A stretch of DNA of 64,000 nucleotides from Algoriphagus hitonicola (lineage in GTDB: Bacteria > Bacteroidota > Bacteroidia > Cytophagales > Cyclobacteriaceae), in NCBI RefSeq assembly GCF_900113375.1, contig NZ_FOPC01000001.1, positions 124,001 to 188,000 on the forward strand, read 5' to 3'. The first letter of the stretch is position 1. Every line of letters begins with the position of its first letter. Positions 1 through 64,000 of the stretch are shown here, in pieces. A program made the translations under genes and the position numbers. A model generated the notes under the pieces. It ran no database searches. It had not been told where the DNA came from and saw only the letters and a list, made by a program, of their open reading frames with translations.

Positions 1-2
1 TC

Positions 3-2510
3 AAAGAGGTGATCTCACTCAGCCGCGAGGAAGCGCTTCGCCTGGGTCATGATTATATCGGTACAGAGCACCTCTTGCTGGGGATGATTCGTGAGGGCGA
101 AGGTGTGGCTGTTTCCATTCTCAAAAAGCTGGGGGTGCCTTTGGATGAGCTTCGATCATCGATCGAACGCGCAGTGAAAGGTACTGCAAACCACAATGTA
201 AAGAATATGGCAAATATCCCTCTGACCCGACAGTCGGAGAAGGTGTTGAAAATAACGTATCTGGAAGCTAAAATTTTCAAAAGTCAATTGATCGGAACGG
301 AGCATCTGTTGCTTTCCATTTTGAGAGATGAGGAAAATATAGCCACCCAGATTCTTAATAAATTTGACATCAATTATGAAGCCGTGAAAGAGATGCTGGA
401 AATGCAATCCGATCCCGGAATGACTCCGCGCTCACGAGCTGAGGCAGAGGATTCGGATGATGATGGATCCAAATTATTTGGTAACCCTGGTAGTGGGAGC
501 GGAGCCTCCAAAGCAGGTGCGGAAAAATCGCGTACCCCGGTTTTGGATAATTTTGGTCGGGACCTGACCAAAATGGCAGAGGATGACAAACTTGATCCGA
601 TTATCGGTAGAGAGAAAGAAATCGAGCGGGTAGCTCAGATTTTATCACGAAGAAAAAAGAATAATCCAATTCTTATCGGTGAGCCCGGAGTAGGGAAAAC
701 CGCTATTGCCGAAGGTTTGGCATTGAGAATTATCCAGAAAAAAGTATCCCGTGTACTTTTCAATAAGCGCGTGGTTACGTTGGACCTGGCTTCTTTGGTA
801 GCAGGAACCAAATATAGAGGGCAATTTGAAGAGCGAATGAAGGCCGTGATGAATGAGCTGGAAAAGTCGCCGAATGTAATCTTATTCATCGATGAGCTGC
901 ATACTATTGTTGGTGCTGGAGGAGCTTCGGGTTCACTTGATGCCTCTAACATGTTCAAGCCGGCACTTGCCCGTGGAGAAATCCAATGTATCGGAGCTAC
1001 TACACTTGATGAATATCGTCAGTATATCGAGAAAGATGGAGCCTTGGCCCGAAGATTCCAGATGGTGATGGTGGATGCCACCTCTCCGGAGGAAACCATC
1101 CAGATCCTAAATAACATCAAGGATAAGTACGAAGATCACCACAATGTAAACTATACACCTGAGGCCATCGATGCCTGTGTGAAAATGTCCGACCGATATA
1201 TTTCTGACCGATTCCTTCCGGATAAAGCCATTGATATTTTGGATGAGGCTGGGGCACGGGTTCACATCAACAATATCCACGTACCGGAAGATATTTTGAA
1301 GCTGGAAGAAGAAGTGGAGAATATCAAAACGGAAAAAAATCGGGTAGTCAAATCCCAGAAATACGAAGAGGCTGCACAGCTGCGGGATAAGGAGAAAAAA
1401 CTACTCGAGCAACTGGATCAAGCCAAATTGCGATGGGAAGAGGAGAGCAAGTCTAAGCGGTTTACCGTGGACGAGGACAGTGTCGCGGAAGTGATCGCCA
1501 TGATGACCGGGATTCCTGCCAAGCGAATCGCACAAAATGAAGGTGCGAAACTGCTGAATATGAATACAGAGCTTTCTGGAAAAGTGATTGGTCAGGAAGA
1601 AGCGATCAAGAAGTTGACCAAAGCCATTCAGCGAACTCGGGTAGGACTGAAAGATCCTAAAAAGCCGATTGGTTCCTTTATTTTCCTTGGACCTACCGGT
1701 GTGGGTAAAACCGAATTGGCCAAAATGCTGGCCACTTACCTATTCGACAAAGAAGATTCCTTGATCCGAATCGATATGTCCGAATACATGGAGAAATTCT
1801 CCGTTTCCCGATTGGTGGGAGCGCCTCCAGGATATGTGGGGTATGAAGAGGGTGGACAGTTGACCGAAAAGGTGAGAAGAAAGCCTTATTCTGTGGTATT
1901 GCTTGACGAAATCGAAAAAGCTCACCCGGATGTATTCAATATTCTTCTCCAAGTGTTGGACGATGGGATTTTGACAGATGGATTGGGTAGAAGAGTAGAT
2001 TTTCGAAATACCATCATCATCATGACTTCGAATATTGGGGTTCGTGATTTGAAGGACTTTGGAGCAGGAATCGGTTTTGCAAGTAAGGCGAAGCAGGACA
2101 ATCAGGATGAAATCATGAAATCCACGATTCAGTCTGCCTTGAAAAAAGCCTTCAGTCCGGAATTCCTCAATCGCTTGGATGACGTAGTGGTATTTAATTC
2201 GCTGACTCAGGATCATATCTTTAAGATTATCGATATTTCCCTGAAGAAGCTTTTCCACAGAATCACCGATCTAGGATATCAGATCGAACTGACCGAAAAA
2301 GCAAAAACCTTCCTTGCCGAAAAAGGATACGATCAGCAGTATGGTGCCAGACCACTTAACCGTGCGATTCAGAAATACTTGGAAGATGCAGTAGCAGAGG
2401 AAATCCTCAAGGGCGACTTGTCCGAAGGAGATGTGATTACTGCCGACTATCCGGGTGAAGGTTCGGAGTTGACTATTTCAGTGAAAAAGAAAGAAAAGGC
2501 CGAAGAATAA
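3..2510 (+). CDS. clpC: ATP-dependent Clp protease ATPase subunit ClpC (5' partial)
   Basis: ClpC-type AAA+ unfoldase that feeds substrates to ClpP in the cytoplasm. The frame is open from the window edge (K-E-V-I-S-L-S), so the true start lies upstream. Two Clp_N repeats come first (two TEHLLL motifs), then AAA-1 (Walker A GEPGVGKT near residue 224, Walker B ILFIDE), a UVR-type coiled coil (KYEEAAQLRDKEKKLLEQL), AAA-2 (Walker A GPTGVGKT) and a C-terminal D2-small domain. An IGF tripeptide near residue 688 sits where the ClpP-docking loop is expected. A GTG at position 9 is internal and not the start. A terminator follows 20 bases downstream. Confidence 0.97.
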   Translation, partial: KEVISLSREEALRLGHDYIGTEHLLLGMIREGEGVAVSILKKLGVPLDELRSSIERAVKGTANHNVKNMANIPLTRQSEKVLKITYLEAKIFKSQLIGTEHLLLSILRDEENIATQILNKFDINYEAVKEMLEMQSDPGMTPRSRAEAEDSDDDGSKLFGNPGSGSGASKAGAEKSRTPVLDNFGRDLTKMAEDDKLDPIIGREKEIERVAQILSRRKKNNPILIGEPGVGKTAIAEGLALRIIQKKVSRVLFNKRVVTLDLASLVAGTKYRGQFEERMKAVMNELEKSPNVILFIDELHTIVGAGGASGSLDASNMFKPALARGEIQCIGATTLDEYRQYIEKDGALARRFQMVMVDATSPEETIQILNNIKDKYEDHHNVNYTPEAIDACVKMSDRYISDRFLPDKAIDILDEAGARVHINNIHVPEDILKLEEEVENIKTEKNRVVKSQKYEEAAQLRDKEKKLLEQLDQAKLRWEEESKSKRFTVDEDSVAEVIAMMTGIPAKRIAQNEGAKLLNMNTELSGKVIGQEEAIKKLTKAIQRTRVGLKDPKKPIGSFIFLGPTGVGKTELAKMLATYLFDKEDSLIRIDMSEYMEKFSVSRLVGAPPGYVGYEEGGQLTEKVRRKPYSVVLLDEIEKAHPDVFNILLQVLDDGILTDGLGRRVDFRNTIIIMTSNIGVRDLKDFGAGIGFASKAKQDNQDEIMKSTIQSALKKAFSPEFLNRLDDVVVFNSLTQDHIFKIIDISLKKLFHRITDLGYQIELTEKAKTFLAEKGYDQQYGARPLNRAIQKYLEDAVAEEILKGDLSEGDVITADYPGEGSELTISVKKKEKAEE

Positions 2511-2530
2511 TTGTCAAGTTTATAAAATTG

Positions 2531-2566
2531 AAAATCCCTAGGCCGATAAGTCTAGGGATTTTTTTA
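2531..2566 (+). terminator. Rho-independent terminator of clpC
   Basis: AAAATCCCTAG and CTAGGGATTTT form an 11-bp stem around a short loop and run into a T tract, 20 bases after the clpC stop. Confidence 0.85.
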
Positions 2567-2629
2567 TACCCTACTGGTGCAAGTATTCTGATTTACCGTC
2601 CAAAAACAAGTTTGTTCCTTCTCTTTTCC

Positions 2630-2917
2630 TCAAATCGAAAGAATAAAAAACAACAAAGAAACCGCCAAAATCAAGGTCATCACTTTGGCTTTTTCTACGG
2701 TTTCCGTACTGATTTTTCGCTTACGAAGCACTAATACAGCAAGACTCAGACCGATCAGTTGAAGTAAAATAGCCACCCCGTTAAGTGGTCCCATAGGAGC
2801 TTGATAAAAAATAAAGTGGGAATTCAGTAGGGAAATAGTTCCCAAGACGATTCCCGTAATTCCAAATAAAAAGGAGCGCTGCAATAATACGCTTTCCGGC
2901 TGATTGGTCCATTTCAT
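2630..2917 (-). CDS. Small membrane protein, function unknown
   Basis: A 95-residue protein starting MKWTNQPESV with three predicted membrane helices (LLQRSFLFGITGIVLGTISL; GVAILLQLIGLSLAVLVL; TLILAVSLLFFILSI). The open frame extends 16 codons further upstream, but the ATG at 2917 is the better start because it leaves a short cytoplasmic N-terminus before the first helix. Convergent with clpC and divergent from the next gene. I recognise no family; the layout is typical of small uncharacterised Bacteroidota integral membrane proteins. Confidence 0.6.
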   Translation of the reverse strand: MKWTNQPESVLLQRSFLFGITGIVLGTISLLNSHFIFYQAPMGPLNGVAILLQLIGLSLAVLVLRKRKISTETVEKAKVMTLILAVSLLFFILSI

Positions 2918-3073
2918 ACTTGCTAGACTTAAATTATGCCTCGAAGATAAGCAAGCCACTATCAAATCGTAGCCTTTGAAAGTGAATTCCTGATTAATTA
3001 TCCCAGTTTTTTGGGTCCAACTGCGATTTGTTAATTTTTCTCCAATAGCTTAACTTCAAAAAACGCTTTCCTT

Positions 3074-4111
3074 ATGTCCTCTCGTCGAAAATTTCTTCAA
3101 ACCTCCTCCCTAATAGGCCTAGCTATGAGCATCAAACCAAATTTAATCTATTCCAACCCTTCCATGATTTTAGGCCATGGCGATTTTAAATATCAGGTAG
3201 ATAAAAAATGGGGGATGCTGGATTTCGCAAAATTCCCCGTGAATAATTGTCATGAAATGGTGATGGATCGTAAAAAGCGGATGATTCTGCTCACAGACGA
3301 AGCTAAAAATAATGTGATCATTTACGATCAATCCGGGAAGTACCTGGACTCTTGGACGCTGAATCTTGCTGCGGCCCATGGTCTTACTTTGGTGGATGAA
3401 GGAGATGCCGAGTACCTGTGGATCGTGGACAATGGAGGAAAAGTCCTGAAAACCACATTGGAAGGAAAAATCGTAACCGAGATTGCTTCTCCGATATCTG
3501 AAGGAATCTATGAGCAAAATATGCCCTATGTGCCTACCGAAACAGCCATTGCTCCAAACGGTGACTTGTACATTGCAGACGGATACGGTTCCCAGTACTT
3601 TTTACACTATGATTCGAAGGGGAATTTTATCCGGAAATTTGGTGGGGACGGACACGAAGATCATCAGTTTAAGACCGCCCATGGCATTACCATTGATCAG
3701 CGAGGAGGGAAAGAACCCACTTTATTGTGTACTTCGAGAGGACATAATTCTTTCAAGCGTTTTACGATGGATGGAAAATACTTGGAGACGATATTTTTAC
3801 CCGGAGCTTTCGTTTGTCGACCTGTCATTGATGGCGATGAACTCTATGCAGGCGTATGCTGGTCCCGACTTAAGTACCTGGAGCAAATGGATAATTCGGG
3901 ATTTGTAACGATTTTAAATAAAGAAAACAAGGTAGTTTCCAATCCGGGAGGCACGTCCCCTACGTACGTGGATGGAGAACTGCAATTAATCAAGCAAGAG
4001 AATCCCGTATTCCAGCATTGCCATGACGTATGCATAGATCAGGACAAAAACATCTACGTCTGCCAGTGGAACGCCGGAAAATCATATCCTATCAAACTGA
4101 TCAGAGTTTAA
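3074..4111 (+). CDS. Secreted NHL-repeat-like 6-bladed beta-propeller with Tat-type signal
   Basis: 345 residues. The N-terminus MSSRRKFLQTSSLIGLAMS is a twin-arginine signal (S-R-R-K-F-L), so export of a folded protein is likely. The rest is built of NHL/SMP30-like blades: repeated hydrophobic-Asp-x-x-Gly-x-hydrophobic strands such as NVIIYDQSGKYLDSW, PNGDLYIADGYGS, FIRKFGGDGHEDHQF and DKNIYVCQWNAGK. Such proteins are often annotated as NHL-repeat or peptidylglycine-monooxygenase-like; no catalytic residues can be assigned, so a role in binding or hydrolysing sugars or other ligands is only inference. Single-gene unit. Confidence 0.75.
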   Translation: MSSRRKFLQTSSLIGLAMSIKPNLIYSNPSMILGHGDFKYQVDKKWGMLDFAKFPVNNCHEMVMDRKKRMILLTDEAKNNVIIYDQSGKYLDSWTLNLAAAHGLTLVDEGDAEYLWIVDNGGKVLKTTLEGKIVTEIASPISEGIYEQNMPYVPTETAIAPNGDLYIADGYGSQYFLHYDSKGNFIRKFGGDGHEDHQFKTAHGITIDQRGGKEPTLLCTSRGHNSFKRFTMDGKYLETIFLPGAFVCRPVIDGDELYAGVCWSRLKYLEQMDNSGFVTILNKENKVVSNPGGTSPTYVDGELQLIKQENPVFQHCHDVCIDQDKNIYVCQWNAGKSYPIKLIRV

Positions 4112-4176
4112 TTTCGTTATAACTATCAAAAATGATTTTTATATCTTAATTTTATACTTTCAAATATTTTTCCAGA

Positions 4177-5472
4177 ATGAATTTGTCAAAAATTGACTGG
4201 CCTGATTCACTACACGATTTGCAGGCTAAAATTTCAGAAACTTTTGCATTGCTTGCCGGGCTTTTATTATTGTTTTTGGGAGCTTCTGATTACTTTCTCG
4301 GCCTGGGAGTCTTCATTATCACGGTCAAGTTTATCCTCGCCTTTCCTTTTTTTCTAGGGTATTTTTGGATGAAAAAAAAGGGGAATCATAATCTGGTGAT
4401 TCAGTTGCTTTTAGCGGTAGGATTATTGGCTGTGACCTTAAATTATTTCTATAATGAAGGCTATCGTGGACCTACGATTTACACCATTTTTATAGTAATC
4501 GTATCTGTTGGAATTTTTATCAAAAAGAAACTAGTTCAGTTTATTTGGCTTGGAGGTGCTATTCTACTTTATTCCACATTTTTCTATTTAGAAATCAAAA
4601 ACATCATCGTAGTAGAGCAGCATTATACTGGTCTGGAAAATTTATTTTGGGACCATATCGTCACCTTGTTGTGGTGCGGGCTTTTCGTTTTTTTTGGAGT
4701 ATATATTTTTGTGAGCAACTATCAGAAACAAAATGTTACTTTAGAAAATCTCCGTAAACTCAATGAGCAAAACCTAAAGGAACTTTCGGAAATCAATCTG
4801 AAAAAAAATCAACTCCTGGCGATGCTTACCCATGATTTGAAAAATCCTATCGGGACCTTAAGTACAACTCTTGATCTCATGGATGCCATGGAAATGGATG
4901 AAAGAGAGTTGGATATTATTTTCAAGGATCTAAAAAATCAAAGTTTTCACCTCAATAATGTCCTAAACAATACCCTGAGTTGGGTGAAAACTGAGCTTTC
5001 TGATTTGGAGGCCGAGTTGGTTTCGTGTAGTCTTTTGAAGTTTAGTGAGGAGCTGGTCAAAACAATGGAATCTCAGGCTAATCGCAAAAATCAACACATC
5101 CAATTTGAGTTTTTGGGTGAAGATAGAACGCTAGAATTGGAGGCGAATGAGATCAGAATTATTCTCAAAAACCTATTGGATAATGCCATCAAGTTTTCTC
5201 CAGAAGGCAGTACAATTCACTTTCAGCTCAGCGTGGATAATCAAAAAATCCGTTGGGAGGTCATTAATAGTGGGATAAGTATTCCTAAAGAAATCCGAAA
5301 AAACCTTTTTGAGTTTCAGGTAAAATCCTCTTTTGGAACCAAGCGGGAAAAAGGCACTGGGCTTGGACTTCATTTGTGTAAAAAGATTGCAGATAGCTTA
5401 GGAATTCATCTGGGTTTTGATCTCTCAACCCATGGAGAGAACCGCTTTTTTCTAGTTCGGGAAAACCAATAA
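4177..5472 (+). CDS. Membrane sensor histidine kinase
   Basis: 431 residues. The first ~180 carry about six membrane helices, with no obvious periplasmic sensor domain, then a short coiled coil. HisKA follows with the H-box LLAMLTHDLKNP (phospho-acceptor His219) and HATPase_c with N-box LKNLLDNAIKFSPEGS (about residue 330) and G-box GTGLGLHLCKKIADSLG (about residue 392). No receiver domain is fused and no response regulator is adjacent, so the partner is encoded elsewhere. Its stop codon directly abuts the stop of the convergent lutC gene with no base between them. Confidence 0.9.
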   Translation: MNLSKIDWPDSLHDLQAKISETFALLAGLLLLFLGASDYFLGLGVFIITVKFILAFPFFLGYFWMKKKGNHNLVIQLLLAVGLLAVTLNYFYNEGYRGPTIYTIFIVIVSVGIFIKKKLVQFIWLGGAILLYSTFFYLEIKNIIVVEQHYTGLENLFWDHIVTLLWCGLFVFFGVYIFVSNYQKQNVTLENLRKLNEQNLKELSEINLKKNQLLAMLTHDLKNPIGTLSTTLDLMDAMEMDERELDIIFKDLKNQSFHLNNVLNNTLSWVKTELSDLEAELVSCSLLKFSEELVKTMESQANRKNQHIQFEFLGEDRTLELEANEIRIILKNLLDNAIKFSPEGSTIHFQLSVDNQKIRWEVINSGISIPKEIRKNLFEFQVKSSFGTKREKGTGLGLHLCKKIADSLGIHLGFDLSTHGENRFFLVRENQ

Positions 5473-6042
5473 TTAATCTTCACACCAAACTACTCGAAGA
5501 CTTTTTGCCCCGTGGGCTCCGATGACCAAGGATTGTTCGATATCCGCAGTTTTAGAAGGCCCAGCCAAAAAGAGTCCAAAGCCCGAGTTCGAATCTTGAA
5601 TCCGTTTATAGGCATCGTGCATCGTCGCGACAAGCTGCTTTTTGCTAAGGATAATGACTAGATGCTCGGTGATAAAAGGAAGGGCTCTTAGGTTTAGATT
5701 TTTATCATCCAACCAAATGGCGCCGTTTTCGGCTGTTCCAAACTGTCCGTCTATAATTGCCAAATTCAACTCAGCCAACTCGTGCGCATCTGTTGGGATT
5801 TGGATAGAATTAGGGTAATTAAAATGCTTGGATATACTGAGTACTTGTTCAAATTCCTGACTTTTCAGCCAATTTTCAAATTCACTTAGTTCAAAGACTT
5901 CCCCTTTATTGGCTTCAATAGCTTTTTTAAATCCAGACACCAGGTTTTTTGCGGAGGATATCAAATTCCATTCGGGCAAAGGTTTATCGGCGACCGGATT
6001 GCCAGTTCTGAGTTTTTCTAAAATTATACTTCTGCTGTTCAT
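5473..6042 (-). CDS. lutC: Lactate utilization protein C (LUD domain)
   Basis: 189-residue LUD-domain protein, third gene of lutABC. LutABC is an iron-sulfur L-lactate dehydrogenase complex that oxidises lactate to pyruvate at the membrane face. Visible features are the N-terminal helix, a central region around HLVIILSKKQLV, and the C-terminal FLAGPSKTADIEQSLVIGAHG typical of the LutC/YkgG family. ATG overlaps the lutB stop (ATGA), indicating translational coupling. Convergent and abutting with the histidine kinase. Confidence 0.93.
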   Translation of the reverse strand: MNSRSIILEKLRTGNPVADKPLPEWNLISSAKNLVSGFKKAIEANKGEVFELSEFENWLKSQEFEQVLSISKHFNYPNSIQIPTDAHELAELNLAIIDGQFGTAENGAIWLDDKNLNLRALPFITEHLVIILSKKQLVATMHDAYKRIQDSNSGFGLFLAGPSKTADIEQSLVIGAHGAKSLRVVWCED

Positions 6043-7397
6043 AAACGATTATTTTTATACCAATCCCGAAAGCTCTCTTTGGGTACTTGGGGCAGGTCCC
6101 GTTGCTTTCCCCAGCTATTCAAAGGGTGATACAGAATAGAATTCGGCAATGCTTGAATTACTTTCCGCATCAAGGTACCTGAAATTCGATAGGCAAGGGG
6201 ACTTTTAAAAATCCCTGAGGCCAGTTTCATGCTTAGGTTTTTTGGCCGATCGGGGTTGGCTTTGGTGATTTCTTGACGCCATTCGTAAAGCTGCTCATGA
6301 ATATTGATTTTCACTGGACAGACATCACTGCAGGAGCCGCAAAGCGTGGAGGCAAATGGTAGGGTGCTGTGTTTTTTGAGATCTGTCCCAGGAGATAAAA
6401 TGGAGCCAATTGGTCCCGGAACCGTGCTATCGTAGCTGTATCCCCCGCTTTTTCGGTAGATCGGACAGGTATTCATACAGGCTCCGCAGCGAATGCATTT
6501 TAGGGAATTTCGGAATTTTTCCCGTTTCAGTTGCGCACTTCTTCCATTATCCAAAAGGATCAAATGAATTTCCTTTCCGGATGCCGGACTTCTGAAATGG
6601 GAACTGTAATTGGTGATGGGTTGTCCCGTGGCCGACCTGGCCAAAATCCGCATAAACACGCCCAAATCTTTTCTGCGAGGAATGATTTTTTCGATTCCCA
6701 TACAGGCGATATGGACATCAGCTAAGTGCACACCCATGTCGGCATTTCCTTCATTGGTACAAACCACAAATTCCCCGGTTTCGGCAACGGCAAAATTGAC
6801 TCCGGTTATTGCTACTTTGGCATTTAAGAATTTTTCGCGGAGATGGATTCTTGCAGCCTGTGTTAAGTAGTAGGGGTCTTCATTTCCTTTTTCGGTTTGG
6901 AGTTTTTCGTGAAAAAGCTCGGAAATTTCCCGTTTTTTCAAGTGAATAGCCGGCAATACAATATGACTGGGCGGCTGATTCAGAAACTGAACGATCCGCT
7001 CGCCCAAGTCGGTGTCCACTACTTCCACTCCGTTTTTTTCCAAAAAGGGATTCAGGTGACATTCCTCGGTCAGGATGGATTTACTTTTGACGATGGATTG
7101 ACACTGTTTGCTTTGGATAATATCCAGAACCAAGCGATTGTGTTCCTCTGCGTTTTGAGCCCAGTGAACTTGAATTCCATTTTTATTGGCATTTCGTTCA
7201 AACTCCTCCAGATAATCCGCCAAGTGATCCAACACATGATCCTTGATTTGGGAGGCAGTTTCCCGTAATTCTTCCCATTCCGGAATAGTCTTGGTGATTA
7301 GGTCCCGTTTTTTTCTAACAAACCACAAGGTCTCGTCATGCCATTGGGTTTTCTCAGCATCTTGGATAAATAGGCTTGCTTTTTCCGAATGGCTCAT
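6039..7397 (-). CDS. lutB: Lactate utilization protein B, Fe-S protein with LUD domain
   Basis: 452 residues. The N-terminal LUD domain contains NFAVAETGEFVVCTNEGNAD; the C-terminal ferredoxin-like part has two cysteine clusters, CIRCGACMNTCPIYRKSGG and CGSCSDVCP, expected to bind 4Fe-4S centres. A C-terminal DUF3390-like tail follows. It overlaps lutA upstream and lutC downstream by four bases each, so the three genes form one coupled operon. Length matches Bacillus and Campylobacter LutB homologues. Confidence 0.95.
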   Translation of the reverse strand: MSHSEKASLFIQDAEKTQWHDETLWFVRKKRDLITKTIPEWEELRETASQIKDHVLDHLADYLEEFERNANKNGIQVHWAQNAEEHNRLVLDIIQSKQCQSIVKSKSILTEECHLNPFLEKNGVEVVDTDLGERIVQFLNQPPSHIVLPAIHLKKREISELFHEKLQTEKGNEDPYYLTQAARIHLREKFLNAKVAITGVNFAVAETGEFVVCTNEGNADMGVHLADVHIACMGIEKIIPRRKDLGVFMRILARSATGQPITNYSSHFRSPASGKEIHLILLDNGRSAQLKREKFRNSLKCIRCGACMNTCPIYRKSGGYSYDSTVPGPIGSILSPGTDLKKHSTLPFASTLCGSCSDVCPVKINIHEQLYEWRQEITKANPDRPKNLSMKLASGIFKSPLAYRISGTLMRKVIQALPNSILYHPLNSWGKQRDLPQVPKESFRDWYKNNRL

Positions 7398-8146
7398 GAT
7401 ATGGCTTGGTTTAGAATCTCGGCGATATGCATGAATTTCAGTTTTTCATGCTGTCTTTTGGCTATTCCCTCCAGGTGCATCAGGCAAGATACATCGCCGC
7501 CTGTGATGATTTCTACCTGATGGGAAGTATGATCCCGGAGACGATCATTGCCCATTTGCACGGAGAGAGCTTCTTCACTGACAGCAAAAGTTCCCCCAAA
7601 TCCACAGCATTCATCTTTTCGATCGAGCTCCACCCAATCCAGCCCTTCCAGTTGACTTAGGAGCTGTTTTGATTTGTTGAAATCTGCAATATTCAGTTCA
7701 CTACTCGCTCCCAATCTCAGGCCTCTTAAGCCGTGACAGGAGGCGTGATAACCTACCCGATGGGGAAATTTCCCCTGAATCGCCACTTTGAGAATATCAG
7801 TGAGAAACTCCGTGAGTTCAAAAATCTTGTCTTTGATTTCGGGAAAAGACGGGTGGATTTTTGCAGAAGCGGGAAAGTGCTCCTTGATATGGAGTACGCA
7901 GCTGCCGGATGGGGCTACGATGTAATCGAAATGCTGGAATTGTTCGATGAAATGCAGGGAACTCCCTTCGGTATCACGTTCATAACCCGAATTGGCCAAA
8001 GGCTGTCCGCAGCAAGTTTGTCCCAACGGAAAGCCTACTTGGCAACCTAGTTTCTCCAGCAACTCCAAACTGGCAATACCCACCTGGGGATAAAACTGGT
8101 CAATGTAGCAGGGGATAAATAATCCAATGTTTTTGTATTCAGGCAT
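7394..8146 (-). CDS. lutA: Lactate utilization protein A, cysteine-rich (CCG) domain protein
   Basis: About 250 residues with two CCG (cysteine-rich) domains: QTCCGQPLANSG and SCHGLRGL in the first half, ECCGFGGTFAV in the second. These modules bind Fe-S clusters in heterodisulfide-reductase-like and LutA/GlpC proteins. I chose the ATG at 8146 (MPEYKNIGLFIPCYID), which fits the family N-terminus; an in-frame TTG four codons upstream is less likely. First gene of lutABC, followed by a four-base overlap with lutB. No operator for a GntR or LysR regulator was recognised upstream. Confidence 0.93.
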   Translation of the reverse strand: MPEYKNIGLFIPCYIDQFYPQVGIASLELLEKLGCQVGFPLGQTCCGQPLANSGYERDTEGSSLHFIEQFQHFDYIVAPSGSCVLHIKEHFPASAKIHPSFPEIKDKIFELTEFLTDILKVAIQGKFPHRVGYHASCHGLRGLRLGASSELNIADFNKSKQLLSQLEGLDWVELDRKDECCGFGGTFAVSEEALSVQMGNDRLRDHTSHQVEIITGGDVSCLMHLEGIAKRQHEKLKFMHIAEILNQAIS

Positions 8147-8591
8147 GTTTTTAAGCAATAGATCTATCCTGCTTTGAAGAAGAGAATAGCGTAGGATTCT
8201 TCAATTTTTGTTTTCCTGTTCAATATCTGGTATCTAATGCTTAAAGCCAATGATATTCCGTGTCAAATTTAAAATTCAAGCGATAATAGCGGAAAAAACA
8301 CAGCTTTCGATTTAAACGTAACCTGATTAAAGTTTCAGCACAACGGCTTTTCTACTATCTTGAATGCGGAAATGTTAATTCTTTATTATGTATATCCGCT
8401 TTCTTACCAGTAAGAATTGTGCACGGACCAAAATGAGGGTTGAAGTTCAATTTAAGCAAACTTCGCCTGCCAGCCGAGGCTGGGTCATCGGTCATCGGTC
8501 TCCTGTGCTGAGCAAAGTCGAAGCATCCAGCCGCTTAAGCAAAGAAAATATGGCTACTGGTATAATTGCGGATAATCAGTTTCTTTATCTT
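8147..8591. other. Intergenic stretch with dispersed repeat sequence
   Basis: Divergent gap between lutA and the sulfatase, with no convincing gene. Positions 8461-8530 differ from the AT-rich surroundings: a perfect CCAGCC-GA-GGCTGG palindrome (8470-8483), a doubled GTCATCGG, and a GTGCTGAGCAAAGTCGAAGC element (8505-8524) that recurs in related form near 16107. The open frame of the sulfatase runs through this segment from 8388, but that is repeat DNA, not protein. Confidence 0.6.
8505..8524 (+). repeat. Dispersed TGAGC-x3-GTCGAA repeat, copy 1
   Basis: GTGCTGAGCAAAGTCGAAGC here compares with TTGGTGAGCGATGTCGAACC at 16107-16126; both lie between genes. Such elements are frequently scattered through Bacteroidota intergenic regions. 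Function unknown. Confidence 0.5.
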
Positions 8592-10040
8592 ATGTCCCGA
8601 TCAATTTTAGCGCTAATTCTTGGTTTCCTTTTTTCTTGTGACCCAAAGCCAGATTCCAAAACTGAAGCCCAATCCAAACCCAATGTCATTTTCATCTTAG
8701 CGGATGATTTGGGCTATGGGGATGTGGGTTTTATGGGTAATCAGATTATCGAGACGCCTAATATCGACCGGCTGGCTGAAGAAAGTTTGGTTTTTACCCA
8801 GCATTATAGCGGTAATACCGTCTGTGCCCCATCGAGATCGGCTTGGATTACGGGTTTGCATACTGGACATACCCCAATTCGGGGAAACAAAGAAGTACAG
8901 CCCGAAGGACAATATCCCATGCCGGATACGCTGATGACTATTCCCAAATTGATGAAGCAGGCGGGCTATGTCACAGGTGGATTTGGGAAATGGGGTTTGG
9001 GATTTATCGGGACAAGTGGGGATCCGATGAGTCAGGGTTTTGATCAGTTTTACGGATACAACTGTCAGCGCTATGCGCACCGTTACTATCCAGGACATAT
9101 TTGGGATAATGATCAAAAAGTAGAACTCCCGGAGAACGGTTGGGAAAACAAAGTGACCTATGCCCCAGATCTGATTCATCAGCAGTCATTGGAGTTTATG
9201 GAAGAAAACCGGGATAATCCCTTTTTTCTTTTTCTACCGATCATTATGCCCCATGCCGAACTGGCAGCTCCTGAGGATGAAATTTTTGAAAAATACCGAC
9301 AAAAAATCGGAGAAGAGAAGCCGCACATCGGAGGAAAAGCCGCAGACTACGGTCCGGATATGAATATTGGGGCTTATCAATCCCAGCCTTATCCTCGCGC
9401 CACACATGCAGCCATGGTGGAGCGAATTGATCGCTATGTAGGTGAAGTTATTGCCAAACTTGAGGAATTGGGAGTTCGGGAAAACACCCTGATCTTCTTT
9501 GCCAGTGACAATGGGCCTCACCGGGAAGGTGGACATGATCCAGACTTTTTTGATAGCAATGGTCTTTATCGGGGATATAAGCGGGATTTGTACGAAGGAG
9601 GTATCCGCACTTATTTGATCGCCAACTGGCCGGGGGTGATCGATGGAGGAAGGGAAAGTGACCATTCGTCAGCATTTTGGGACATGTTGCCCACCTTGGC
9701 TGAACTGACCGGTCAAGAACCTCCAAAAACTGATGGGGTTTCTTTCTTGCCAACTTTGATGAATCAGGAAGAACAGAAGAAACATGAATATCTGTATTGG
9801 GAATTTCACGAACTAGGCGGAAGACAGGCCATTCGACAGGGAGATTGGAAACTGGTAAAACTTAATGTGAAAAATCCAGGCGAAACAAAGGTGGAACTCT
9901 ATAACATTGCTGAAGATCCGGGAGAAGAGCGGGATTTGGCAGTGGATTTTCCGGAGAAAGTGGAGGAATTGGTGTCTTTGATCGAAGAAGCTCATCAACC
10001 CAATTCGATATTTCCACTTTTTGAGTCTGAAAAAGAATAA
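8592..10040 (+). CDS. Sulfatase, alkaline-phosphatase superfamily lipoprotein
   Basis: 482 residues from the ATG at 8592; that start gives a clean lipoprotein signal (MSRSILALILGFLFSC, lipobox Cys16). Sulfatase features: metal-binding ADDLGYGD (about 37-44), and the signature CAPSRSAWITG, in which Cys78 is the residue converted to formylglycine. Also visible are GGFGKWGLG and ASDNGPHREGG, matching the Lys/His/Asp-Asn active-site motifs of arylsulfatase A-type enzymes. Probably periplasmic or surface-exposed, cleaving sulfate esters from polysaccharides or small substrates. No maturase (anSME) or SusCD pair is nearby, so maturation must depend on a gene elsewhere. Confidence 0.92.
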   Translation: MSRSILALILGFLFSCDPKPDSKTEAQSKPNVIFILADDLGYGDVGFMGNQIIETPNIDRLAEESLVFTQHYSGNTVCAPSRSAWITGLHTGHTPIRGNKEVQPEGQYPMPDTLMTIPKLMKQAGYVTGGFGKWGLGFIGTSGDPMSQGFDQFYGYNCQRYAHRYYPGHIWDNDQKVELPENGWENKVTYAPDLIHQQSLEFMEENRDNPFFLFLPIIMPHAELAAPEDEIFEKYRQKIGEEKPHIGGKAADYGPDMNIGAYQSQPYPRATHAAMVERIDRYVGEVIAKLEELGVRENTLIFFASDNGPHREGGHDPDFFDSNGLYRGYKRDLYEGGIRTYLIANWPGVIDGGRESDHSSAFWDMLPTLAELTGQEPPKTDGVSFLPTLMNQEEQKKHEYLYWEFHELGGRQAIRQGDWKLVKLNVKNPGETKVELYNIAEDPGEERDLAVDFPEKVEELVSLIEEAHQPNSIFPLFESEKE

Positions 10041-10718
10041 AACATCCATTTTTTGTGCATAAACTGCTAAAATATGTTGATAAGTTGTGTTTTTAAAGCG
10101 TTTAAATTGGGGAAAAATTGTTAATAAAAAATTAGGTAAAAACTTGTTTCCAGTCATTTTTTGATGCAATTTTATATCACCAAGTCAGAGATAAAAGAAG
10201 GGAGATACGACTCCTGCATCTTAGATTGAAATATGAAGTCGGACATGAAGGAAGGCTTACTCTTGGGTAAGTTTTTGAGACGGGCAACCGCAGAAATGTC
10301 ATTTAGACTGGCCAGAAGTGTACTTCTCCGAAGTACTCATGATGCTAGCGAAGGGGCAAGATTGTTATGATTTTGTCTGAGAGGGGAAACCACAGAAGCA
10401 CATGCAGATTGATTTAACTGATGGACGTTCTCATTTGAGATGGTTTCAGTCTAATGATGAAGAACCTGGGTAACTGGGGGAATTCATAATAACTGTAGCT
10501 TGGCGCAGTTTAGGAATTACGATTCCTAAGGTGTGAAACGGGAAGTGATCGAGAGATTGCTTCCCGTTTTTGTTTTTAGGGAGTTTGAAAAATTTTTTGT
10601 CTCCGGTCTTTGGTCTTCCTGCTTTCAAACCAATTTCTTACCTTTTGTATTGAAAACACTGGGAGAATTGACTGGTTTTTGATTGCTTCTCCCAAATTTT
10701 CTCAAACCCAAAACTACC
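10041..10718. other. Gene-poor stretch with several perfect hairpins; possible structured RNA
   Basis: About 680 bases between sulfatase and GMC oxidoreductase. Stable inverted repeats are seen: GTACTTC-TCC-GAAGTAC (10320-10336), TTAGGAAT-TACG-ATTCCTAA (10510-10529) and the terminator at 10536. A 45-codon frame from 10233 (starting MKSDMKEGLLLGKFLRRATA) ends at 10370 but resembles nothing I know. The row of hairpins ending in a strong terminator suggests a transcribed non-coding RNA or a leader, but no known RNA family (6S, RNase P, tmRNA, SRP) could be matched by eye. Confidence 0.4.
10536..10578 (+). terminator. Rho-independent terminator in intergenic region
   Basis: AAACGGGAAG pairs with CTTCCCGTTT, enclosing a secondary ATC-GAGA-GAT hairpin and followed by a T-rich tail. 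There is no protein gene for about 500 bases upstream on this strand, so the terminator implies an unannotated transcript. Confidence 0.75.
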
Positions 10719-12422
10719 ATGTCAAACCTTAACCTAAAGGTCAAACAGCAAAACACCTATGATGCCATCGTCATCGGTTCGGGTGCCAGTGGAGGCTGGG
10801 CCGCAAAGGAGCTCTGTGAAAAAGGATTGAAAACGCTGGTTCTCGAGCGGGGCCGAATGGTTCGCCACATTGAGGATTATCCTACCGCATCCAAAGCGCC
10901 CTGGGAATTTGAATTCCGAGGAACCGTTCCCATCGAGAAGCGTTCTGGAATCGGTGCTGCCCGTTGGGGACGAGAAGAAACGATGCATTGGGCTTTGGCC
11001 GAAGATGAACAGCCCTATATCGAGGAAAAACCATTCCGCTGGTTTCGTGGCTATCATGTCGGTGGGAAATCCCTACTTTGGGCCAGGGGAACGCAACGTT
11101 GGTCGGATTATGATTTCGAAGGACCGGCTCGGGATGGTTTTGCGGTGGATTGGCCGATTCGATACCAGGATTTGGTCCCTTGGTATGAGCATGTGGAGCG
11201 ATTTGTGGGCTTTGCAGGTAGTCGGGATGGTTTGCCCGAGCTTCCCGATCAGATCGTGCAACCCGGCTTTGAGCTGAGTTGTATTGAGAAACACTACAGT
11301 GAGCAGTTAAAAAAAATATACGGTGACCGGCATTTGATTCAAGGGCGTTGTGCTCATCTCACCGACCCTCAGGATATTCACCGGGAGCAGGGGAGAAACA
11401 AATGTCAGCATCAGAATATGTGCAATCGAGGCTGTGTGTATGGCGGCTATTTTTCAGCGAATGCCTCTACCCTTCCTTGGGCTGAGAAAACGGGTAATCT
11501 CACCCTTCGACCGGACTCGGTGGTCGAGTCCATTATTTATGACGAGCAGAAAGAGAAAGCCATTGGCGTGCGTATCATCGACCGATTAAGTAATGAGCAA
11601 ATCGAGTTTTATGCCAAAGTCATCTTTGTAAATGCTTCTACGATCAATTCCAATGCGATTTTGCTCAACTCTAAATCCAATCGCTTTCCCAATGGCCTTG
11701 GGAATGACAATGGCCTGATGGGTAAATTTATGGCCTCCCATAACTATCGCGGGAAAGGCTTTGCTACTTTTGAAGGATTTGAAGATAAAAAAACTGAAGG
11801 ACAGCATCCAGGGCATGCCTATGTGCCGCGCTTCCGCAATGTATTCAAACAGGATACGGATTTCCTCAGAGGCTACGCCATCGGGATGGCTGGAGGTCGC
11901 CAACTCAGATCAGATACCGATGCGATCGGGCATCAGTTGCGGGACAATCTCCTCAATCGAGAATATGGACTTTGGACCATGGCCGCTTGGATGCAGGGGG
12001 AAATGATCCCCGTCGAATCCAATCACATGCGGTTGAGTGAAAGTGAAACCGACAAATATGGCATTCCTAAAATTATTATGTCTGTCGAATGGACCGAAAA
12101 TGACGATAAGATGACACAGGATTTTATCGATCAGCAGACCGAAATGTACGAGCGAATGGGCTTTAAAAATATCAGCGTTTCGGATTCCCAAGCACCTCCT
12201 GGCTCGGATATCCACGAAATGGGAGGCGTGCGCATGGGGAAAGACCCGAAAACATCTTTGCTCAATAAGCATAATCAGTTGCATCACTGCAAAAATGTCT
12301 TCGTCACCGACGGTGCCTGCATGACAAGTACGAGTACTCAGAATCCTACGCTGATGTTTATGACCCTGACCGCCCGGGCTGCAAACTTTGCAGTGGAGGA
12401 ATTGAATAAGCTTAATTTGTAA
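10719..12422 (+). CDS. GMC family FAD-dependent oxidoreductase
   Basis: 567 residues. The start at 10719 puts the dinucleotide-binding motif (DAIVIGSGASGG, glycines about 20-25) near the N-terminus. Other GMC features are the GGKSLLWARGTQRW segment, a four-Cys insert (CQHQNMCNRGCVYGG) and the C-terminal active-site region IHEMGGVRMG with NPTL. This subgroup oxidises sugars or polyols and often works with a small gluconate-2-dehydrogenase subunit-3-type partner, absent here. A TIM-barrel sugar isomerase-like gene follows 43 bases downstream, probably in the same operon, suggesting a sugar or inositol derivative as substrate. Confidence 0.9.
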   Translation: MSNLNLKVKQQNTYDAIVIGSGASGGWAAKELCEKGLKTLVLERGRMVRHIEDYPTASKAPWEFEFRGTVPIEKRSGIGAARWGREETMHWALAEDEQPYIEEKPFRWFRGYHVGGKSLLWARGTQRWSDYDFEGPARDGFAVDWPIRYQDLVPWYEHVERFVGFAGSRDGLPELPDQIVQPGFELSCIEKHYSEQLKKIYGDRHLIQGRCAHLTDPQDIHREQGRNKCQHQNMCNRGCVYGGYFSANASTLPWAEKTGNLTLRPDSVVESIIYDEQKEKAIGVRIIDRLSNEQIEFYAKVIFVNASTINSNAILLNSKSNRFPNGLGNDNGLMGKFMASHNYRGKGFATFEGFEDKKTEGQHPGHAYVPRFRNVFKQDTDFLRGYAIGMAGGRQLRSDTDAIGHQLRDNLLNREYGLWTMAAWMQGEMIPVESNHMRLSESETDKYGIPKIIMSVEWTENDDKMTQDFIDQQTEMYERMGFKNISVSDSQAPPGSDIHEMGGVRMGKDPKTSLLNKHNQLHHCKNVFVTDGACMTSTSTQNPTLMFMTLTARAANFAVEELNKLNL

Positions 12423-12465
12423 ATTATACCCGCTGATTTTGTGGGAATCCAAACCCAAAAAACCT

Positions 12466-13332
12466 ATGAAAAAGAACCTGTTACTATCCCTATTGGCTCT
12501 AGCTTGGATGATTTTACCGAGCGAATCCCAAGCCCAGAAAAAAGGAGAACCTTTGTACCAAGCTCCACTTGGAATAGCCTCCTATACATTTAGAAACCAT
12601 TGGGAGCACGGAGTGGAGAAAACACTGGATATCATTCAAGAGATGGGATTCAAGGAATTCGAAGGGGGTGCACCTCAGGGTGTGGAGCCGGCGGCATTTA
12701 AAAGAATGTTGGCTGATCGGGGGATATCTATTCCATCGACTGGCGCGGGATTTGAACAGATCGAATCCGACCCTCAAGCGGTAGCTGATCGTGCCAAAGC
12801 CCTGGGTGCCAAATACGTGATGTGTGCCTGGATTCCTCATCAGCGGGGACAGTTTTCCAAAGGAGACGCAGACCGAGCGATCAAGGCATTTAACGAAGGA
12901 GGAAAAGTGCTCAAAGAAAACGGCATCACTTTCAAATATCATGTGCATGGCTATGAGTTTCAGCCTTATGAAAATGGAACGCTCTTCGATTATTTGGTGC
13001 AAAATACCGATCCCGAATACGTTTCCCTACAGATGGATGTGATGTGGACGCATTTCGGGGGAGGGGATCCCGCTGGATTGCTGAAAAAATACGGAGATCG
13101 ATGGGTTTCGCTTCATCTGAAAGATTTCAAAAAAGGTGCTCCCAAAGATAAGACGGGATTGACTGGGCCTGAAAATGATGTGCCTCTGGGTGAAGGCGAA
13201 CTTGATTTCCCCGCTATTTTGAGAGAAGCCAATAAAATCGGGATCAAGCACATGTTTATCGAAGATGAAAGCGAGCATGAAATCGAGGCCCTGCCCAAAA
13301 GTATTGCGTATTTGAAGAGTCTGAGGTATTGA
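12466..13332 (+). CDS. Secreted sugar phosphate isomerase/epimerase-like TIM-barrel protein
   Basis: 288 residues from the ATG at 12466, with a cleavable signal peptide (MKKNLLLSLLALAWMILPSE, cut near AQA). The xylose-isomerase-like TIM barrel (AP_endonuc_2) fold is indicated by GIASYTFRNHW, MGFKEFEGG, LQMDVMWTHFGGGDP, VSLHLKDF and HMFIEDESE, which supply the acidic and His metal ligands. Export to the periplasm is unusual for an isomerase but common for this group in Bacteroidota. Follows the GMC oxidoreductase and probably acts on the same sugar-like substrate. Confidence 0.85.
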   Translation: MKKNLLLSLLALAWMILPSESQAQKKGEPLYQAPLGIASYTFRNHWEHGVEKTLDIIQEMGFKEFEGGAPQGVEPAAFKRMLADRGISIPSTGAGFEQIESDPQAVADRAKALGAKYVMCAWIPHQRGQFSKGDADRAIKAFNEGGKVLKENGITFKYHVHGYEFQPYENGTLFDYLVQNTDPEYVSLQMDVMWTHFGGGDPAGLLKKYGDRWVSLHLKDFKKGAPKDKTGLTGPENDVPLGEGELDFPAILREANKIGIKHMFIEDESEHEIEALPKSIAYLKSLRY

Positions 13333-13379
13333 GTTTAAACCTGATAAAGACCGGTTAAATTATAAATACGCCTTTTGTA

Positions 13380-13396
13380 ATATATATATATATATA
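13380..13396. repeat. TA dinucleotide microsatellite
   Basis: An uninterrupted (TA)8 tract about 50 bases upstream of the small secreted peptide gene, within its likely promoter region. Such runs are prone to length variation and could affect expression. Confidence 0.8.
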
Positions 13397-13443
13397 ATAA
13401 AACGTATTATTATCTCAATAATAGATGATTAATTTTAAACACA

Positions 13444-13671
13444 ATGAAAAATTTATTTACAATTTTAATGTTCAGTGGATCTTTGCTTTTAGGATTTTCT
13501 TCAGAAGGTAAAACCTACTGTACTGTTGATGAAAATGGGAACAACCCTAATTTTTGTAGGGCAGGTGCGAATCCCGGGGACGCATATTGTTTTACATGGG
13601 GTACTGGAACGGCATGTAATGGAAATGCAACAATTAAACCCAATCCTGACGATCCAGAAATTGGTGATTAA
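13444..13671 (+). CDS. Small secreted Cys-rich peptide (type 1)
   Basis: 75 residues: a Sec-type signal (MKNLFTILMFSGSLLLGFSS) and a ~50-residue mature part with four cysteines (C26-x11-C38-x10-C49-x8-C58), ending in PEIGD. No family is recognised with certainty; size, Cys content and position beside a 6-bladed propeller recall the NVEALA peptides of Bacteroides. A homologue with the same Cys pattern and PEIGD ending follows the propeller gene at 14884 but carries an in-frame stop. Likely co-transcribed with the propeller 22 bases downstream. Confidence 0.7.
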   Translation: MKNLFTILMFSGSLLLGFSSEGKTYCTVDENGNNPNFCRAGANPGDAYCFTWGTGTACNGNATIKPNPDDPEIGD

Positions 13672-13693
13672 AATGGATTAAATCAATTTCATT

Positions 13694-14887
13694 TTGGAAA
13701 AGGTTTATTGGGTTCAAAGCCTATTGTTTTTACTTATTATTTCCGGTTGTGGTCGGAATAACAATAGTTCCTATCAGGAATTTTCAGAGGAAAATCATCT
13801 GATTTTTTCTGATTCGTTAAAATTGTCAGAATCAGGATATTTTTCATTAATGTTAGATCAGTCCATCGGACAAACATCTAATTCAATGAGCTATTCGAGT
13901 TCGGATGATGTATTGTCAATTTTTAATATTTTGAACCATTCGCTTTATCTTTTTAATGGGGAGAATGGTAAGATTTCTTCAATAATTCCTTTGGAATTTG
14001 AAGGGCCAAATGGTGTGGGGGATTTGGGCTTGATTTCATCGCATTTGATCAAATCTCAGAAAGAGATTTATTTATACAATCAAAACATAGGAGTTTTATT
14101 TAAAATTGATTCTAGCGGTGTAATACTGAATAAAGCTCGAGTGACCGATTATAGAGATGAGGCGAATTTACCTGTACCTTATCCATCCACGATGCGGCCT
14201 TTTTACGTGAAAGGTGATTTAGTTTTCTTTCCCTGTGAAATAAACAATCGGCTTTCTGATTATTCATCATACCCAGCTGTACTACGATATGATCTTGGAA
14301 AAAAGGAAGCTAAGTCCATTATTTCTTTTTCTAGCCCATATAATGAAGCCTATTGGGGGCCTTACTATAAATATCAGCCGTCGCTAACATTTGGGCCAAA
14401 AAATAATATTTATGTGAGTTTTCCGATTGATCATACTATTTATATTATGGATTCAAATGGTGATTTTGTAGATTCAAGGTATGTCGGCTCAAAATTCATG
14501 AAAGAATTTGAACCTTATCAAGAGGATGTGGAATATTGGAAATCCGTAGATTTATCTGTGGCAGATGAGCGGGAGCGAATTCATGGATATTCGACAAGTG
14601 AATATAGATCAATTTTATATGACGAAACAAATTCTCTTTTTTATCGAATTTGTTTTATTAGGCCATCGGAGGAAGAAATATTGAATGAGGTATATGATTT
14701 TGATATTTCAATTATTATAATGGATAAAAATTTAAATAAGGTCGGTGAGTCTGTTTATCCTAGCTCGAAATATAACTTTGATATGATTTTTTTAAGGAAA
14801 GGAGAATTATTTGTTAAAAGAAATGATTTAAGTGAGAAAATAGAAAATGAAATAGTTTTTGAAATGTTAAAACCAGAAAAGTTATGA
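13694..14887 (+). CDS. 6-bladed beta-propeller lipoprotein (DUF4221/TolB-like)
   Basis: About 397 residues. No ATG is available: an in-frame stop lies at 13679 and the lipoprotein signal (VYWVQSLLFLLIISGC) must be included, so a TTG at 13694 is the probable start. The body shows propeller strands such as KEIYLYNQNIGVLFKIDSSG, AVLRYDLGKKEAKSI and NNIYVSFPIDHTIYIMDSNG, as in the DUF4221 and TolB-like families. Located between a small Cys peptide gene and its broken paralogue; its stop overlaps the paralogue's ATG (ATGA). Composition is noticeably more AT-rich than the flanking metabolic genes, consistent with acquisition. Confidence 0.75.
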   Translation: MEKVYWVQSLLFLLIISGCGRNNNSSYQEFSEENHLIFSDSLKLSESGYFSLMLDQSIGQTSNSMSYSSSDDVLSIFNILNHSLYLFNGENGKISSIIPLEFEGPNGVGDLGLISSHLIKSQKEIYLYNQNIGVLFKIDSSGVILNKARVTDYRDEANLPVPYPSTMRPFYVKGDLVFFPCEINNRLSDYSSYPAVLRYDLGKKEAKSIISFSSPYNEAYWGPYYKYQPSLTFGPKNNIYVSFPIDHTIYIMDSNGDFVDSRYVGSKFMKEFEPYQEDVEYWKSVDLSVADERERIHGYSTSEYRSILYDETNSLFYRICFIRPSEEEILNEVYDFDISIIIMDKNLNKVGESVYPSSKYNFDMIFLRKGELFVKRNDLSEKIENEIVFEMLKPEKL

Positions 14888-15114
14888 TGAAAAAATTAAT
14901 TGTGTTCTTTAGTATTTCCTTTTTGTTCTGTCTTTAACTAAATGCAGGAATTTGTTTAGGAGATCCGGATGAAGAAAAATTAGTTGGACATTGTCGTCCA
15001 GCTGCTAATCCAAATGATGGTAATTATTGTTATTTATCGGGTACAGGACCTCTATGTGCTTCTACATTAATTAATGGTAATGTTGTGCCTGTAGAACCTG
15101 AGATTGGAGACTAA
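14884..15114 (+). pseudogene. Second small Cys-rich secreted peptide, in-frame TAA
   Basis: Reading from the ATG at 14884 or 14887 gives MKKLIVFFSISFLFCL, then TAA at 14935-14937, then in the same frame LNAGICLGDPDEEK and onward to PEIGD. Downstream of the stop the sequence matches the peptide at 13444: Cys-x12-Cys-x11-Cys-x8-Cys, HCRPAANPNDGNYC against FCRAGANPGDAYC, shared GTG and the same PEIGD end. The stop falls inside the signal peptide, so no mature product is expected unless it is read through or is a sequencing error. Confidence 0.8.
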
Positions 15115-15121
15115 TTACTAT

Positions 15122-15154
15122 AAAAAGGCCAGGGAAGTAATCCTGGCCTTTTTT
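15122..15154. terminator. Bidirectional terminator
   Basis: AAAAAGGCCAGG and CCTGGCCTTTTTT flank an 8-base loop. A-run on the left and T-run on the right let it serve both the peptide/propeller unit (+) and the convergent YceI gene (-). Confidence 0.85.
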
Positions 15155-15166
15155 ATGTGTTTTCTA

Positions 15167-15751
15167 TCAAATTGTGGCCACCAACTTCACGTCCAGTTTG
15201 ACTTCATCGTAAATCATTTGGTCTCCTAAGTTTTCAAAGAAATTTCCTGAGCGAAACTTGATGTCATAATCGGTTCGGTCAAAAGTAAGGGCTCCGACTG
15301 CGGTAATTGTGGTGCCAGCCACAGTCACTTTTGCAGGAAAGGAAGCAGGATGACTGATTCCTTTGATGGTCAAAACTCCCGAAATCGTGTAATCCGTGCC
15401 ATTACTTGTTTTAGCTTCGGTAATCTCAAAGGTGGAGGTATTGAATTTTTCTACGGAAAAGAAATCATCAGATTTCAGATGATTAGTCAGATTGCCATTG
15501 GACTTGGGATCGGTGAGGTCTTCAACTGTAAGATTGACCATGTCCATATCGAAGGTTCCTCCGGTGATTTTTTCATCCGAATAGTCCAATTCGGCATTTT
15601 TGATTGGGACATAACCCCAATGGTTACCGGTGACTTTGGAAGCTTCCCAGCGAACTTGACTTTCGGAAATAATTACTGTAGCAGGTGTGGCTAGCTCCCA
15701 TATGGGGAAAATAGTGCTTGCGATAAAGATTAATGCGGCAATGATTTTCAT
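15167..15751 (-). CDS. YceI family periplasmic lipid-binding-like protein
   Basis: 194 residues: signal peptide (MKIIAALIFIASTIFPIWEL), then a YceI lipocalin-like barrel. Family hallmarks are SQVRWEASKVTGNHWGYV, GGTFDMDMVNLTVEDL, HLKSDDFFSVEKFNTSTF and the C-terminal LTFDRTDYDIKFRSG. YceI proteins bind isoprenoid-like molecules in the periplasm and are linked with stress or quinone metabolism; the ligand here is unknown. Single gene ending at a shared terminator. Confidence 0.93.
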   Translation of the reverse strand: MKIIAALIFIASTIFPIWELATPATVIISESQVRWEASKVTGNHWGYVPIKNAELDYSDEKITGGTFDMDMVNLTVEDLTDPKSNGNLTNHLKSDDFFSVEKFNTSTFEITEAKTSNGTDYTISGVLTIKGISHPASFPAKVTVAGTTITAVGALTFDRTDYDIKFRSGNFFENLGDQMIYDEVKLDVKLVATI

Positions 15752-16256
15752 AGGATTGAAGCGTTAGTTTGTTTGAATGATTTTTTGGGATTAAAACCCA
15801 AACATTCTAACGCATGGGTAGGTAATTGTTTGTGTTTTTATAATCAATGGTCAAGAAGGATGATAATTGAGCGAAAAAAGCAGGATAAAAGGTTTGTCTA
15901 TAAAATTGAAATCATGTTTGGCAGATTTTATCTTTGTAAGAGATTCATTTTGAAAAAGTTGCCATTGGAAAATTTTTTCAAGATAATAGATGTGAATATG
16001 TCAAACTCAAGTTCCTAACAAAATCCATCCAGTCCCTGGAGAGTGCTCGGGTCTGATGTTTTCCTACCCTCCCACAAAAACGAAACAAACGGACACCGAG
16101 CGACGGTTGGTGAGCGATGTCGAACCAAGTCGAGGTGGATATTGAGAAAACTTGTGTACTGGCAGAATTCCGTATTTCCACATAAAAAAAACAATTGAGG
16201 AATATTAAAGTATGCCTTGATTTTGCTCATTTCCCAAAATATTCCCTCTTTAAGGG
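15752..16256. other. Intergenic stretch without a convincing gene
   Basis: About 500 bases between divergent YceI and the App1-like gene. Only short low-complexity open frames are present. The TTGGTGAGCGATGTCGAACC repeat at 16107-16126 is the second copy of the dispersed element seen near 8505, embedded in a GC-richer patch (16070-16135). Confidence 0.5.
16107..16126 (+). repeat. Dispersed TGAGC-x3-GTCGAA repeat, copy 2
   Basis: TTGGTGAGCGATGTCGAACC, sharing the core TGAGC(A/G)A(A/T)GTCGAA with 8505-8524; a weaker relative (GGTGAGTGATCGAAGC) lies near 43372. Confidence 0.5.
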
Positions 16257-17363
16257 ATGAATTTGTCACGGCTACTTCCCGCTCTTTATTTTTTCAAAAG
16301 GAAAGTTTCACAAGCCAAACTTTGGGTCTGGATTAAATTGGGCTGGGTAAAATCCATTCTGATTCAGCCGTATTTGGGATTTGGCAGCGAAAAAGAAATT
16401 TACCTTGCCGGTCGGGTATTAGTGGACAAGGGCATTACTCCCGCAAACCCCGAGGATCGATTTTGGAAGAATTTCCGCACCATGCAAAAGCGGTTTTTTA
16501 CCATTGTCATCCCCGAAGTGGCTGTCTTGGCAATCTGGGAAGGAGAGCACGTTGAAGTGCAAACGGATGAGGAAGGCTATTTTGAGTTTAGAATTCACCC
16601 AAAAAACAAACCTGATCCGGCATGGCATGCCATTTCCCTCTCTCTCAAAAAGGGCTTGCTCAGGAATCAGCCCCATGTCACTGCCGAGGGACTTATTTTC
16701 ATCCCCTCTTCACAGGCAGACTTTGGCGTGATTTCAGATATTGATGATACCGTGGTGCCAACCGGAGCGATGAGGCTTTGGGACATGCTGAAAACTACCT
16801 TTGCCAAAAACGCCCATTCCCGAGTTCCTTTTCCCGGAGTCTCGGCATTTTACGAAGGGCTTCACAAAGGGGCTGCAGGCATCCCCAGCAATCCGCTTTT
16901 TTATGTGTCCAGCAGTCCATGGAATCTCTATGATTTTCTGACCGAATTGATGGAAGTTCATCAGATTCCTCCCGGTCCATTGATGCTGCGAGACTTGGGA
17001 TTGTCCCGGGATCAATTGATCGCAGGCAGTCATCGAGACCATAAATTGAAACAAATTCGCCATATTTTGGGTGTTTATCCCGAATTGAATTTTATCCTCA
17101 TCGGGGATAGTGGCCAAGAAGACCCGGTTATTTATCGGGAAATCATCGAGGAGATGCCGGGTAGAATTTTGGCAGTTTATATTCGAAATGTGGCCAATCG
17201 AGAACTTAGACAGCTCCAAGCGGAATATCAAAAACTGGAAGTACCTTTTGTTCTGGTCCAAGACACGATGGAGGCAAGTGCTCATGCTGCGCAAAATGGC
17301 TGGATATTGGAAGCTGACAGAAGTGAGATTCAGCGTAAGAAAGTAAAGGACGAGGAGGATTAA
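16257..17363 (+). CDS. App1-like phosphatidate phosphatase (APP1 catalytic domain)
   Basis: 368 residues. The C-terminal half has HAD-type catalytic motifs of the APP1/DUF2183 family: ISDIDDTVVPTGAM (nucleophile Asp161 in DxDxT), FYVSSSPWNLYDFL, and LIGDSGQEDPVIY. The N-terminal part is a beta-rich domain that precedes the catalytic core in bacterial homologues. The yeast relative dephosphorylates phosphatidic acid; the bacterial substrate is not established. No signal peptide. Followed by a glycosyltransferase on the same strand, 59 bases away. Confidence 0.85.
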   Translation: MNLSRLLPALYFFKRKVSQAKLWVWIKLGWVKSILIQPYLGFGSEKEIYLAGRVLVDKGITPANPEDRFWKNFRTMQKRFFTIVIPEVAVLAIWEGEHVEVQTDEEGYFEFRIHPKNKPDPAWHAISLSLKKGLLRNQPHVTAEGLIFIPSSQADFGVISDIDDTVVPTGAMRLWDMLKTTFAKNAHSRVPFPGVSAFYEGLHKGAAGIPSNPLFYVSSSPWNLYDFLTELMEVHQIPPGPLMLRDLGLSRDQLIAGSHRDHKLKQIRHILGVYPELNFILIGDSGQEDPVIYREIIEEMPGRILAVYIRNVANRELRQLQAEYQKLEVPFVLVQDTMEASAHAAQNGWILEADRSEIQRKKVKDEED

Positions 17364-17422
17364 AACCAACTTGGTATTTTCTCAAACGGGAAGCCTTAAA
17401 TTTGATAAAGTTTAAAACCCAA

Positions 17423-18400
17423 ATGACCTTTTCAAAACCGGAAAATCCGCTGATCAGTATTTTAATTCCCTTTAAAAATTCCGCTCCATGGCTCTCGGAG
17501 TGCTTGGAATCGATTCAAAGTCAAACGTTATCAGATTTTGAGGTCCTGGGAATCGATGATCATTCTGAGGATCAAAGCCGCTTGATTTTTGAAGAATTTG
17601 CCAAGAAGGATGCTCGGTTTCAAATCTTCCAAAATCCAGGAGATGGAATTATTCCTGCGCTGGAATTTGCTTTTTTTCATTCTAAAGGAAAAATGATTAC
17701 TCGCATGGATGCGGATGACACCATGCCGGAGCGGAGACTGGAGCTGATGAGCAATCGCTTGAAGCGATGTGATTTGCGGACCGTGGTTACCGGGAAGGTG
17801 CTTTACTTCTCCGAGCATGAAGTAAGTCCAGGCTATCTGGATTATCAGAGTTGGCTTAATGACATCAACATGCACGGAGATCAATACGCCAATATCTATC
17901 GGGAATGTGTCATAGCCTCACCCAATTGGCTGACTTTTCGGGAGAATATCGAGTTGGTGGGTGGCTTTGGGGGGTTGAGTTATCCTGAAGATTACGATCT
18001 GGCGATCAAGTGGTATGAAAGGGGAGTGAAATTTGAAGCGATTCAGGACTTGACGCTTTATTGGCGGGAGCATCCGGGTCGAACATCCCGAAATTCGAAT
18101 TCCTACAGTCAAAGAGCATTTTTTGAGCTAAAAATCAATGCTTTTTTAAACCTGGACTATCGAGGAGGCCCCTTGGTCATTTGGGGAAAGAATCCCAAAT
18201 CCAAGTTGATTTCCAAAATTCTCAAAGGCAGGGGAATAGCATTTGAAATCCAGGATTTGGAAGACTATGAAAGTATCGAAAAACTGGAGAATCCCCAGCT
18301 TTTGGTGGCGGTGTATCCGCCTGAAAAGGAACGAATCGAAATCCAGAAATACCTGATGCTAATCGGGATGAAGGAAGGGACCGATTGGTGGTGGGTTTGA
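17423..18400 (+). CDS. Glycosyltransferase family 2
   Basis: 325 residues from the ATG at 17423 (a TTG seven codons upstream is less likely). GT-A fold motifs: PLISILIPFKNSAPWLSECL at the N-terminus, EVLGIDDHSED, and the metal/nucleotide-sugar binding ITRMDADD. A later GFGGLSYPEDYDLAIKWYERG segment corresponds to the acceptor-side ED motif. The C-terminal ~90 residues (VIWGKNPKSKLISKILKG) resemble a small nucleotide-binding-like extension found in some Bacteroidota GT2 enzymes. Donor and acceptor cannot be predicted. Confidence 0.88.
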   Translation: MTFSKPENPLISILIPFKNSAPWLSECLESIQSQTLSDFEVLGIDDHSEDQSRLIFEEFAKKDARFQIFQNPGDGIIPALEFAFFHSKGKMITRMDADDTMPERRLELMSNRLKRCDLRTVVTGKVLYFSEHEVSPGYLDYQSWLNDINMHGDQYANIYRECVIASPNWLTFRENIELVGGFGGLSYPEDYDLAIKWYERGVKFEAIQDLTLYWREHPGRTSRNSNSYSQRAFFELKINAFLNLDYRGGPLVIWGKNPKSKLISKILKGRGIAFEIQDLEDYESIEKLENPQLLVAVYPPEKERIEIQKYLMLIGMKEGTDWWWV

Positions 18401-18414
18401 TTCAACTAATTTCT

Positions 18415-18801
18415 TTAAACAAAAATACTTGCTTCTTTGAGTTCAGTGGCTAATTTGTGCAATGTCTGTTCGATTTTTTTAGCCTGTTCGAGTGAAGGAT
18501 TTTTAATTCCAGATACATACTGCCTCAAAAGTCCAGGATTCATTCCTGCTTGTTGAGCCACATTAGAAATTTTTAAAAAATTAAAGCGTTGAAATAAAGC
18601 TGAAATATCAAAATGGTGCTCAAATTTGACGGCATTTGGATTTAAGTTTTCAATTTCCAGCAGCAAATTTTTGATTTTTTGTTCGAGTTCTGAAATGGTA
18701 CTTCCAAAATCGGTAATCAGATTTTCTTCAAACACTACTCGGCCCCAGAGTAATTTGTCTTTGCCTCTTTCAATAATAAGCGGGATTTTTACAATTTTCA
18801 T
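18415..18801 (-). CDS. hicB: HicB-like antitoxin with C-terminal HTH
   Basis: 128 residues: an N-terminal HicB-like beta domain (MKIVKIPLIIERGKDKLLWG, partial RNase-H-like fold) and a C-terminal Xre-type helix-turn-helix (ISNVAQQAGMNPGLLRQYVSG). HicB neutralises the HicA mRNA interferase and represses the operon. It lies 28 bases after a hicA gene with an internal stop, in the usual hicA-hicB order, so it may now be an orphan antitoxin or regulator. Confidence 0.8.
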   Translation of the reverse strand: MKIVKIPLIIERGKDKLLWGRVVFEENLITDFGSTISELEQKIKNLLLEIENLNPNAVKFEHHFDISALFQRFNFLKISNVAQQAGMNPGLLRQYVSGIKNPSLEQAKKIEQTLHKLATELKEASIFV

Positions 18802-18829
18802 TTTTTATACTTTCTGATTTGGCTGTTTA

Positions 18830-19012
18830 TTATTTGAGTCCTGCTTGCTTCAAAATTGAGTTTAATGTCCCAATCGGGATATCTCCGCAATGAACTGGAA
18901 CAGTTATTTTTCATTTCTTTTCGGAATGGATAAGTCGAAGGTGACTTCCTTTTTGAGCTTTTATGACCCAACCTTTTTGATGAAGTAATTTGAGCAAGTC
19001 TTTTACTTTCAT
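18830..19012 (-). pseudogene. hicA: HicA-like toxin with in-frame TGA
   Basis: Reading from the ATG at 19012 gives MKVKDLLKLLHQKGWVIKAQ then KGSHLRLIHSEKK, TGA at codon 34 (18911-18913), and continues in the same frame as KITVPVHCGDIPIGTLNSIL and KQAGLK. Both halves match HicA (double-stranded-RNA-binding-like fold, catalytic His in GSHLRL), and the full span of 60 codons equals the family length. A single base change explains the stop. The toxin is therefore probably inactive while the HicB frame downstream is intact. Confidence 0.85.
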
Positions 19013-19289
19013 TTGCTAAAAGTAGCGAATTTGCTACATGTTAAAAAGATTCAAAGAGAAAATCAATGAGTTCAGGCCATCCTCAATCCAAAAAATGAAG
19101 TAAGAATAGGGTTTTTGGTGTAAGGAGGTTATTGAATGATAGTAACTTATTTTTTAAATAATTGTTTATAGCAAACTATTCAATCGTCATCGAATAGCTA
19201 ATAAAGATTTATAAATATTTGAATAAATTCTTGTTCGTTTAAATTATGAAACCTAGATTACTGCCATTATTTAATCAAACTTTATTTTT

Positions 19290-20641
19290 ATGCACAAATT
19301 ACACACACACACAGCGGGTAAACTTGGTTTTCCCAAAAGCTTCTGGAATGGGGGCTTGTTCTCTTTTGGTCTTCGATTTTTAGCGTTGATCACAGTTTCC
19401 TTAATTTATTTCTCTTGTAGTGAAATAGAAGAACCACCGCAATAGATAAAAGAATTGGAAAAGATTGCAAAAAAATCCAATATCAATCTTGATGAACCCG
19501 GGTTGAATTTTGCATCAGCTTTTGCCAATGGATTGAGGAATGAAACGTTAAGGGGTTTTGTTAACGATAAGATCCAAGAACAATTTGATGGGGATTTTAA
19601 TTTTCTGTATTACACAGAAAACCCAGCCCCATCGGAGGTCCAAATTCGAAGTCCATTACTTTTGAAGAGGCATTGTTCGGTAATCAAAACAATTTTAAGG
19701 TCAATAATTCAAATTTGGATTTTGATCCGCTGATGCAGGTGGCTTTGCGGGGAGCAGATGAAGATCTTAATGCAATGAATGAAATTGGGGAGGATATTCC
19801 TGTTCTTTATATCTCTCCAAATCAAGATCTTGAAGAAAATCCAATTGTTCCTGTTTTTTATGCTTCAGGCGAAATTGGGGAGTGGGATATCCAAAATGTT
19901 CCAGATAATCCGGTATTAGTTGTTAGTATGAATGAGCGACTAGTTAAAGTCAGTCGAGGACAAAATTTAAAAATTGCTTTAAACGATTGTATTGGTGAGT
20001 CGGATCCATACTTCAGTGATGAGACCGATGATTATTACTTTTATGATGATTATTATTGTGGGGGTACTTCTGGAGGCGGAGGAAGTGGAGATACAGGTGG
20101 AACTGGCGGTAATTCTGGCTGTGACCGAAACCTAAATAATAATCCTGATAAACTTGATCGTGCAAAGTTTGAGTCAATGTATTGGATGAGGCAAGCAGAA
20201 GAATGGTTAGATGGAGCACCTGAAGTATACTATATTCTTTTTACAGGATCTTCCCAAGCTAATCTTGCTCAATTACCCCCAAAAGCACTTCCTGTAGTAG
20301 ATCGAAGTAAATGGAAAGATTGCGGGGTATTTACCTGTAATCCAGAATGGCTATATAATATCAATCTTGAGATGTTTAACTGGGACCTACAGTTGTATGG
20401 GCAAGCTGTTACGATTCGCTTTTATGAATATGACCCTGGGGATTCAGAGACTAGATCTTATAGTATGTCGTTCAAAGATGCTGCTGGAAATACACAAACA
20501 TTGACACAAAGTACTACTGTTTCAAACAATGATTTTGATTTGTTTGGTTCTCCTGTAGATTATTGCGATGATGTTACTGGCTCTGATTTGAAAATTTATA
20601 CTACAGGGAGATTTCAATTTGGTATTAAAATAGATGGGTAG
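19290..20641 (+). pseudogene. Broken gene for a secreted lipoprotein-like protein, function unknown
   Basis: ATG at 19290 gives an N-terminus with a hydrophobic stretch and lipobox (SLIYFSC), then TAG at 19443 in frame. Coding-like sequence continues in that frame (KIAKKSNINLDEPGLNFASA) to about 19640, where it must shift to another frame (SITFEEALFGNQNNFKVNN onward) that stays open to 20641. So at least one nonsense and one frameshift lesion. The C-terminal part has a Gly-rich linker (GGTSGGGGSGDTGGTGG) and a Cys-containing domain I do not recognise. The downstream barrel gene overlaps its end by eight bases. Confidence 0.7.
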
Positions 20642-21350
20642 ATTAAAATTTATATTGATTGCCTGCCTGGCATTTTTAGCCGGGCATGCAGTTTTTTCCC
20701 AGGACCTCAAAGTAGGGTTTGGTCTGGTAGATGAGCGGGTTTCCAATGGAACCTTTATTGAAATTGATACGGTGTCGGTGTATGAGCAAACCAACTATTC
20801 TACCTCTGACCCGATGCCTTATGTTAGGTTTGATTATCCTTTTTCTGATAGATTTTCAGGGAATATAGGTTTTCAGTTTCATAAAAAAGCAATTGCTCTG
20901 GCAGTAGAATACACATCGGAAACCTGGTCAGATCCTCTTCAATCTCTTGGAAAAGGTGGGGGTACAGGGATGTATTTATTGGAATTTCCTATAGGAGGAA
21001 GTTATAAACTGATCGATAAGGAGCATTTTGACCTTATGGTTGATCTTTCAGCAGTGCCAGTATGGGTGCTTCCTGATCCTATCCCGCTAAATGTAGAACC
21101 TCAGGGAATCGATTGGACACAGGAAATAATCGATGCGCTAAATGCTGCGCAAACCATCCCGAAATCCTTTTATATGAACTATCAATATGGTTTATCAGCA
21201 GAGTACAAGCGCTTTGGGCTGACACTCTTTAGAACTGCCAATATGAACCGATCTATTAGCAATGGCTATACACTTTATGGTCAACAGTATAATTTCCCCA
21301 GGAGGACTCGATCGACGAGAATCGGCTTATATTATACTTTTGGAATGTAA
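20634..21350 (+). CDS. Outer-membrane beta-barrel-like protein, paralogue 1
   Basis: 238 residues with a signal peptide (MGRLKFILIACLAFLAGHAV, cut near FSQ). Alternating aromatic/hydrophobic strands and a C-terminal STRIGLYYTFGM are typical of small outer-membrane barrels. It overlaps the preceding broken lipoprotein gene by eight bases and is followed 18 bases later by a close paralogue; they share EPQGIDWTQE, TIPKSFYMN and FGLTLFRT. Ligand and role unknown; the context suggests a surface module together with the preceding lipoprotein. Confidence 0.75.
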   Translation: MGRLKFILIACLAFLAGHAVFSQDLKVGFGLVDERVSNGTFIEIDTVSVYEQTNYSTSDPMPYVRFDYPFSDRFSGNIGFQFHKKAIALAVEYTSETWSDPLQSLGKGGGTGMYLLEFPIGGSYKLIDKEHFDLMVDLSAVPVWVLPDPIPLNVEPQGIDWTQEIIDALNAAQTIPKSFYMNYQYGLSAEYKRFGLTLFRTANMNRSISNGYTLYGQQYNFPRRTRSTRIGLYYTFGM

Positions 21351-21368
21351 AAGAAAGAAAAGAACTAG

Positions 21369-22100
21369 ATGGTTAAAGTCAAATTCTTACTCACTGCCTG
21401 TCTGGTCTTAATTGCCGGGCAGGCCGTTTTTTCCCAGAGTTTTAAAGTGGGTTTTGGACTCGTAGATGAGCAAAGATGGTTCGCTTCTCAAATCTCTTTG
21501 GATACTTTAATAGGATATGAACAAACAAATGGATCTACAGGTTATCCTATGCCTTTTGTAAGTTACCAATATCCAGTTTCTGAAAAGATTCAACTTAATA
21601 TTGGTATCCAATACCATGAATCCAGAATTGCCTTTGCTGTAGAATATACCTCTGATTCTTGGCCGGATCATATTCCTTCGATAGGTAAAGGCTGGGGTAC
21701 TGCCACTCGAAATATTGAGATTCCCTTAGGTGGAAGCTATCAGCTCATTGGTTCAGAGAAGGTAAAATTATTACTTGACCTTTCCGCTGTTCCTGTTTTT
21801 GCAATTCAAGATTTTGAAAAATTGGAGATAGAGCCTCAAGGAATTGATTGGACTCAGGAGGTGATCGATGCGCTGAATGCTTCTGAGACTATCCCGAAAT
21901 CCTTCTATATGAATTTTCAATATGGACTTTCTCTGGAATACAAGAGCTTTGGGCTTACTCTTTTCCGAACGAACAATATCAATCGCTCAATTAGCAATGG
22001 ATATAATCTATATGGACAGGACTATACTTATCAGCGAAGAACCCAGTCAACAAGATTGGGTTTGTATTATAGATTTGAATTTAAGAAGGAAAAGGAATAA
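21369..22100 (+). CDS. Outer-membrane beta-barrel-like protein, paralogue 2
   Basis: 243 residues with a signal peptide (MVKVKFLLTACLVLIAGQAV, cut after FSQ). Clearly a tandem duplicate of the upstream gene: EPQGIDWTQEVIDALNA, TIPKSFYMNFQYGLSLEYK and NRSISNGYNLYGQ align almost without gaps, while the loop after the first strand (residues ~30-50) has diverged most, as expected for surface loops. Ends in RLGLYYRFEFKKEKE. A terminator follows. Confidence 0.75.
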   Translation: MVKVKFLLTACLVLIAGQAVFSQSFKVGFGLVDEQRWFASQISLDTLIGYEQTNGSTGYPMPFVSYQYPVSEKIQLNIGIQYHESRIAFAVEYTSDSWPDHIPSIGKGWGTATRNIEIPLGGSYQLIGSEKVKLLLDLSAVPVFAIQDFEKLEIEPQGIDWTQEVIDALNASETIPKSFYMNFQYGLSLEYKSFGLTLFRTNNINRSISNGYNLYGQDYTYQRRTQSTRLGLYYRFEFKKEKE

Positions 22101-22113
22101 TACTCCTTGTTTG

Positions 22114-22146
22114 AAAAAGCCTAGGAATACCTTGGGCTTTTTTTAT
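22114..22146 (+). terminator. Rho-independent terminator after barrel genes
   Basis: AAAGCCTAGG and CCTTGGGCTTT form an imperfect stem followed by seven Ts; overlaps the last codons of the convergent acylase gene. Confidence 0.8.
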
Positions 22147-24566
22147 TTATCAGGGTTCAATATCCTTTCCTCCGCCTTCTGCGTCAACACATGTTCCTTG
22201 GCGAAGGGAATACCCACAAATTCATCATTGGCCCATTTAGGGAAGAGATTTTTGTAGAACGGACTTTCCGGATTGCCGGACTGACCGGGAGTATTGATCC
22301 CGATGGTTTTTTCCCAGTCTTCGGTATCCACCACGATGCGAAAGGAAGCCCCCGAAGTATTATTGTCTCCGTAGGCATTGGCTCCCGGAGTGAAGCTGTA
22401 TCCTCCCCGGGGCAAGGTTTCGGTATTGAGTTTGGCTTCCCATTCGGCATTCACCACTTCGCCTAAGGGATGACGGATTTTCGCATGTTTGTAGTCTGCC
22501 TGTCCGTATTGCCAATCTGATGGGTTTTTCCCTAGTTTTTCTTCCAAAGCTTCGATGGTTTGTTCAAAACTTTCGGCCAGGATCTGATCTCGGTTTTCGA
22601 CTGGGTTTCGGTCATACATCATTTCGGGATTGTCCATCCATTCCAGTACCTGCGTCAATTGAATACTTCCCAACCAGGGTTTCGCCTCATCAGGAATCAT
22701 CAATTCGGAAATGGTTCTTCGCAATATCCGCTCCCACATCACATAAACTCCTGCTGCTACCGAGTTTTTATCCAATACAAAATCCCAAGACTGTAGTACT
22801 TGATTTAAGGAATCTGCTCGTTCAGTTTCCAAGGATACATTCTTAAGAAAGGGCACCAATTTTCTTGCGGGCAAAGCCAAGTAATCGTTTTGCAAAACCC
22901 CTAATTCCTCGACGGTGAATTTTTTATCCTGACTCAGTACCTCTTTGATTCGCTCTCCTCTGAAATCATCGGCCCATTCAAAGCCTAAAGCTTCAGGGTA
23001 AGCGTAATCATCCGGTGCTACATTTTGATTGGCTGTAGCGATGAAGCCGGATTCGGGGTTTACTGCATTTGGTCGGTCGGCAATCGGGAGATAGTCCTCC
23101 CATTCGTAGCGTCCATCACCCATGGTAGCGACCAAGCCGGAGAAACCTTTTCGGATCGGTGCGATTCCTGTTGCCTGCCAGCCGATCGTTCCGTTTTTAT
23201 CTGCCCAAACCATATTTTCGGCTGGAATATTATTGTACGTACAGGCATCGCGAAATTCCTCCCAAGTCGTGGACTGATCCATACGTAAACTCGCCAGATA
23301 AGGAGCTGAACCCGTTTCCAGCCAAGCACATTCCACAGCAACGGCCTTATTAAGCTCTTCATCGATAAAGGTCACGGGACCATGACGGGTGTAATAATGG
23401 GTGATAATTTCATCTTCTTGGCCTTTTACCCGGATCGTATCTTGGATGCTTTCCATTTCTAGCCATTCATCCTTGTATCGGTACTGGGATGGGTTGTCGG
23501 GATTTAGATCATAGACCCGCAAATCTTCATTATCGGTGGAGAATATGGTCAATCCCCAAGCCCCATGATCATTGTGACCGATGGAAACTCCTGGAATGAC
23601 CGGTTCACCAGCACCGACCACATTCCAGCCCGGCGCATTCAGATGTACCCAGTAGCGCAAGGAAGGAATGGCCTGCAAGCGATGCGGATCATTGGCCATC
23701 ATGGGAAAGCCGCTTTCAGACTTTTCCCCGGCAACCACAAAATTATTACTGCCCTGAGCAAAAGCGTCTGATTCCAAGGTGAAGTTTAATTCCTCATCCA
23801 AGTAGGCCGCAGCCTTTTCAAATTCTTCGGCTTCTCTTCGGAATTCTTCCCGAATATCCTCAGGCTGAAAGCGAACTCCCCGCCTAAAAGCCCGATAAGG
23901 CACCAAAATATCCTTCATCAGCAATTCATCCGGAATTCTCGGATCCAAATCCAAGACGGGTTCATTGGGGTGGAAATAGTAAAGTTCTTTGGCTTTTTCC
24001 GCACCGATTTGACTGACTACCCGGCTGATGTTAAGTTCATCGGTGACATTTTCGAGCAATCCTTGATGGCGGGAAATCACCACCTCCCAGGTCCAGGGCT
24101 CGGGTTGGATGCCCAGCATTTGAAACTCGATCGGAAGACTTTCTGGATTTTGTCGCGCTTCCTCGATGTAAGTGTTGATTCCGGCGACGAAGGAATCCAC
24201 GATTTCCACACCGCGGGGGTGATAGTGTCGAAGTTCTGTTTCTTTGTCACCTCGAAATTTGAAAAGTCGAACGCCCCGATCTCGTTCCAGTTCCCGCTCC
24301 CCTAGAATTTCAGCCAAAGCCCCTGTTGCCTGTCTTCGCCAAAGCTCAAACTGAAATAGCCGGTCCTTGGCCGCCAAATAGCCTTGGGCAAAGAAGAGAT
24401 CTTCCTCATTTTGCGCAAAAATATGATTAATCCCATTCACATCTCTGATGACCTCGACCTCCTCATTTAGCCCTTGGATGGTATTTTTGTTTTCTTGTTT
24501 CTGACAAGAAAAAAGCAGGAATGAAAATATCAGAAGAGGCGTGAAGAGTAGCGATTTTGTGTGCAT
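22143..24566 (-). CDS. Penicillin acylase family protein (peptidase S45) lipoprotein
   Basis: 807 residues. Lipoprotein signal MHTKSLLFTPLLIFSFLLFSC. N-terminal nucleophile hydrolase of the S45 family: the alpha chain (VEVIRDVNGINHIFAQNEED, DRLFQFELWRRQATG) is followed by the autoprocessing site AQGSNNFVV, where Ser273 becomes the beta-chain nucleophile. Further family motifs are NDPHRL, PGVSIGHNDHGAWGLT and RHGPV. Predicted to hydrolyse amide bonds of acylated amines (penicillins, acyl-homoserine lactones or other amides); the natural substrate cannot be told from sequence. Single-gene unit. Confidence 0.93.
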   Translation of the reverse strand: MHTKSLLFTPLLIFSFLLFSCQKQENKNTIQGLNEEVEVIRDVNGINHIFAQNEEDLFFAQGYLAAKDRLFQFELWRRQATGALAEILGERELERDRGVRLFKFRGDKETELRHYHPRGVEIVDSFVAGINTYIEEARQNPESLPIEFQMLGIQPEPWTWEVVISRHQGLLENVTDELNISRVVSQIGAEKAKELYYFHPNEPVLDLDPRIPDELLMKDILVPYRAFRRGVRFQPEDIREEFRREAEEFEKAAAYLDEELNFTLESDAFAQGSNNFVVAGEKSESGFPMMANDPHRLQAIPSLRYWVHLNAPGWNVVGAGEPVIPGVSIGHNDHGAWGLTIFSTDNEDLRVYDLNPDNPSQYRYKDEWLEMESIQDTIRVKGQEDEIITHYYTRHGPVTFIDEELNKAVAVECAWLETGSAPYLASLRMDQSTTWEEFRDACTYNNIPAENMVWADKNGTIGWQATGIAPIRKGFSGLVATMGDGRYEWEDYLPIADRPNAVNPESGFIATANQNVAPDDYAYPEALGFEWADDFRGERIKEVLSQDKKFTVEELGVLQNDYLALPARKLVPFLKNVSLETERADSLNQVLQSWDFVLDKNSVAAGVYVMWERILRRTISELMIPDEAKPWLGSIQLTQVLEWMDNPEMMYDRNPVENRDQILAESFEQTIEALEEKLGKNPSDWQYGQADYKHAKIRHPLGEVVNAEWEAKLNTETLPRGGYSFTPGANAYGDNNTSGASFRIVVDTEDWEKTIGINTPGQSGNPESPFYKNLFPKWANDEFVGIPFAKEHVLTQKAEERILNPDK

Positions 24567-24643
24567 AGGTGGTCAATTTGGTACGGAATATTTGATTTAT
24601 CCAGCTCCTTTCCAAAGAAAATGTGATGGATGGGATGCTTTCT

Positions 24644-24678
24644 TGAAAAAAGAAAACCCCGGCTATTCCAACCGGGGC
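24644..24678 (-). terminator. Rho-independent terminator of hsp20
   Basis: CCCCGG and CCGGGG stem with a 9-base loop; on the minus strand it ends in TTTTCTTTTTT, matching the minus-strand hsp20 gene just upstream. Confidence 0.8.
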
Positions 24679-24726
24679 TCAATCAAACCAATTAAAAATA
24701 TTACTACGAGAAATCTTGAAGTCCTT

Positions 24727-25173
24727 TTAGCCGACCTCGATTGCTTTTTTGGTTTCACTGACTTTCAGTGCGTTTTTTGGAAGGACGATTTTTAAGAGTC
24801 CATTTTCATAAGTGGCGTCGATTGCTTCTTGCCGGATATTTTCTGGTAGCGCAAATGCACGACGGATGCTGGAGTAGGAAAATTCTTTCTTGCGATAGTT
24901 TTCCTTTTCCTCTTCTTTTTTGTGCTCCTTTTCGGCTGAAATACTCAGTACACCCTCGTTGACTTCTACTTTAAAGTCCTTCTTTTCAAATCCCGGTGCC
25001 GATAGTTCGAGTTTGAATTCTTTTTCATTCTCGATCACATTGGCAGAGGGAACCTCCACGGTTTTATCCGGGAACCAAAATTTCTCCTCCCAATCAAAGG
25101 GATTTTCTGCTCCGAAGAAGTCCTGAACCATTTTGGGCCAGAAACCTCCGTTTCTTTTAGCTAAAGTGCCCAT
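24727..25173 (-). CDS. Small heat shock protein Hsp20/alpha-crystallin
   Basis: 148 residues: N-terminal arm with FWPKMVQDFFG, an alpha-crystallin domain (about 40-140) with PSANVIENEKEFKLELSAPG, VEVNEGVLSISAEKE and ATYENGLLKIVLPK, and a short C-terminal tail. These ATP-independent chaperones hold unfolding proteins in the cytoplasm. Length and motifs are standard for the family; the IXI-like motif appears only as IVL. Monocistronic, with a strong terminator. Confidence 0.95.
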   Translation of the reverse strand: MGTLAKRNGGFWPKMVQDFFGAENPFDWEEKFWFPDKTVEVPSANVIENEKEFKLELSAPGFEKKDFKVEVNEGVLSISAEKEHKKEEEKENYRKKEFSYSSIRRAFALPENIRQEAIDATYENGLLKIVLPKNALKVSETKKAIEVG

Positions 25174-25453
25174 AGCTTTGTTTCGTTTTGTTAGGTTAAA
25201 GCTCCGTTTATTTTCAGGCTTTTGCTATGATAAAAGTCACAGAGTGAGCTGATTATTGTGAGATTATTCTATTTTTTATTGAAAATTAAATTAATAAAAA
25301 GAATCGACCAACCGGTTTAAAAATCACTTTGCTGATTAGTGATACAAGGAAATTTTTGAAGAGGAAATCATCCCTTTTCATGGGTTGGAAAATTGAATTT
25401 TTGATTAAAAGCGAAAAGAATTGTATTTTCCATCTAACTGAAAATATTCCGCC

Positions 25454-26557
25454 ATGATTGATTTTTCCCGAAGAAATAGCATCAAAACCATTGGTTTAGC
25501 AGCAGGTATCACATATTTAAATCCGATGTCTTTTATACCAGCAAAAAACAAGAAGATGAAAGATAAACTTGGGGTGGCCTTGGTCGGCTTGGGGTATTAC
25601 AGCACGGATCTTTTAGCTCCTGCTTTACAAATGACCAACCATTGCTACCTGGCTGGAATAGTGACGGGCACACCGGAAAAAGAGAAAATCTGGATGGACA
25701 AATATGGGATTCCGGAGAAAAACGTGTACAACTACACCAACTTTGACACGATCAAGGACAATCCGGACATCGATGTCGTGTATGTGGTTTTGCCTCCATC
25801 CATGCACCGCGAATATGTGGTGCGTGCTGCTGCCGCAAAAAAAGAGGTATGGTGCGAAAAACCCATGGCTGTCACTGCCGAGGAATGCCAATCCATGATC
25901 GATGCCTGCCAATCCAATGGGGTGAGCTTGGCCATCGGGTATCGCTGTCAGCACGAGCCAAACACGCTGGAGTATCAGCGAATTGTCAAAGAAGGTTTAT
26001 TAGGCTCTGTAAACCGCGTAGAATGTGCCGCAGGCTATCGGGAAAATCGAACCAATCACTGGAAGCAAAAACGTGAAATGGGAGGAGGTGTAATTTATGA
26101 CATGGGCGTCTATTCTATTCAAGGAGCTCGATTGGGATCAGATCTCGAGCCCATCGCAGTCAAATCCGCTAAAATTTGGACAGAGCGACCGGAAATTTAC
26201 CAAAATGGCTTAGGTGAAATTGTAGAAGCTGAATTGGAATTTCCAGACGGAGTGACCGCTTGGATTAAAACGAGTTTTGCGGAGAATATCAACTTTTTGA
26301 CTATCCACTGCGAAAAGGGAGATATTGAAATAGCACCTTTTCAGGCCTATGCCGGAATCAAGGGGAAAAGCCCACTCGGAGAGATCAATTTCCCCTATGA
26401 GGTGCCTTGGCAGCAAGCCAATCAGATGGATCAGGATGCGTTGTCCATCATGAACAATCAACCCATGAAGGTGCCCGGAGAAGAAGGAAAACGGGATATT
26501 CGAATTGTAGAGGCGATTCTGGAATCAGCGGAGACTGGAAAACGGGTTGTGATCTAG
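25454..26557 (+). CDS. Gfo/Idh/MocA family oxidoreductase with Tat-like signal
   Basis: 367 residues. The N-terminus MIDFSRRNSIKTIGLAAG resembles a Tat signal (SRRNSIK). The Rossmann fold starts at KLGVALVGLGYYSTDLLAPA; the dehydrogenase catalytic Lys sits in KKEVWCEKPMAVT, and VIYDMGVYSIQGAR is the C-terminal-domain signature. Similar to glucose-fructose-oxidoreductase-like periplasmic enzymes that carry tightly bound NADP. Substrate unknown, presumably a sugar. Single gene convergent with a quinone-reductase-like gene. Confidence 0.88.
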   Translation: MIDFSRRNSIKTIGLAAGITYLNPMSFIPAKNKKMKDKLGVALVGLGYYSTDLLAPALQMTNHCYLAGIVTGTPEKEKIWMDKYGIPEKNVYNYTNFDTIKDNPDIDVVYVVLPPSMHREYVVRAAAAKKEVWCEKPMAVTAEECQSMIDACQSNGVSLAIGYRCQHEPNTLEYQRIVKEGLLGSVNRVECAAGYRENRTNHWKQKREMGGGVIYDMGVYSIQGARLGSDLEPIAVKSAKIWTERPEIYQNGLGEIVEAELEFPDGVTAWIKTSFAENINFLTIHCEKGDIEIAPFQAYAGIKGKSPLGEINFPYEVPWQQANQMDQDALSIMNNQPMKVPGEEGKRDIRIVEAILESAETGKRVVI

Positions 26558-26559
26558 GA

Positions 26560-27528
26560 TCAAATTTCAGGGTCCATTTTTACGATGACGTTTCCGATTT
26601 TCTTTCCCTGAGAAACATAGGAATAGGCTTCCTGGATTTCAGCCAATGAAATCACCCGATCAATCAGGGGATTGAACTGCTTTTTAAGCAGAAGTTCGCT
26701 CATTTTTGAGAGTGAACCTTTCAGGTCTTGAGGAAGGGGGAAAATCACTTTTTTATTGCTCAAAATCGGTGTGGTTAAAGCAAGGAAAATATTTTCCCAG
26801 TTGGGTCCCAATTCGGATGAAAGATAGGATCCTTTAGGATAGAGCAAGGGTTTACAAATGGTAAATCTGCTTTTTCCTACAGCATCTAAAATGGCGTGAA
26901 ACTGCTCCCCACAGTCCAAAAAGTTTTCCTCCAATCCATTAATAACCCGATCTGCTCCAAGAGCTTTTACCCGATCCACCTGACCTAAGCTTACCGCGGT
27001 CACATGGATACGCTTGGCTTTGAGAAGCTGAATTGCAGCCGAACCAATTCCACCCGTTCCGCCGATAACCAAGGCTCTGTCCTCAGGTTGTAAGTCAAGT
27101 TTATTGATAAAATTGATGGCGTAATGGGCCCCTTCGATGCAGGCGGCAGCGATAACAGGATCGATTCCTTGAGGCAGTTTTTGGAGGTGTTTGAAAGCGC
27201 CGGTACAAAAATACTCCGCATGACTTCCTATCCCATTGTCTTTCATTCCCCAGACCATTTCGCCCTCGTCAAAGTCACTGACTAGATTTCCCACCTTAGT
27301 GACTTTACCGGTAAAATCGGTTCCCGGAATCGGGTTTCGGGGTTTGGGCCATCCTACAAAAAGCCGCATAATCCATGGCCAGCCGGTAAGCACTCCCAAA
27401 TCTGTTCGGCTGACTGAAGTGGCGATGACTTTGATTTGAATTTCATCGGATTGAGGCTCCGGTATGGGGAGTTCTTTCAGGACGATTCCCGAAGAATCGG
27501 TGTAAGAAGTTCGGTAGACAGCTTTCAT
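26560..27528 (-). CDS. Zinc-independent alcohol dehydrogenase / quinone oxidoreductase-like (MDR) protein
   Basis: 322 residues of the medium-chain dehydrogenase/reductase superfamily. GroES-like N-terminal domain (VIATSVSRTDLGVLTGWPWI, PIPGTDFTGKVTKVG) and Rossmann domain (ALVIGGTGGIGSAAIQLLKA). The zinc-ligand cysteines of true alcohol dehydrogenases are absent, pointing to the NAD(P)H-quinone reductase / zeta-crystallin branch. The 3' end faces the Gfo/Idh/MocA gene at two bases distance. Probably co-transcribed with nothing downstream. Confidence 0.85.
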   Translation of the reverse strand: MKAVYRTSYTDSSGIVLKELPIPEPQSDEIQIKVIATSVSRTDLGVLTGWPWIMRLFVGWPKPRNPIPGTDFTGKVTKVGNLVSDFDEGEMVWGMKDNGIGSHAEYFCTGAFKHLQKLPQGIDPVIAAACIEGAHYAINFINKLDLQPEDRALVIGGTGGIGSAAIQLLKAKRIHVTAVSLGQVDRVKALGADRVINGLEENFLDCGEQFHAILDAVGKSRFTICKPLLYPKGSYLSSELGPNWENIFLALTTPILSNKKVIFPLPQDLKGSLSKMSELLLKKQFNPLIDRVISLAEIQEAYSYVSQGKKIGNVIVKMDPEI

Positions 27529-27545
27529 ATGAAAAAGGAAAGAAA

Positions 27546-27917
27546 TTAGACGTGCTGATCGATCAAAATGGCATTGCCATCGGGATCAAAAAATAGAATA
27601 CTCCCTGGCCCGTTTGCATTTGGGTCAGTTTCTTGGGCAAGTTTGATGCCTTTGGATTGGAGTTCATTTTGGATGCTTCTGACATCATCAAAGTCTTCGA
27701 CTAGTCCCGCTTCTTGATCCCAGCCGGGATTGAAAGTGAGGATGTTTTTTTCAAACATTTCATGAAAAAGGCCGATCAAGGTCTGCTCATTTTTCATGAT
27801 GAGGTAGTTTTGTTTTTCGCTTCCAGCAAAAACGCTAAACCCTAGGTGTTCATAAAATTCCTTGGAGGCTTGGAGGTTTTTGACGGATAGGCTAATGGAA
27901 AAGGCGCCGAGTTTCAT
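27546..27917 (-). CDS. VOC superfamily (glyoxalase/bleomycin-resistance-like) protein
   Basis: 123 residues with the two beta-alpha-beta-beta-beta modules of the vicinal oxygen chelate fold: FSISLSVKNLQASKEFYEHL at the N-terminus and GSILFFDPDGNAILIDQHV at the C-terminus. These small metalloproteins include lyases, dioxygenases and antibiotic-binding proteins; the function here is unassigned. It lies 17 bases upstream of the quinone-reductase-like gene on the same strand, so they may be one operon. Confidence 0.9.
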   Translation of the reverse strand: MKLGAFSISLSVKNLQASKEFYEHLGFSVFAGSEKQNYLIMKNEQTLIGLFHEMFEKNILTFNPGWDQEAGLVEDFDDVRSIQNELQSKGIKLAQETDPNANGPGSILFFDPDGNAILIDQHV

Positions 27918-27954
27918 AAGCGTGGGGAGTTTGGGTTTTGAAATTTAAGTTATT

Positions 27955-29058
27955 TCAATCAAAATAAATCGTTTTCCCTTTTTTGGCACTTTCCTTGGCA
28001 GCTTCCAGTATTTCCATCACGATCAGATTGTTTTCCAAGGAATAGAGATCAAATGGTGGAAGTTTAATTTCATGGTGAATGACAGCCTTAAGTAAAAGGA
28101 ATGGATCGGGATAAGGTGGATCAAGCTCGGGGAGTTCAACTGTTTTTTCTTGAAATCCATCATAGCCTTCTGCCATTCTTGTACGCAGTTGGTTGCGATC
28201 ATCAGCATAGATAATGCCTTTTTCGGCATAGATTTCCATATCTTTTCTGCCGATGGGCCAGTTCCAAGAAGCTTGAATGATTAATTGCTTGTCCGGATAG
28301 TTGACGATGATCGTGGCATCATCCTCGACTTTGGGGTTATTTTGAGGCTGAAGTTGCTGGGTGATGGCGGTGACAGACAGGGGGCGCTCCCCATTGGTAA
28401 GCCAGGTCATCAGATTTGCTCCATAGCAGCCAAAGTCCATCAAAGCACCACCACCGTTGAGTTTGGGATCGGTCAGCCATTCTAAAAACTCCGGGCCGAC
28501 CCCGATTTTTTTGGGACCTCGGTGCCCGTCTCGGACGATGACTTTTATTGCTTTGCCAAATTCGCCTGATTCCAAGATTTCCTTGGCTTGGTGATTGGTC
28601 GGATACCAGCTTGTTTCGTAATTGGTCAAAAGATGAATCTGATGTGTTTGGGCCAGATTTGCCATTTCTTGGGCATGTTCGAGGCTTACAGCAAGTGGCT
28701 TTTCGACCATGACGTGAATGCCTCGTGGAGCAGCGGCTTGTACGATTTTCAGGTGCTCAAAGGTATTTGCGAAGGCAGCCACAGCCTCGGGTTGGGTTTC
28801 CTCGAGCATTACTTCCAAATCCTTAAAAACCAAATCCATTGAAAACCCGTACTGCTCTGCGTATTTTTCAGCTAATTCCTGATTTGATTCGGCAATTCCC
28901 ACCAACTCAAAATCACCACGATCGATGGCTGAAAGCACCCAGCCTACATGGCCGTGGGTGAGGCCAGCAACTGCTAATTTCAGTTTTTCTTCCTGTCCTA
29001 ATGCAAAGGCAATGGACAAGTAAAAAAGGAAAACAAATGAGGATAGTCGTTTCTTCAT
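27955..29058 (-). CDS. Gfo/Idh/MocA family oxidoreductase, secreted
   Basis: 367 residues with a Sec signal peptide (MKKRLSSFVFLFYLSIAFAL, cut before QEE). Rossmann start KLAVAGLTHGHVGWVLSAI lacks the classical GxGxxG, having GLTHGH instead, a variant seen in this subfamily. The catalytic EKP is in GIHVMVEKPLAVS; GGGALMDFGCYGANLMTW follows. Periplasmic sugar or polyol oxidoreductase by inference. Unrelated in sequence detail to the other Gfo gene at 25454, so not a recent duplicate. Confidence 0.88.
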   Translation of the reverse strand: MKKRLSSFVFLFYLSIAFALGQEEKLKLAVAGLTHGHVGWVLSAIDRGDFELVGIAESNQELAEKYAEQYGFSMDLVFKDLEVMLEETQPEAVAAFANTFEHLKIVQAAAPRGIHVMVEKPLAVSLEHAQEMANLAQTHQIHLLTNYETSWYPTNHQAKEILESGEFGKAIKVIVRDGHRGPKKIGVGPEFLEWLTDPKLNGGGALMDFGCYGANLMTWLTNGERPLSVTAITQQLQPQNNPKVEDDATIIVNYPDKQLIIQASWNWPIGRKDMEIYAEKGIIYADDRNQLRTRMAEGYDGFQEKTVELPELDPPYPDPFLLLKAVIHHEIKLPPFDLYSLENNLIVMEILEAAKESAKKGKTIYFD

Positions 29059-29142
29059 GGAAAGAATACTTTTTTCAGGTTTAAGTTTGGGTGTTTTGAG
29101 GTTTCAAACTCCGAATAGCCTTCCATTTTGAGTTCAATTCCC

Positions 29143-29472
29143 CTAATCTCTTAAAGAATCAAGTAGTAATTTGATGTATTGATCGGTTACAGATTCTTTT
29201 TTAGACTAATCATAAATAGAAAGAAGGTAAACTATTCCCTCGTCTAATACAAAGCTGGTTATTATTCTAGCTCCTCCAGACTTTCCCTTTCCTTTACTTG
29301 CAATAGCTAATCTGATTTTGTAGCAGTTTTTAAAAATTTGAATCCCTTGATTAGGTTTTTGGGAAAGGCTGCTGGCTAATTCTTTAATCTCAAGTTTAAG
29401 TGAGGGGTATTTTTTGAGAAGTTTTTTTTATTCTCGATCAAATTCAGGTAAAGTTTTGACTTTGAAAGTCAT
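29143..29472 (-). pseudogene. RelE/ParE-like toxin with two in-frame stops
   Basis: From the ATG at 29472, overlapping the antitoxin stop as ATGA, the frame reads MTFKVKTLPEFDRE, TAA (29428-29430), KKLLKKYPSLKLEIKEL and on to VLDEGIVYLLSIYD, TAG (29206-29208), SKKESVTDQYIKLLLDSL to a final TAG. Both stops lie in otherwise continuous toxin-like sequence without frame loss; the full 109-codon span is normal for RelE/ParE toxins. Two independent point mutations are the simplest explanation. The antitoxin upstream is open. Confidence 0.8.
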
Positions 29473-29684
29473 AATTCCGAGAGGAGCTCGTCGATATCTT
29501 TTGCCTGTAATTTTCCTTTTTTTACTTCTTTCAATTCTTTATACCCTTGAGCCACACTTTTTGCAATTTTGATAGATTCTTCATCGGTTTCGGACATTGA
29601 AAAATTCACTTTCAAAGCTTCTAAAATTGCTTTAATCGTGGTTGCTTCTTCTTCGTTTTTTGGTTTGATGAGTATCGTTTCCAT
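29469..29684 (-). CDS. Antitoxin-like protein of a RelE-type TA locus
   Basis: 71 residues, acidic and largely helical: METILIKPKNEEEATTIKAI at the N-terminus and a C-terminal KLQAKDIDELLSEL. This size and arrangement match the small antitoxins (DUF2683-like) that precede RelE/ParE toxins in Bacteroidota. Translationally coupled (ATGA) to the disrupted toxin gene. With a dead toxin it may survive as a solitary antitoxin or be under relaxed selection. Confidence 0.7.
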   Translation of the reverse strand: METILIKPKNEEEATTIKAILEALKVNFSMSETDEESIKIAKSVAQGYKELKEVKKGKLQAKDIDELLSEL

Positions 29685-29732
29685 GTCTTAAATATACGGA
29701 TAAACTCGTTAATTTTAATCCTTTGAAACTAT

Positions 29733-29960
29733 TTATCCTTTCGCCAATAGCAGCTGAAATTCCAATGCCCCGCAGGGCTGAAATTCATCCTCAGCTAAAT
29801 CCTCAAAAATCTCTTCGTCAAATTCCATTTCTGTTTTTTCGACCTTGCCATCTGGATGGACGATGAGTTCGGTTCCGGTGAAATCTTCAGGGTTCACCAT
29901 CACTAAAACCTTATAATCGTCAAAAATGCGCTTAAAATACTGTGCAATCGTTTTGGCCAT
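29733..29960 (-). CDS. Small conserved-looking hypothetical protein
   Basis: 75 residues, acidic (MAKTIAQYFKRIFDDYKVLV then a mid-region rich in Glu/Asp and ending LEFQLLLAKG). No signal peptide, membrane segment or known motif. The bias of codon positions and the clean start near a plausible spacing make it likely real, but I cannot name a family or role. Confidence 0.55.
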   Translation of the reverse strand: MAKTIAQYFKRIFDDYKVLVMVNPEDFTGTELIVHPDGKVEKTEMEFDEEIFEDLAEDEFQPCGALEFQLLLAKG

Positions 29961-29982
29961 GATTTTCTTGTAAAACTACAAA

Positions 29983-30531
29983 TTAGCGGTTGGATGTGAT
30001 CACATGGTTTTGATAAATGACTTCCGTTGGGGGATTTTGAGTTTCTTGGATTCTTCGAAACAAAAACATCGCCTGAGCTAAAAAGTCGCTTTCCTCAAAA
30101 GTTTTTGTGGGTGTAAAAGCGTGGTTTTTGACGAGAAATAGCGGTCCATAGGTCCCGGTAATTTCATACCCATTTGGAGATCTTTTTCTCCTCAATTTGA
30201 TCTCAGATCCATCTGCAAATTCAATCCGGGCATTTCCAAAGAAAAATCCACCCTTACCTCGCGCAATTTGACTATCAGACCTTTGATCCAAGATTCGGAT
30301 ATCTTTAATGAAAGGCCTATTACGATGGTAAAAAAGCCGATAATTCCTTTCTTCTGACTCCAATTCGGCATAGCGAAATCCGGGATCAACTTTTAAAATA
30401 GCCTCCTCACCTTTAGAATCTTGATAATTCACTTCAATCATTGGGATTTCCCAAGTAGAGGAACTTTGTGCATTTACCCAATAAAAAGAAAAAAGGAAGA
30501 CAGCTGTCGAGAGGATGCTTTTGGATTTCAT
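29983..30531 (-). CDS. Secreted hypothetical protein
   Basis: 182 residues from the ATG at 30531; that start gives a signal peptide (MKSKSILSTAVFLFSFYWVN, cut after AQ). The mature part is beta-rich with charged turns (SQIARGKGGFFFGNARIEF, SEIKLRRKRSPNGYEITG). No family recognised. It is divergent from the trp operon, so its promoter region adjoins the trp promoter. Confidence 0.65.
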   Translation of the reverse strand: MKSKSILSTAVFLFSFYWVNAQSSSTWEIPMIEVNYQDSKGEEAILKVDPGFRYAELESEERNYRLFYHRNRPFIKDIRILDQRSDSQIARGKGGFFFGNARIEFADGSEIKLRRKRSPNGYEITGTYGPLFLVKNHAFTPTKTFEESDFLAQAMFLFRRIQETQNPPTEVIYQNHVITSNR

Positions 30532-30622
30532 GGTTAAAGAGTTTGGATTCAAAGTTTTTACGCAGGAGAAGATAAGTAAGTTTTCGGTGCCGAATGGAGG
30601 ATTTCCAGTCCACGATTGTGGA

Positions 30623-30650
30623 TTGAAAAAAAATTGACCAAAATATGTTG
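30623..30650 (+). promoter_or_regulatory. Candidate trp operon promoter
   Basis: TTG at 30623-30625 and TATGTTG at 30644-30650, 18 bases apart, approximate the Bacteroidota consensus (-33 TTTG, -7 TAnnTTTG). Transcription would begin near 30657, giving a leader of about 40 bases before trpL. A second TAAATTTG at 30680 is an alternative -7 box but leaves almost no 5' UTR. Confidence 0.35.
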
Positions 30651-30697
30651 AATTTACTTTTTCTTTTCGGTTCCCTTCCTAAATTTGCCGAAGTCTT

Positions 30698-30775
30698 ATG
30701 AAAACAACTGCAAACAAGTACTGGTGGTGGCATACTGAAACTTTCCCGGGGAAAGCACAGAAAGCCCTTGCCTAA
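30698..30775 (+). CDS. trpL: Tryptophan operon leader peptide with Trp-Trp-Trp
   Basis: A 25-codon frame, M-K-T-T-A-N-K-Y-W-W-W-H-T-E, with three consecutive TGG codons at 30722-30730, ending in TAA at 30773. It lies upstream of trpE and just before a set of alternative RNA hairpins ending in a terminator. This is the classical sensor of charged tRNA-Trp: stalling at the Trp codons decides whether the downstream terminator forms. Too short for ordinary gene finders. Confidence 0.92.
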   Translation: MKTTANKYWWWHTETFPGKAQKALA

Positions 30776-30834
30776 AATTTGGATGCAAGAACTATACAAT
30801 CGGCTTACTGGTTTCCCCCGGTAAGCCTTTTTTT
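30741..30834 (+). promoter_or_regulatory. trp attenuator (1:2, 2:3 and 3:4 pairings)
   Basis: Region 1 CTTTCC (30741-30746) pairs with region 2 GGAAAG (30750-30755). Region 2, as CCGGGGAAA (30746-30754), can instead pair with TTTCCCCCGG (30812-30821), with one bulged C, disrupting the terminator. Regions 3 and 4 are GGCTTACTGG and CCGGTAAGCC. A ribosome stalled at the Trp codons would cover region 1 and free region 2, so the arrangement works as in enteric attenuation. Confidence 0.85.
30802..30834 (+). terminator. trp attenuator terminator
   Basis: GGCTTACTGG (30802-30811) pairs with CCGGTAAGCC (30818-30827), followed by seven Ts, 20 bases before the trpE start. Confidence 0.9.
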
Positions 30835-30854
30835 ATGTCAAAAATTAACCACTC

Positions 30855-32267
30855 ATGAACCACGTCAAATTTCCGATTCTGACCACTTACAAAAAGCGAT
30901 TGGCTGACACGATCACCCCTGTAAGTATTTACCTTCAAATTCGAGATCGATTTGCCAATCCCATTTTGCTGGAAAGCTCCGATTACCATGGACAGGAAAA
31001 TAGCTACTCCTATATCTGCTTTAACCCGCTGGCGACCTTCTCTTTCAATGCGGGAAAGGTCTCCGAGAAGTTGCCCAATGGAGAGGAACTAAATTACGAG
31101 GTGACTCCCGAAAAGCCACTAATGGATCATTTGAGAGCTTTTGGGAATAAATTTGACCCTACCCCAGACAAATTTAAATTTAGTACAAACGGACTTTTTG
31201 GCTACATCCAATATGATACGGTTGGTTGGTTTGAAGACATCAAGCTGAGTAAAACCCAAGCCAATGACATTCCGATGATGCACTACTCCATGTATCAAAA
31301 TATCATTGTGGTGGATCATTATAAGAATGAATTGCACCTTTTTGAGCATCGGGTAGCCGGCGCCGAAAATCCCGAATACATGCCTGAGATTGAGCAACTG
31401 CTTAATAATAAAAATATCCCTGCTTATTCCTTCAAAAAAGTGGGAGAGGAAGTTTCCAACTATACGGACGAAGAATTTCTAAAAATTCTCAATCAAGGTC
31501 GCGAGCATTGTTTCCGCGGAGATGTGTTTCAGATTGTACTTTCCAGACGCTTTACGACTGAGTTTAAAGGCGATGAATTCAATGTCTACCGGGCACTTCG
31601 TTCAGTCAATCCATCTCCCTATCTTTTCTATTTTGATTACGGTTCGTTCAAGGTTTTTGGGAGTTCGCCAGAGGCACAAATTGTAGTAAAAAGTCGAAAA
31701 GCGACGATTTTCCCCATTGCCGGGACTTTCCGACGCACAGGAAATGACGTTGACGATGCAGAATTGGCGAAGAAGCTCTTTGATGATCCCAAGGAAAATT
31801 CCGAGCACGTGATGCTGGTTGATTTGGCGAGAAATGACCTTTCCCGATCTTCGGATGTAGTCAATGTAGATGTATTCAAAGAAATCCAATACTATTCCCA
31901 TGTCATCCACTTGGTGTCCAAGGTAACGGGTGAGCTTCCTGAGGGAGCCAATCCTTTGCAACTCGTCGCTGATACTTTTCCTGCCGGAACGCTTTCTGGA
32001 GCGCCAAAATACCGGGCTATGGAATTGATAGATGAGTTAGAAAATATCAGTCGTCAGTTTTATGGTGGCGCGATTGGTTACTTAGGTTTTAATGGGGATT
32101 TCAATCATGCCATTTTGATCCGATCCTTTGTTTCAGAAAACAATCAATTGCGGTTTCAGGCGGGAGCGGGAGTGGTGGCCAAATCTTCCATTCCCTCCGA
32201 ACTTCAAGAGGTGGCGAATAAATTGGAAGCACTGAGAGTAGCGCTAAGAGCGGCAGAAACTATTTGA
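30855..32267 (+). CDS. trpE: Anthranilate synthase component I
   Basis: 470 residues; converts chorismate and ammonia to anthranilate, first committed step of tryptophan synthesis. N-terminal domain carries the feedback-site region with LLESSD (30970 area); the catalytic chorismate-binding domain shows FGSSPEAQ, PIAGTFRRT, MLVDLARNDLSR, SHVIHLVSKV, DTFPAGTLSGAPK and RFQAGAGVV. First structural gene after the attenuator, 11 bases upstream of trpG, its glutamine amidotransferase partner. Confidence 0.97.
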   Translation: MNHVKFPILTTYKKRLADTITPVSIYLQIRDRFANPILLESSDYHGQENSYSYICFNPLATFSFNAGKVSEKLPNGEELNYEVTPEKPLMDHLRAFGNKFDPTPDKFKFSTNGLFGYIQYDTVGWFEDIKLSKTQANDIPMMHYSMYQNIIVVDHYKNELHLFEHRVAGAENPEYMPEIEQLLNNKNIPAYSFKKVGEEVSNYTDEEFLKILNQGREHCFRGDVFQIVLSRRFTTEFKGDEFNVYRALRSVNPSPYLFYFDYGSFKVFGSSPEAQIVVKSRKATIFPIAGTFRRTGNDVDDAELAKKLFDDPKENSEHVMLVDLARNDLSRSSDVVNVDVFKEIQYYSHVIHLVSKVTGELPEGANPLQLVADTFPAGTLSGAPKYRAMELIDELENISRQFYGGAIGYLGFNGDFNHAILIRSFVSENNQLRFQAGAGVVAKSSIPSELQEVANKLEALRVALRAAETI

Positions 32268-32278
32268 ACCTATAAATC

Positions 32279-32845
32279 ATGAAGATATTAGTTCTTGATA
32301 ATTACGATTCCTTCACCTACAATCTGGTGTACATCATCCGGCAGCTCGGCTATGGAGATCAAATGGAAGTCTTTCGGAATGATAAAATTTCGATTGAAGA
32401 CGTCGCTCAATACGATAAAATCTTGCTTTCGCCGGGTCCGGGTGTGCCTTCAGAGGCGGGAATTATGCCCGAATTGCTCAAGCGGTATTCTGCCGAAAAG
32501 TCAATTTTAGGAGTTTGCTTAGGTCACCAAGCGATAGGTGAAGCTTTCGGCGGTAGCTTGATCAATCTTTCCGAGGTTTTACATGGAATAGCTTCCCAAG
32601 TCAAAGTGGAAAAGGATTTGCTTTTTGAGGGAATCCCCGATACTTTTCCTATCGGAAGATATCACTCTTGGGTCATTGACGAATCCACCCTTTCGCCAGA
32701 CTTGGAAGTGATTGCGAGAACTCCGGATCGACAGATCATGGCTGTTCGTCATAAACAGTTTGCGGTAAGGGGAGTTCAATTTCATCCCGAAAGTATCCTA
32801 ACCGAAAACGGAGTTAAAATCATTCAAAACTGGTTGGAATCTTGA
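32279..32845 (+). CDS. trpG: Anthranilate synthase component II (glutamine amidotransferase)
   Basis: 188 residues, class I amidotransferase that supplies ammonia to TrpE. Motifs: NYDSFTYNLV at the N-terminus, LLSPGPGVPSEAG (oxyanion region), LGVCLGHQAIGEAFGG with the nucleophilic Cys, and the VQFHPESILT His-Glu pair. It is a separate protein, not fused with TrpE or TrpD. The synthase may also serve folate synthesis (PabA role), but that is not visible here. Confidence 0.96.
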   Translation: MKILVLDNYDSFTYNLVYIIRQLGYGDQMEVFRNDKISIEDVAQYDKILLSPGPGVPSEAGIMPELLKRYSAEKSILGVCLGHQAIGEAFGGSLINLSEVLHGIASQVKVEKDLLFEGIPDTFPIGRYHSWVIDESTLSPDLEVIARTPDRQIMAVRHKQFAVRGVQFHPESILTENGVKIIQNWLES

Positions 32846-32869
32846 TTTCTACCAAAAATCACCTGAATA

Positions 32870-33880
32870 ATGAAAGAAATTTTAAACCAACTGATCGAGC
32901 ATAAAACGCTGAGTCAAATTCAAGCCAAAGAGGTGTTGAAAAATCTCGCTTCTGGGGCGTACAATTCCTCTCAGGTAGCGGCTTTTATGACGGTGTATTT
33001 GATGCGTTCGATTACGGTCGAGGAGCTACGCGGATTCAGAGAAGCCATGCTGGAGCTCTGCGTGCCTGTCGATATTGCCGAATACGATGCGATGGACCTT
33101 TGTGGTACAGGGGGAGATGGTAAGGATACATTTAATATTTCTACCCTTTCTTCTTTTGTCGTGGCAGGCGCCGGTCAACATGTAGCCAAACATGGCAATA
33201 CCGGCGTTTCTTCGATTTGCGGTTCATCTAATTTGCTCGCCTATTTTGGCTATGAGTTTACCAATGATATAAGCGAAATTCGTCGCTCGCTCGACGAGGC
33301 TGGAATTTGCTTTTTGCATGCTCCGCTATTCCATCCCGCGATGAAAAATGTGGCTCCGATCCGAAAGGAACTAGGGGTGAAGACCTTCTTCAATATGCTT
33401 GGCCCCATGGTCAACCCCAGCTTTCCCAAAAAGCAATTAGTCGGCGTATTTAGCTTGGAATTGGCACGGCTCTATGCCTATCTCTATCAGGAAAGTGACG
33501 CGCAGTTTTCCATTCTCCATGCTTTGGATGGCTATGATGAAATATCGCTGACAGGAGATTTTAAAATGATTTCTAATTCGGGTGAAAAGCTTTTTAGTCC
33601 TGAGCGGATTGGTCTTTCTAAGCTAAAGGCAGCAGAAATTAAAGGAGGGGAAACCGTACAGGAATCCGCTAAAATCTTTGAAAATATCTTGAAAGGAAAA
33701 GGAACCAACCCTCAAAACGAAGTCGTTTTAGCTAATTCGGCTGCAGCATTAGTTACCGCAAATCCAAATTTATCATTTCATGATGCGGTAGCTCAGGCTC
33801 GAGAAGTTTTGATGAGTGGAAAGGCCCTCGAAGTATTTAACGGTCTTGTCAATCCAAAAACTTCTGTATCATTCGCTTAA
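32870..33880 (+). CDS. trpD: Anthranilate phosphoribosyltransferase
   Basis: 336 residues; transfers phosphoribose from PRPP to anthranilate. Family motifs: DLCGTGGDGKDTFNISTL (PRPP binding), AKHGNTGVSSICGSSNLL, FLHAPLFHPAMKNVAPIRKE, and NMLGPMVNP. Length is standard for the monofunctional enzyme. Part of the contiguous trpEGDCFB block. Confidence 0.97.
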   Translation: MKEILNQLIEHKTLSQIQAKEVLKNLASGAYNSSQVAAFMTVYLMRSITVEELRGFREAMLELCVPVDIAEYDAMDLCGTGGDGKDTFNISTLSSFVVAGAGQHVAKHGNTGVSSICGSSNLLAYFGYEFTNDISEIRRSLDEAGICFLHAPLFHPAMKNVAPIRKELGVKTFFNMLGPMVNPSFPKKQLVGVFSLELARLYAYLYQESDAQFSILHALDGYDEISLTGDFKMISNSGEKLFSPERIGLSKLKAAEIKGGETVQESAKIFENILKGKGTNPQNEVVLANSAAALVTANPNLSFHDAVAQAREVLMSGKALEVFNGLVNPKTSVSFA

Positions 33881-33889
33881 ACATTGATT

Positions 33890-34705
33890 ATGAATATTTT
33901 AGAAAAAATAATTGCAGATAAATATCGGGAAGTAGCCGAGCGGAAAAGCTTGATTCCCACCAAACTTTTGGAGAAAAGTATCTTCTATGATGGCAAGGTG
34001 GTTTCCATGAAAAAGTATGTGACTGATCCGGAGAAATCGGGGATTATCGCAGAATTTAAGCGAAAGTCTCCTTCCAAAGGGCTGATCAATGGTTCGGCTT
34101 CTGTGGAGCAGGTCAGCATTGGTTATATGCAAGCAGGAGCTTCAGCTTTGTCTATTTTGACCGATCAGGAATACTTCGGAGGCAGCAATGAAGACCTCAA
34201 AATTGCGAGAAAATTCAATTTCTGTCCGATTCTCCGCAAGGACTTCGTGGTGGATGAATACCAAATCATCGAAGCCAAATCCATCGGCGCAGACTGCGTG
34301 CTATTGATTGCGGCAGCGCTGGAGTCAGAGAAATTGAAGTCTCTTGCCAACTTTGCCAAAAGCTTGGGCATGGAGGTATTGCTGGAAGTACATGATGGGG
34401 AGGAATTGAAAAAAAGTCTGAATGATGGAGTGGACTTGGTAGGGGTGAATAACAGAAACCTGAAAACCTTCGAGGTCTCGATTGATACTTCGCTGGAGCT
34501 CGTGACTGCGATTCCGGACTCCTTTATCAAGATTTCCGAAAGCGGTATTTCTGATCCCAGGGCATTGATGCAGTTGAAAAAAGCGGGTTTCGACGGATTT
34601 TTGATTGGAGAAAACTTTATGAAATCCAGTCGTCCCGAGCAGGCAGCTTATAACTTTATCAAGGAATTTAAACGATTGGCAGCAAGCGAACTTTCAGAAG
34701 CCTAA
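33890..34705 (+). CDS. trpC: Indole-3-glycerol phosphate synthase
   Basis: 271 residues from the ATG at 33890 (MNILEKIIADKYREVAERKS). TIM-barrel enzyme that closes the indole ring. Motifs: IIAEFKRKSPSKGLI, GASALSILTDQEYFGGS, PILRKDFVVDEYQI (catalytic Lys), EVHDGEEL, GVNNRNLKTF and KISESGISDP. Its TAA overlaps the trpF ATG by one base. Confidence 0.97.
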   Translation: MNILEKIIADKYREVAERKSLIPTKLLEKSIFYDGKVVSMKKYVTDPEKSGIIAEFKRKSPSKGLINGSASVEQVSIGYMQAGASALSILTDQEYFGGSNEDLKIARKFNFCPILRKDFVVDEYQIIEAKSIGADCVLLIAAALESEKLKSLANFAKSLGMEVLLEVHDGEELKKSLNDGVDLVGVNNRNLKTFEVSIDTSLELVTAIPDSFIKISESGISDPRALMQLKKAGFDGFLIGENFMKSSRPEQAAYNFIKEFKRLAASELSEA

Positions 34706-35343
34706 TGGAAATCAAAGTCTGTGGCATGCGTGAATTGGGGAATATCCAAAGCTTGATCGCTGAGGTGAAGGCGGATTGGATGGGATTGATCTTTTATCCC
34801 AAATCCCCGCGCTATGTTTCCGAGGATCGAGCGACAGAATTGAAAGGAATTGCGGTGAAAAAAGTCGGGGTTTTTGTCAATGAAACAGAAGTGGAAATTC
34901 TCAGAAAAGTAGGCTTATTTCAGCTGTCGGCAATTCAGCTTCATGGAAATGAATCCGCAGAATTTGTCAAAAAATTATCAGAACAAACTACTTCTGAGCT
35001 TTGGAAAGTAATTTCTGTATCGGAAAAAATTGATTGGAAAAGCTTGGCAGCTTATCTGCCTTATGTAAGCAAGTTTCTTTTCGATACAGCCACCAAAGCG
35101 CATGGAGGATCTGGACGAAAATTTGATTGGTCTGTTTTGGAAACTTATCCCTTCGACAAAGGCTTTCTCTTGAGTGGGGGTTTGGATGAAGAAAGTGTGG
35201 AGGAAATTGCAGCTTTGCAGCGTCAAATCCCTCAACTCGAAGGGGTAGATTTGAATTCAAAATTTGAAGATGCGCCAGGTTTGAAAAATATTGAAAAACT
35301 GAAAAAATTTAAACAAAAGCTTCTTTCTCAAGAAGCAATTTAA
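34705..35343 (+). CDS. trpF: Phosphoribosylanthranilate isomerase
   Basis: 212 residues; isomerises phosphoribosylanthranilate by an Amadori rearrangement. Begins MEIKVCGMRELGN (catalytic Cys in the KVCGM motif), with LIFYPKSPRYV, GVFVNET, IQLHGNES, LFDTATKAHGGSGRKFDW (general acid Asp) and FLLSGGLDEES. A stand-alone protein, not fused to TrpC as in enterics. One-base overlap with trpC. Confidence 0.95.
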   Translation: MEIKVCGMRELGNIQSLIAEVKADWMGLIFYPKSPRYVSEDRATELKGIAVKKVGVFVNETEVEILRKVGLFQLSAIQLHGNESAEFVKKLSEQTTSELWKVISVSEKIDWKSLAAYLPYVSKFLFDTATKAHGGSGRKFDWSVLETYPFDKGFLLSGGLDEESVEEIAALQRQIPQLEGVDLNSKFEDAPGLKNIEKLKKFKQKLLSQEAI

Positions 35344-35355
35344 ACGGGAGAAGAT

Positions 35356-36534
35356 ATGATACGCGTAGATGAAAAGGGGTTTTACGGCAAGTTTGGGGGT
35401 GCGTACATTCCTGAAATGCTCCATCCCAATATTGAGGAGCTGAGGGAAAATTACGAATCTATTGTGGCTTCTGAGGAATTCCAAGAGGAGTTTCAGTTGT
35501 TGTTGCGGGACTTTGTGGGAAGACCGACACCGCTTTATTTTGCCAATCGGCTTTCAGAAAAATTCGGAGCCAAAATTTACTTGAAGCGTGAGGACCTTTG
35601 CCATACCGGAGCGCACAAAGTGAATAATACGGTTGGACAGATCATTTTGGCCAAAAAGCTTGGTAAAAAGCGAATTATCGCAGAGACCGGAGCAGGTCAA
35701 CACGGCGTGGCTACGGCCACCGTTTGTGCCTTGATGGGCATGGATTGCACGGTTTACATGGGGGAGCTGGACATTGAGCGGCAAAAACCCAATGTGGAGC
35801 GAATGAAAATTCTCGGTGCGAAAGTAGTACCGGCAACTTCCGGTTCGCGCACACTCAAGGATGCCACCAATGAAGCCATGCGTCAATGGATCAACAACCC
35901 CGTGGATACGCATTACATCATTGGATCGGTAGTGGGTCCGCATCCCTATCCAGAGATGGTAGCACGTTTTCAGTCGGTGATTTCGGAGGAAATGAAATGG
36001 CAGCTGATGGAAAAAGAAGGGCGAGAAAATCCCGATTTGGTGGTCGCCTGTGTAGGTGGAGGCTCCAATGCCGCAGGAGCATTTTACCATTATTACAATA
36101 CCCCTGAAGTACGATTGATTGCTGCGGAGGCTGCAGGATTGGGAATCAGCAGTGGAAAATCGGCTGCAACCACCGTTTTGGGGACTCCTGGTATTTTGCA
36201 TGGTTCGAAGACGATTCTGATGCAAACCGAAGATGGACAAGTGGTGGAGCCACATTCTATTTCCGCAGGGTTGGATTATCCGGGAATCGGACCGGTTCAT
36301 GCTCATTTGCATGAAATCGGACGGGCAGAATTTGTGGCTGTTGAGGATGAGGATGCGATGAAAGCGGGAATCTTACTCAGCCGTACCGAAGGAATCATTC
36401 CGGCCATCGAAACCGCTCATGCCATCCATGCGCTGAATTTGATCGAGTTTCGAAAGGACGACGTGATTGTAATCAACCTTTCCGGTCGGGGAGACAAGGA
36501 TCTGGAGACGTATATCAAGTGGGGAGGATATTGA
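35356..36534 (+). CDS. trpB: Tryptophan synthase beta chain
   Basis: 392 residues; PLP-dependent condensation of indole with serine. The PLP lysine is in [55 protein letters not shown] (phosphate loop) and [17 protein letters not shown] are typical of TrpB1. Twelve bases after trpF. The next gene, trpA, is separated by an unusual 354-base gap full of repeats. Confidence 0.98.
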
Positions 36535-36888
36535 GATTTTAGAATTTTGATTTACGATTTACGAGGCCAATTTGGAGTTTGACCTTCAATTATAAAGTTA
36601 TTCGGAGCAGTTAGTAAATTTTAATTAGCTAAAATTCGAATATTGCTAAAGCGAAATCCTAAAAGGATTGAACCGTGAATAGCCATGGGTGAAACCCATG
36701 GTGAAAGGGAGTTTAAAATATATCTCAACCCTGAAGGGGTTGAACTTAATTAGAAAATTAGATTTTAGAATAATGAGCTACGATAATTCATAATGTTTAA
36801 ATCATTCGTGCCGAAAGTTTAAATTTTGGATTCAAGGTTGGAAGTTCAGCAAGCGTCGTAAGTCATAATTCGTACATCGTAAATATTT
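36535..36888. other. trpB-trpA gap with palindromic repeats
   Basis: No gene. Left arm TTTACGATTTACGA (36551-36564) and right arm TCGTAAGTCATAATTCGTAC (36856-36875) form an inverted pair. Between them are a perfect CCATGGG-TGAAA-CCCATGG hairpin (near 36683-36701) and a TCAACCC-TGAAG-GGGTTGA hairpin (near 36725-36743). No T-run follows, so these are not obvious terminators; trpA is probably still co-transcribed. Confidence 0.7.
36551..36884. repeat. GTAAATCGTA-type inverted repeat element (trpB-trpA)
   Basis: Arms rich in TTACGATTTACGA and its complement bound the trpB-trpA spacer. Related arms occur at 37715, 45001/45101 and 45861/45953, always between genes of the trp and his units. Confidence 0.6.
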
Positions 36889-37662
36889 ATGAATCGCATA
36901 CACTATTTATTCAAGAACAAACAGGAGCGGGTGCTTTCGATCTACTTTACGGCAGGTTTTCCACTCTTAGAAGATACGATTCCGGTGATGGAAGCCATTC
37001 AGGCCGGAGGAGCGGATATCATCGAGATAGGAGTGCCCTATTCTGATCCCATTGCAGATGGTCCGACCATTCAAGACAGCAACAAGATCGCGCTGGAAAA
37101 TGGAATGAGCATGAAAAAGCTCTTCGAACAACTCAAGGGTTTCCGTGCCAAAATCAATATTCCTGTGGTTTTGATGGGGTATTTGAATCCCATTATTCAG
37201 TTTGGAATGGAGGGCTTTTGCAAAAAGTGCAAGGAGGTTGGGATCGATGGGTTGATTCTACCGGATCTGCCCATGCAGCAATATTTGGATGAGTACAAAA
37301 GCGTTTTTGAGGAATATGGATTGGTCAATACTTTTCTGATTTCTCCCCAGACTTCTGAAAAACGAATCCGTGAAATTGATGAAAATACCGATGGCTTTAT
37401 CTATATGGTTTCGGCACATTCGATTACGGGAGCAAAAAGTGGAATCAGCGAAGAGCAAATCACCTACTTCAAACGCGTTCAGGAAATGAACCTTAAAAAC
37501 CCTCGCCTGATTGGCTTTGGTATTTCCGATGCAGAGACCTTCAGCATCGCTTCAACCTATAGCCATGGAGCCATTATCGGTTCAGCTTTTATAAAAACTG
37601 TAAAAGACTCAAAGAATTTAAACCAAGATATTCAAGCTTACCTTCAATCTGTTTTGAATTGA
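36889..37662 (+). CDS. trpA: Tryptophan synthase alpha chain
   Basis: 257 residues; cleaves indole-3-glycerol phosphate and channels indole to TrpB. Motifs: YFTAGFPLLEDTIPV, IIEIGVPYSDPIADGPTIQ (catalytic Glu/Asp), LMGYLNPIIQFG, GLILPDLPM, and GFGISDAE with GAIIGSAF phosphate binding. Start ATG at 36889. Displaced from trpB by a repeat-filled spacer. Confidence 0.97.
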   Translation: MNRIHYLFKNKQERVLSIYFTAGFPLLEDTIPVMEAIQAGGADIIEIGVPYSDPIADGPTIQDSNKIALENGMSMKKLFEQLKGFRAKINIPVVLMGYLNPIIQFGMEGFCKKCKEVGIDGLILPDLPMQQYLDEYKSVFEEYGLVNTFLISPQTSEKRIREIDENTDGFIYMVSAHSITGAKSGISEEQITYFKRVQEMNLKNPRLIGFGISDAETFSIASTYSHGAIIGSAFIKTVKDSKNLNQDIQAYLQSVLN

Positions 37663-37714
37663 AAAATTATTTAACTCTACAATTACCTTTCAATTAAACA
37701 TGATTACTCTGAAG

Positions 37715-37746
37715 TCGTAAATCGTACTTCGTAAATCAAAAATCGA
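37715..37746. repeat. GTAAATCGTA-type repeat (trpA-aroG gap)
   Basis: TCGTAAATCGTACTTCGTAA followed by ATCAAAAATCGA immediately before the DAHP synthase start; matches the arms in the other intercistronic gaps. Confidence 0.6.
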
Positions 37747-37747
37747 T

Positions 37748-38767
37748 ATGATTATCCAACTACAACCCGATATTTCTTCCAAGCAAAAGGAAACCCTGAT
37801 CGAACAGGTCAACGGAATCGGCTACAAAACCACTGAGGTAAAAACCCAATTGGGGGATTACATCATCGGAATCGGCAAAAAAGAATTTGATATCCGTAAA
37901 ATCGGTCAACTTGACGGTATTCGGGATATTCATATCGTCTCTGACGAATATAAACTGGTCTCCAAAAAATGGAAAGCAAAACCTACTTCCGTAGACTTGG
38001 GAGACGGAGTTTTTATCAAAGACGGAGAAATGGCCATCATCACCGGGCCCTGCTCGATCGAGTCTGAGGAGCAAATTCAAAAGGTGGTCAACCATTGTGT
38101 GGAAAACGGAATCCGGATGATGCGCGGCGGGGTCTTCAAACCCCGAACTTCCCCCTATGCCTTTCGGGGAATGGGCATCGATGGTTTGAAACTTTGGCAT
38201 TCTATCGCCTCCGAAGCCGGGGTGAAGATCGTCACCGAAGTGATGCAAACTTCCCAAATCGAGGAAATGTATCCGTATGTGGATATCTATCAAGTAGGGG
38301 CCCGAAACTCCCAGAACTTCAACTTGCTCGACGAGCTTGGAAAAGTAGACAAAGCCGTAATGATCAAGCGTGGAATCTCCGGAACAATCGAAGAATTGCT
38401 TCAGTCTGCGGAGTATGTGTTCTCCGGAGGAAATGAAAAGCTGATTTTATGTGAGCGCGGCATCCGAACCTACGAAAAGGCATCTCGAAACACCTTGGAT
38501 CTTAATGCTATTCCAATTCTCAAAGCCAAGTCCCATCTTCCGGTGATCGTGGACCCATCTCATGGAATTGGTATTCGCGCCTATGTGCCACAGATGGCCT
38601 TAGCCGGAGTGATGGCGGGTGCTGATGGTATTATCTATGAATCCCATGAGATTCCTGAAAAGGCCTATTCGGATGGACAGCAGACCTTAGATTTTGCACA
38701 AAGCGCACGTTTGGCTGCTTGGATTAGGGAAAGTTTTGCGATGCGGAAAGGGTTTGATTTGCTTTAA
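37748..38767 (+). CDS. aroF: 3-deoxy-7-phosphoheptulonate synthase (type I-beta DAHP synthase)
   Basis: 339 residues; condenses PEP and erythrose 4-phosphate, first step of the shikimate pathway. An N-terminal ferredoxin-like regulatory domain (about 1-75) is followed by the TIM barrel: IITGPCSIESEEQI, GGVFKPRTSPYAFRG, QVGARNSQNF, ILCERGIRT and VIVDPSHGIG. No chorismate mutase domain is fused. Placed at the end of the trp genes, so aromatic supply and tryptophan synthesis are probably co-regulated by the trp attenuator. Confidence 0.95.
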   Translation: MIIQLQPDISSKQKETLIEQVNGIGYKTTEVKTQLGDYIIGIGKKEFDIRKIGQLDGIRDIHIVSDEYKLVSKKWKAKPTSVDLGDGVFIKDGEMAIITGPCSIESEEQIQKVVNHCVENGIRMMRGGVFKPRTSPYAFRGMGIDGLKLWHSIASEAGVKIVTEVMQTSQIEEMYPYVDIYQVGARNSQNFNLLDELGKVDKAVMIKRGISGTIEELLQSAEYVFSGGNEKLILCERGIRTYEKASRNTLDLNAIPILKAKSHLPVIVDPSHGIGIRAYVPQMALAGVMAGADGIIYESHEIPEKAYSDGQQTLDFAQSARLAAWIRESFAMRKGFDLL

Positions 38768-38847
38768 GGGCGTGATTCTATCTTTAAGGAAACTTGAATT
38801 ATTTTATTTACGTACGGAAATAAGTACAGATATAAAAATAATTGGCG

Positions 38848-39099
38848 ATGAAGGTTGTGAATTATACGGATTTGAGGGTAAACCTAAAGAAAGGGTTTGA
38901 TTTGGTGGTAGATGATCTGGAGGAAGTGATTATAAAAAGAAAAGACAACCGAGACTTGGTCTTGATATCCTTGGATGAATACAATGCTTTGAAAGAAACC
39001 AGCTATTTACTTAGTGGAAAAAACAGGGATGTACTTATGAAATCCCTTGAAGAAGCTAAAGCGGGAAAAATCATTGAAAAACCTTTGATTGAAGAATGA
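38848..39099 (+). CDS. Phd/YefM-family antitoxin
   Basis: 83 residues from the ATG at 38848: MKVVNYTDLRVNLKKGFDLV then the DNA-binding beta-strand region and VLISLDEYNALKETSYLLSG, the classic YefM signature. It should bind and neutralise a YoeB/Txe toxin. The toxin frame that overlaps its stop (ATGA at 39096) is broken and truncated, so this antitoxin appears orphaned. Confidence 0.85.
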   Translation: MKVVNYTDLRVNLKKGFDLVVDDLEEVIIKRKDNRDLVLISLDEYNALKETSYLLSGKNRDVLMKSLEEAKAGKIIEKPLIEE

Positions 39100-39180
39100 G
39101 TTTGTTTGGTCGGTGATGGCTTGGGGGTTTACTTTTACTCGCAAAGCATTGACAAGAAAAAATTCAAACGTATCATTACT
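39096..39180 (+). pseudogene. YoeB/Txe toxin remnant, frameshifted and truncated
   Basis: ATG at 39096 overlaps the antitoxin stop. Toxin-like residues appear in successive frames: FVWSVMAWG, then after a G-run (39123-39127) VYFYSQSIDKKKFKRIIT, which resembles the YoeB core AW-x-x-Y-x-Y-x-Q-x-x-D-K-K-x-x-K-R-I. The similarity ends at about 39180, exactly where the convergent parE gene ends; the catalytic C-terminal half is missing. Restoring one base in the G-run would rejoin the two segments. Confidence 0.6.
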
Positions 39181-39466
39181 AACGGATTTGAGAAAGGTCT
39201 TGTCTTCCTACGATAGCCATGATTTCTACTATTTCTTGATTGATTTTAAAATAAATACTTTCACTGCCACAGACGCAACGCCTATACTCTGGTTTAATGT
39301 GCTCCATAGATTCGAAAGAGAAGGGCCTTTGAGCGATCATTTCAAAACAATTAAATAAATTGTTGTAATATTTCTCCGCTTGACTCATTCCAAATCTTTC
39401 TAACCCAAATAGGTAAATTCGAATCAAATCATTTTTTGCCTCTTGGCTTAATTTATATTCAGCCAT
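39179..39466 (-). CDS. parE: ParE/RelE superfamily toxin
   Basis: 95 residues: MAEYKLSQEAKNDLIRIYLF and GLERFGMSQAEKYYNNLFNC, then a C-terminal SIYFKINQEIVEIMAIVGRQ as in ParE. ParE toxins poison DNA gyrase. It overlaps its parD partner by eight bases and is intact, in contrast to other toxins in this window. Its 3' end abuts a yoeB remnant on the other strand. Confidence 0.88.
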   Translation of the reverse strand: MAEYKLSQEAKNDLIRIYLFGLERFGMSQAEKYYNNLFNCFEMIAQRPFSFESMEHIKPEYRRCVCGSESIYFKINQEIVEIMAIVGRQDLSQIR

Positions 39467-39698
39467 TGATCAATTTCTTGGCTTCTTTCAAGATTTGGTC
39501 CTTGGTATCATTGGTAAAGCCACTGCTTTCCGCTTTTTCTAATTTAGCTCTCAGCCAATCAATTTCTGCCTGTTGCTTTCTTGCCTGCCGAATCAAGTCA
39601 TTGACCAGTTCGCTTTTACTACTATATTCCTGATTTTCCACTTGTGCCTTTAGCCATTCATCATTTGGTTCCGTCAGTGAAATACTTTGTCTTGCCAT
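39459..39698 (-). CDS. parD: ParD-family antitoxin
   Basis: 79 residues: ribbon-helix-helix N-terminus (MARQSISLTEPNDEWLKAQV, SSKSELVNDLIRQARKQQ) and a charged C-terminal tail (KAESSGFTNDTKDQILKEAK) that wraps the toxin. Precedes parE with overlapping ends. Likely autoregulates the pair from the region 39699-39776. Confidence 0.88.
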   Translation of the reverse strand: MARQSISLTEPNDEWLKAQVENQEYSSKSELVNDLIRQARKQQAEIDWLRAKLEKAESSGFTNDTKDQILKEAKKLING

Positions 39699-39776
39699 GG
39701 TTCTTTTATTTGATGTAAAAATACATCAAAATTGAATCACTTTCAATATCTTAGGTTTTGATGATGAAGGGATCAA

Positions 39777-40844
39777 TTAAAAATCAATGGTTTTGATTAC
39801 AAAGCCTTCATCATTCTCTTTTTGTCCCTGTATGAGTTGATAAAGGGAATTTCCTTTTGTCGTCATCAGGCAAGGACTTGCTCCCAAAATTTTATTGGAT
39901 TTATAGACTTGGGTCAGTTCAAAGTTATCATCTAAGACATAATATTTGTCAAACCTATGAGAACTGTTGGTGATTCCCTTTTGAGCATCGCCTTCATAAT
40001 ATCCCACTTCGGATATCAAAACCATCCCTTTATCTAAAGCGGAAATCCCCGTAACAGTGCTATTTTCATTGATGAACTTCACAGCTTGATTAAAATCCGA
40101 ATTGACCATATCCACCGGGTTGGTTTTGATTTCTCCAACCTGAAATTCCTCATCTGTAAGGCTTGTTTCTTCGATAGATTGCATAGTGGTAAGGTCAAAC
40201 TTGTTGATTTTAAGCTCATCCGAAGGGATGTAAATCAAATAATTGTTTTTTAAATCTATCCCTCCCGAGCAGGAAAAAATATCTAACAACACTTGTTCAT
40301 TACTGACTTCACCCAGGCTTTTTTCTAATTTCCCTAAACCTAAATCATAGACTTGGATATATGAGTCCATAAAGCCACCTTTAGTGTAGGCGATGAGTTT
40401 GTCTTCAAAAGGGGTAAAATTACTAATGGCCCGATCAAAAATTTTAAATTCTTCTATCGGATCACCGTCTGGGGTATAAGTGATGAGTTTTAATTGTTGA
40501 CTACACCAAAGATAAATTTTCCCATCGTAATACTTTACAATGGAGGGATTCTGAAACTGCAAAGGGCCATTTCCCTCGGCCTGAATTACTTTTTCTTGAT
40601 TGCCATCTTGATCATAAATAATCATTTTGGGCGAGTTCAGATCAGTCAGGACAATCCTACCGTCCTCCATGATGTCAAAAGATGAAGGGCTTCCCAGTAA
40701 AGATAAATTATCCTGAAGTTCTGCCAGCGATTGGAAATTGGGTTCTTTTGGTGAAGATTTTTCGGTATTTGTCAATGAATTGTTTTCACAAGAAAAAAAT
40801 AGGAAGAAAATGTAACTAAAGAATGGTAGAAGCTTTCTCTGCAT
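39777..40844 (-). CDS. 6-bladed beta-propeller lipoprotein
   Basis: 355 residues from the ATG at 40844 (MQRKLLPFFSYIFFLFFSC, lipobox). The body has propeller blades: SSFDIMEDGRIVLTDLNSPK, MIIYDQDGNQEKVIQAEGNG, KLITYTPDGDPIEEFKIF and YYVLDDNFELTQVYKS. Family assignment is TolB-like / DUF4934-type 6-bladed propeller, typical of Bacteroidota lipoproteins often paired with small secreted peptides. No peptide gene adjoins it directly; a partial HTH gene copy occupies the position where one would be expected. Confidence 0.8.
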   Translation of the reverse strand: MQRKLLPFFSYIFFLFFSCENNSLTNTEKSSPKEPNFQSLAELQDNLSLLGSPSSFDIMEDGRIVLTDLNSPKMIIYDQDGNQEKVIQAEGNGPLQFQNPSIVKYYDGKIYLWCSQQLKLITYTPDGDPIEEFKIFDRAISNFTPFEDKLIAYTKGGFMDSYIQVYDLGLGKLEKSLGEVSNEQVLLDIFSCSGGIDLKNNYLIYIPSDELKINKFDLTTMQSIEETSLTDEEFQVGEIKTNPVDMVNSDFNQAVKFINENSTVTGISALDKGMVLISEVGYYEGDAQKGITNSSHRFDKYYVLDDNFELTQVYKSNKILGASPCLMTTKGNSLYQLIQGQKENDEGFVIKTIDF

Positions 40845-40896
40845 TTCTTTGAATAAAATTGTTAATTTCAATATTAGTAATAGAATTCCTTTTTTC

Positions 40897-41040
40897 AAAT
40901 CCAGAAAAGAAATCACCGAGGAATTTGAGATTTCTGCCAAAACCCTAACCCGCTGGATTCAAAAGGAAAAACTGGTTATTTCCCGAGGTTCGATTTCCCC
41001 TAAGGAACAAGAACTGATTTATTCTAATGTATATTTATAA
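40897..41040 (+). pseudogene. Partial copy of small HTH protein gene
   Basis: Reads KSRKEITEEFEISAKTLTRW and IQKEKLVISRGSISPKEQEL, matching the intact HTH gene at 42910 over 127 bases without indels (40897-41023 against 42928-43054). The 5' end with the start codon is missing and the 3' end is replaced by YSNVYL. It is therefore a truncated duplicate. The stop codon of the convergent propeller gene (41019-41021) lies inside this copy. Confidence 0.75.
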
Positions 41041-42053
41041 AGGGTAAAAGGGTCTTCATCATTGTCGTAGGTAAGACCATATAAGTAATTGTCTTCATAT
41101 ACTGTAATTTGATACACTTCTTTATCTAGAATTATTTTTTTTCTGGGTTTACCAGAGTGATCAAAAACCAAAACTGTATTCGATACGTATTTAAACTCTT
41201 TCTTGTCAGTAATGTAAAGCAAATAAATAAAATTTTCGGTTATAATGCTGGAATAATAGTATTTTAATTCACCAATTAATTCATTTGAAGGTAAAGGATC
41301 TGGACCAACAATATTTACTTCTTGATTAGTACTTAAGTTAATTATTTGAAAAAGAGGGATATTGAAATATGAAATTAAGGCAATGTCTTTACAGTTGCTG
41401 ATTTCGGCTTGGTTCAAGGTCGTTTTTTGATCAAAATCGTTTAACTTTTCGTAATTCAAATTCAATTTTGGAAAATTCCCAAACTGTCTTAAGTCAGATA
41501 AAGAGTCTGTTGTTTTTCCTACAATAAGCCTGGAATCCTCATTGTAATTTCCAAGTATATAAAATTTCTCGTCGAATTCTATTACCCCATTGCTATGCAT
41601 TGCTTCTTTTACTGTGTATTCACCTTTTAATCCTTTATCTTGAATTATTGAATCCTTATTATAAATTAATATTTTTCCTATTTCATGGTCCAAGATTCCG
41701 ATGTCGTTAAAATTAAAGGGGAATAATTTCCATGCATTAGGGACTTCCCCAGGCCCCATTCCTCTACTTCCGAAACGTCCTAAGTGTGTTTCATTTTTTA
41801 GATTGATGATATGGACTAGATTGCCTGGACTTCTTTCTGCTATTAATAGATAATCTCCCACTAGCCCAATTGAACTTGGAAAAATAAGGGAATCCGAAAT
41901 TTTATTTAATGGTTGTCCCGTAATCTTTGTAACAGATTCAAAGTCAGAATGGGAAAATTGTGAATCCTGATTTAAGAGCTTTCTTTCATTTTGAGTACAA
42001 CTTATTGTTAAAATTGAGAGAAAGCTTATTAAAAGATTTTTCTTAATATTCAT
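41019..42053 (-). CDS. TolB-like 6-bladed beta-propeller lipoprotein
   Basis: 344 residues: lipoprotein signal MNIKKNLLISFLSILTISC, then propeller strands LVGDYLLIAERSPGNLVHII, LGRFGSRGMGPGEVPNAWKL, DIGILDHEIGKILIYNKDSI and TVLVFDHSGKPRKKIILDK. The FGSRGMGPGE segment is typical of the TolB-like/BF-type propellers of Bacteroidota. The small Cys peptide gene lies 100 bases upstream on the same strand, so they form a pair. The C-terminal residues and stop are supplied by the adjoining repeat (41019-41023), suggesting a recombination junction. AT-rich codon use. Confidence 0.8.
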   Translation of the reverse strand: MNIKKNLLISFLSILTISCTQNERKLLNQDSQFSHSDFESVTKITGQPLNKISDSLIFPSSIGLVGDYLLIAERSPGNLVHIINLKNETHLGRFGSRGMGPGEVPNAWKLFPFNFNDIGILDHEIGKILIYNKDSIIQDKGLKGEYTVKEAMHSNGVIEFDEKFYILGNYNEDSRLIVGKTTDSLSDLRQFGNFPKLNLNYEKLNDFDQKTTLNQAEISNCKDIALISYFNIPLFQIINLSTNQEVNIVGPDPLPSNELIGELKYYYSSIITENFIYLLYITDKKEFKYVSNTVLVFDHSGKPRKKIILDKEVYQITVYEDNYLYGLTYDNDEDPFTLYKYTLE

Positions 42054-42153
42054 TTGCTTTTCTAATCGTATAAAAAAGATCTATGCATTAATTTGCTATT
42101 ATCTTAGTTTCGAACTATTTAACCTGAGATAGAATTGATCTTTCATTTTTCAA

Positions 42154-42423
42154 TCACCCTCCCATACCAAAATCTCTGCTCATTCCGATACATATTCCAA
42201 TTATCGGATATCCATTAGGATCAACTGTATTTATGTAGCAATCTCCCTTCGGATCTATTTTGCAGTTGCCATAGCATGTTTCTGGTTTGCTAGACTGTGC
42301 GTATACGGTATTTCCAGAAAATTTTTTTAATCCATTTATACCTACTCCAAAGTTTAAGGATAGAGCAAAAATGAATATTCCTAGAATAAAAGGTTTTCTA
42401 ATTTTTTTAATTGCTGTTTTCAT
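42154..42423 (-). CDS. Small secreted Cys-rich peptide (type 2)
   Basis: 89 residues: basic N-terminus and hydrophobic segment (KPFILGIFIFALSLNFGVG), possible cleavage near TVYAQ, then a short mature part with four cysteines (C-x3-C-x7-C-x14-C) ending GMSRDFGMGG. No family is recognised securely; it resembles NVEALA-type peptides in size, Cys count and linkage to a propeller lipoprotein. Related in architecture, not obviously in sequence, to the peptides at 13444 and 14884. Confidence 0.7.
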   Translation of the reverse strand: MKTAIKKIRKPFILGIFIFALSLNFGVGINGLKKFSGNTVYAQSSKPETCYGNCKIDPKGDCYINTVDPNGYPIIGICIGMSRDFGMGG

Positions 42424-42909
42424 GATAATTTTATTTAAGTAAAGTTGATTTAATTATTTACCCTTCATCGGACTTTTAATAATTTAAATTCAATTAGAAT
42501 TGACTTTTGCTAGTTAGAATAAGATGGTTTTTGACTTTTTTCTCTTAATATTCTCCTGTTGCATGCTATGAATACACCAAGTAAAATCTTATACCTACTG
42601 AGGAGGAAAAGCAAAATTTCAGAATAAAATTTCTTCACCCTATTTTTCCTCAACGAAAGAACCGATTTTAGTTCATAAGCCTGCAAACATTTCAATTAGC
42701 CTGTTTCACTTTCTCATGAAATAAAGGTAAAAGATTTATTAATTTTATTTTCGGACAATTTCGGACAATTTGATTTACTATTTGGAAGGAGAAGGGTGTG
42801 TCTCTACGGAAGATTCGGAATGATTTTTAATTTTCACAACTTTTTCTTGGATTATTAAATGAGCTTTACTTTCTTAAGCAATATTTCATAGTTAATTCAT
42901 CTTTTTAAT
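42424..42909. other. AT-rich intergenic stretch
   Basis: Divergent gap between the Cys peptide gene and the small HTH gene. It contains a short tandem repeat TTTCGGACAATTTCGGACAA (42749 region) that could be part of an operator or promoter. A 61-codon open frame on the minus strand (42510-42695) has no recognisable features and is not called. Confidence 0.5.
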
Positions 42910-43086
42910 ATGAGAACGTACAGAGCAAAATCCAGACAAGAAATCGCCGAGGAATTTGGAATTTCTGCTAAAACCCTAACCCGATGGATTCAAAAGGAAA
43001 ACTTGTCGATTACTAGAGGTTTGGTTTCCCCTAAGGAACAAGAACTGATTTATTTGAAATTTGGGATGCATCAAAAGGCTTCCTAA
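42910..43086 (+). CDS. Small helix-turn-helix DNA-binding protein
   Basis: 58 residues: MRTYRAKSRQEIAEEFGISA and KTLTRWIQKENLSITRGLVS, a clear HTH of the excisionase/transposase-N-terminal type, ending FGMHQKAS. ATG at 42910; too short for ordinary ORF lists. Its 3' two-thirds are duplicated at 40897. Could regulate the neighbouring peptide-propeller genes or derive from a mobile element. Confidence 0.65.
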   Translation: MRTYRAKSRQEIAEEFGISAKTLTRWIQKENLSITRGLVSPKEQELIYLKFGMHQKAS

Positions 43087-43174
43087 TTCCCGCTTTCCAA
43101 TCTCAAAACCAGAAACTTTTGGTGATTTGTAAAATAAGCTTGTGTTAGGCCGTTTCCCTTTGTAAATTCACACC

Positions 43175-43228
43175 GTGAATCCAACCCCAAGAACCTATAT
43201 TCATCATTCTCACTATCCGCTTCAATGA
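43175..43228 (+). CDS. Candidate His/Tyr-rich leader peptide
   Basis: GTG-started 17-codon frame reading MNPTPRTYIHHSHYPLQ with three His codons in four (43202-43213) flanked by two Tyr codons, ending TGA at 43226. It precedes a set of alternative hairpins and a terminator, like trpL. The nearest downstream genes are phenylalanine hydroxylase (makes Tyr) and hisHAF-IE, so either amino acid could be sensed; His codons dominate. Confidence 0.5.
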   Translation: MNPTPRTYIHHSHYPLQ

Positions 43229-43229
43229 A

Positions 43230-43298
43230 GGAATGGGATGAGTATGGTTTTTTGTGAACGATATCGAAGCCTATTCCAATTGCGGAATGGGCTTTTTT
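43230..43298 (+). promoter_or_regulatory. Candidate attenuator upstream of phhA and hisHAF-IE
   Basis: GGAATGGG at 43230-43237 duplicates the 3' strand of the terminator (GGAATGGGCT, 43284-43293), so both can pair with AGCCTATTCC (43268-43277). The first pairing would be the antiterminator, the second the terminator, followed by six Ts. The leader peptide ends just before the first copy, so a ribosome stalled at the His/Tyr codons would leave it free. Confidence 0.55.
43268..43298 (+). terminator. Rho-independent terminator in phhA leader
   Basis: AGCCTATTCC and GGAATGGGCT form a 10-bp stem with one G-U pair and a 6-base loop, then TTTTTT. It is 150 bases before the phhA start. Further small hairpins (CTGCTTT-TCCG-AAAGCAG at 43327-43344) follow. 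Confidence 0.8.
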
Positions 43299-43451
43299 CG
43301 TTTTAAAGTCACCTCAACAGGCTAGGCTGCTTTTCCGAAAGCAGTTCCTGCTTCAGGAGAAGTAGGATAAGGGTGAGTGATCGAAGCTGGATAGCTTGGA
43401 AAACTTAAAATAAAGGAAAGAGTTAGAAAATATATAAACCCAACAAGAAAT

Positions 43452-44234
43452 ATGACTGATAAACCAAGAGATTGGGTCTTTAGTGACCCGAGATTGCAAG
43501 ACCTCAGGCAGGAATATGAAGCCTATACCCCAGAAGATTTTAAGGTATGGAAGATTCTCTATGAGCGACAAATGCCCAACTTACCTAAAGCAGCTTCGCA
43601 GGCTTACTTGGATGGAGTGGAAATCGTCAAGTTTACAGCTGATCGCATTGCTAATTTTGAGGAACTCAATGAGATTTTAAAAGAAACCACAGGATGGGCT
43701 GTGCAAGTTGTTCCAGGCTTAATCGATGATGATCTGTTCTTTGGTTTACTAAACAACCGCAGGTTTCCTTCTTCCACTTGGCTGCGCAAAATGGAGCAGT
43801 TGGACTATCTCGAGGAGCCGGATATGTTTCACGATGCCTTCGCTCACATGCCCCTACTGACCAATCAACCCTATGTGGATTTTCTGGAAAAGCTTTCTGG
43901 AATTGCGTTGAAGCACATCGATAATCCTTGGGCGATCCAGTTGCTTAGCCGGATTTATTGGTTTACGATCGAGTTTGGATTGATCCGTGAAAATAGGGAG
44001 TTACGAATCTATGGAGCAGGGATATTGAGTTCCAAAGGGGAAACGAAATTTTCCCTTTCTGATGAACCGGCACACTATCCTTACGATGTGCGCCGAATCA
44101 TGAATCAGGAGTATTGGAAAGATAAATTCCAGGATAAATACTTCGTGATCGAAAGTTATGAGCAACTTTACAATTCCCTTCCAGAAATTGAGAAGGTTTT
44201 GGAGGAAATGTTGACTAAAGAGCCAAGAAGCTAG
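43452..44234 (+). CDS. phhA: Phenylalanine-4-hydroxylase
   Basis: 260 residues; aromatic amino acid hydroxylase that converts Phe to Tyr with a pterin cofactor and non-heme iron. Iron ligands are visible as the two His of EPDMFHDAFAHMP and the Glu of YWFTIEFGLI. GWAVQVVPGLIDDDLFFGLL and RRFPSSTWLR are family signatures. No regulatory ACT domain, as usual for bacterial enzymes. Upstream attenuator and downstream his genes suggest an unusual amino-acid supply operon. Confidence 0.95.
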   Translation: MTDKPRDWVFSDPRLQDLRQEYEAYTPEDFKVWKILYERQMPNLPKAASQAYLDGVEIVKFTADRIANFEELNEILKETTGWAVQVVPGLIDDDLFFGLLNNRRFPSSTWLRKMEQLDYLEEPDMFHDAFAHMPLLTNQPYVDFLEKLSGIALKHIDNPWAIQLLSRIYWFTIEFGLIRENRELRIYGAGILSSKGETKFSLSDEPAHYPYDVRRIMNQEYWKDKFQDKYFVIESYEQLYNSLPEIEKVLEEMLTKEPRS

Positions 44235-44256
44235 AATTAAGAAAACAGAAATTTTG

Positions 44257-44306
44257 TCCGGTGTCAGATGACCGATGTACGATGGGGCATCCGACATCGG
44301 ACACCG
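44257..44306. repeat. Palindromic element between phhA and hisH
   Basis: GGTGTC-x6-CCGATGT and ACATCGG-ACACC form an imperfect inverted repeat. The following 44360-44399 is a low-complexity run of GTCTTCGGTCTT units ending right at the hisH ATG. Confidence 0.55.
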
Positions 44307-44400
44307 TGCATCTCACTAATTAACAAAAAATGATTGAGGATAGCAGTCTGAAGATCGGGTAATCCTTCCGTCTTTCGTCTTCGGTCTTCGGTCTTTTCCT

Positions 44401-44997
44401 ATGAAAGTAGCCGTAATCAAATACAACGCAGGAAATGTGCAGTCGGTCTTGTATGCTTTAGAGCGACTCGGAGTAGAGGCCGAACTGACCGATGACCCGG
44501 ATAAAATCCGATCAGCGGATAAAATCATCTTTCCCGGACAGGGAGAGGCGAGTTCGGCCATGACTTACCTCAAGGCCCGCCAACTCGATCAAGTCATCCG
44601 GGAAATCAAGCAACCCTTTCTGGGGGTTTGCTTGGGCTTACAATTGCTTTGCGAACACTCCGAGGAAAATGATACGGATTGTTTGGGGATTTTTCCCGTG
44701 AAAGTGAAAAAGTTTATTCCAGAAAACTCTCAGGAATTTAAAGTTCCGCATATTGGTTGGAATGAGCTGGAAAACCTCGCTGATGATGTGCTGCTCCGGG
44801 ATTTACCAGAATCCAAATTTCTGTACTATGTGCACAGCTATTATGCCGAATTGAGCGAGGTGACCATCGCGACCACGCATTATATCCATGACTTTACCGC
44901 GATTCTTCATCGAGACAATTACTGGGCAATTCAGGCTCACCCGGAGAAAAGCAGTACGGTGGGGGAGAAAATGCTATCTAACTTCTTAAACATATAA
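44401..44997 (+). CDS. hisH: Imidazole glycerol phosphate synthase glutaminase subunit
   Basis: 198 residues; releases ammonia from glutamine and passes it to HisF. MKVAVIKYNAGNVQSVLYAL at the start, FPGQGEASSAM, LGVCLGLQLLCEHS (nucleophilic Cys), and the QAHPEKSS His-Glu pair. First of four his genes here; hisGDCB are absent from the window, so the pathway is split. Confidence 0.96.
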   Translation: MKVAVIKYNAGNVQSVLYALERLGVEAELTDDPDKIRSADKIIFPGQGEASSAMTYLKARQLDQVIREIKQPFLGVCLGLQLLCEHSEENDTDCLGIFPVKVKKFIPENSQEFKVPHIGWNELENLADDVLLRDLPESKFLYYVHSYYAELSEVTIATTHYIHDFTAILHRDNYWAIQAHPEKSSTVGEKMLSNFLNI

Positions 44998-45000
44998 CCA

Positions 45001-45127
45001 ATTTACGATTTACGAATGACGATTTACGACCTCTGCCGGTACTCCAATCATTTCATTCAAAGCTCACCCCTTGAAGATTGGGCTTGAAGTCCTTTTCTGT
45101 GTCGTAAATCAAAAATCGTAAATCGTA
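45001..45127. repeat. GTAAATCGTA-type inverted repeat (hisH-hisA)
   Basis: Left arm ATTTACGATTTACGAATGAC (from 45001) and right arm GTCGTAAATCAAAAATCGTA (from 45101) are complementary and fill the whole hisH-hisA spacer around an unrelated core. Confidence 0.65.
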
Positions 45128-45145
45128 CTTTATTCAAATTCTCCC

Positions 45146-45859
45146 ATGTATATAATACCAGCAATTGATCTAATCGGAGGCAAATGTGTCCGCCTCAGTC
45201 AGGGCGACTACAGCAGCAAAAAGGAATACCATGACGATCCGCTCGAAATGGCCAAGCGATTTGAAGATGCAGGAATTTCGCGTCTGCATTTAGTGGACTT
45301 GGACGGTGCCCAAGCCAAAAAAATCATCAATGCTGAGGTTCTGGAACGAATCTGTGCTGGAACGAATTTGCAAGTGGATTTTGGCGGTGGAATTCAAGCG
45401 GATGAGGAAATCGAAAAAGCCTTTTCCCTGGGAGCAAGTCAAGTCACGGGAGGAAGTATTGCTGTGAAAAATCCGGTCCTTTTCGAGGAGTGGATTACCA
45501 AATTCGGTTCCGAGAAAATCATTCTGGGTGCAGATGCCAAAGATCGAAAAATTGCAGTTGGAGGCTGGGAGGAAACCACTTCGGTGGATTTAATTCCCTT
45601 TATCAAAAGCTATTTCGACAAAGGAATCCGCTATGTCATCTGTACTGACGTGGCCAAAGATGGCCTGCTTCAGGGTCCTTCGGTGGATTTGTATCAGGAG
45701 ATTTTGCAGGAAATTCCGGATTTGAAATTAATCGCCAGTGGAGGAGTTTCTTCGGTAAAGGACTTGGAAGAGTTGGAGAAAATCGGGGTTTATGGAGCGA
45801 TCGTGGGAAAAGCCTACTACGAGGGAAGGGTGAGTTTGGAAGAATTGGCAGCCTTTTAA
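45146..45859 (+). CDS. hisA: ProFAR isomerase
   Basis: 237 residues; (beta-alpha)8 barrel isomerising ProFAR to PRFAR. MYIIPAIDLIGGKCVRLSQG holds the first catalytic Asp; LHLVDLDGAQ, VDFGGGIQADEE, GASQVTGGSIA, YVICTDVAKDGLLQGPS (second Asp region) and LIASGGVSSVKDLEEL complete the pattern. In series with hisH and hisF, separated by repeat elements. Confidence 0.96.
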   Translation: MYIIPAIDLIGGKCVRLSQGDYSSKKEYHDDPLEMAKRFEDAGISRLHLVDLDGAQAKKIINAEVLERICAGTNLQVDFGGGIQADEEIEKAFSLGASQVTGGSIAVKNPVLFEEWITKFGSEKIILGADAKDRKIAVGGWEETTSVDLIPFIKSYFDKGIRYVICTDVAKDGLLQGPSVDLYQEILQEIPDLKLIASGGVSSVKDLEELEKIGVYGAIVGKAYYEGRVSLEELAAF

Positions 45860-45860
45860 T

Positions 45861-45980
45861 TTACGATTTCGATTTTTGATTTACGACATCCAATTGGATT
45901 TTAATCAGTAATCTCAACCATGGATTTCTAGGATTGAAGTTCCCCAAAATCCCGTAAATCGTCATTCGTAAATCGTAAAT
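45861..45980. repeat. GTAAATCGTA-type inverted repeat (hisA-hisF)
   Basis: Left arm TTACGATTTCGATTTTTGAT then TTACGAC, starting at the hisA stop; right arm CGTAAATCGTCATTCGTAAA from 45953. Same family as in the hisH-hisA and trp gaps, with a different core. Confidence 0.65.
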
Positions 45981-46026
45981 TTTCTAACATCGAATAAAGA
46001 ATTAAGAAGTTTTTGAATAACCAATT

Positions 46027-46782
46027 ATGCTAACTAAGCGAATCATTCCCTGCCTCGATATCAAAGATGGTCGTACAGTCAAAGGAGTTAACTTTGTGCA
46101 ACTCCGAGATGCCGGTGACCCGGTGGAGCTGGCGAAAATCTACTCCGATGAGGGAGCTGACGAACTCGTGTTTTTGGATATCACGGCGACGGTGGACAAG
46201 CGAAAAACATTAGCCGAACTCGTAACCAAAGTAGCCAAGGCGATCAATATTCCCTTTACCGTCGGTGGGGGAATTTCTACAGTGGAGGACGTAAAAGTCC
46301 TCTTGGCAGCGGGTGCGGACAAGATTTCCATCAATTCGGCTGCAGTAAAGAATCCCGTAGTGATTGATCAGATGGCTCGGGAGTTTGGTTCCCAGTGTAT
46401 TGTCGTGGCGATTGATACCCGAAATGTGGATGGGATTGATTTTGTCCATACGCATGGAGGAAGAAAACCCACTTTGCTCAAAACCCAAGCCTGGGCACAG
46501 GAAGTCGCTGATCGGGGCGCTGGGGAGGTTTTGTTGACTTCCATGGACCATGACGGTACCAAAGCAGGCTTTGCCAATGAGCTGACCGCGGAGATTTCCT
46601 CAGCCTTGTCTATTCCTGTAATCGCCTCGGGAGGAGCGGGGAGTATGCCGCATTTCAAGGATGTGTTTACCTTTGGGAAAGCGGATGCGGCTTTGGCGGC
46701 TAGTATTTTCCACTTTAAGGAAATTCCCGTTCCGACCTTGAAAGAATATTTGATTGGGGAGGGGGTTAGTATCCGAAAGTAA
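46027..46782 (+). CDS. hisF: Imidazole glycerol phosphate synthase cyclase subunit
   Basis: 251 residues; barrel enzyme that makes IGP and AICAR using ammonia from His[21 protein letters not shown] carries the first catalytic Asp; [66 protein letters not shown] (second Asp) and [10 protein letters not shown] follow. Stop overlaps a palindromic repeat. Confidence 0.97.
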
Positions 46783-46813
46783 CCTTTGAGGTCTCTAAGA
46801 GCTCGAAGGTTTT
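46781..46813. repeat. AACCTT(T/C)GAGG-type palindrome, copy 1
   Basis: AACCTTTGAGGTCTCTAAGA then GCTCGAAGGTTTT: inverted repeat starting in the hisF stop. A closer-to-perfect copy lies at 47091-47122 just before hisIE. Confidence 0.65.
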
Positions 46814-46856
46814 AATAAATTATGGAAGAAACACAATTGAAATACGTTGAAATGTG

Positions 46857-46872
46857 GCCCGTTAAAACGGGC
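46857..46872. repeat. GCCCGTT-AA-AACGGGC palindrome
   Basis: Perfect 7-bp inverted repeat typical of short REP-like sequences in Bacteroidota intergenic DNA. Confidence 0.6.
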
Positions 46873-46907
46873 TGAAATATAGGATGAATTCATACTGAAT
46901 TTATTTC

Positions 46908-47037
46908 GAGGCTGTCTCAAAAATCATTAGTCACTGCGAACAAAGCGAAGTAATCTATTCCGATTTAATTTAAATCAACATTGAGATCGCTTCTTTTCAC
47001 TCGCTATGACTGAGTCTCATACTTTAGAGATAGCCCC
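46908..47037. mobile_element. MITE-like element
   Basis: 130 bp with related inverted ends: GAGGCTGTCTCAAAAATCA on the left and, on the complement of the right, GGGGCTATCTCTAAAGTATG. Inner parts also mirror one another (GTCACTGCGAACAAAGCGAA against GTCATAGCGAGTGAAAAGAA). TATTTC flanks both sides with one extra base on the right, a possible target duplication. No coding capacity. Confidence 0.55.
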
Positions 47038-47090
47038 ATATTTCAATAGTATTTCTGTTTAGAAAAAAAATTTAGTTTAATTAAAACCAA

Positions 47091-47122
47091 AACCTTCGAG
47101 GTTTTGAAAACCTCAAAGGTTT
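47091..47122. repeat. AACCTT(T/C)GAGG-type palindrome, copy 2
   Basis: AACCTTCGAGGTTTT and AAAACCTCAAAGGTT around a single base. Together with copy 1 it brackets the hisF-hisIE spacer (46783-47128), which holds no gene but a REP-like palindrome and the MITE-like element. Confidence 0.7.
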
Positions 47123-47128
47123 AAGAAT

Positions 47129-47725
47129 ATGAACATCGACTTTGAAAAAATGAACGGCCTCGTCCCTGCTATCGTCCAAGATGCGATCAGCGGAAAAGTG
47201 CTGATGCAGGGCTATATGAACGAGGAGGCTTTAGCCAAAACTCAGGAAACGGGAAAGGTGACTTTTTTCTCCCGAAGCAAAAATCGGCTATGGACCAAAG
47301 GGGAGACTTCCGGGAATTTTATGGATTTTGTTTCTATGGCTGTTGACTGTGACGGAGATTCAATTTTGATAAAAGCCAAACCAAGCGGGCCTGTTTGCCA
47401 TACGGGTGCTGATACCTGCTTTTTTGAAGTGAATGCTTCCAAAACGGGTTTTATCGACCAACTCCGGGCGATTATTAAGGATCGAAAAAACAATCCCTCC
47501 GATCAATCCTATACGGCCTCACTTTTTGCCAAGGGCATCAATAAAGTGGCCCAAAAAGTAGGAGAGGAAGCGGTGGAAATTGTGATTGAAGCCAAGGATG
47601 ACAACAAAGAGCTATTTCTAGGGGAAGCGGCTGATCTGCTTTTTCACTATCTCGTGCTCCTGGAAGCCAAAGGCTATGAGTTGGATGAAGTGATGGAGGT
47701 GCTGATTCAGCGGCATCAGAAATAG
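47129..47725 (+). CDS. hisIE: Bifunctional PR-AMP cyclohydrolase / PR-ATP pyrophosphatase
   Basis: 198 residues. HisI domain first (GKVLMQGYMNEEALAKTQET, FFSRSKNRLWTKGETSGN, DCDGDSILIKAKPSGPVCHT with zinc ligands), then HisE (SYTASLFAKGINKVAQKVGE, EEAVEIVIEA). Catalyses steps 2 and 3 of histidine synthesis. Last his gene here; the fusion is standard for Bacteroidota. Confidence 0.97.
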   Translation: MNIDFEKMNGLVPAIVQDAISGKVLMQGYMNEEALAKTQETGKVTFFSRSKNRLWTKGETSGNFMDFVSMAVDCDGDSILIKAKPSGPVCHTGADTCFFEVNASKTGFIDQLRAIIKDRKNNPSDQSYTASLFAKGINKVAQKVGEEAVEIVIEAKDDNKELFLGEAADLLFHYLVLLEAKGYELDEVMEVLIQRHQK

Positions 47726-47836
47726 AGTAATGAGAAACCATCGATCTTTTTGTTGCTAGTAGCAGGAAAAGTTGATGTCATAAGAATCTAAATTAAAGCA
47801 AGTCCGTTATTTACGTTAAAAGTATTAATTTGGAAT

Positions 47837-48073
47837 ATGAATTCGGACCTACTTGCTAGAATTACTAGCCATCCAGAAATCTGTCACAGCAAGCCTTATA
47901 TTCGCGGAATGCGGTGGCCAGTCGAGGTTATTATTGATTTATTGGGTTCTGGAATGTCAGTAGATGAGATCATTGAAGATCATCCAGAATTGGAAAAAGA
48001 GGATATATTTGCATCCTTACAATTTGCCAAATTGGTTCTCTCTGGTAATTCTCTTTTGGATTTGGCGTCGTGA
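47837..48073 (+). CDS. DUF433 antitoxin-like protein (pair 1)
   Basis: 78 residues with the DUF433 pattern ITSHPEICHSKPYIRGMRWP, VEVIIDLLGSGMSVDEIIED and EKEDIFASLQFAK; a winged HTH-like fold. In many bacteria DUF433 genes precede a PIN-like DUF5615 gene as a toxin-antitoxin pair. Stop overlaps the next gene's GTG (GTGA). A second such pair lies at 54854-55428. Confidence 0.85.
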   Translation: MNSDLLARITSHPEICHSKPYIRGMRWPVEVIIDLLGSGMSVDEIIEDHPELEKEDIFASLQFAKLVLSGNSLLDLAS

Positions 48074-48420
48074 AATTTCTTTGTGATGTACATATCCCAT
48101 TTAAACTAGTTTCATTTTTTCAGGATTTAGGATATGAATCTGTTCATGTGAATTCAATCCTTGAAGGATCAAGTACTAAATACTCTGAAATTGCAAAATT
48201 TGCAGATGAGGGAAATTATATTTTTAAAGACGCTGACTTTAAAATAAGTTTTCTCCTGAAAAGAAAGCCTAAGAAATTGGTGAAAATCAATCTTGGAAAC
48301 ATTTCTAACAAAGCTTTGATAGAGATCTTCAAAATACGGATTGATCAACTTTTAAAACTCGATTCGAAGCCAACGTTTTTGCTAGAAATAGGAAGTAGAA
48401 ATGACAGTTTTATAGCTTGA
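48070..48420 (+). CDS. DUF5615 PIN-like protein (pair 1)
   Basis: 116 residues, GTG start at 48070 overlapping the DUF433 stop. MKFLCDVHIPFKLVSFFQDL with the N-terminal acidic residue of PIN nucleases, then IFKDADFKISFLL and KLVKINLGNIS. PIN-like toxins are RNases; activity here is inferred from family only. Intact, in contrast to the hicA, relE and yoeB loci. Confidence 0.82.
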   Translation: MKFLCDVHIPFKLVSFFQDLGYESVHVNSILEGSSTKYSEIAKFADEGNYIFKDADFKISFLLKRKPKKLVKINLGNISNKALIEIFKIRIDQLLKLDSKPTFLLEIGSRNDSFIA

Positions 48421-48422
48421 AA

Positions 48423-49742
48423 TCAATAAGAAGGAAACTCCTGCTGTAACCCTTTAAAAGCATCGATCATTTCCCATTTGGGTTGGAAAAAGGTACTTCT
48501 CATTCTGCCGCTAATGGTTCCGTTTTGGATAAACTGCAGGGCTGCAGCCAATCTGAAATCCTGTGGATCTCCCCAAGGAAACTGCGGGCTGTCTCCCACT
48601 TCAAAATCAGCCGGGAATCCCTCAAAATACTCCGCTTCTCCCTCAGCATTTGCCGTGGCAAAGGTGATGGGGACGAGCTCGACATCATTGTCAGCGAGTG
48701 TTCGATTGTATCGGGAAAGCGGAAAAGATCCTACCGGTTTTCCAAAGGTATTATCACCGATCAGCACCACATCCATGTACGGATTGAGCGAATTGATCAC
48801 TAGTTCGGATGCCGATGCAGAACCTCTGCTGGTGATGAAGACTAGGCGATTCAGATTGAGTGAACCGAGCTTGGAGAAATTTTCAGAGTCATTAAAACTG
48901 GTCTTATCTTCGTTTAATTTATTGGTGTACATCAGACGCCCCGAATTGGCTGGCTGAATCAGATAGTTGAGAATTTGCTCTGCTACAGCCACGGATCCGC
49001 CGCCGTTGTAGCGCAAATCAATGATCAATTCATCGATGCCTTCCTGGGTGAAAAAGTCCATCGAAGCCTCTACCTCCTCTGATCGGGTCGGACTTAAACC
49101 TGCTGTGGCCTTGAAGCTTTGATATACCCAATAGCCTACGGTTTTTTCTCCAGCCTCAATCACTTCTTGATGCAGCACAGAATTAGACTGATATTCGGCT
49201 TTACTATTGGTTCTGGAAGTCGTGCTGCCATCAGGAAGTCTAAAGGTAAAGGTATTGCTGATTCCCGGTTCCGGAGGGCCGAGTTGGAAATCATATCCTC
49301 CCGAACTGGTTTGATATTCAGCGATGGGTTTGTCGTTAATCTCGATGATTTCCCAACCGCGCTGCCAACCGTCCTTTCCGGCAGGGGATTCTTCAAAGAC
49401 AAAAGTCAGAAAGAGCTTTTCCTCCGAATTGAAGGCAAAGCCAAACCCATGACCGGCATTTCGTCCCACGAAGGCATTTTGAAATGCATCCTGAGTGGTG
49501 ATGTAGGAAAAGCGGTCAAGGGGCTTGAAAATAATATCATCCAATAGCTCCTCGTTACTGGAATAATCCGTCGTATTGATTTGATTGGGGAGTTCCTGAT
49601 TCCAGAAATACCATTCTTGCATAGTAGAAAAAATCGCCTCCTTCACTGGATCGGACTGGGAATTAGGGGTAGGATCATCTGTCGTTTGACAAGACCAGCA
49701 TCCCAAGACCAGCAATCCGATTATCCATCTTAATTTTTTCAT
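48423..49742 (-). CDS. S41 family C-terminal-processing-like peptidase lipoprotein
   Basis: 439 residues. Lipoprotein signal MKKLRWIIGLLVLGCWSC. An N-terminal helical part (EWYFWNQELPNQI) and a PDZ-like segment (FEESPAGKDGWQRGWEIIEI) precede the S41 catalytic core: ELIIDLRYNGGGSVAVAEQI, FITSRGSASASELVINSL (Ser) and GDNTFGKPVGSF (Lys). Probably periplasmic. Resembles the Bacteroidota tail-specific-protease-like lipoproteins of unknown substrate. Confidence 0.92.
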   Translation of the reverse strand: MKKLRWIIGLLVLGCWSCQTTDDPTPNSQSDPVKEAIFSTMQEWYFWNQELPNQINTTDYSSNEELLDDIIFKPLDRFSYITTQDAFQNAFVGRNAGHGFGFAFNSEEKLFLTFVFEESPAGKDGWQRGWEIIEINDKPIAEYQTSSGGYDFQLGPPEPGISNTFTFRLPDGSTTSRTNSKAEYQSNSVLHQEVIEAGEKTVGYWVYQSFKATAGLSPTRSEEVEASMDFFTQEGIDELIIDLRYNGGGSVAVAEQILNYLIQPANSGRLMYTNKLNEDKTSFNDSENFSKLGSLNLNRLVFITSRGSASASELVINSLNPYMDVVLIGDNTFGKPVGSFPLSRYNRTLADNDVELVPITFATANAEGEAEYFEGFPADFEVGDSPQFPWGDPQDFRLAAALQFIQNGTISGRMRSTFFQPKWEMIDAFKGLQQEFPSY

Positions 49743-49791
49743 ATCCCTTGATTTAATGGTATTTACGGAAATTGCCTAAATGTGGATGATA

Positions 49792-50184
49792 TCAGATGGC
49801 GATATCGTACACTTTGACGGTTTTCCACATGGAGGAATACTTTTCGATAAAGGCCAAGTGCTGTGGATCCACCTGGTATTCGGCCTGATCTTCCAGACTG
49901 TCAAAAAATAAGGTACAGGAGACCTGCCAAGAATGATCAACCACTTCCCGTTTTTCGGTATCTGCAGGAGTGCCGGCGATGAATTTCCCGACGGTTTTGC
50001 ATTTTCCCAGCATGGGAACAGCGGCTGTGAGAAATTCCTGAGTGTCGTTTTCATCGTGTAGCCAAAAGTACACTTGGTGGATCATTTTCTGTTTTTTCAT
50101 CTTTTGTGCAATAGAGGTTATAGGTAAGAAAGCAGCAGCGGAGGCTGCCGAAATAGTTTTGAGGAAGTTTCTTCTTCGGTTCAT
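49792..50184 (-). CDS. Dabb (stress-responsive A/B barrel) protein with Tat signal
   Basis: 130 residues from the ATG at 50184: MNRRRNFLKTISAASAAAFL is a Tat signal. The mature part MIHQVYFWLHDENDTQEFLT with CKTVGKFIAGTPAD and SLEDQAEYQVDPQHLAFIEK is a Dabb domain, a ferredoxin-like dimeric barrel whose bacterial members mostly have unknown function. Single gene. Confidence 0.87.
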   Translation of the reverse strand: MNRRRNFLKTISAASAAAFLPITSIAQKMKKQKMIHQVYFWLHDENDTQEFLTAAVPMLGKCKTVGKFIAGTPADTEKREVVDHSWQVSCTLFFDSLEDQAEYQVDPQHLAFIEKYSSMWKTVKVYDIAI

Positions 50185-50378
50185 TTTGTAGGTTTTAAGA
50201 ATAAGTTTCAAAAGATAAAGAATTTTGAAAAGGAAGCATAGATTTTACCTTTTGGCCGTCTTTTTTTAATCTTAAGGCACTTCAAATTCATCAAAAATTA
50301 CTATAAAAATTTAGGTTATTTATTGCCCAAAATAGCAAGCAAAATAGGCTGTTGTTTGACATGCAGCCTTTGCGGGGA

Positions 50379-51269
50379 TTAATTATTGATATTCTCTCTT
50401 ATATTTCTGATAAATGGGTGATTTTCCGTCAAAAGCAAATAATTGGTGATTCCATTATCATCCCTTTCCATAAGAGTAATAGAGTCTTCTTGGTAGCTGA
50501 CGACTTTTAGTTTATTTGATTTTGCCCGAAGTGAGGGGATGGTGACAAAAATCGCATCTTCTGATCGGGTGATTTTTTCGATATCGAGTGCAATGCTTTC
50601 CCCTGAGTCGGTAAAAGAGGGTTTATCAAAGGTTTTTGGAGACCAGCCATTTCTTTTTAATACGACTTTTTGAAATGGGGTCAATTGCTGAGTTTTTAAC
50701 ATCTCCTCAATTTCATCCAGATTCAATTTTTTGTTCGAAAAGGCCATTCCCGAATAAGAGGTCTGAGTACTGTTCCCCGGGGTGTACTCATTTCCGTATT
50801 GATTTCCTCTTTGATATTGGTTTCCGATATAGACCGCATTGGCACCCATCATCGTAGCTTCATATTTTAATTTTTCCAAGGCTCTGTTATTGACCTTGTT
50901 GATGCTGGAAAGGGTAGTGACACCCGTAGCTTTTGAAAATAGATTACCCAGATTATAAAGCCCTGTGACCTCATCGGGATTAAACGTGAGATAAACATCC
51001 TTGGCGTCTGTTAAATTATTAACCGGCTTCAGCGGGGATTTGAAATTTTCCACTCTGCCACTTTCAAATTCTACTTTGGACACCAAAAATTTATTGATGG
51101 AGTAAACCACTTCTTCGTCCGGGTAAGTGTATTTGATATTGGATTGACCTATTTCTTTGACCTTGACTTCTTTGGGTTCTTCGGAAAGATAAATGAGGTC
51201 ATGTTTTGATTGAGCGAAGGCTTGGCTGCCAATAAAAAAGACTACGGAAATAAGTAATAAAATGCGCAT
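50379..51269 (-). CDS. Secreted hypothetical protein
   Basis: 296 residues with a signal peptide (MRILLLISVVFFIGSQAFAQ). The middle ALEKLKYEATMMGANAVYIG resembles the YbjQ-type or DUF4156-type strand-helix that ends in a conserved Gly-Ala-Asn; the N-terminal part (KVKEIGQSNIKYTYPDEEVV) is a small beta domain seen in Bacteroidota secreted proteins. No function can be assigned. Confidence 0.7.
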   Translation of the reverse strand: MRILLLISVVFFIGSQAFAQSKHDLIYLSEEPKEVKVKEIGQSNIKYTYPDEEVVYSINKFLVSKVEFESGRVENFKSPLKPVNNLTDAKDVYLTFNPDEVTGLYNLGNLFSKATGVTTLSSINKVNNRALEKLKYEATMMGANAVYIGNQYQRGNQYGNEYTPGNSTQTSYSGMAFSNKKLNLDEIEEMLKTQQLTPFQKVVLKRNGWSPKTFDKPSFTDSGESIALDIEKITRSEDAIFVTIPSLRAKSNKLKVVSYQEDSITLMERDDNGITNYLLLTENHPFIRNIRENINN

Positions 51270-51365
51270 GGGGTAGGAATTAATGATTTACTGGATACAC
51301 GGTGAAGTACTTAAAAAAGTTTAAGTTAATCAAAGAGAAATTCATAAATCGCTGGATAATAGGCA

Positions 51366-51401
51366 AGAAAAAAGACCTCAGTGAATTTCACCGAGGTCTT
51401 T
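51366..51401 (-). terminator. Rho-independent terminator of typA
   Basis: AAAGACCTC and GAGGTCTTT with a near-perfect inner stem; the minus strand ends in TTTTTTCTTG. It sits 39 bases after the typA stop. Confidence 0.85.
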
Positions 51402-51439
51402 GATCTATTTTCTATCTGTCTTTTTTCTTGTCTCTAACC

Positions 51440-53245
51440 TTACGCTTCTTTCTTCGCCATTCGATTTCGCTCGTTCTCATCCAAATAAATTTTTCTCATT
51501 CGGATGGATTTTGGCGTGATCTCCAAGTATTCATCCTTTTGGATGTATTCCATGGCTTCCTCCAAAGAGAATTTCTTCGCCGGAGCAATTCTGACATTAT
51601 CATCCGAACCCGAGGCTCTCATGTTGGTCAGTTTTTTACCTTTCTGCACATTGACGACGATATCGCTGTCACGGGAGTTTTCACCGATTACCTGTCCGGT
51701 ATAGAGTTCATCTCCAGGTTCAATAAAGAATGTTCCTCGATCCTGCAATTTGTCAATGGCATAAGCCGTACATTGCCCAGCTTCCATGGATATCAACGAG
51801 CCGTTATTTCGTTCCGGGATATTTCCTTTGAAAGGTTCGTATGCAGAAAATCGATGGTTCATGATGGCCTCACCCTGAGTGGCGGTCAAAACATTGTTTC
51901 TCAAACCAATCAATCCTCTGGAAGGAATTTTGAACTCCAAATGCTGCAAATCGCCCTTTGGCTCCATGATCAAGAGTTCTCCTTTTCGCTGAGTGGCCAA
52001 TTCGATTACTTTTCCTGCCGTCTCCTGAGGCACATCTACGACTAGGGTCTCAATGGGCTCGTGTTTTACTCCGTCTATCTCTTTGAAAATCACCTGAGGC
52101 TGACCTACCTGAAGCTCGTAACCTTCTCTTCTCATCGTCTCGATCAACACAGACAAGTGAAGGATACCGCGGCCATAAACCAAAAATTTATCTTCTGAGT
52201 CGGTAGTTTCCACGCGAAGGGCCAGGTTTTTCTCCATCTCCTTCATCAATCGATCTCTGAGGTGACGGGAAGTCACGAATTTTCCTTCTTTGCCGAAGAA
52301 AGGGGAGTTGTTGATAGTGAAGAGCATATTCATCGTAGGCTCATCTATCGAGATTCTAGGAAGCGCTTCTGGCTTTTCCAAATCAGCTAAGGTATCTCCG
52401 ATCTCAAAATCTTCAATTCCTGTCACTGCACAAATGTCTCCTGCGACTACTTCTGATACTTTCGCTTTTCCGAGTCCTTCAAAGACATGAAGTTCTTTGA
52501 CTTTTACTTTTTTGAATACGCCGTCTGCTTTGCAAAGGGTCAGTTGGGCGTTTTCTTTGATGGTTCCTCTTTTGACTCGTCCGATAGCGATTCGGCCTAC
52601 GAAATTGGAGTAATCCAATGAGGTGATCTGCATCTGCAGGGTCCCCTCGTCAATTTTAGGGGCTGGGATGTATTCTAAAATCGCATCTAAAAGTGGAAGA
52701 ATAGAATCGGTTGGGTTTTTCCAATCGGGCCCCATCCAGTTTTGCTTAGCTGAACCGTACAAGGTGTGAAATCCCAATTGTTCTTCGGTCGCGTCCAAGT
52801 TAAACATCAGGTCAAAAACTGATTCGTGCACCTCATCAGGGCGACAGTTTTCTTTGTCCACCTTGTTGACTACTACGATTGGGGTCAGTCCCAAAGCAAG
52901 GGCTTTGCCCAATACAAATCGAGTTTGCGGCATAGGACCTTCGAAGGCATCCACTAGAAGGATAACGCCATCGGCCATTTTCAATACGCGCTCTACTTCT
53001 CCTCCAAAGTCGGCGTGACCGGGAGTATCAATGATATTGATTTTGGTGTCTTTGTAGCGAACGGAAACGTTCTTTGAAAGAATGGTGATTCCACGCTCGC
53101 GTTCCAAATCATTGTTGTCCAGAATCAAGTCGTCAAACTGCTGATTTTCCCGGAAGATTTTGGAAGCATGGATGATTTTGTCCACAAGCGTAGTTTTGCC
53201 GTGGTCAACGTGTGCGATAATCGCGATATTTCTGATATTCTGCAT
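51440..53245 (-). CDS. typA: Ribosome-associated GTPase TypA/BipA
   Basis: 601 residues; translational GTPase of the EF-G family involved in ribosome assembly and stress. G1 AHVDHGKTTLVDK, switch region RERGITILSKNVS, G3 DTPGHADFGGEVER, G4 NKVDKENCRP; domain II follows (VGRIAIGRVKRGTI) and the BipA-specific C-terminus with MRASGSDDNVRIAPAKKFSL and YLEITPKSIRMRK. Length is canonical. Monocistronic. Confidence 0.98.
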   Translation of the reverse strand: MQNIRNIAIIAHVDHGKTTLVDKIIHASKIFRENQQFDDLILDNNDLERERGITILSKNVSVRYKDTKINIIDTPGHADFGGEVERVLKMADGVILLVDAFEGPMPQTRFVLGKALALGLTPIVVVNKVDKENCRPDEVHESVFDLMFNLDATEEQLGFHTLYGSAKQNWMGPDWKNPTDSILPLLDAILEYIPAPKIDEGTLQMQITSLDYSNFVGRIAIGRVKRGTIKENAQLTLCKADGVFKKVKVKELHVFEGLGKAKVSEVVAGDICAVTGIEDFEIGDTLADLEKPEALPRISIDEPTMNMLFTINNSPFFGKEGKFVTSRHLRDRLMKEMEKNLALRVETTDSEDKFLVYGRGILHLSVLIETMRREGYELQVGQPQVIFKEIDGVKHEPIETLVVDVPQETAGKVIELATQRKGELLIMEPKGDLQHLEFKIPSRGLIGLRNNVLTATQGEAIMNHRFSAYEPFKGNIPERNNGSLISMEAGQCTAYAIDKLQDRGTFFIEPGDELYTGQVIGENSRDSDIVVNVQKGKKLTNMRASGSDDNVRIAPAKKFSLEEAMEYIQKDEYLEITPKSIRMRKIYLDENERNRMAKKEA

Positions 53246-53469
53246 GATCTGCGTTTTTCGAGCCGCAAAGGTAGCGAAAAATAATGGGAGTTTGATTAAG
53301 GTAATGTGAAGTAAAAATCAGAATCTCATATTAGGTAAAAGTAGGCTGTGGGCACTAGTCAGGAAAGCAGAAGTTTAAGGTGAGAAATTGGAAAAAGCAG
53401 ACAGTCACAGTAGGCAGCAAAGAGAGTCAGAATTCTTAAGTACGAAAGCTTAAGCCTTAAAAATGAATC

Positions 53470-54168
53470 TTACTCTTCTACGGATTCATAGAGTTTTTTG
53501 AGCTTTTCTGTCTCGGAGATGGATTGCCTGAGAAGTCTTGGGAGAATAAACGAACTGATTGCAAATCCAACGAGTACTACAGTGATTATAATTTTGAAAA
53601 TGGAAAAAAATAAAAATGATCCCTCTTCACTCGATTTATACACGAACTGATAGGAATAAAGGCTGGCCAAGATGCCCATATTCAGGGCTTGAAAGACTTG
53701 AGTTGAGCCCATAAAGGAAGCGTAATTTTTTAAGTACTGGTATTTTTTCCAATAGGTGATGATAAAAATAGCACTACCTGCCAATACGAAACCTGCTAAT
53801 AGTAAAACCCAAGCTTTGGGGTCTTCTAAAAGAATGGAGGTTTGGTAAATAAGTAAGCCCAGTAAAATCGGAAACAGTAGCCTATAGCTGGTCAAGAGCC
53901 TTTTTATTTCTTGCTTATAATTCGTCCACATCCTTTTTTCGATGGCTTTTTTATACGATTCTTCCAAGCCGCTAAACCCAAAAATCCCAAAACTGGCATG
54001 TACTTTTCGAAAGGCCTCTTCCAAATTTAAAGAAGGGTTTTCTTCCAGCAATTCTTCTACATTGCAGGCCACATGATCAAGAATCTCATATTGCACATCG
54101 ATCTCGGGATAGCCTTTGTAGGAAATCAGTTTTTTGAGCTGTTTGATTTGTTCTTTAGAGAGTTTCAT
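53470..54168 (-). CDS. Membrane protein, PadR-associated (B)
   Basis: 232 residues: an N-terminal soluble helical part (MKLSKEQIKQLKKLISYKGY, QYEILDHVACNVEELL) and four to five membrane helices (LLFPILLGLLIYQTSILLE; WVLLLAGFVLAGSAIFIITY; SIFKIIITVVLVGFAISSFI). The N-terminus aligns with the upstream gene's, so the two are distant paralogues. Overlaps it by four bases. Likely operon with PadR. Confidence 0.75.
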   Translation of the reverse strand: MKLSKEQIKQLKKLISYKGYPEIDVQYEILDHVACNVEELLEENPSLNLEEAFRKVHASFGIFGFSGLEESYKKAIEKRMWTNYKQEIKRLLTSYRLLFPILLGLLIYQTSILLEDPKAWVLLLAGFVLAGSAIFIITYWKKYQYLKNYASFMGSTQVFQALNMGILASLYSYQFVYKSSEEGSFLFFSIFKIIITVVLVGFAISSFILPRLLRQSISETEKLKKLYESVEE

Positions 54169-54854
54169 ACCAAGGCCGTTTTGGATTTGATTTTCCAGAC
54201 TTCCATCAAGGAAAGAAAGTACAAGACCAATCCCGCAGTCAAAACAGTGGCTAGTGGTGCTTGGACCTGATCATAGGGAAAGTCGAGTTCAAAAAGTCTG
54301 GAAAGAAAGAAGTTCATAGTATAAATGAGTAAAACTGGCAAATACATGCGTTCTGAAATAGGCAAAGCCAGAGAGGACTGTATCGGAATGCCATTTCCCT
54401 TAAAGGCTTTTTTGATCGGCTTTAGTTTTACATAGTTTTTCCAAGTGAAAATAAAGGAAGTGATAGTAAGCAAAATCAAGGGTGAAAGAATCATCAGTTG
54501 AGTTTCTCGTTCACTCCTGGTCTGAGTAGCAATCGTGAAAATAATCACCAAAATCCCTGCAAAAAACAACCACCTCGAAGTACAGAAATAGGATCGGATG
54601 ACTTTCCATTGAGTTTGGTGGATGTCTTTTTTCGCCTCTGTTTTAAAATTGGCTTGCAGGGCATGGCAATATCCGTAGGTAAACTTATGGTCCAATTCAA
54701 AAAGCTGCTCCGAAAATTCTGATTCGGAATATTCCTGTAGATGACTGATGTAGTGGTCATAGATTTCCATCAGAATTTCGGCTGAGGAAATTTCTTTCCG
54801 CAGGATGGATTTACGGATTTCTTGGAGTTCTATGTCTGTTAGTTGACGGATCAC
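54165..54854 (-). CDS. Membrane protein, PadR-associated (A)
   Basis: 229 residues with GTG start at 54854: MIRQLTDIELQEIRKSILRK, EILMEIYDHYISHLQEYSE, then five membrane helices (WLFFAGILVIIFTIATQTRS; LMILSPLILLTITSFIFTW; LPVLLIYTMNFFLSRLF; ATVLTAGLVLYFLSLMEVW). Its start overlaps the DUF5615 stop by one base (TAGTG), giving translational coupling to a toxin-antitoxin-like pair. The GTG start is supported by alignment with the N-terminus of its paralogue. Confidence 0.72.
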   Translation of the reverse strand: MIRQLTDIELQEIRKSILRKEISSAEILMEIYDHYISHLQEYSESEFSEQLFELDHKFTYGYCHALQANFKTEAKKDIHQTQWKVIRSYFCTSRWLFFAGILVIIFTIATQTRSERETQLMILSPLILLTITSFIFTWKNYVKLKPIKKAFKGNGIPIQSSLALPISERMYLPVLLIYTMNFFLSRLFELDFPYDQVQAPLATVLTAGLVLYFLSLMEVWKIKSKTALV

Positions 54855-55198
54855 TAGATTAATTTTATACTTTCTGGCGTAAGAATTATCAAGGAATATT
54901 TGCTGATTAAGGATTCTATTAATTCTCGGTTTTTTCTGAAATAACTCCTTAGCTCTTTGATTTTTAGGTTTCCCAGTTTAACGAGAATGAGTTTTGGAGG
55001 CTTTTTATGTAAGATAAATGAGTCATAGAAGTCTGAGTCTTTTGTTATTAGGATGCAATCATTGCTGGAGCAGTAATCATTTATTTCAGTATCACTAGTG
55101 GTTGTTCCTTTGGGAAAAGAAAGAACATGATTCACATTGTGGCCAATTAAATCATCGGCCAAAGAAGGAGGCAGGTTTGCATCCAAAAGGAACTTCAT
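54854..55198 (-). CDS. DUF5615 PIN-like protein (pair 2)
   Basis: 114 residues: MKFLLDANLPPSLADDLIGH, NVNHVLSFPKGTTTSDTEIN, ILITKDSDFYDSFILHKKPP, LILVKLGNLK. Closely patterned on the PIN-like protein at 48070. It directly follows its DUF433 partner and precedes a membrane protein gene. Predicted RNase-type toxin by family only. Confidence 0.82.
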   Translation of the reverse strand: MKFLLDANLPPSLADDLIGHNVNHVLSFPKGTTTSDTEINDYCSSNDCILITKDSDFYDSFILHKKPPKLILVKLGNLKIKELRSYFRKNRELIESLISKYSLIILTPESIKLI

Positions 55199-55428
55199 TA
55201 TGCGCTGATTTTAAAGTCTTTCGTGTTTGCCATCTGCGCTGCATAAGCCAAACAGGCCAAGATATCTTCTTTTTCAAGATCAATGAATTCTTTTAATAAA
55301 TCTTCAATAGTATCACCTCCAGCAAGGTATTCTAAAATGAAACTTACTGCATATCGTGTATTCCTGATCGTGGGTTTTCCATGAGCGATATCAGGATTGA
55401 TTGTGATTCTTTTTAGTAAATCTTGCAT
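55198..55428 (-). CDS. DUF433 antitoxin-like protein (pair 2)
   Basis: 76 residues: ITINPDIAHGKPTIRNTRYA, SFILEYLAGGDTIEDLLKEF and EKEDILACLAYAAQMA. Same family as 47837 with the shared H-x-KP-x-IR motif. Lies between padR and the membrane protein genes, 55 bases after padR, so the pair appears inserted into that operon. Confidence 0.85.
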   Translation of the reverse strand: MQDLLKRITINPDIAHGKPTIRNTRYAVSFILEYLAGGDTIEDLLKEFIDLEKEDILACLAYAAQMANTKDFKISA

Positions 55429-55482
55429 ATCTTTTTGTTTAGTTAAATTTTTTCTACCCCTCCAAAACCCTAAAAGTTTTAC

Positions 55483-55827
55483 TTATACCAGTCCCGGTTT
55501 CCATTCAGGATCCAAAATCCTTTGGAGGTTGCCCACAAAACTTTGCAACTCGGACATTTTAGCGCTGACTTCCTTTTGACCGTCCTGGGTCAGACTGTAG
55601 TATTTCCGTACTCGATTTTCCACTTGTTGGATTTCGGTGGTCAACATCCCTTCCGCTTCCAGCTTATGAAGTGCAGGGTAGAGGGCGCCTTCCGTAATTT
55701 TGATCTCACCTTCCGTGAGTTCTTTTACTCGTTGGGTGATTTCATAGCCGTACATGCGCTCATTCTCTTCGAGAAGCTTGAGAATAATGGTTTGAAGACT
55801 TCCTTTGATCAGGTTATTGTTTGACAT
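55483..55827 (-). CDS. PadR family transcriptional regulator
   Basis: 114 residues: MSNNNLIKGSLQTIILKLLE, ERMYGYEITQRVKELTEGEI, ITEGALYPALHKLEAEGMLT and the RVRKYYSLTQDGQKEV wing. PadR regulators in Bacteroidota usually sit upstream of one or two membrane proteins, as here, and likely regulate this operon in response to membrane or phenolic stress; ligand unknown. Confidence 0.93.
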   Translation of the reverse strand: MSNNNLIKGSLQTIILKLLEENERMYGYEITQRVKELTEGEIKITEGALYPALHKLEAEGMLTTEIQQVENRVRKYYSLTQDGQKEVSAKMSELQSFVGNLQRILDPEWKPGLV

Positions 55828-56000
55828 GTGTTTTTACTTTCGAGCTTGAATATATAAAAAAATTACATACCTAAGATTCCGATGTATTGTTTTTTTCTTA
55901 AAATCGATTCTTTGCAAAGCAGAAAAGAAAGTTTGACCGCTTACTAATAAATTTTATAGCCGTTTTTTTCAAGTCCCCATATTTTTCCCAACTTACTCTG

Positions 56001-56915
56001 ATGGATTATCAATCAATCATCGAGGAAGTATATCAGGAAGTACAGCAGGAGAATCAGCGCGGTAAAGTGGCGAATTACATTCCTGAACTGGCCCATGTCA
56101 ATCCCGATCAGTTTGGAATTGCACTCGTGGATCTCCAGGGAAATGTCTTTGCGGTGGGGGATTCTCAAATCCCTTTTTCGATCCAGAGTATCAGCAAAGT
56201 CCATACGCTGACGATGGTTTTTCCCAAATTTGACCCCCAACTTTGGTCCCGGGTCAATGTAGAGCCCAGCGGGAATCCTTTTAATTCGATCGCGCAATTG
56301 GAGTACGAAAAGGGAATTCCCAGAAATCCCTTCATCAATGCTGGCGCTTTGGTGATTGCCGACGCCCTTTGTAGCAAATATGATCATCCGACCGAACAGA
56401 TTCTGGAGTTTATCAATGAAATCGCCGGAAAAAACTCCGTCAGTATCAATTCTGCGGTAAAAAACTCTGAAAAAAATCATGGGGAGCGCAATACGGCCTT
56501 GGCTTATTTTCTGAAATCCTACAAAAACTTCGATAATCCCGTCGATCAGGTTTTGGAGGTATATTTTTCTCACTGCGCCATGGAAATGACCTGCGAGGAT
56601 TTGGCTAGATCTTTTTCATTTCTGGCCAATGATGGGTATTCTATTTTTGGAGAGCGGAAAATCCTCTCAGAAAGCCATGCCCGACGAATCAATGCACTGA
56701 TGCTGACTTGCGGATTTTATGATGAAGCAGGGGAATTTGCCTATCGGGTGGGACTTCCGGGAAAGAGTGGAGTAGGGGGTGGAGTCGCCGCGGTCATGCC
56801 GCATAAGTTTAGCATTGCGGTATGGTGTCCAGAATTAAATGAAAAAGGAAATTCGGTCAAGGCGATCCGTGCTTTGGAACTCCTGACCGATAAGCTTTCC
56901 TTTTCGCTGTTCTGA
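56001..56915 (+). CDS. glsA: Glutaminase
   Basis: 304 residues; serine-dependent beta-lactamase-fold glutaminase, glutamine to glutamate plus ammonia. The catalytic S-x-x-K is SISK (Ser63, Lys66) within FSIQSISKVHTLTM; further family motifs are EPSGNPFNSIAQLEYEKGIP, NPFINAGALVI and GLPGKSGVGGGVAAVMP. Cytoplasmic, no signal. Length matches E. coli YbaS and YneH. Confidence 0.97.
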   Translation: MDYQSIIEEVYQEVQQENQRGKVANYIPELAHVNPDQFGIALVDLQGNVFAVGDSQIPFSIQSISKVHTLTMVFPKFDPQLWSRVNVEPSGNPFNSIAQLEYEKGIPRNPFINAGALVIADALCSKYDHPTEQILEFINEIAGKNSVSINSAVKNSEKNHGERNTALAYFLKSYKNFDNPVDQVLEVYFSHCAMEMTCEDLARSFSFLANDGYSIFGERKILSESHARRINALMLTCGFYDEAGEFAYRVGLPGKSGVGGGVAAVMPHKFSIAVWCPELNEKGNSVKAIRALELLTDKLSFSLF

Positions 56916-56929
56916 TTTTCCGGTAAACC

Positions 56930-57382
56930 TCAGATGGCTTCTTTGGCTATTTTTGAATGGAGTTCAAGAAGTAAGGGGAGAGCTGCTGAGGCATACCATT
57001 CTTTGAGTTCCATCTTGAGGATTCCGGCTTTGACAGAGGGGTCTGATTCGGTTAATTTCTGTGCTTCCTCGATGGACTCCACATTGAAGAAAAACAATCC
57101 CCGTAGCTCTTCATTTCCGAAGAAGGGACCGGCCAAAACCATCTTGCCCTCCTCGGCCAGTTTGGTGATATTATCCATATGTCCCCGCTGAAATTCGGCT
57201 CGTTCTTCTTCGCTATATTCATTGACCCGATCACCACGATAGAGAAAGGCAATGACGTATTTTTTCATGCCATAGTCATCGGCGCCCAGTTGGGTAGCAA
57301 GCTCTTGGTCAAAATTTTCTTGAGCAAATGAGGTGGCACAATACCCCAAGAAAAGGAAAAGCGATAGCAGTATTTTTTTCAT
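56930..57382 (-). CDS. Secreted YCII-related (DGPF-like) protein
   Basis: 150 residues with signal peptide MKKILLSLFLFLGYCATSFA. The rest is a YCII-type ferredoxin-like fold: KKYVIAFLYRGDRVNEYSEE, RGHMDNITKLAEEGKMVLAG and FNVESIEEAQKLTESDPSVK with the conserved His and Asp-Pro pair. Family functions are poorly defined; export is unusual but recurrent in Bacteroidota. Single gene. Confidence 0.85.
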   Translation of the reverse strand: MKKILLSLFLFLGYCATSFAQENFDQELATQLGADDYGMKKYVIAFLYRGDRVNEYSEEERAEFQRGHMDNITKLAEEGKMVLAGPFFGNEELRGLFFFNVESIEEAQKLTESDPSVKAGILKMELKEWYASAALPLLLELHSKIAKEAI

Positions 57383-58154
57383 AATGTTGAGCGATTTAAT
57401 TGATGAATTAACAAATCTAAAATACTGTAATTTTTGGAAGGAATTGATTTTTTAAAAAAGAATAATAAGGCCAGAAACATGAGTTGGCTTAATTGGGAAA
57501 ATGGAAAAAACGGAATCGATTAATAGATAAATTTAAAAGCGATTGTTCTATTATGAGTTTTCTTTTTGCTTTCAAAAATTGAAAAGAGCGGCCCTATTTT
57601 AGGCTTCAAAAGCGGATAAAATCTGGCAGGATATAAGGTTTATTTTTTGGGAAAACAGGAATCAAAAAATAGGAAATAGGAGAGGAGTTTCAGATTAATT
57701 CTAAGAATAGAATTTTTGAATTTCCAGAGAGAAAAACCCTCCTATAGGCAATGTCTATCAGAATATTCTTCAATTTTTTTGGCTTGAATCTTGCCTGATT
57801 CATTTGAGCAAAGTTAGGAATTTGTACCTTGTGGAATGATTCGATTATACTTCATTGATTGTAAATTAACTGGTTGATTTTAAATGATATATGATCGAAT
57901 TAGTGTTGGCTTAATTAGTTTTGTCTAAAAAAATTAGATTAAACTAAAAAATAGAATTTATTAAAACTTGGACGATTGAAAATAATCCAACTCTCAAGAT
58001 TTATCGTATTTGCCACTAATGTAAAAAATGTGAAGTCCTGAAGGGATTCCCGATACTTTTGTTCGGTAAAAGGATATAAAAAATAAACTTTAGACTTTCT
58101 GAATAAGAAAAAAAGAAGGATGAAATTGGTTGAAATTAGAGAACTAATTAAAGA
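57383..58154. other. Long AT-rich gap without recognisable genes
   Basis: About 770 bases. Only short AT-rich frames are present; no paired stems with T-runs, no tRNA and no clear promoter could be identified. A minus-strand frame at 57939-58169 has biased but unconvincing composition. It could hold the upstream regulatory region of the response regulator or decayed sequence. Confidence 0.5.
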
Positions 58155-58517
58155 ATGAAAAGGATACAAATTTTGATTTTAGATGATGACAAAATCCAAC
58201 ATTTACTTTTACAAAAACGGCTTTCTTTAATTGAACCCAAGCCCGAATTGCATTGCTTTGATAATCCGATGAACGCCATTGATTTTTTGAAATATCATTC
58301 CATAGATTTGATATTGCTCGACTTGCATTTACCAGAAATGGAGGGTTGGGAAATAATCAATGAAATAAAAAAAATCGGAACTAAGGGCAGGGTTTTTGTA
58401 CTTAGTGGATCGGTAGATCCTGAGGATAGAAACAGGATCGCGGATGATCCGTTTATCCAAGGACATTTTGAAAAGCCCCTATCACAGCTTGATCTGGAAT
58501 CGATGCTGTCGCAATGA
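58155..58517 (+). CDS. Single-domain response regulator
   Basis: 120 residues, receiver domain only: ILILDDDKIQHLLLQKRL (acidic pocket), LILLDLHLPEMEGWE (phosphorylated Asp), VFVLSGSVDPEDR, and FEKPLSQLDLESML with the Lys. No output domain, so it would act through phosphotransfer or binding. Not next to the kinase at 4177; the Mla-like operon begins 60 bases downstream. Confidence 0.9.
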   Translation: MKRIQILILDDDKIQHLLLQKRLSLIEPKPELHCFDNPMNAIDFLKYHSIDLILLDLHLPEMEGWEIINEIKKIGTKGRVFVLSGSVDPEDRNRIADDPFIQGHFEKPLSQLDLESMLSQ

Positions 58518-58576
58518 ATCTAGGAAGGGGCTCCTTTAGAATATTTTAATTAATTTCGGGCATTCGAATCAATAAT

Positions 58577-59374
58577 ATGGCTGAAGAAGCAGATGACAGA
58601 AAGCCCTTGCTTTCGAAGAAAATAGATAAGTTTTTCAAAGGATTGGCAGATGCCTGGAGTTTTGTCAGGCGATATTTTCAGGAAGCGTTTTTGCCTCCTT
58701 TTGAATTTAAAGAACTCATTCACCAATGCTATCGCATTGGGGTGGAATCCCTGCCTCTGATTTCCTTGACTGGCTTTATTGTAGGGATCGTTTTTACCAA
58801 TCAGTCTAGACCATCACTGTCTGAATTTGGGGCGAGTTCCTGGTTGCCTTCTTTGATATCCATAGCGGTGGTCAGGGCAATGGGGCCTTTGGTGACGGCG
58901 CTTATTGCCGCGGGTAAGGTAGGCTCAAGTATCGGTGCGGAGATTGGGTCCATGAAAGTAACTGAGCAGATCGATGCAATGGAAGTATCTGCGACTAATC
59001 CCTTTAAATTCCTGGTGGTAACCCGAGTGACGGCGACGACTATCATGATCCCCCTCTTGGTGATGTACACCGACTTTGTGGCCTTGATGGGATCATTTCT
59101 AAATGTCAATGCGAATGAAATGGTCTCTCTGACGACGTTTTTCTTTCAGGTATTTGAGTCCATCACCTTTTTGGATATTTGGTCTTCGGTCCTTAAATCT
59201 ATCGTTTTTGGTTTTACCATAGGGATCGTGGGTTGCTATAAAGGGTACAATTCGACCAAAGGAACAGAAGGAGTGGGTCGAGCTGCAAACTCTGCGGTGG
59301 TGATTTCCATGTTTTTGATATTTATTGAAGAGCTTTTGGCCCTTCAGATCGTCAACGCAATCCGGAATATGTAA
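58577..59374 (+). CDS. mlaE: MlaE-type ABC transporter permease
   Basis: 265 residues of the MlaE/YrbE family: five to six membrane helices with the conserved FIVGIVFTNQSRPSLSEFGA, RAMGPLVTALIAAGKVGSSI, GAEIGSMKVTEQIDAMEV and GCYKGYNSTKGTEGVGRAAN segments. With MlaF and MlaD it moves phospholipids between the inner and outer membranes. Its TAA overlaps the next ATG by one base (TAATG). Cluster lacks mlaA, B and C homologues here. Confidence 0.92.
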   Translation: MAEEADDRKPLLSKKIDKFFKGLADAWSFVRRYFQEAFLPPFEFKELIHQCYRIGVESLPLISLTGFIVGIVFTNQSRPSLSEFGASSWLPSLISIAVVRAMGPLVTALIAAGKVGSSIGAEIGSMKVTEQIDAMEVSATNPFKFLVVTRVTATTIMIPLLVMYTDFVALMGSFLNVNANEMVSLTTFFFQVFESITFLDIWSSVLKSIVFGFTIGIVGCYKGYNSTKGTEGVGRAANSAVVISMFLIFIEELLALQIVNAIRNM

Positions 59375-60126
59375 TGAAGGAAAAAGTAGTAGAAGCAATC
59401 GGTCTAAAAAAATCATTTGGAGATCTTCACGTCCTCAAAGGTGTAGACTTGGAATTATACCGAGGCGAAACTGTAGTGATACTTGGGAAATCCGGTGCGG
59501 GAAAATCCGTTTTTATCAAAATCATGGTGGGACTGCTCACGCAGGATTCCGGTGTGATGCGGGTGTTGGGTCAAGACGTCGAAAAATTGAAAACCAAGGC
59601 CCTGAATACGCTTAGATTAAAAATCGGCTTTTCATTTCAAAACTCCGCCCTTTACGATAGTATGACGGTCAAAGAAAACCTGGAGTTTCCCTTGGTGCGA
59701 AACATTAAAAATCTGACTCGAAAGGAGAAAGACCTGAAAATCGAGGAAATGCTGGATAGTGTGGGTTTGCCCCAAACGATCAATCAAATGCCCTCGGAGC
59801 TTTCGGGAGGTCAGAAAAAAAGAATCGGAGTGGCCCGAACTTTAATCCTCAATCCAGAGATTATGCTTTATGATGAGCCTACCGCTGGATTGGACCCCAT
59901 CACGTGTATGGAAATTAATAATTTGATCAATGAGGTGCAGGATCGATTTCGTACATCATCCATTGTGATTACCCACGACCTGACCTGCGCCAAAATCACA
60001 GGCGATCGAATGGCGGTCTTATTGGATGGACAGTTTCGATCCAAGGGTTCTTTTCAGGAGGTCTTTTCCAAGGCGGAAGATCAGCAAGTAAAATCATTCT
60101 ACGATTATAATTTTATCGAATCATGA
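59374..60126 (+). CDS. mlaF: MlaF-type ABC transporter ATP-binding protein
   Basis: 250 residues: Walker A ILGKSGAGKSVFIKIM, Q-loop FSFQNSALYDSMTV, signature PSELSGGQKKRIGVARTLIL, Walker B IMLYDEPTAGLDP and the H-loop VITHD. ATPase of the lipid transporter. Start overlaps mlaE and the stop overlaps mlaD (ATGA). Confidence 0.95.
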   Translation: MKEKVVEAIGLKKSFGDLHVLKGVDLELYRGETVVILGKSGAGKSVFIKIMVGLLTQDSGVMRVLGQDVEKLKTKALNTLRLKIGFSFQNSALYDSMTVKENLEFPLVRNIKNLTRKEKDLKIEEMLDSVGLPQTINQMPSELSGGQKKRIGVARTLILNPEIMLYDEPTAGLDPITCMEINNLINEVQDRFRTSSIVITHDLTCAKITGDRMAVLLDGQFRSKGSFQEVFSKAEDQQVKSFYDYNFIES

Positions 60127-61097
60127 GAGGTGAAAATAAACGATCCGTTATCGTTGGCATATTTGTATTTATAGGAATTGCCATACTGGTAGCCGGGGTA
60201 CTTACCCTGGGAGGACAGCAGAAGAAATTTGTCCAGGCGATTCAGCTCAAGGCGGTATTTGATGATATCGGAGGATTGCAGCCGGGGAATAATATTTGGT
60301 TTTCCGGGGTGAAAATTGGTACCGTCAAAAAGATCAATTTCTATGGAGATTCTCAGGTAGAAGTGGAGATGAATGTAGAGGAATCGGTTCAGGATTTTAT
60401 CCGAAAGGATTCCAAAGCAACCATCAGTTCGGATGGATTGATTGGGAATAAAATCATCGTAATCTACGGAGGTACGACCATGGCTCCTGCAGTGGAAGAT
60501 GGAGACAGGCTCGAAGCTGTCATGCCACTGGATACCGACGGAATGATGGAAACCCTTCAGGTGAATAATGAAAACCTGGTCGAAATCACCAATGACCTGA
60601 AAAAGCTAACTTCTCAGCTTGCCGCTGGGGAAGGCATCGTGGGCGCAGTATTGACCGACTCGGTCTTGGCGGATAACTTTAAATCTATCCTAGCCAATCT
60701 CAATCAGGCCAGCATCAACAGCAATAAAATGCTAACTGATTTGAATTCGTTTACCTCCAAGATGAATCAGGAGGGAAATTTATTCAATGATTTGGCTACC
60801 GATACTACGATGGCAACTGACCTCAAAGCTACGGTCGAAAGCTTCAAAAGCTCTGCAGCAAATACCGAAGAATTAACCGCGAAACTCAATGAAATATCTG
60901 CCAAACTGGATGATCCCAATACTTCCATGGGAATGTTGCTTAACGATCCGGAATTTGCGCAGCTTCTAAAAAGTACGCTTAACAACACTGACTCGGCAAC
61001 TTACAATTTGAACCGTGGTTTGGAGGCTTTGGAATATACCTGGCCTTTCAGAAAAGGATTTAAGCGAAAAGCCCAAGCTGACGACAAAGAGAATTAA
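60123..61097 (+). CDS. mlaD: MlaD-type MCE domain protein
   Basis: 324 residues: an N-terminal membrane anchor (SVIVGIFVFIGIAILVAGVL), an MCE domain (IQLKAVFDDIGGLQPGNNIW, FSGVKIGTVKKINFYGDSQV) and a long C-terminal helical tail (about 170-300) rich in Asn/Thr heptads. In E. coli the hexamer forms a lipid tunnel; the tail here is longer than in MlaD, as in other Bacteroidota MCE proteins. Confidence 0.93.
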   Translation: MRGENKRSVIVGIFVFIGIAILVAGVLTLGGQQKKFVQAIQLKAVFDDIGGLQPGNNIWFSGVKIGTVKKINFYGDSQVEVEMNVEESVQDFIRKDSKATISSDGLIGNKIIVIYGGTTMAPAVEDGDRLEAVMPLDTDGMMETLQVNNENLVEITNDLKKLTSQLAAGEGIVGAVLTDSVLADNFKSILANLNQASINSNKMLTDLNSFTSKMNQEGNLFNDLATDTTMATDLKATVESFKSSAANTEELTAKLNEISAKLDDPNTSMGMLLNDPEFAQLLKSTLNNTDSATYNLNRGLEALEYTWPFRKGFKRKAQADDKEN

Positions 61098-61106
61098 ATC
61101 TTTCAA

Positions 61107-62153
61107 TTAATTCATGGCAAGCCCGCTAGCGATTTTCTGGCGGGCTTCTTTTTTATCATCTCCATCCGCTTCTAGCGTATCGGTGTCATTGGTTTGAGTC
61201 AATACTGCTTTAATACTGATTGGGAAGTGATCCGATCCGACTCCGGAATGAACTTTCAGACTCGATAGGGCAAAGTGCTTACTGAGAAAAAAATGATCTA
61301 GCGGCCATCTGAAAACAGGAATTTTGGCGTGAAAGGTATTGTACATGCCTCGTCCCCTTCTGGGATCGGCCATTTCCGAAACTTTCAGAAATAACTCCGT
61401 GGTATAACTCCAGGCTACATCGTTCAAGTCTCCAAGGACTATCGAGGGGAGAGGATTGTTTTTTGATTTTTTGCCCACCATCAATATTTCAGCATCCCGC
61501 TCAGTACTTAGTGTATTTTGTCCGGGAACCGGTGGCGTAGGGTGAATGGCATAAAGGGTGATTTTTTTGCCATTTCGTAGCAATAAATCCAATTCTAAGG
61601 AAGGAATTTCGGGATCTATGAGGTATTGGATTTCTTTCCTGACAATTTCCAGATTGGTGTAGAAGAGTAAGCCGTAGGTATTTTCAAGAGGGATTTTCAC
61701 ATGATATTTGTATTTCTCCTCCAGCGGTTTCATTTGTTTTTCCCATTCCTTGTTGGTTTCGACCATAAACACCACATCGGGAGATTTTCGTTTGACTAAC
61801 TTGATGATCTTATCGTATTTTTCATTGAGCTGATAAATATTAGCCACCAAAACATGAATCCCACTGTCGATGTTGTAGGCGACCCTGTTGATCATTTTTT
61901 TTCCAAAAGGGGTAAAAGGATACACTTTTTTGGCTAAAAAAAGTGATGCCAGGACCAAGCCAAAAATATAAGAAAGCGTTTTATTGGATAAGTCCGGGTC
62001 TAGATATAGCCAAGCTGCCAGAAGAAGGAGATTAATGATGAGTTTTTGGAGTCGGGGATAATCAAAAACCCGGATCCACCAATAGTCCCATTTGACCAAA
62101 GGAAGGAAAGTAGCTAGAATAAAAAATGAACTGAGAATTTCTAAAATCAACAT
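61107..62153 (-). CDS. Endonuclease/exonuclease/phosphatase family membrane protein
   Basis: 348 residues. Three membrane helices at the N-terminus (ILEILSSFFILATFLPLVKW; LIINLLLLAAWLYLDPDLS; YIFGLVLASLFLAKKVY), then an EEP fold: SPDVVFMVETNKEWE, ITLYAIHPTPPVPGQNTL, PSIVLGDLNDVAWS and HSGVGSDHFPI, giving the Glu, His and Asp-His catalytic set. Phosphodiesterase or nuclease-like; substrate unknown. The last codons lie within the mlaD terminator hairpin on the opposite strand. Confidence 0.87.
   Translation of the reverse strand: MLILEILSSFFILATFLPLVKWDYWWIRVFDYPRLQKLIINLLLLAAWLYLDPDLSNKTLSYIFGLVLASLFLAKKVYPFTPFGKKMINRVAYNIDSGIHVLVANIYQLNEKYDKIIKLVKRKSPDVVFMVETNKEWEKQMKPLEEKYKYHVKIPLENTYGLLFYTNLEIVRKEIQYLIDPEIPSLELDLLLRNGKKITLYAIHPTPPVPGQNTLSTERDAEILMVGKKSKNNPLPSIVLGDLNDVAWSYTTELFLKVSEMADPRRGRGMYNTFHAKIPVFRWPLDHFFLSKHFALSSLKVHSGVGSDHFPISIKAVLTQTNDTDTLEADGDDKKEARQKIASGLAMN
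61117..61155 (+). terminator. Rho-independent terminator of the mla operon
   Basis: CAAGCCCGCTAG and CTGGCGGGCTT form the stem, followed by CTTTTTTA. It overlaps the coding end of the convergent EEP gene. Confidence 0.85.
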
Positions 62154-62303
62154 TTGAAGTGGGTTTGAAAGGAGGAAGTTAAATCTTCATGTCCAATTTT
62201 CTACTCATTTTGCCAAAAAATAGATATCTTATAAGTCTTAGGAATTGAATCGATTCAATTCCAGTTGATTAATTGAAATAGATTTTTAACCAATACTAAA
62301 AGT

Positions 62304-64000
62304 ATGAAGCTAGATCCATTTAACATCAAATCAAGTTTGAAAACTCCTCAAGGAGATGTGACTTATTGGAGTCTCAAAAAACTGGAAGAATCCGGCAAAA
62401 AGGTAAAACATTTGCCTTTTTCCATCCGGATTTTGCTCGAAAACGCTCTACGAAACTTTGATGATTTTGCCATCACTCGAGAACATCTCGATACCCTGCT
62501 CTCTTGGTCTCCTTCTCCCACAGACAAGGACATCCCCTTCAAACCCGCCCGGGTATTGATGCAGGATTTCACGGGAGTACCGGCTGTAGTAGATATAGCA
62601 TCACTGCGTTCCGAAGCAAAGCGAAAAGGGAAAGATCCTTCTAAAATCAATCCCTTGATTCCGGTCGATTTAGTAATCGATCATTCGGTTCAGGTTGATT
62701 TTTTTGGCACCAATTACAGCTATCTGAAAAATGTCGAAGTAGAATATGAGCGAAACCGGGAGCGCTACCAATTTTTGAAATGGGCGCAAAAATCTTTTGA
62801 CAATTTCTCTGTGGTGCCTCCGGGAATGGGGATTTGTCATCAGGTCAATTTGGAATACCTCGCTCAAGGGGTGATCGTAAGGGATGGAATGGCTTTTCCC
62901 GATACGTTGGTCGGTACAGATTCTCATACTCCCATGGTCAACGGGATCGGAGTAGTTGGCTGGGGAGTTGGTGGTATCGAGGCAGAGGCGGCTCTTTTGG
63001 GGCAGCCGATCTATTTTATCATGCCGGAGGTAGTTGGTTTGAAATTGACCGGAAAATTACCCGCAGGAACCACCGCTACGGACATGGTTTTGACCATCAC
63101 CGAATTATTGAGAAGGCATGGAGTAGTGGGGAAATTTGTAGAAGTCTTTGGTCCTGGCTTGGATCATTTATCGGTGCCAGACCGAGCGACGATCTCCAAT
63201 ATGTCTCCAGAGTTTGGTTGTACAGTTACCTATTTCCCCATTGATAACCGGACCTTGGATTACATGTCCAAAACCAATCGAAGTGAAGAACAGATCGAGT
63301 TGGTCAAGGATTATTGCAAATCCAATTTGCTTTGGAGAGAGGATGAAAATTTGATTCAATATTCCTCTTTGGTGGAATTGGATCTGGGCACTGTCGAATC
63401 CACGGTTTCGGGCCCCAAGAGACCCCAAGACAAGATCCTGGTAAAGGATTTCAAAACGAAATTCGAAGAGCTAATTCATTCTGTACATGGCAGAACTTAT
63501 ATTCCGATTGATCAGCGCGAAGTGAGCCGATGGTTTGCTGAGGGTGGAGGTCAAGAAGGAAGAGAAAAAACCCAGAAAAAAACGGAGGTAAGCTATGAAA
63601 CCAAAGTCAAGGACGGACTCAAAACCGTCACCGTAGATCTTCATCACGAAAAGTTTGAACTTCATGATGGTTCTATTGTCATCGCCGCCATTACTTCTTG
63701 TACCAATACATCCAACCCATCGGTGATGCTGGGAGCGGGTCTCGTTGCTCGAAAGGCCCGGGAGAAAGGCTTGGATGTCAAGCCTTGGGTCAAGACCTCT
63801 TTGGCCCCAGGATCCAAAGTAGTGACGGATTATTTAGAAAAGGCCGGCTTGATGGATGATCTGGAGGCTATGAAGTTTCACACCGTGGGATACGGCTGTA
63901 CATCCTGTATCGGAAATTCAGGTCCATTGCCTCGGCACATCGCGACAGCAGTGGAGGATAATGATTTGGTGGTAGCTTCGGTGCTTTCGGGTAATCGGAA
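62304..64000 (+). CDS. acnA: Aconitate hydratase AcnA (3' partial)
   Basis: The frame opens at the ATG at 62304 (MKLDPFNIKSSLKTPQG) and is still open at the window end, giving about 565 residues of an enzyme that is normally about 900. Aconitase features: RILLENALRNFD, VLMQDFTGVPAVVDIA, VPPGMGICHQVNLEYLA, TLVGTDSHTPMVNGIGVVGW, and Fe-S cysteines in ITSCTNTSNPSVM and GYGCTSCIGNSGP. It converts citrate to isocitrate in the TCA cycle. AcnA/IRP-type by motif order. Confidence 0.96.
   Translation, partial: MKLDPFNIKSSLKTPQGDVTYWSLKKLEESGKKVKHLPFSIRILLENALRNFDDFAITREHLDTLLSWSPSPTDKDIPFKPARVLMQDFTGVPAVVDIASLRSEAKRKGKDPSKINPLIPVDLVIDHSVQVDFFGTNYSYLKNVEVEYERNRERYQFLKWAQKSFDNFSVVPPGMGICHQVNLEYLAQGVIVRDGMAFPDTLVGTDSHTPMVNGIGVVGWGVGGIEAEAALLGQPIYFIMPEVVGLKLTGKLPAGTTATDMVLTITELLRRHGVVGKFVEVFGPGLDHLSVPDRATISNMSPEFGCTVTYFPIDNRTLDYMSKTNRSEEQIELVKDYCKSNLLWREDENLIQYSSLVELDLGTVESTVSGPKRPQDKILVKDFKTKFEELIHSVHGRTYIPIDQREVSRWFAEGGGQEGREKTQKKTEVSYETKVKDGLKTVTVDLHHEKFELHDGSIVIAAITSCTNTSNPSVMLGAGLVARKAREKGLDVKPWVKTSLAPGSKVVTDYLEKAGLMDDLEAMKFHTVGYGCTSCIGNSGPLPRHIATAVEDNDLVVASVLSGNR

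Follow-up and report, generated by a model that had tools for sequence, protein, structure and literature searches.

Bacteroides fragilis secretes a ubiquitin-like toxin of 76 amino acids, BfUbb, whose gene lies in a region that varies between strains; the neighboring beta-propeller genes are divergent even inside a single genetic type, and a repeated 52-bp element lies near those propeller genes. The authors of that study infer that BfUbb can do without an immunity protein (PMC5705921). Bacteroidetocins are reported to be antibacterial peptides that come from Bacteroidetes and are active on Bacteroidetes (PMC8546649). As for the propellers that concern us here, Pfam names DUF4221 and DUF5128 as unknown function or fold only, and TolB_like as a fold only. 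In the open-licence literature, no paper was found with the words NVEALA, DUF4221, DUF4934, "BF3164 family" or "TolB-like 6-blade", and DUF5128 is in no paper among the matches listed. Also, no account of peptide-propeller pairs was found in that open-licence literature, which is not proof of their absence in print.

The NVEALA peptides (PF14055) provide a further point of comparison. In one genome (G329), all six NVEALA peptides that score over the cut-off are encoded immediately before a propeller gene on the same strand, a position that is a feature seen in this genome and not a stated definition of the family. Their partner propellers are one DUF4221 and four TolB_like proteins by Pfam, and one more by profiles that we built. 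Where named Bacteroidales genomes have an NVEALA-like peptide, our profiles also identified the next gene as a propeller at three of four loci (Parabacteroides metagenome-assembled genomes [MAGs] L123 and L124 and Bacteroides neonati L126, not Bacteroides MAG L127), and L123 has, in addition, a CxxC lipoprotein behind its propeller. NVEALA matches below the cut-off in two further genomes (L105 and L106) are not such peptides.

We analyzed a stretch of 64,000 nucleotides from Algoriphagus hitonicola, called the window here. The unit at 13444-15114 begins with peptide 1 (13444..13671, + strand), which has 75 amino acids, a Sec-type signal peptide as judged by eye, four cysteines in its mature part, and a C-terminal PEIGD; Pfam and NCBIfam scans gave it no match. 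The next gene (13694..14887, + strand) encodes a DUF4221 (PF13970) propeller lipoprotein of 397 amino acids, and the stop codon of this gene is overlapped by the start of peptide 2 (14884..15114, + strand), which can be placed at 14884 or 14887. An earlier note on this DNA, made from the letters alone, had claimed that the two peptide genes around the propeller are homologous, and this claim holds. A search of the whole 4.33-Mb genome with peptide 1 at an E value of 10 matched only itself and peptide 2, the latter with 45% identity over residues 26-75 and an E value of 2.9e-4, so the likeness goes beyond chance; the four-Cys pattern is common to both, as is the PEIGD end (DPEIGD in peptide 1, EPEIGD in peptide 2). 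The in-frame TAA that the same note had placed inside the signal peptide of peptide 2 is likewise present, at 14935-14937, where it falls in the hydrophobic stretch, while the frame has no other stop and the mature part keeps its four cysteines and its PEIGD. An intrinsic-terminator-like hairpin (15122..15153, + strand) lies 3' of the unit, and the three genes therefore look like one transcription unit, with the qualification that two such hairpins were found against a mean of 1.3 in shuffled sequence, which is not significant alone. The genes around the unit look metabolic, and the converging neighbor is YceI-like by eye.

The window propeller clearly belongs to DUF4221, by sequence and by fold. 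Its Pfam match (E value, 1.3e-22) scores 81.3 bits against a curated cut-off of 23.4, and an AlphaFold model built on 12 sequences (pLDDT, 85) superimposes on the solved DUF4221 protein 3s9j with a Z score of 37 and an rmsd of 2.5 over 338 aligned residues. The protein had been described beforehand as a 6-bladed propeller lipoprotein. Propeller it is, and a lipobox cysteine is recognizable by eye at Cys19; the number of blades is better worded as a prediction of six, drawn from the 24 strands of the model and the match to 3s9j. Likeness to the amidating lyase PAL (3fvz) was considered and set aside, since its Z score of 16.9 falls in a range common to many of the propellers listed. The closest named relatives of the window propeller are found in the Algoriphagus species A. 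marincola, A. marinus, and A. zhangzhouensis. One distant match to the plasmid collection and one to the phage collection (20.9% and 24.0% identity) give no sign of a mobile vehicle for it, so a plasmid or phage origin was rejected. Also, five proteins searched against the anti-phage defense families of PADLOC-DB matched none at an E value of 0.1.

A second module, on the minus strand at 39777-42423, consists of a secreted peptide of 89 amino acids with four cysteines (42154..42423), a TolB_like (PF15869) propeller lipoprotein of 344 amino acids (41019..42053; Pfam E value, 3.1e-12; 46.9 bits against a curated cut-off of 29.2), and, as third gene, a DUF5128 (PF17170) propeller (39777..40940; Pfam E value, 2.8e-9) that has 387 amino acids if counted from an upstream TTG, its true start being probably further in. 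The peptide-propeller pair that had been noted at 41019-42423 is therefore real, with a TolB_like protein as its propeller; its peptide was found at no other place in a search of the genome, so it is not detectably homologous to peptide 1. The peptide and the TolB_like propeller are flanked by direct repeats of 127 bp (40897..41023 and 42928..43054, + strand) that are 87% identical to each other and carry a small HTH-like ORF, to which the left copy belongs. At an E value of 0.01, the genome yielded no further copy of the repeat.

The association of such peptides with propellers extends well beyond the window. We counted it in 58 regions, which are the window and 57 fetched stretches chosen around propellers (L047-L103), by accepting any ORF directly upstream of a gene that encodes a signal peptide and at least three cysteines. 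A peptide ORF of this kind precedes 21 of 65 dispersed DUF4221 genes, 6 of 10 TolB_like genes, and the single DUF5128 gene not at all (0/1), compared with 4 of 338 other genes taken from the same neighborhoods (Fisher p for dispersed DUF4221 versus other genes, 8e-15). Genes in DUF4221 tandem arrays have no accepted upstream peptide (0/34). On the downstream side, peptide ORFs follow 3 of 65 dispersed DUF4221 genes and 11 of 338 other genes.

A slightly looser rule was used to count the window's own genome, with propellers located by Pfam. Upstream peptides were identified for 7 of 23 DUF4221 genes (nine of these 23 are array genes), 7 of 9 TolB_like genes, and 10 of 22 DUF5128 genes (two of these ten are also counted under TolB_like), against 8 of 284 control genes, a figure that still includes two real-looking peptides, L095_10 and L101_1. 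Peptide-like ORFs downstream of controls (16/284 under the looser rule and the 11/338 given above) show the false-positive level of the rule. That secreted peptides go with propellers, as the earlier note had proposed, is supported. Three additional modules were recognized in the same genome, namely, a two-Cys peptide with a DUF4221 propeller at locus L056, a TolB_like module at L044 whose peptide was recognized by homology, and a peptide at L052 whose propeller was found only by one of our own profiles. Altogether, the 4.3-Mb genome contains about 25 peptide-propeller modules (8 + 8 + 8 + 1), in which the propellers adjoining the peptides are DUF4221, TolB_like, and DUF5128 proteins.

Two loci are off pattern. 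One is L101, where a peptide with four cysteines (minus strand, about 4000-4181) is encoded downstream of a CxxC lipoprotein and not upstream of a propeller, and at the other, L095, a peptide precedes a lipoprotein that is not recognized as a propeller.

Searches of other genomes also lead back to propellers. In 97 related genomes, peptide 1 gave ten matches in nine genomes at an E value of 0.1: peptide 1 itself, two matches before a DUF4221 gene (E values, 2.1e-6 and 1.6e-5), and seven weak matches (E values, 0.012-0.07) that were taken as chance, three of their loci having been inspected and the other four matches lying in ORFs of 227-2301 amino acids. For every accepted homologue (L113, L114, L116, L117, and the frameshifted L112), the next gene downstream is a DUF4221 gene; hence, homologues without propellers, which had been named in advance as the result that would count against the association, were not found. 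In A. zhangzhouensis, the Cys peptide is preceded by a second small signal-peptide ORF that may be DUF6520-like (L116:5313-5594).

Among loci in named genomes that were found through their propellers, an accepted upstream peptide is present in 10 of 20, two of the ten being frameshifted MAG copies (L112 and L130). A sample of 296 genomes from across the phylum contains DUF4221 in 15 genomes (13 over the cut-off) and TolB_like in 50 (29 over the cut-off). For DUF4221, 18 of 26 new loci were used (L133, L143, L144, L145, L146, L148, L152, and L156 were left out), and a peptide of this kind precedes the propeller in 9 of these 18; of the nine peptide-less loci, five fall in the half of the propeller tree that holds the array genes. 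For TolB_like, a peptide lies upstream in 10 of 28 loci, of which two ORFs are chance-like (L182 and L188) and are still counted among the ten; L206 gave no ORF.

Peptides and propellers are also inherited in matched fashion. Of 43 DUF4221 modules, 20 have their closest peptide and their closest propeller in one and the same other module, a count slightly raised by L112 and L113, which are one species. The peptide and propeller similarity matrices correlate at 0.28, and the largest value in 1,000 permutations was 0.19; same-family rows are not independent, so the p-values for this correlation, and for the cysteine parity described below, are optimistic. On the propeller tree, the peptide label requires 26 changes (200 shuffles: mean, 36.9; least, 30), whereas 14 are enough for the CxxC label (shuffles: mean, 19.8; least, 16). 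The peptide is, therefore, inherited with its propeller, and yet has often been gained or lost. These tree and pair analyses used 146 of 151 DUF4221 proteins, after those under 330 amino acids and overlapping duplicates were dropped, and the peptide label was counted on 142 propellers because four had fewer than 300 bases upstream. Four chance-looking peptide calls were set to "no peptide" for the tree and also for the pair analysis, where L062_f3794 was set likewise, though it is real-looking. Considered together with the gene order, these patterns make it very likely that peptide and propeller form a matched module.

Nine tandem DUF4221 genes without accepted peptides stand at L063 (contig C22, 408.7-418.9 kb), and similar arrays occur in other genomes of the same genus (L102 and L103). 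That many propellers lack a peptide, this array of nine included, implies that propellers also have a peptide-free role. Array propellers group apart in the FastTree tree, with long branches and weak support, and the peptide-bearing L095_f3624 falls in their half; because of this grouping, a view of peptide-less propellers as "orphan immunity" is not supported as a general rule.

The collected peptides share one trait of composition. The cysteine count of the mature part is even in 59 of 67, where the eight odd counts include wrong signal-peptide cuts (L067 and L184) and the frameshifted L112, all still counted as odd; with a simpler signal-peptide cut, the count is even in 46 of 50. The binomial p of 1e-10 for this parity is too small, because peptide families share ancestry; nevertheless, even counts fit paired disulfides. 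Cysteine spacing varies widely among the peptide families. Ten TolB_like-linked peptides could be aligned, eight of which have a CC...C...C core and two of which, including that of the window, are without the CC. Mature parts look constrained, since dN is less than dS in all eight pairs with a finite dS (the other three of eleven are saturated); diversifying selection is thus not supported, with the reservation that many dS values are close to saturation. Weak matches of the peptides to Phr and AimP in NCBIfam (one member each of 50; E values, 0.0014 and 0.0098) were taken as signal-peptide likeness, and DUF6520 is weakly matched by 2 of the 50 (best E value, 0.0058).

A third gene is frequent in these modules. 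In 30 modules with peptides of at least two cysteines, the propeller is directly followed by the gene for a CxxC lipoprotein, mostly overlapping, in 11, and in a twelfth (L049), the gene comes one position later; it is absent from 18, both window modules among them. Ten of these lipoproteins have about 135-167 amino acids and one has 447. All 12 aligned sequences have the CxxC, the very pattern by which they had been picked. A profile search placed thioredoxin 8t4c first, weakly (E value, 0.0046), a copper-ATPase domain second (E value, 0.015), and glutaredoxins further down, and so the CxxC lipoproteins are possibly thioredoxin-like. Pfam scans of seven of them gave nothing over the cut-off and two sub-cut-off matches to unrelated families, and a single-sequence AlphaFold run gave a failed model (pLDDT, 37). 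Similar genes follow the propeller in 6 of the 18 phylum DUF4221 loci and in a Flavobacteriaceae locus (L115) without a detected peptide. Behind the TolB_like unit at L059 is another lipoprotein, with a sub-cut-off AhpC-TSA_2 match (E value, 0.0016). At L060:5047-5454, a DUF1573 protein (E value, 2.2e-24) comes directly after a peptide-bearing TolB_like propeller, in the place of the CxxC lipoprotein.

The broken state of peptide 2 has a simple reading: either an error of assembly or base calling, or a duplicate in plain decay, with nothing more behind it. One wrong base would suffice to produce a lone stop in an otherwise open frame, and frameshifted copies occur at two MAG loci (L112 and L130). 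However, completeness of the assembly is rated at 100% and contamination at 0.06%, and two further silenced copies, with lesions in the signal-peptide part, stand behind an intact peptide-propeller-CxxC module at C13:195.67-196.12 kb (L052:5674-6117); these count against error more than against decay. One of them has a TAA in its signal peptide and an intact mature part that ends in DPEIGG. The other has no start codon, its lesion also being in the signal-peptide part; it equals the intact copy at 33 of 35 bases at the signal-peptide end, and the best local alignment stops before the mature part. Taken for peptide 2 by itself, this plain reading is probably right, with appreciable room for doubt. 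Searching the fetched loci for more silent copies returned only the frameshifted MAG copies at L112 and L130.

The broken copy and the two silent copies at the other locus suggest turnover, in which peptide 2 would be a duplicate that a lesion in the signal peptide has silenced, next to an intact propeller and an intact peptide 1. In a pair at L059, dS is 0.24 in the signal-peptide part and 2.43 in the mature part, and a leader dS of 0.39 goes with a saturated mature part in the NVEALA pair L107/L109; the opposite pattern also occurs (e.g., L047/L067), where it is the mature parts that are more alike. Low leader dS versus high mature dS means that the histories of leaders and cargoes may be partly independent, as expected from recombination. 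At the boldest, the silent copies might be stored cassettes, which three signal-peptide lesions are too few to prove.

We propose that the peptide would be exported via its Sec signal peptide and, given the parity of its cysteines, would most likely fold with internal disulfides. The propeller lipoprotein encoded directly behind it would be its matched partner in the envelope, as co-inheritance suggests; the two would probably bind each other directly, although we hold this with reservations. In many units, the third gene, which usually overlaps the propeller end, would supply a CxxC lipoprotein that probably handles the disulfides of the peptide. Related cells would most likely use the pair at short range, for antagonism or for recognizing kin, and the propeller would then be the immunity protein or the receptor. 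On balance, a disulfide-bonded secreted peptide that has its own partner in the envelope, serving perhaps in antagonism or kin recognition, is the explanation that we consider probable; antagonism or immunity as the specific role is a tentative suggestion, and so is our preference for antagonism or kin recognition over signaling and redox roles.

The same matched co-inheritance, and the many parallel pairs in one genome, would also fit the specificity of a ligand for its receptor, and the peptide might then be a pheromone with an envelope receptor that serves self or density sensing rather than killing. Three peptide-less DUF4221 genes (L054, L069, and L081) lie 112-236 bp after a gene that looks by eye like a response regulator (near the L054 propeller, at L054:4875-5636), and these three, with L094, form one small clade of the propeller tree. 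Nevertheless, no signal-transducing gene recurs, by eye, beside the peptide-bearing modules, and the small HTH ORFs of the second locus number two in the genome, both there; we regard a pheromone as rather unlikely. More doubtful still is an envelope thiol or redox device, in which the Cys-rich peptide would be the substrate, buffer, or sensor for the CxxC lipoprotein and would be held by the propeller. The 11 of 30 modules with the CxxC gene directly behind the propeller, the twelfth one gene later, the mostly even cysteine counts, and the AhpC-TSA_2 match at L059 all agree with such a device, but the other 18 modules, including both in the window, are without the gene, and widely different cysteine spacing is unneeded in a generic redox buffer. 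The widest extension of the preferred reading, a secreted disulfide peptide with its envelope partner, is an undescribed recognition or antagonism system throughout the phylum Bacteroidota, with some 25 loci in one genome, peptides diversified by recombination between leader and cargo, and, as stored donor cassettes, downstream copies whose silencing lies in the signal peptide only. We posit this whole only as a long shot.

The peptide and the frequent CxxC lipoprotein give these propellers a shared, testable context. Also, the modules connect the NVEALA peptides to peptides from relatives of Algoriphagus that look unrelated to them. Should the pairs prove to be toxin and immunity protein or pheromone and receptor, a large unrecognized peptide repertoire would exist in Bacteroidota; this single genome offers about 25 loci for testing.

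Comparison with the known systems places the modules as follows. The NVEALA model has no match to the two intact window peptides, and nothing in the genome scores over its cut-off, so the HMM check suggested in the earlier note came out negative. Four of 50 collected peptides match the model at an E value of 0.01, and hhalign aligned only four columns between the peptide 1 family and eight NVEALA-type peptides. By eye, the NVEALA leader motif is absent from peptide 1, peptide 2, and the peptide at 42154-42423; before a DUF4221 propeller at L089:4659-4892, there is a peptide with a pro-region that looks like the NVEALA leader. NVEALA membership of the window peptides is, therefore, not supported by the HMM and profile-profile tests, and we do not file them there, because the sequence tests fail though the architecture agrees. 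What had been suggested as a related secreted-peptide system stands in its tie to propellers and in its NVEALA-like architecture, with six of six NVEALA peptides in G329 placed the same way, and does not stand as a part of the NVEALA family.

Bacteroidetocins carry a double-glycine leader, which peptide 1, by eye, lacks before its first mature cysteine, and we know of no propeller link for them. For DUF4221 (PF13970, 3s9j), where sequence and fold alike place the window propeller, the Pfam model gives no function. BfUbb is like the window modules in being a small secreted protein with divergent beta-propeller genes adjoining it, and is unlike the window peptides in being ubiquitin-like and in having propellers as neighbors rather than as demonstrated partners (PMC5705921). 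By analogy, it may serve as a precedent for antagonism; since its authors see no call for an immunity protein, the analogy to a propeller acting as immunity is weakened (PMC5705921). NVEALA-propeller pairs and the window modules are alike in gene order, size, export signal, cysteines in the C-terminal part, and a propeller directly downstream, and they differ in that the window peptides are without the leader motif and without a match to the model. The window system, we suggest, works like the NVEALA-propeller pairs and is probably their counterpart in this genome.
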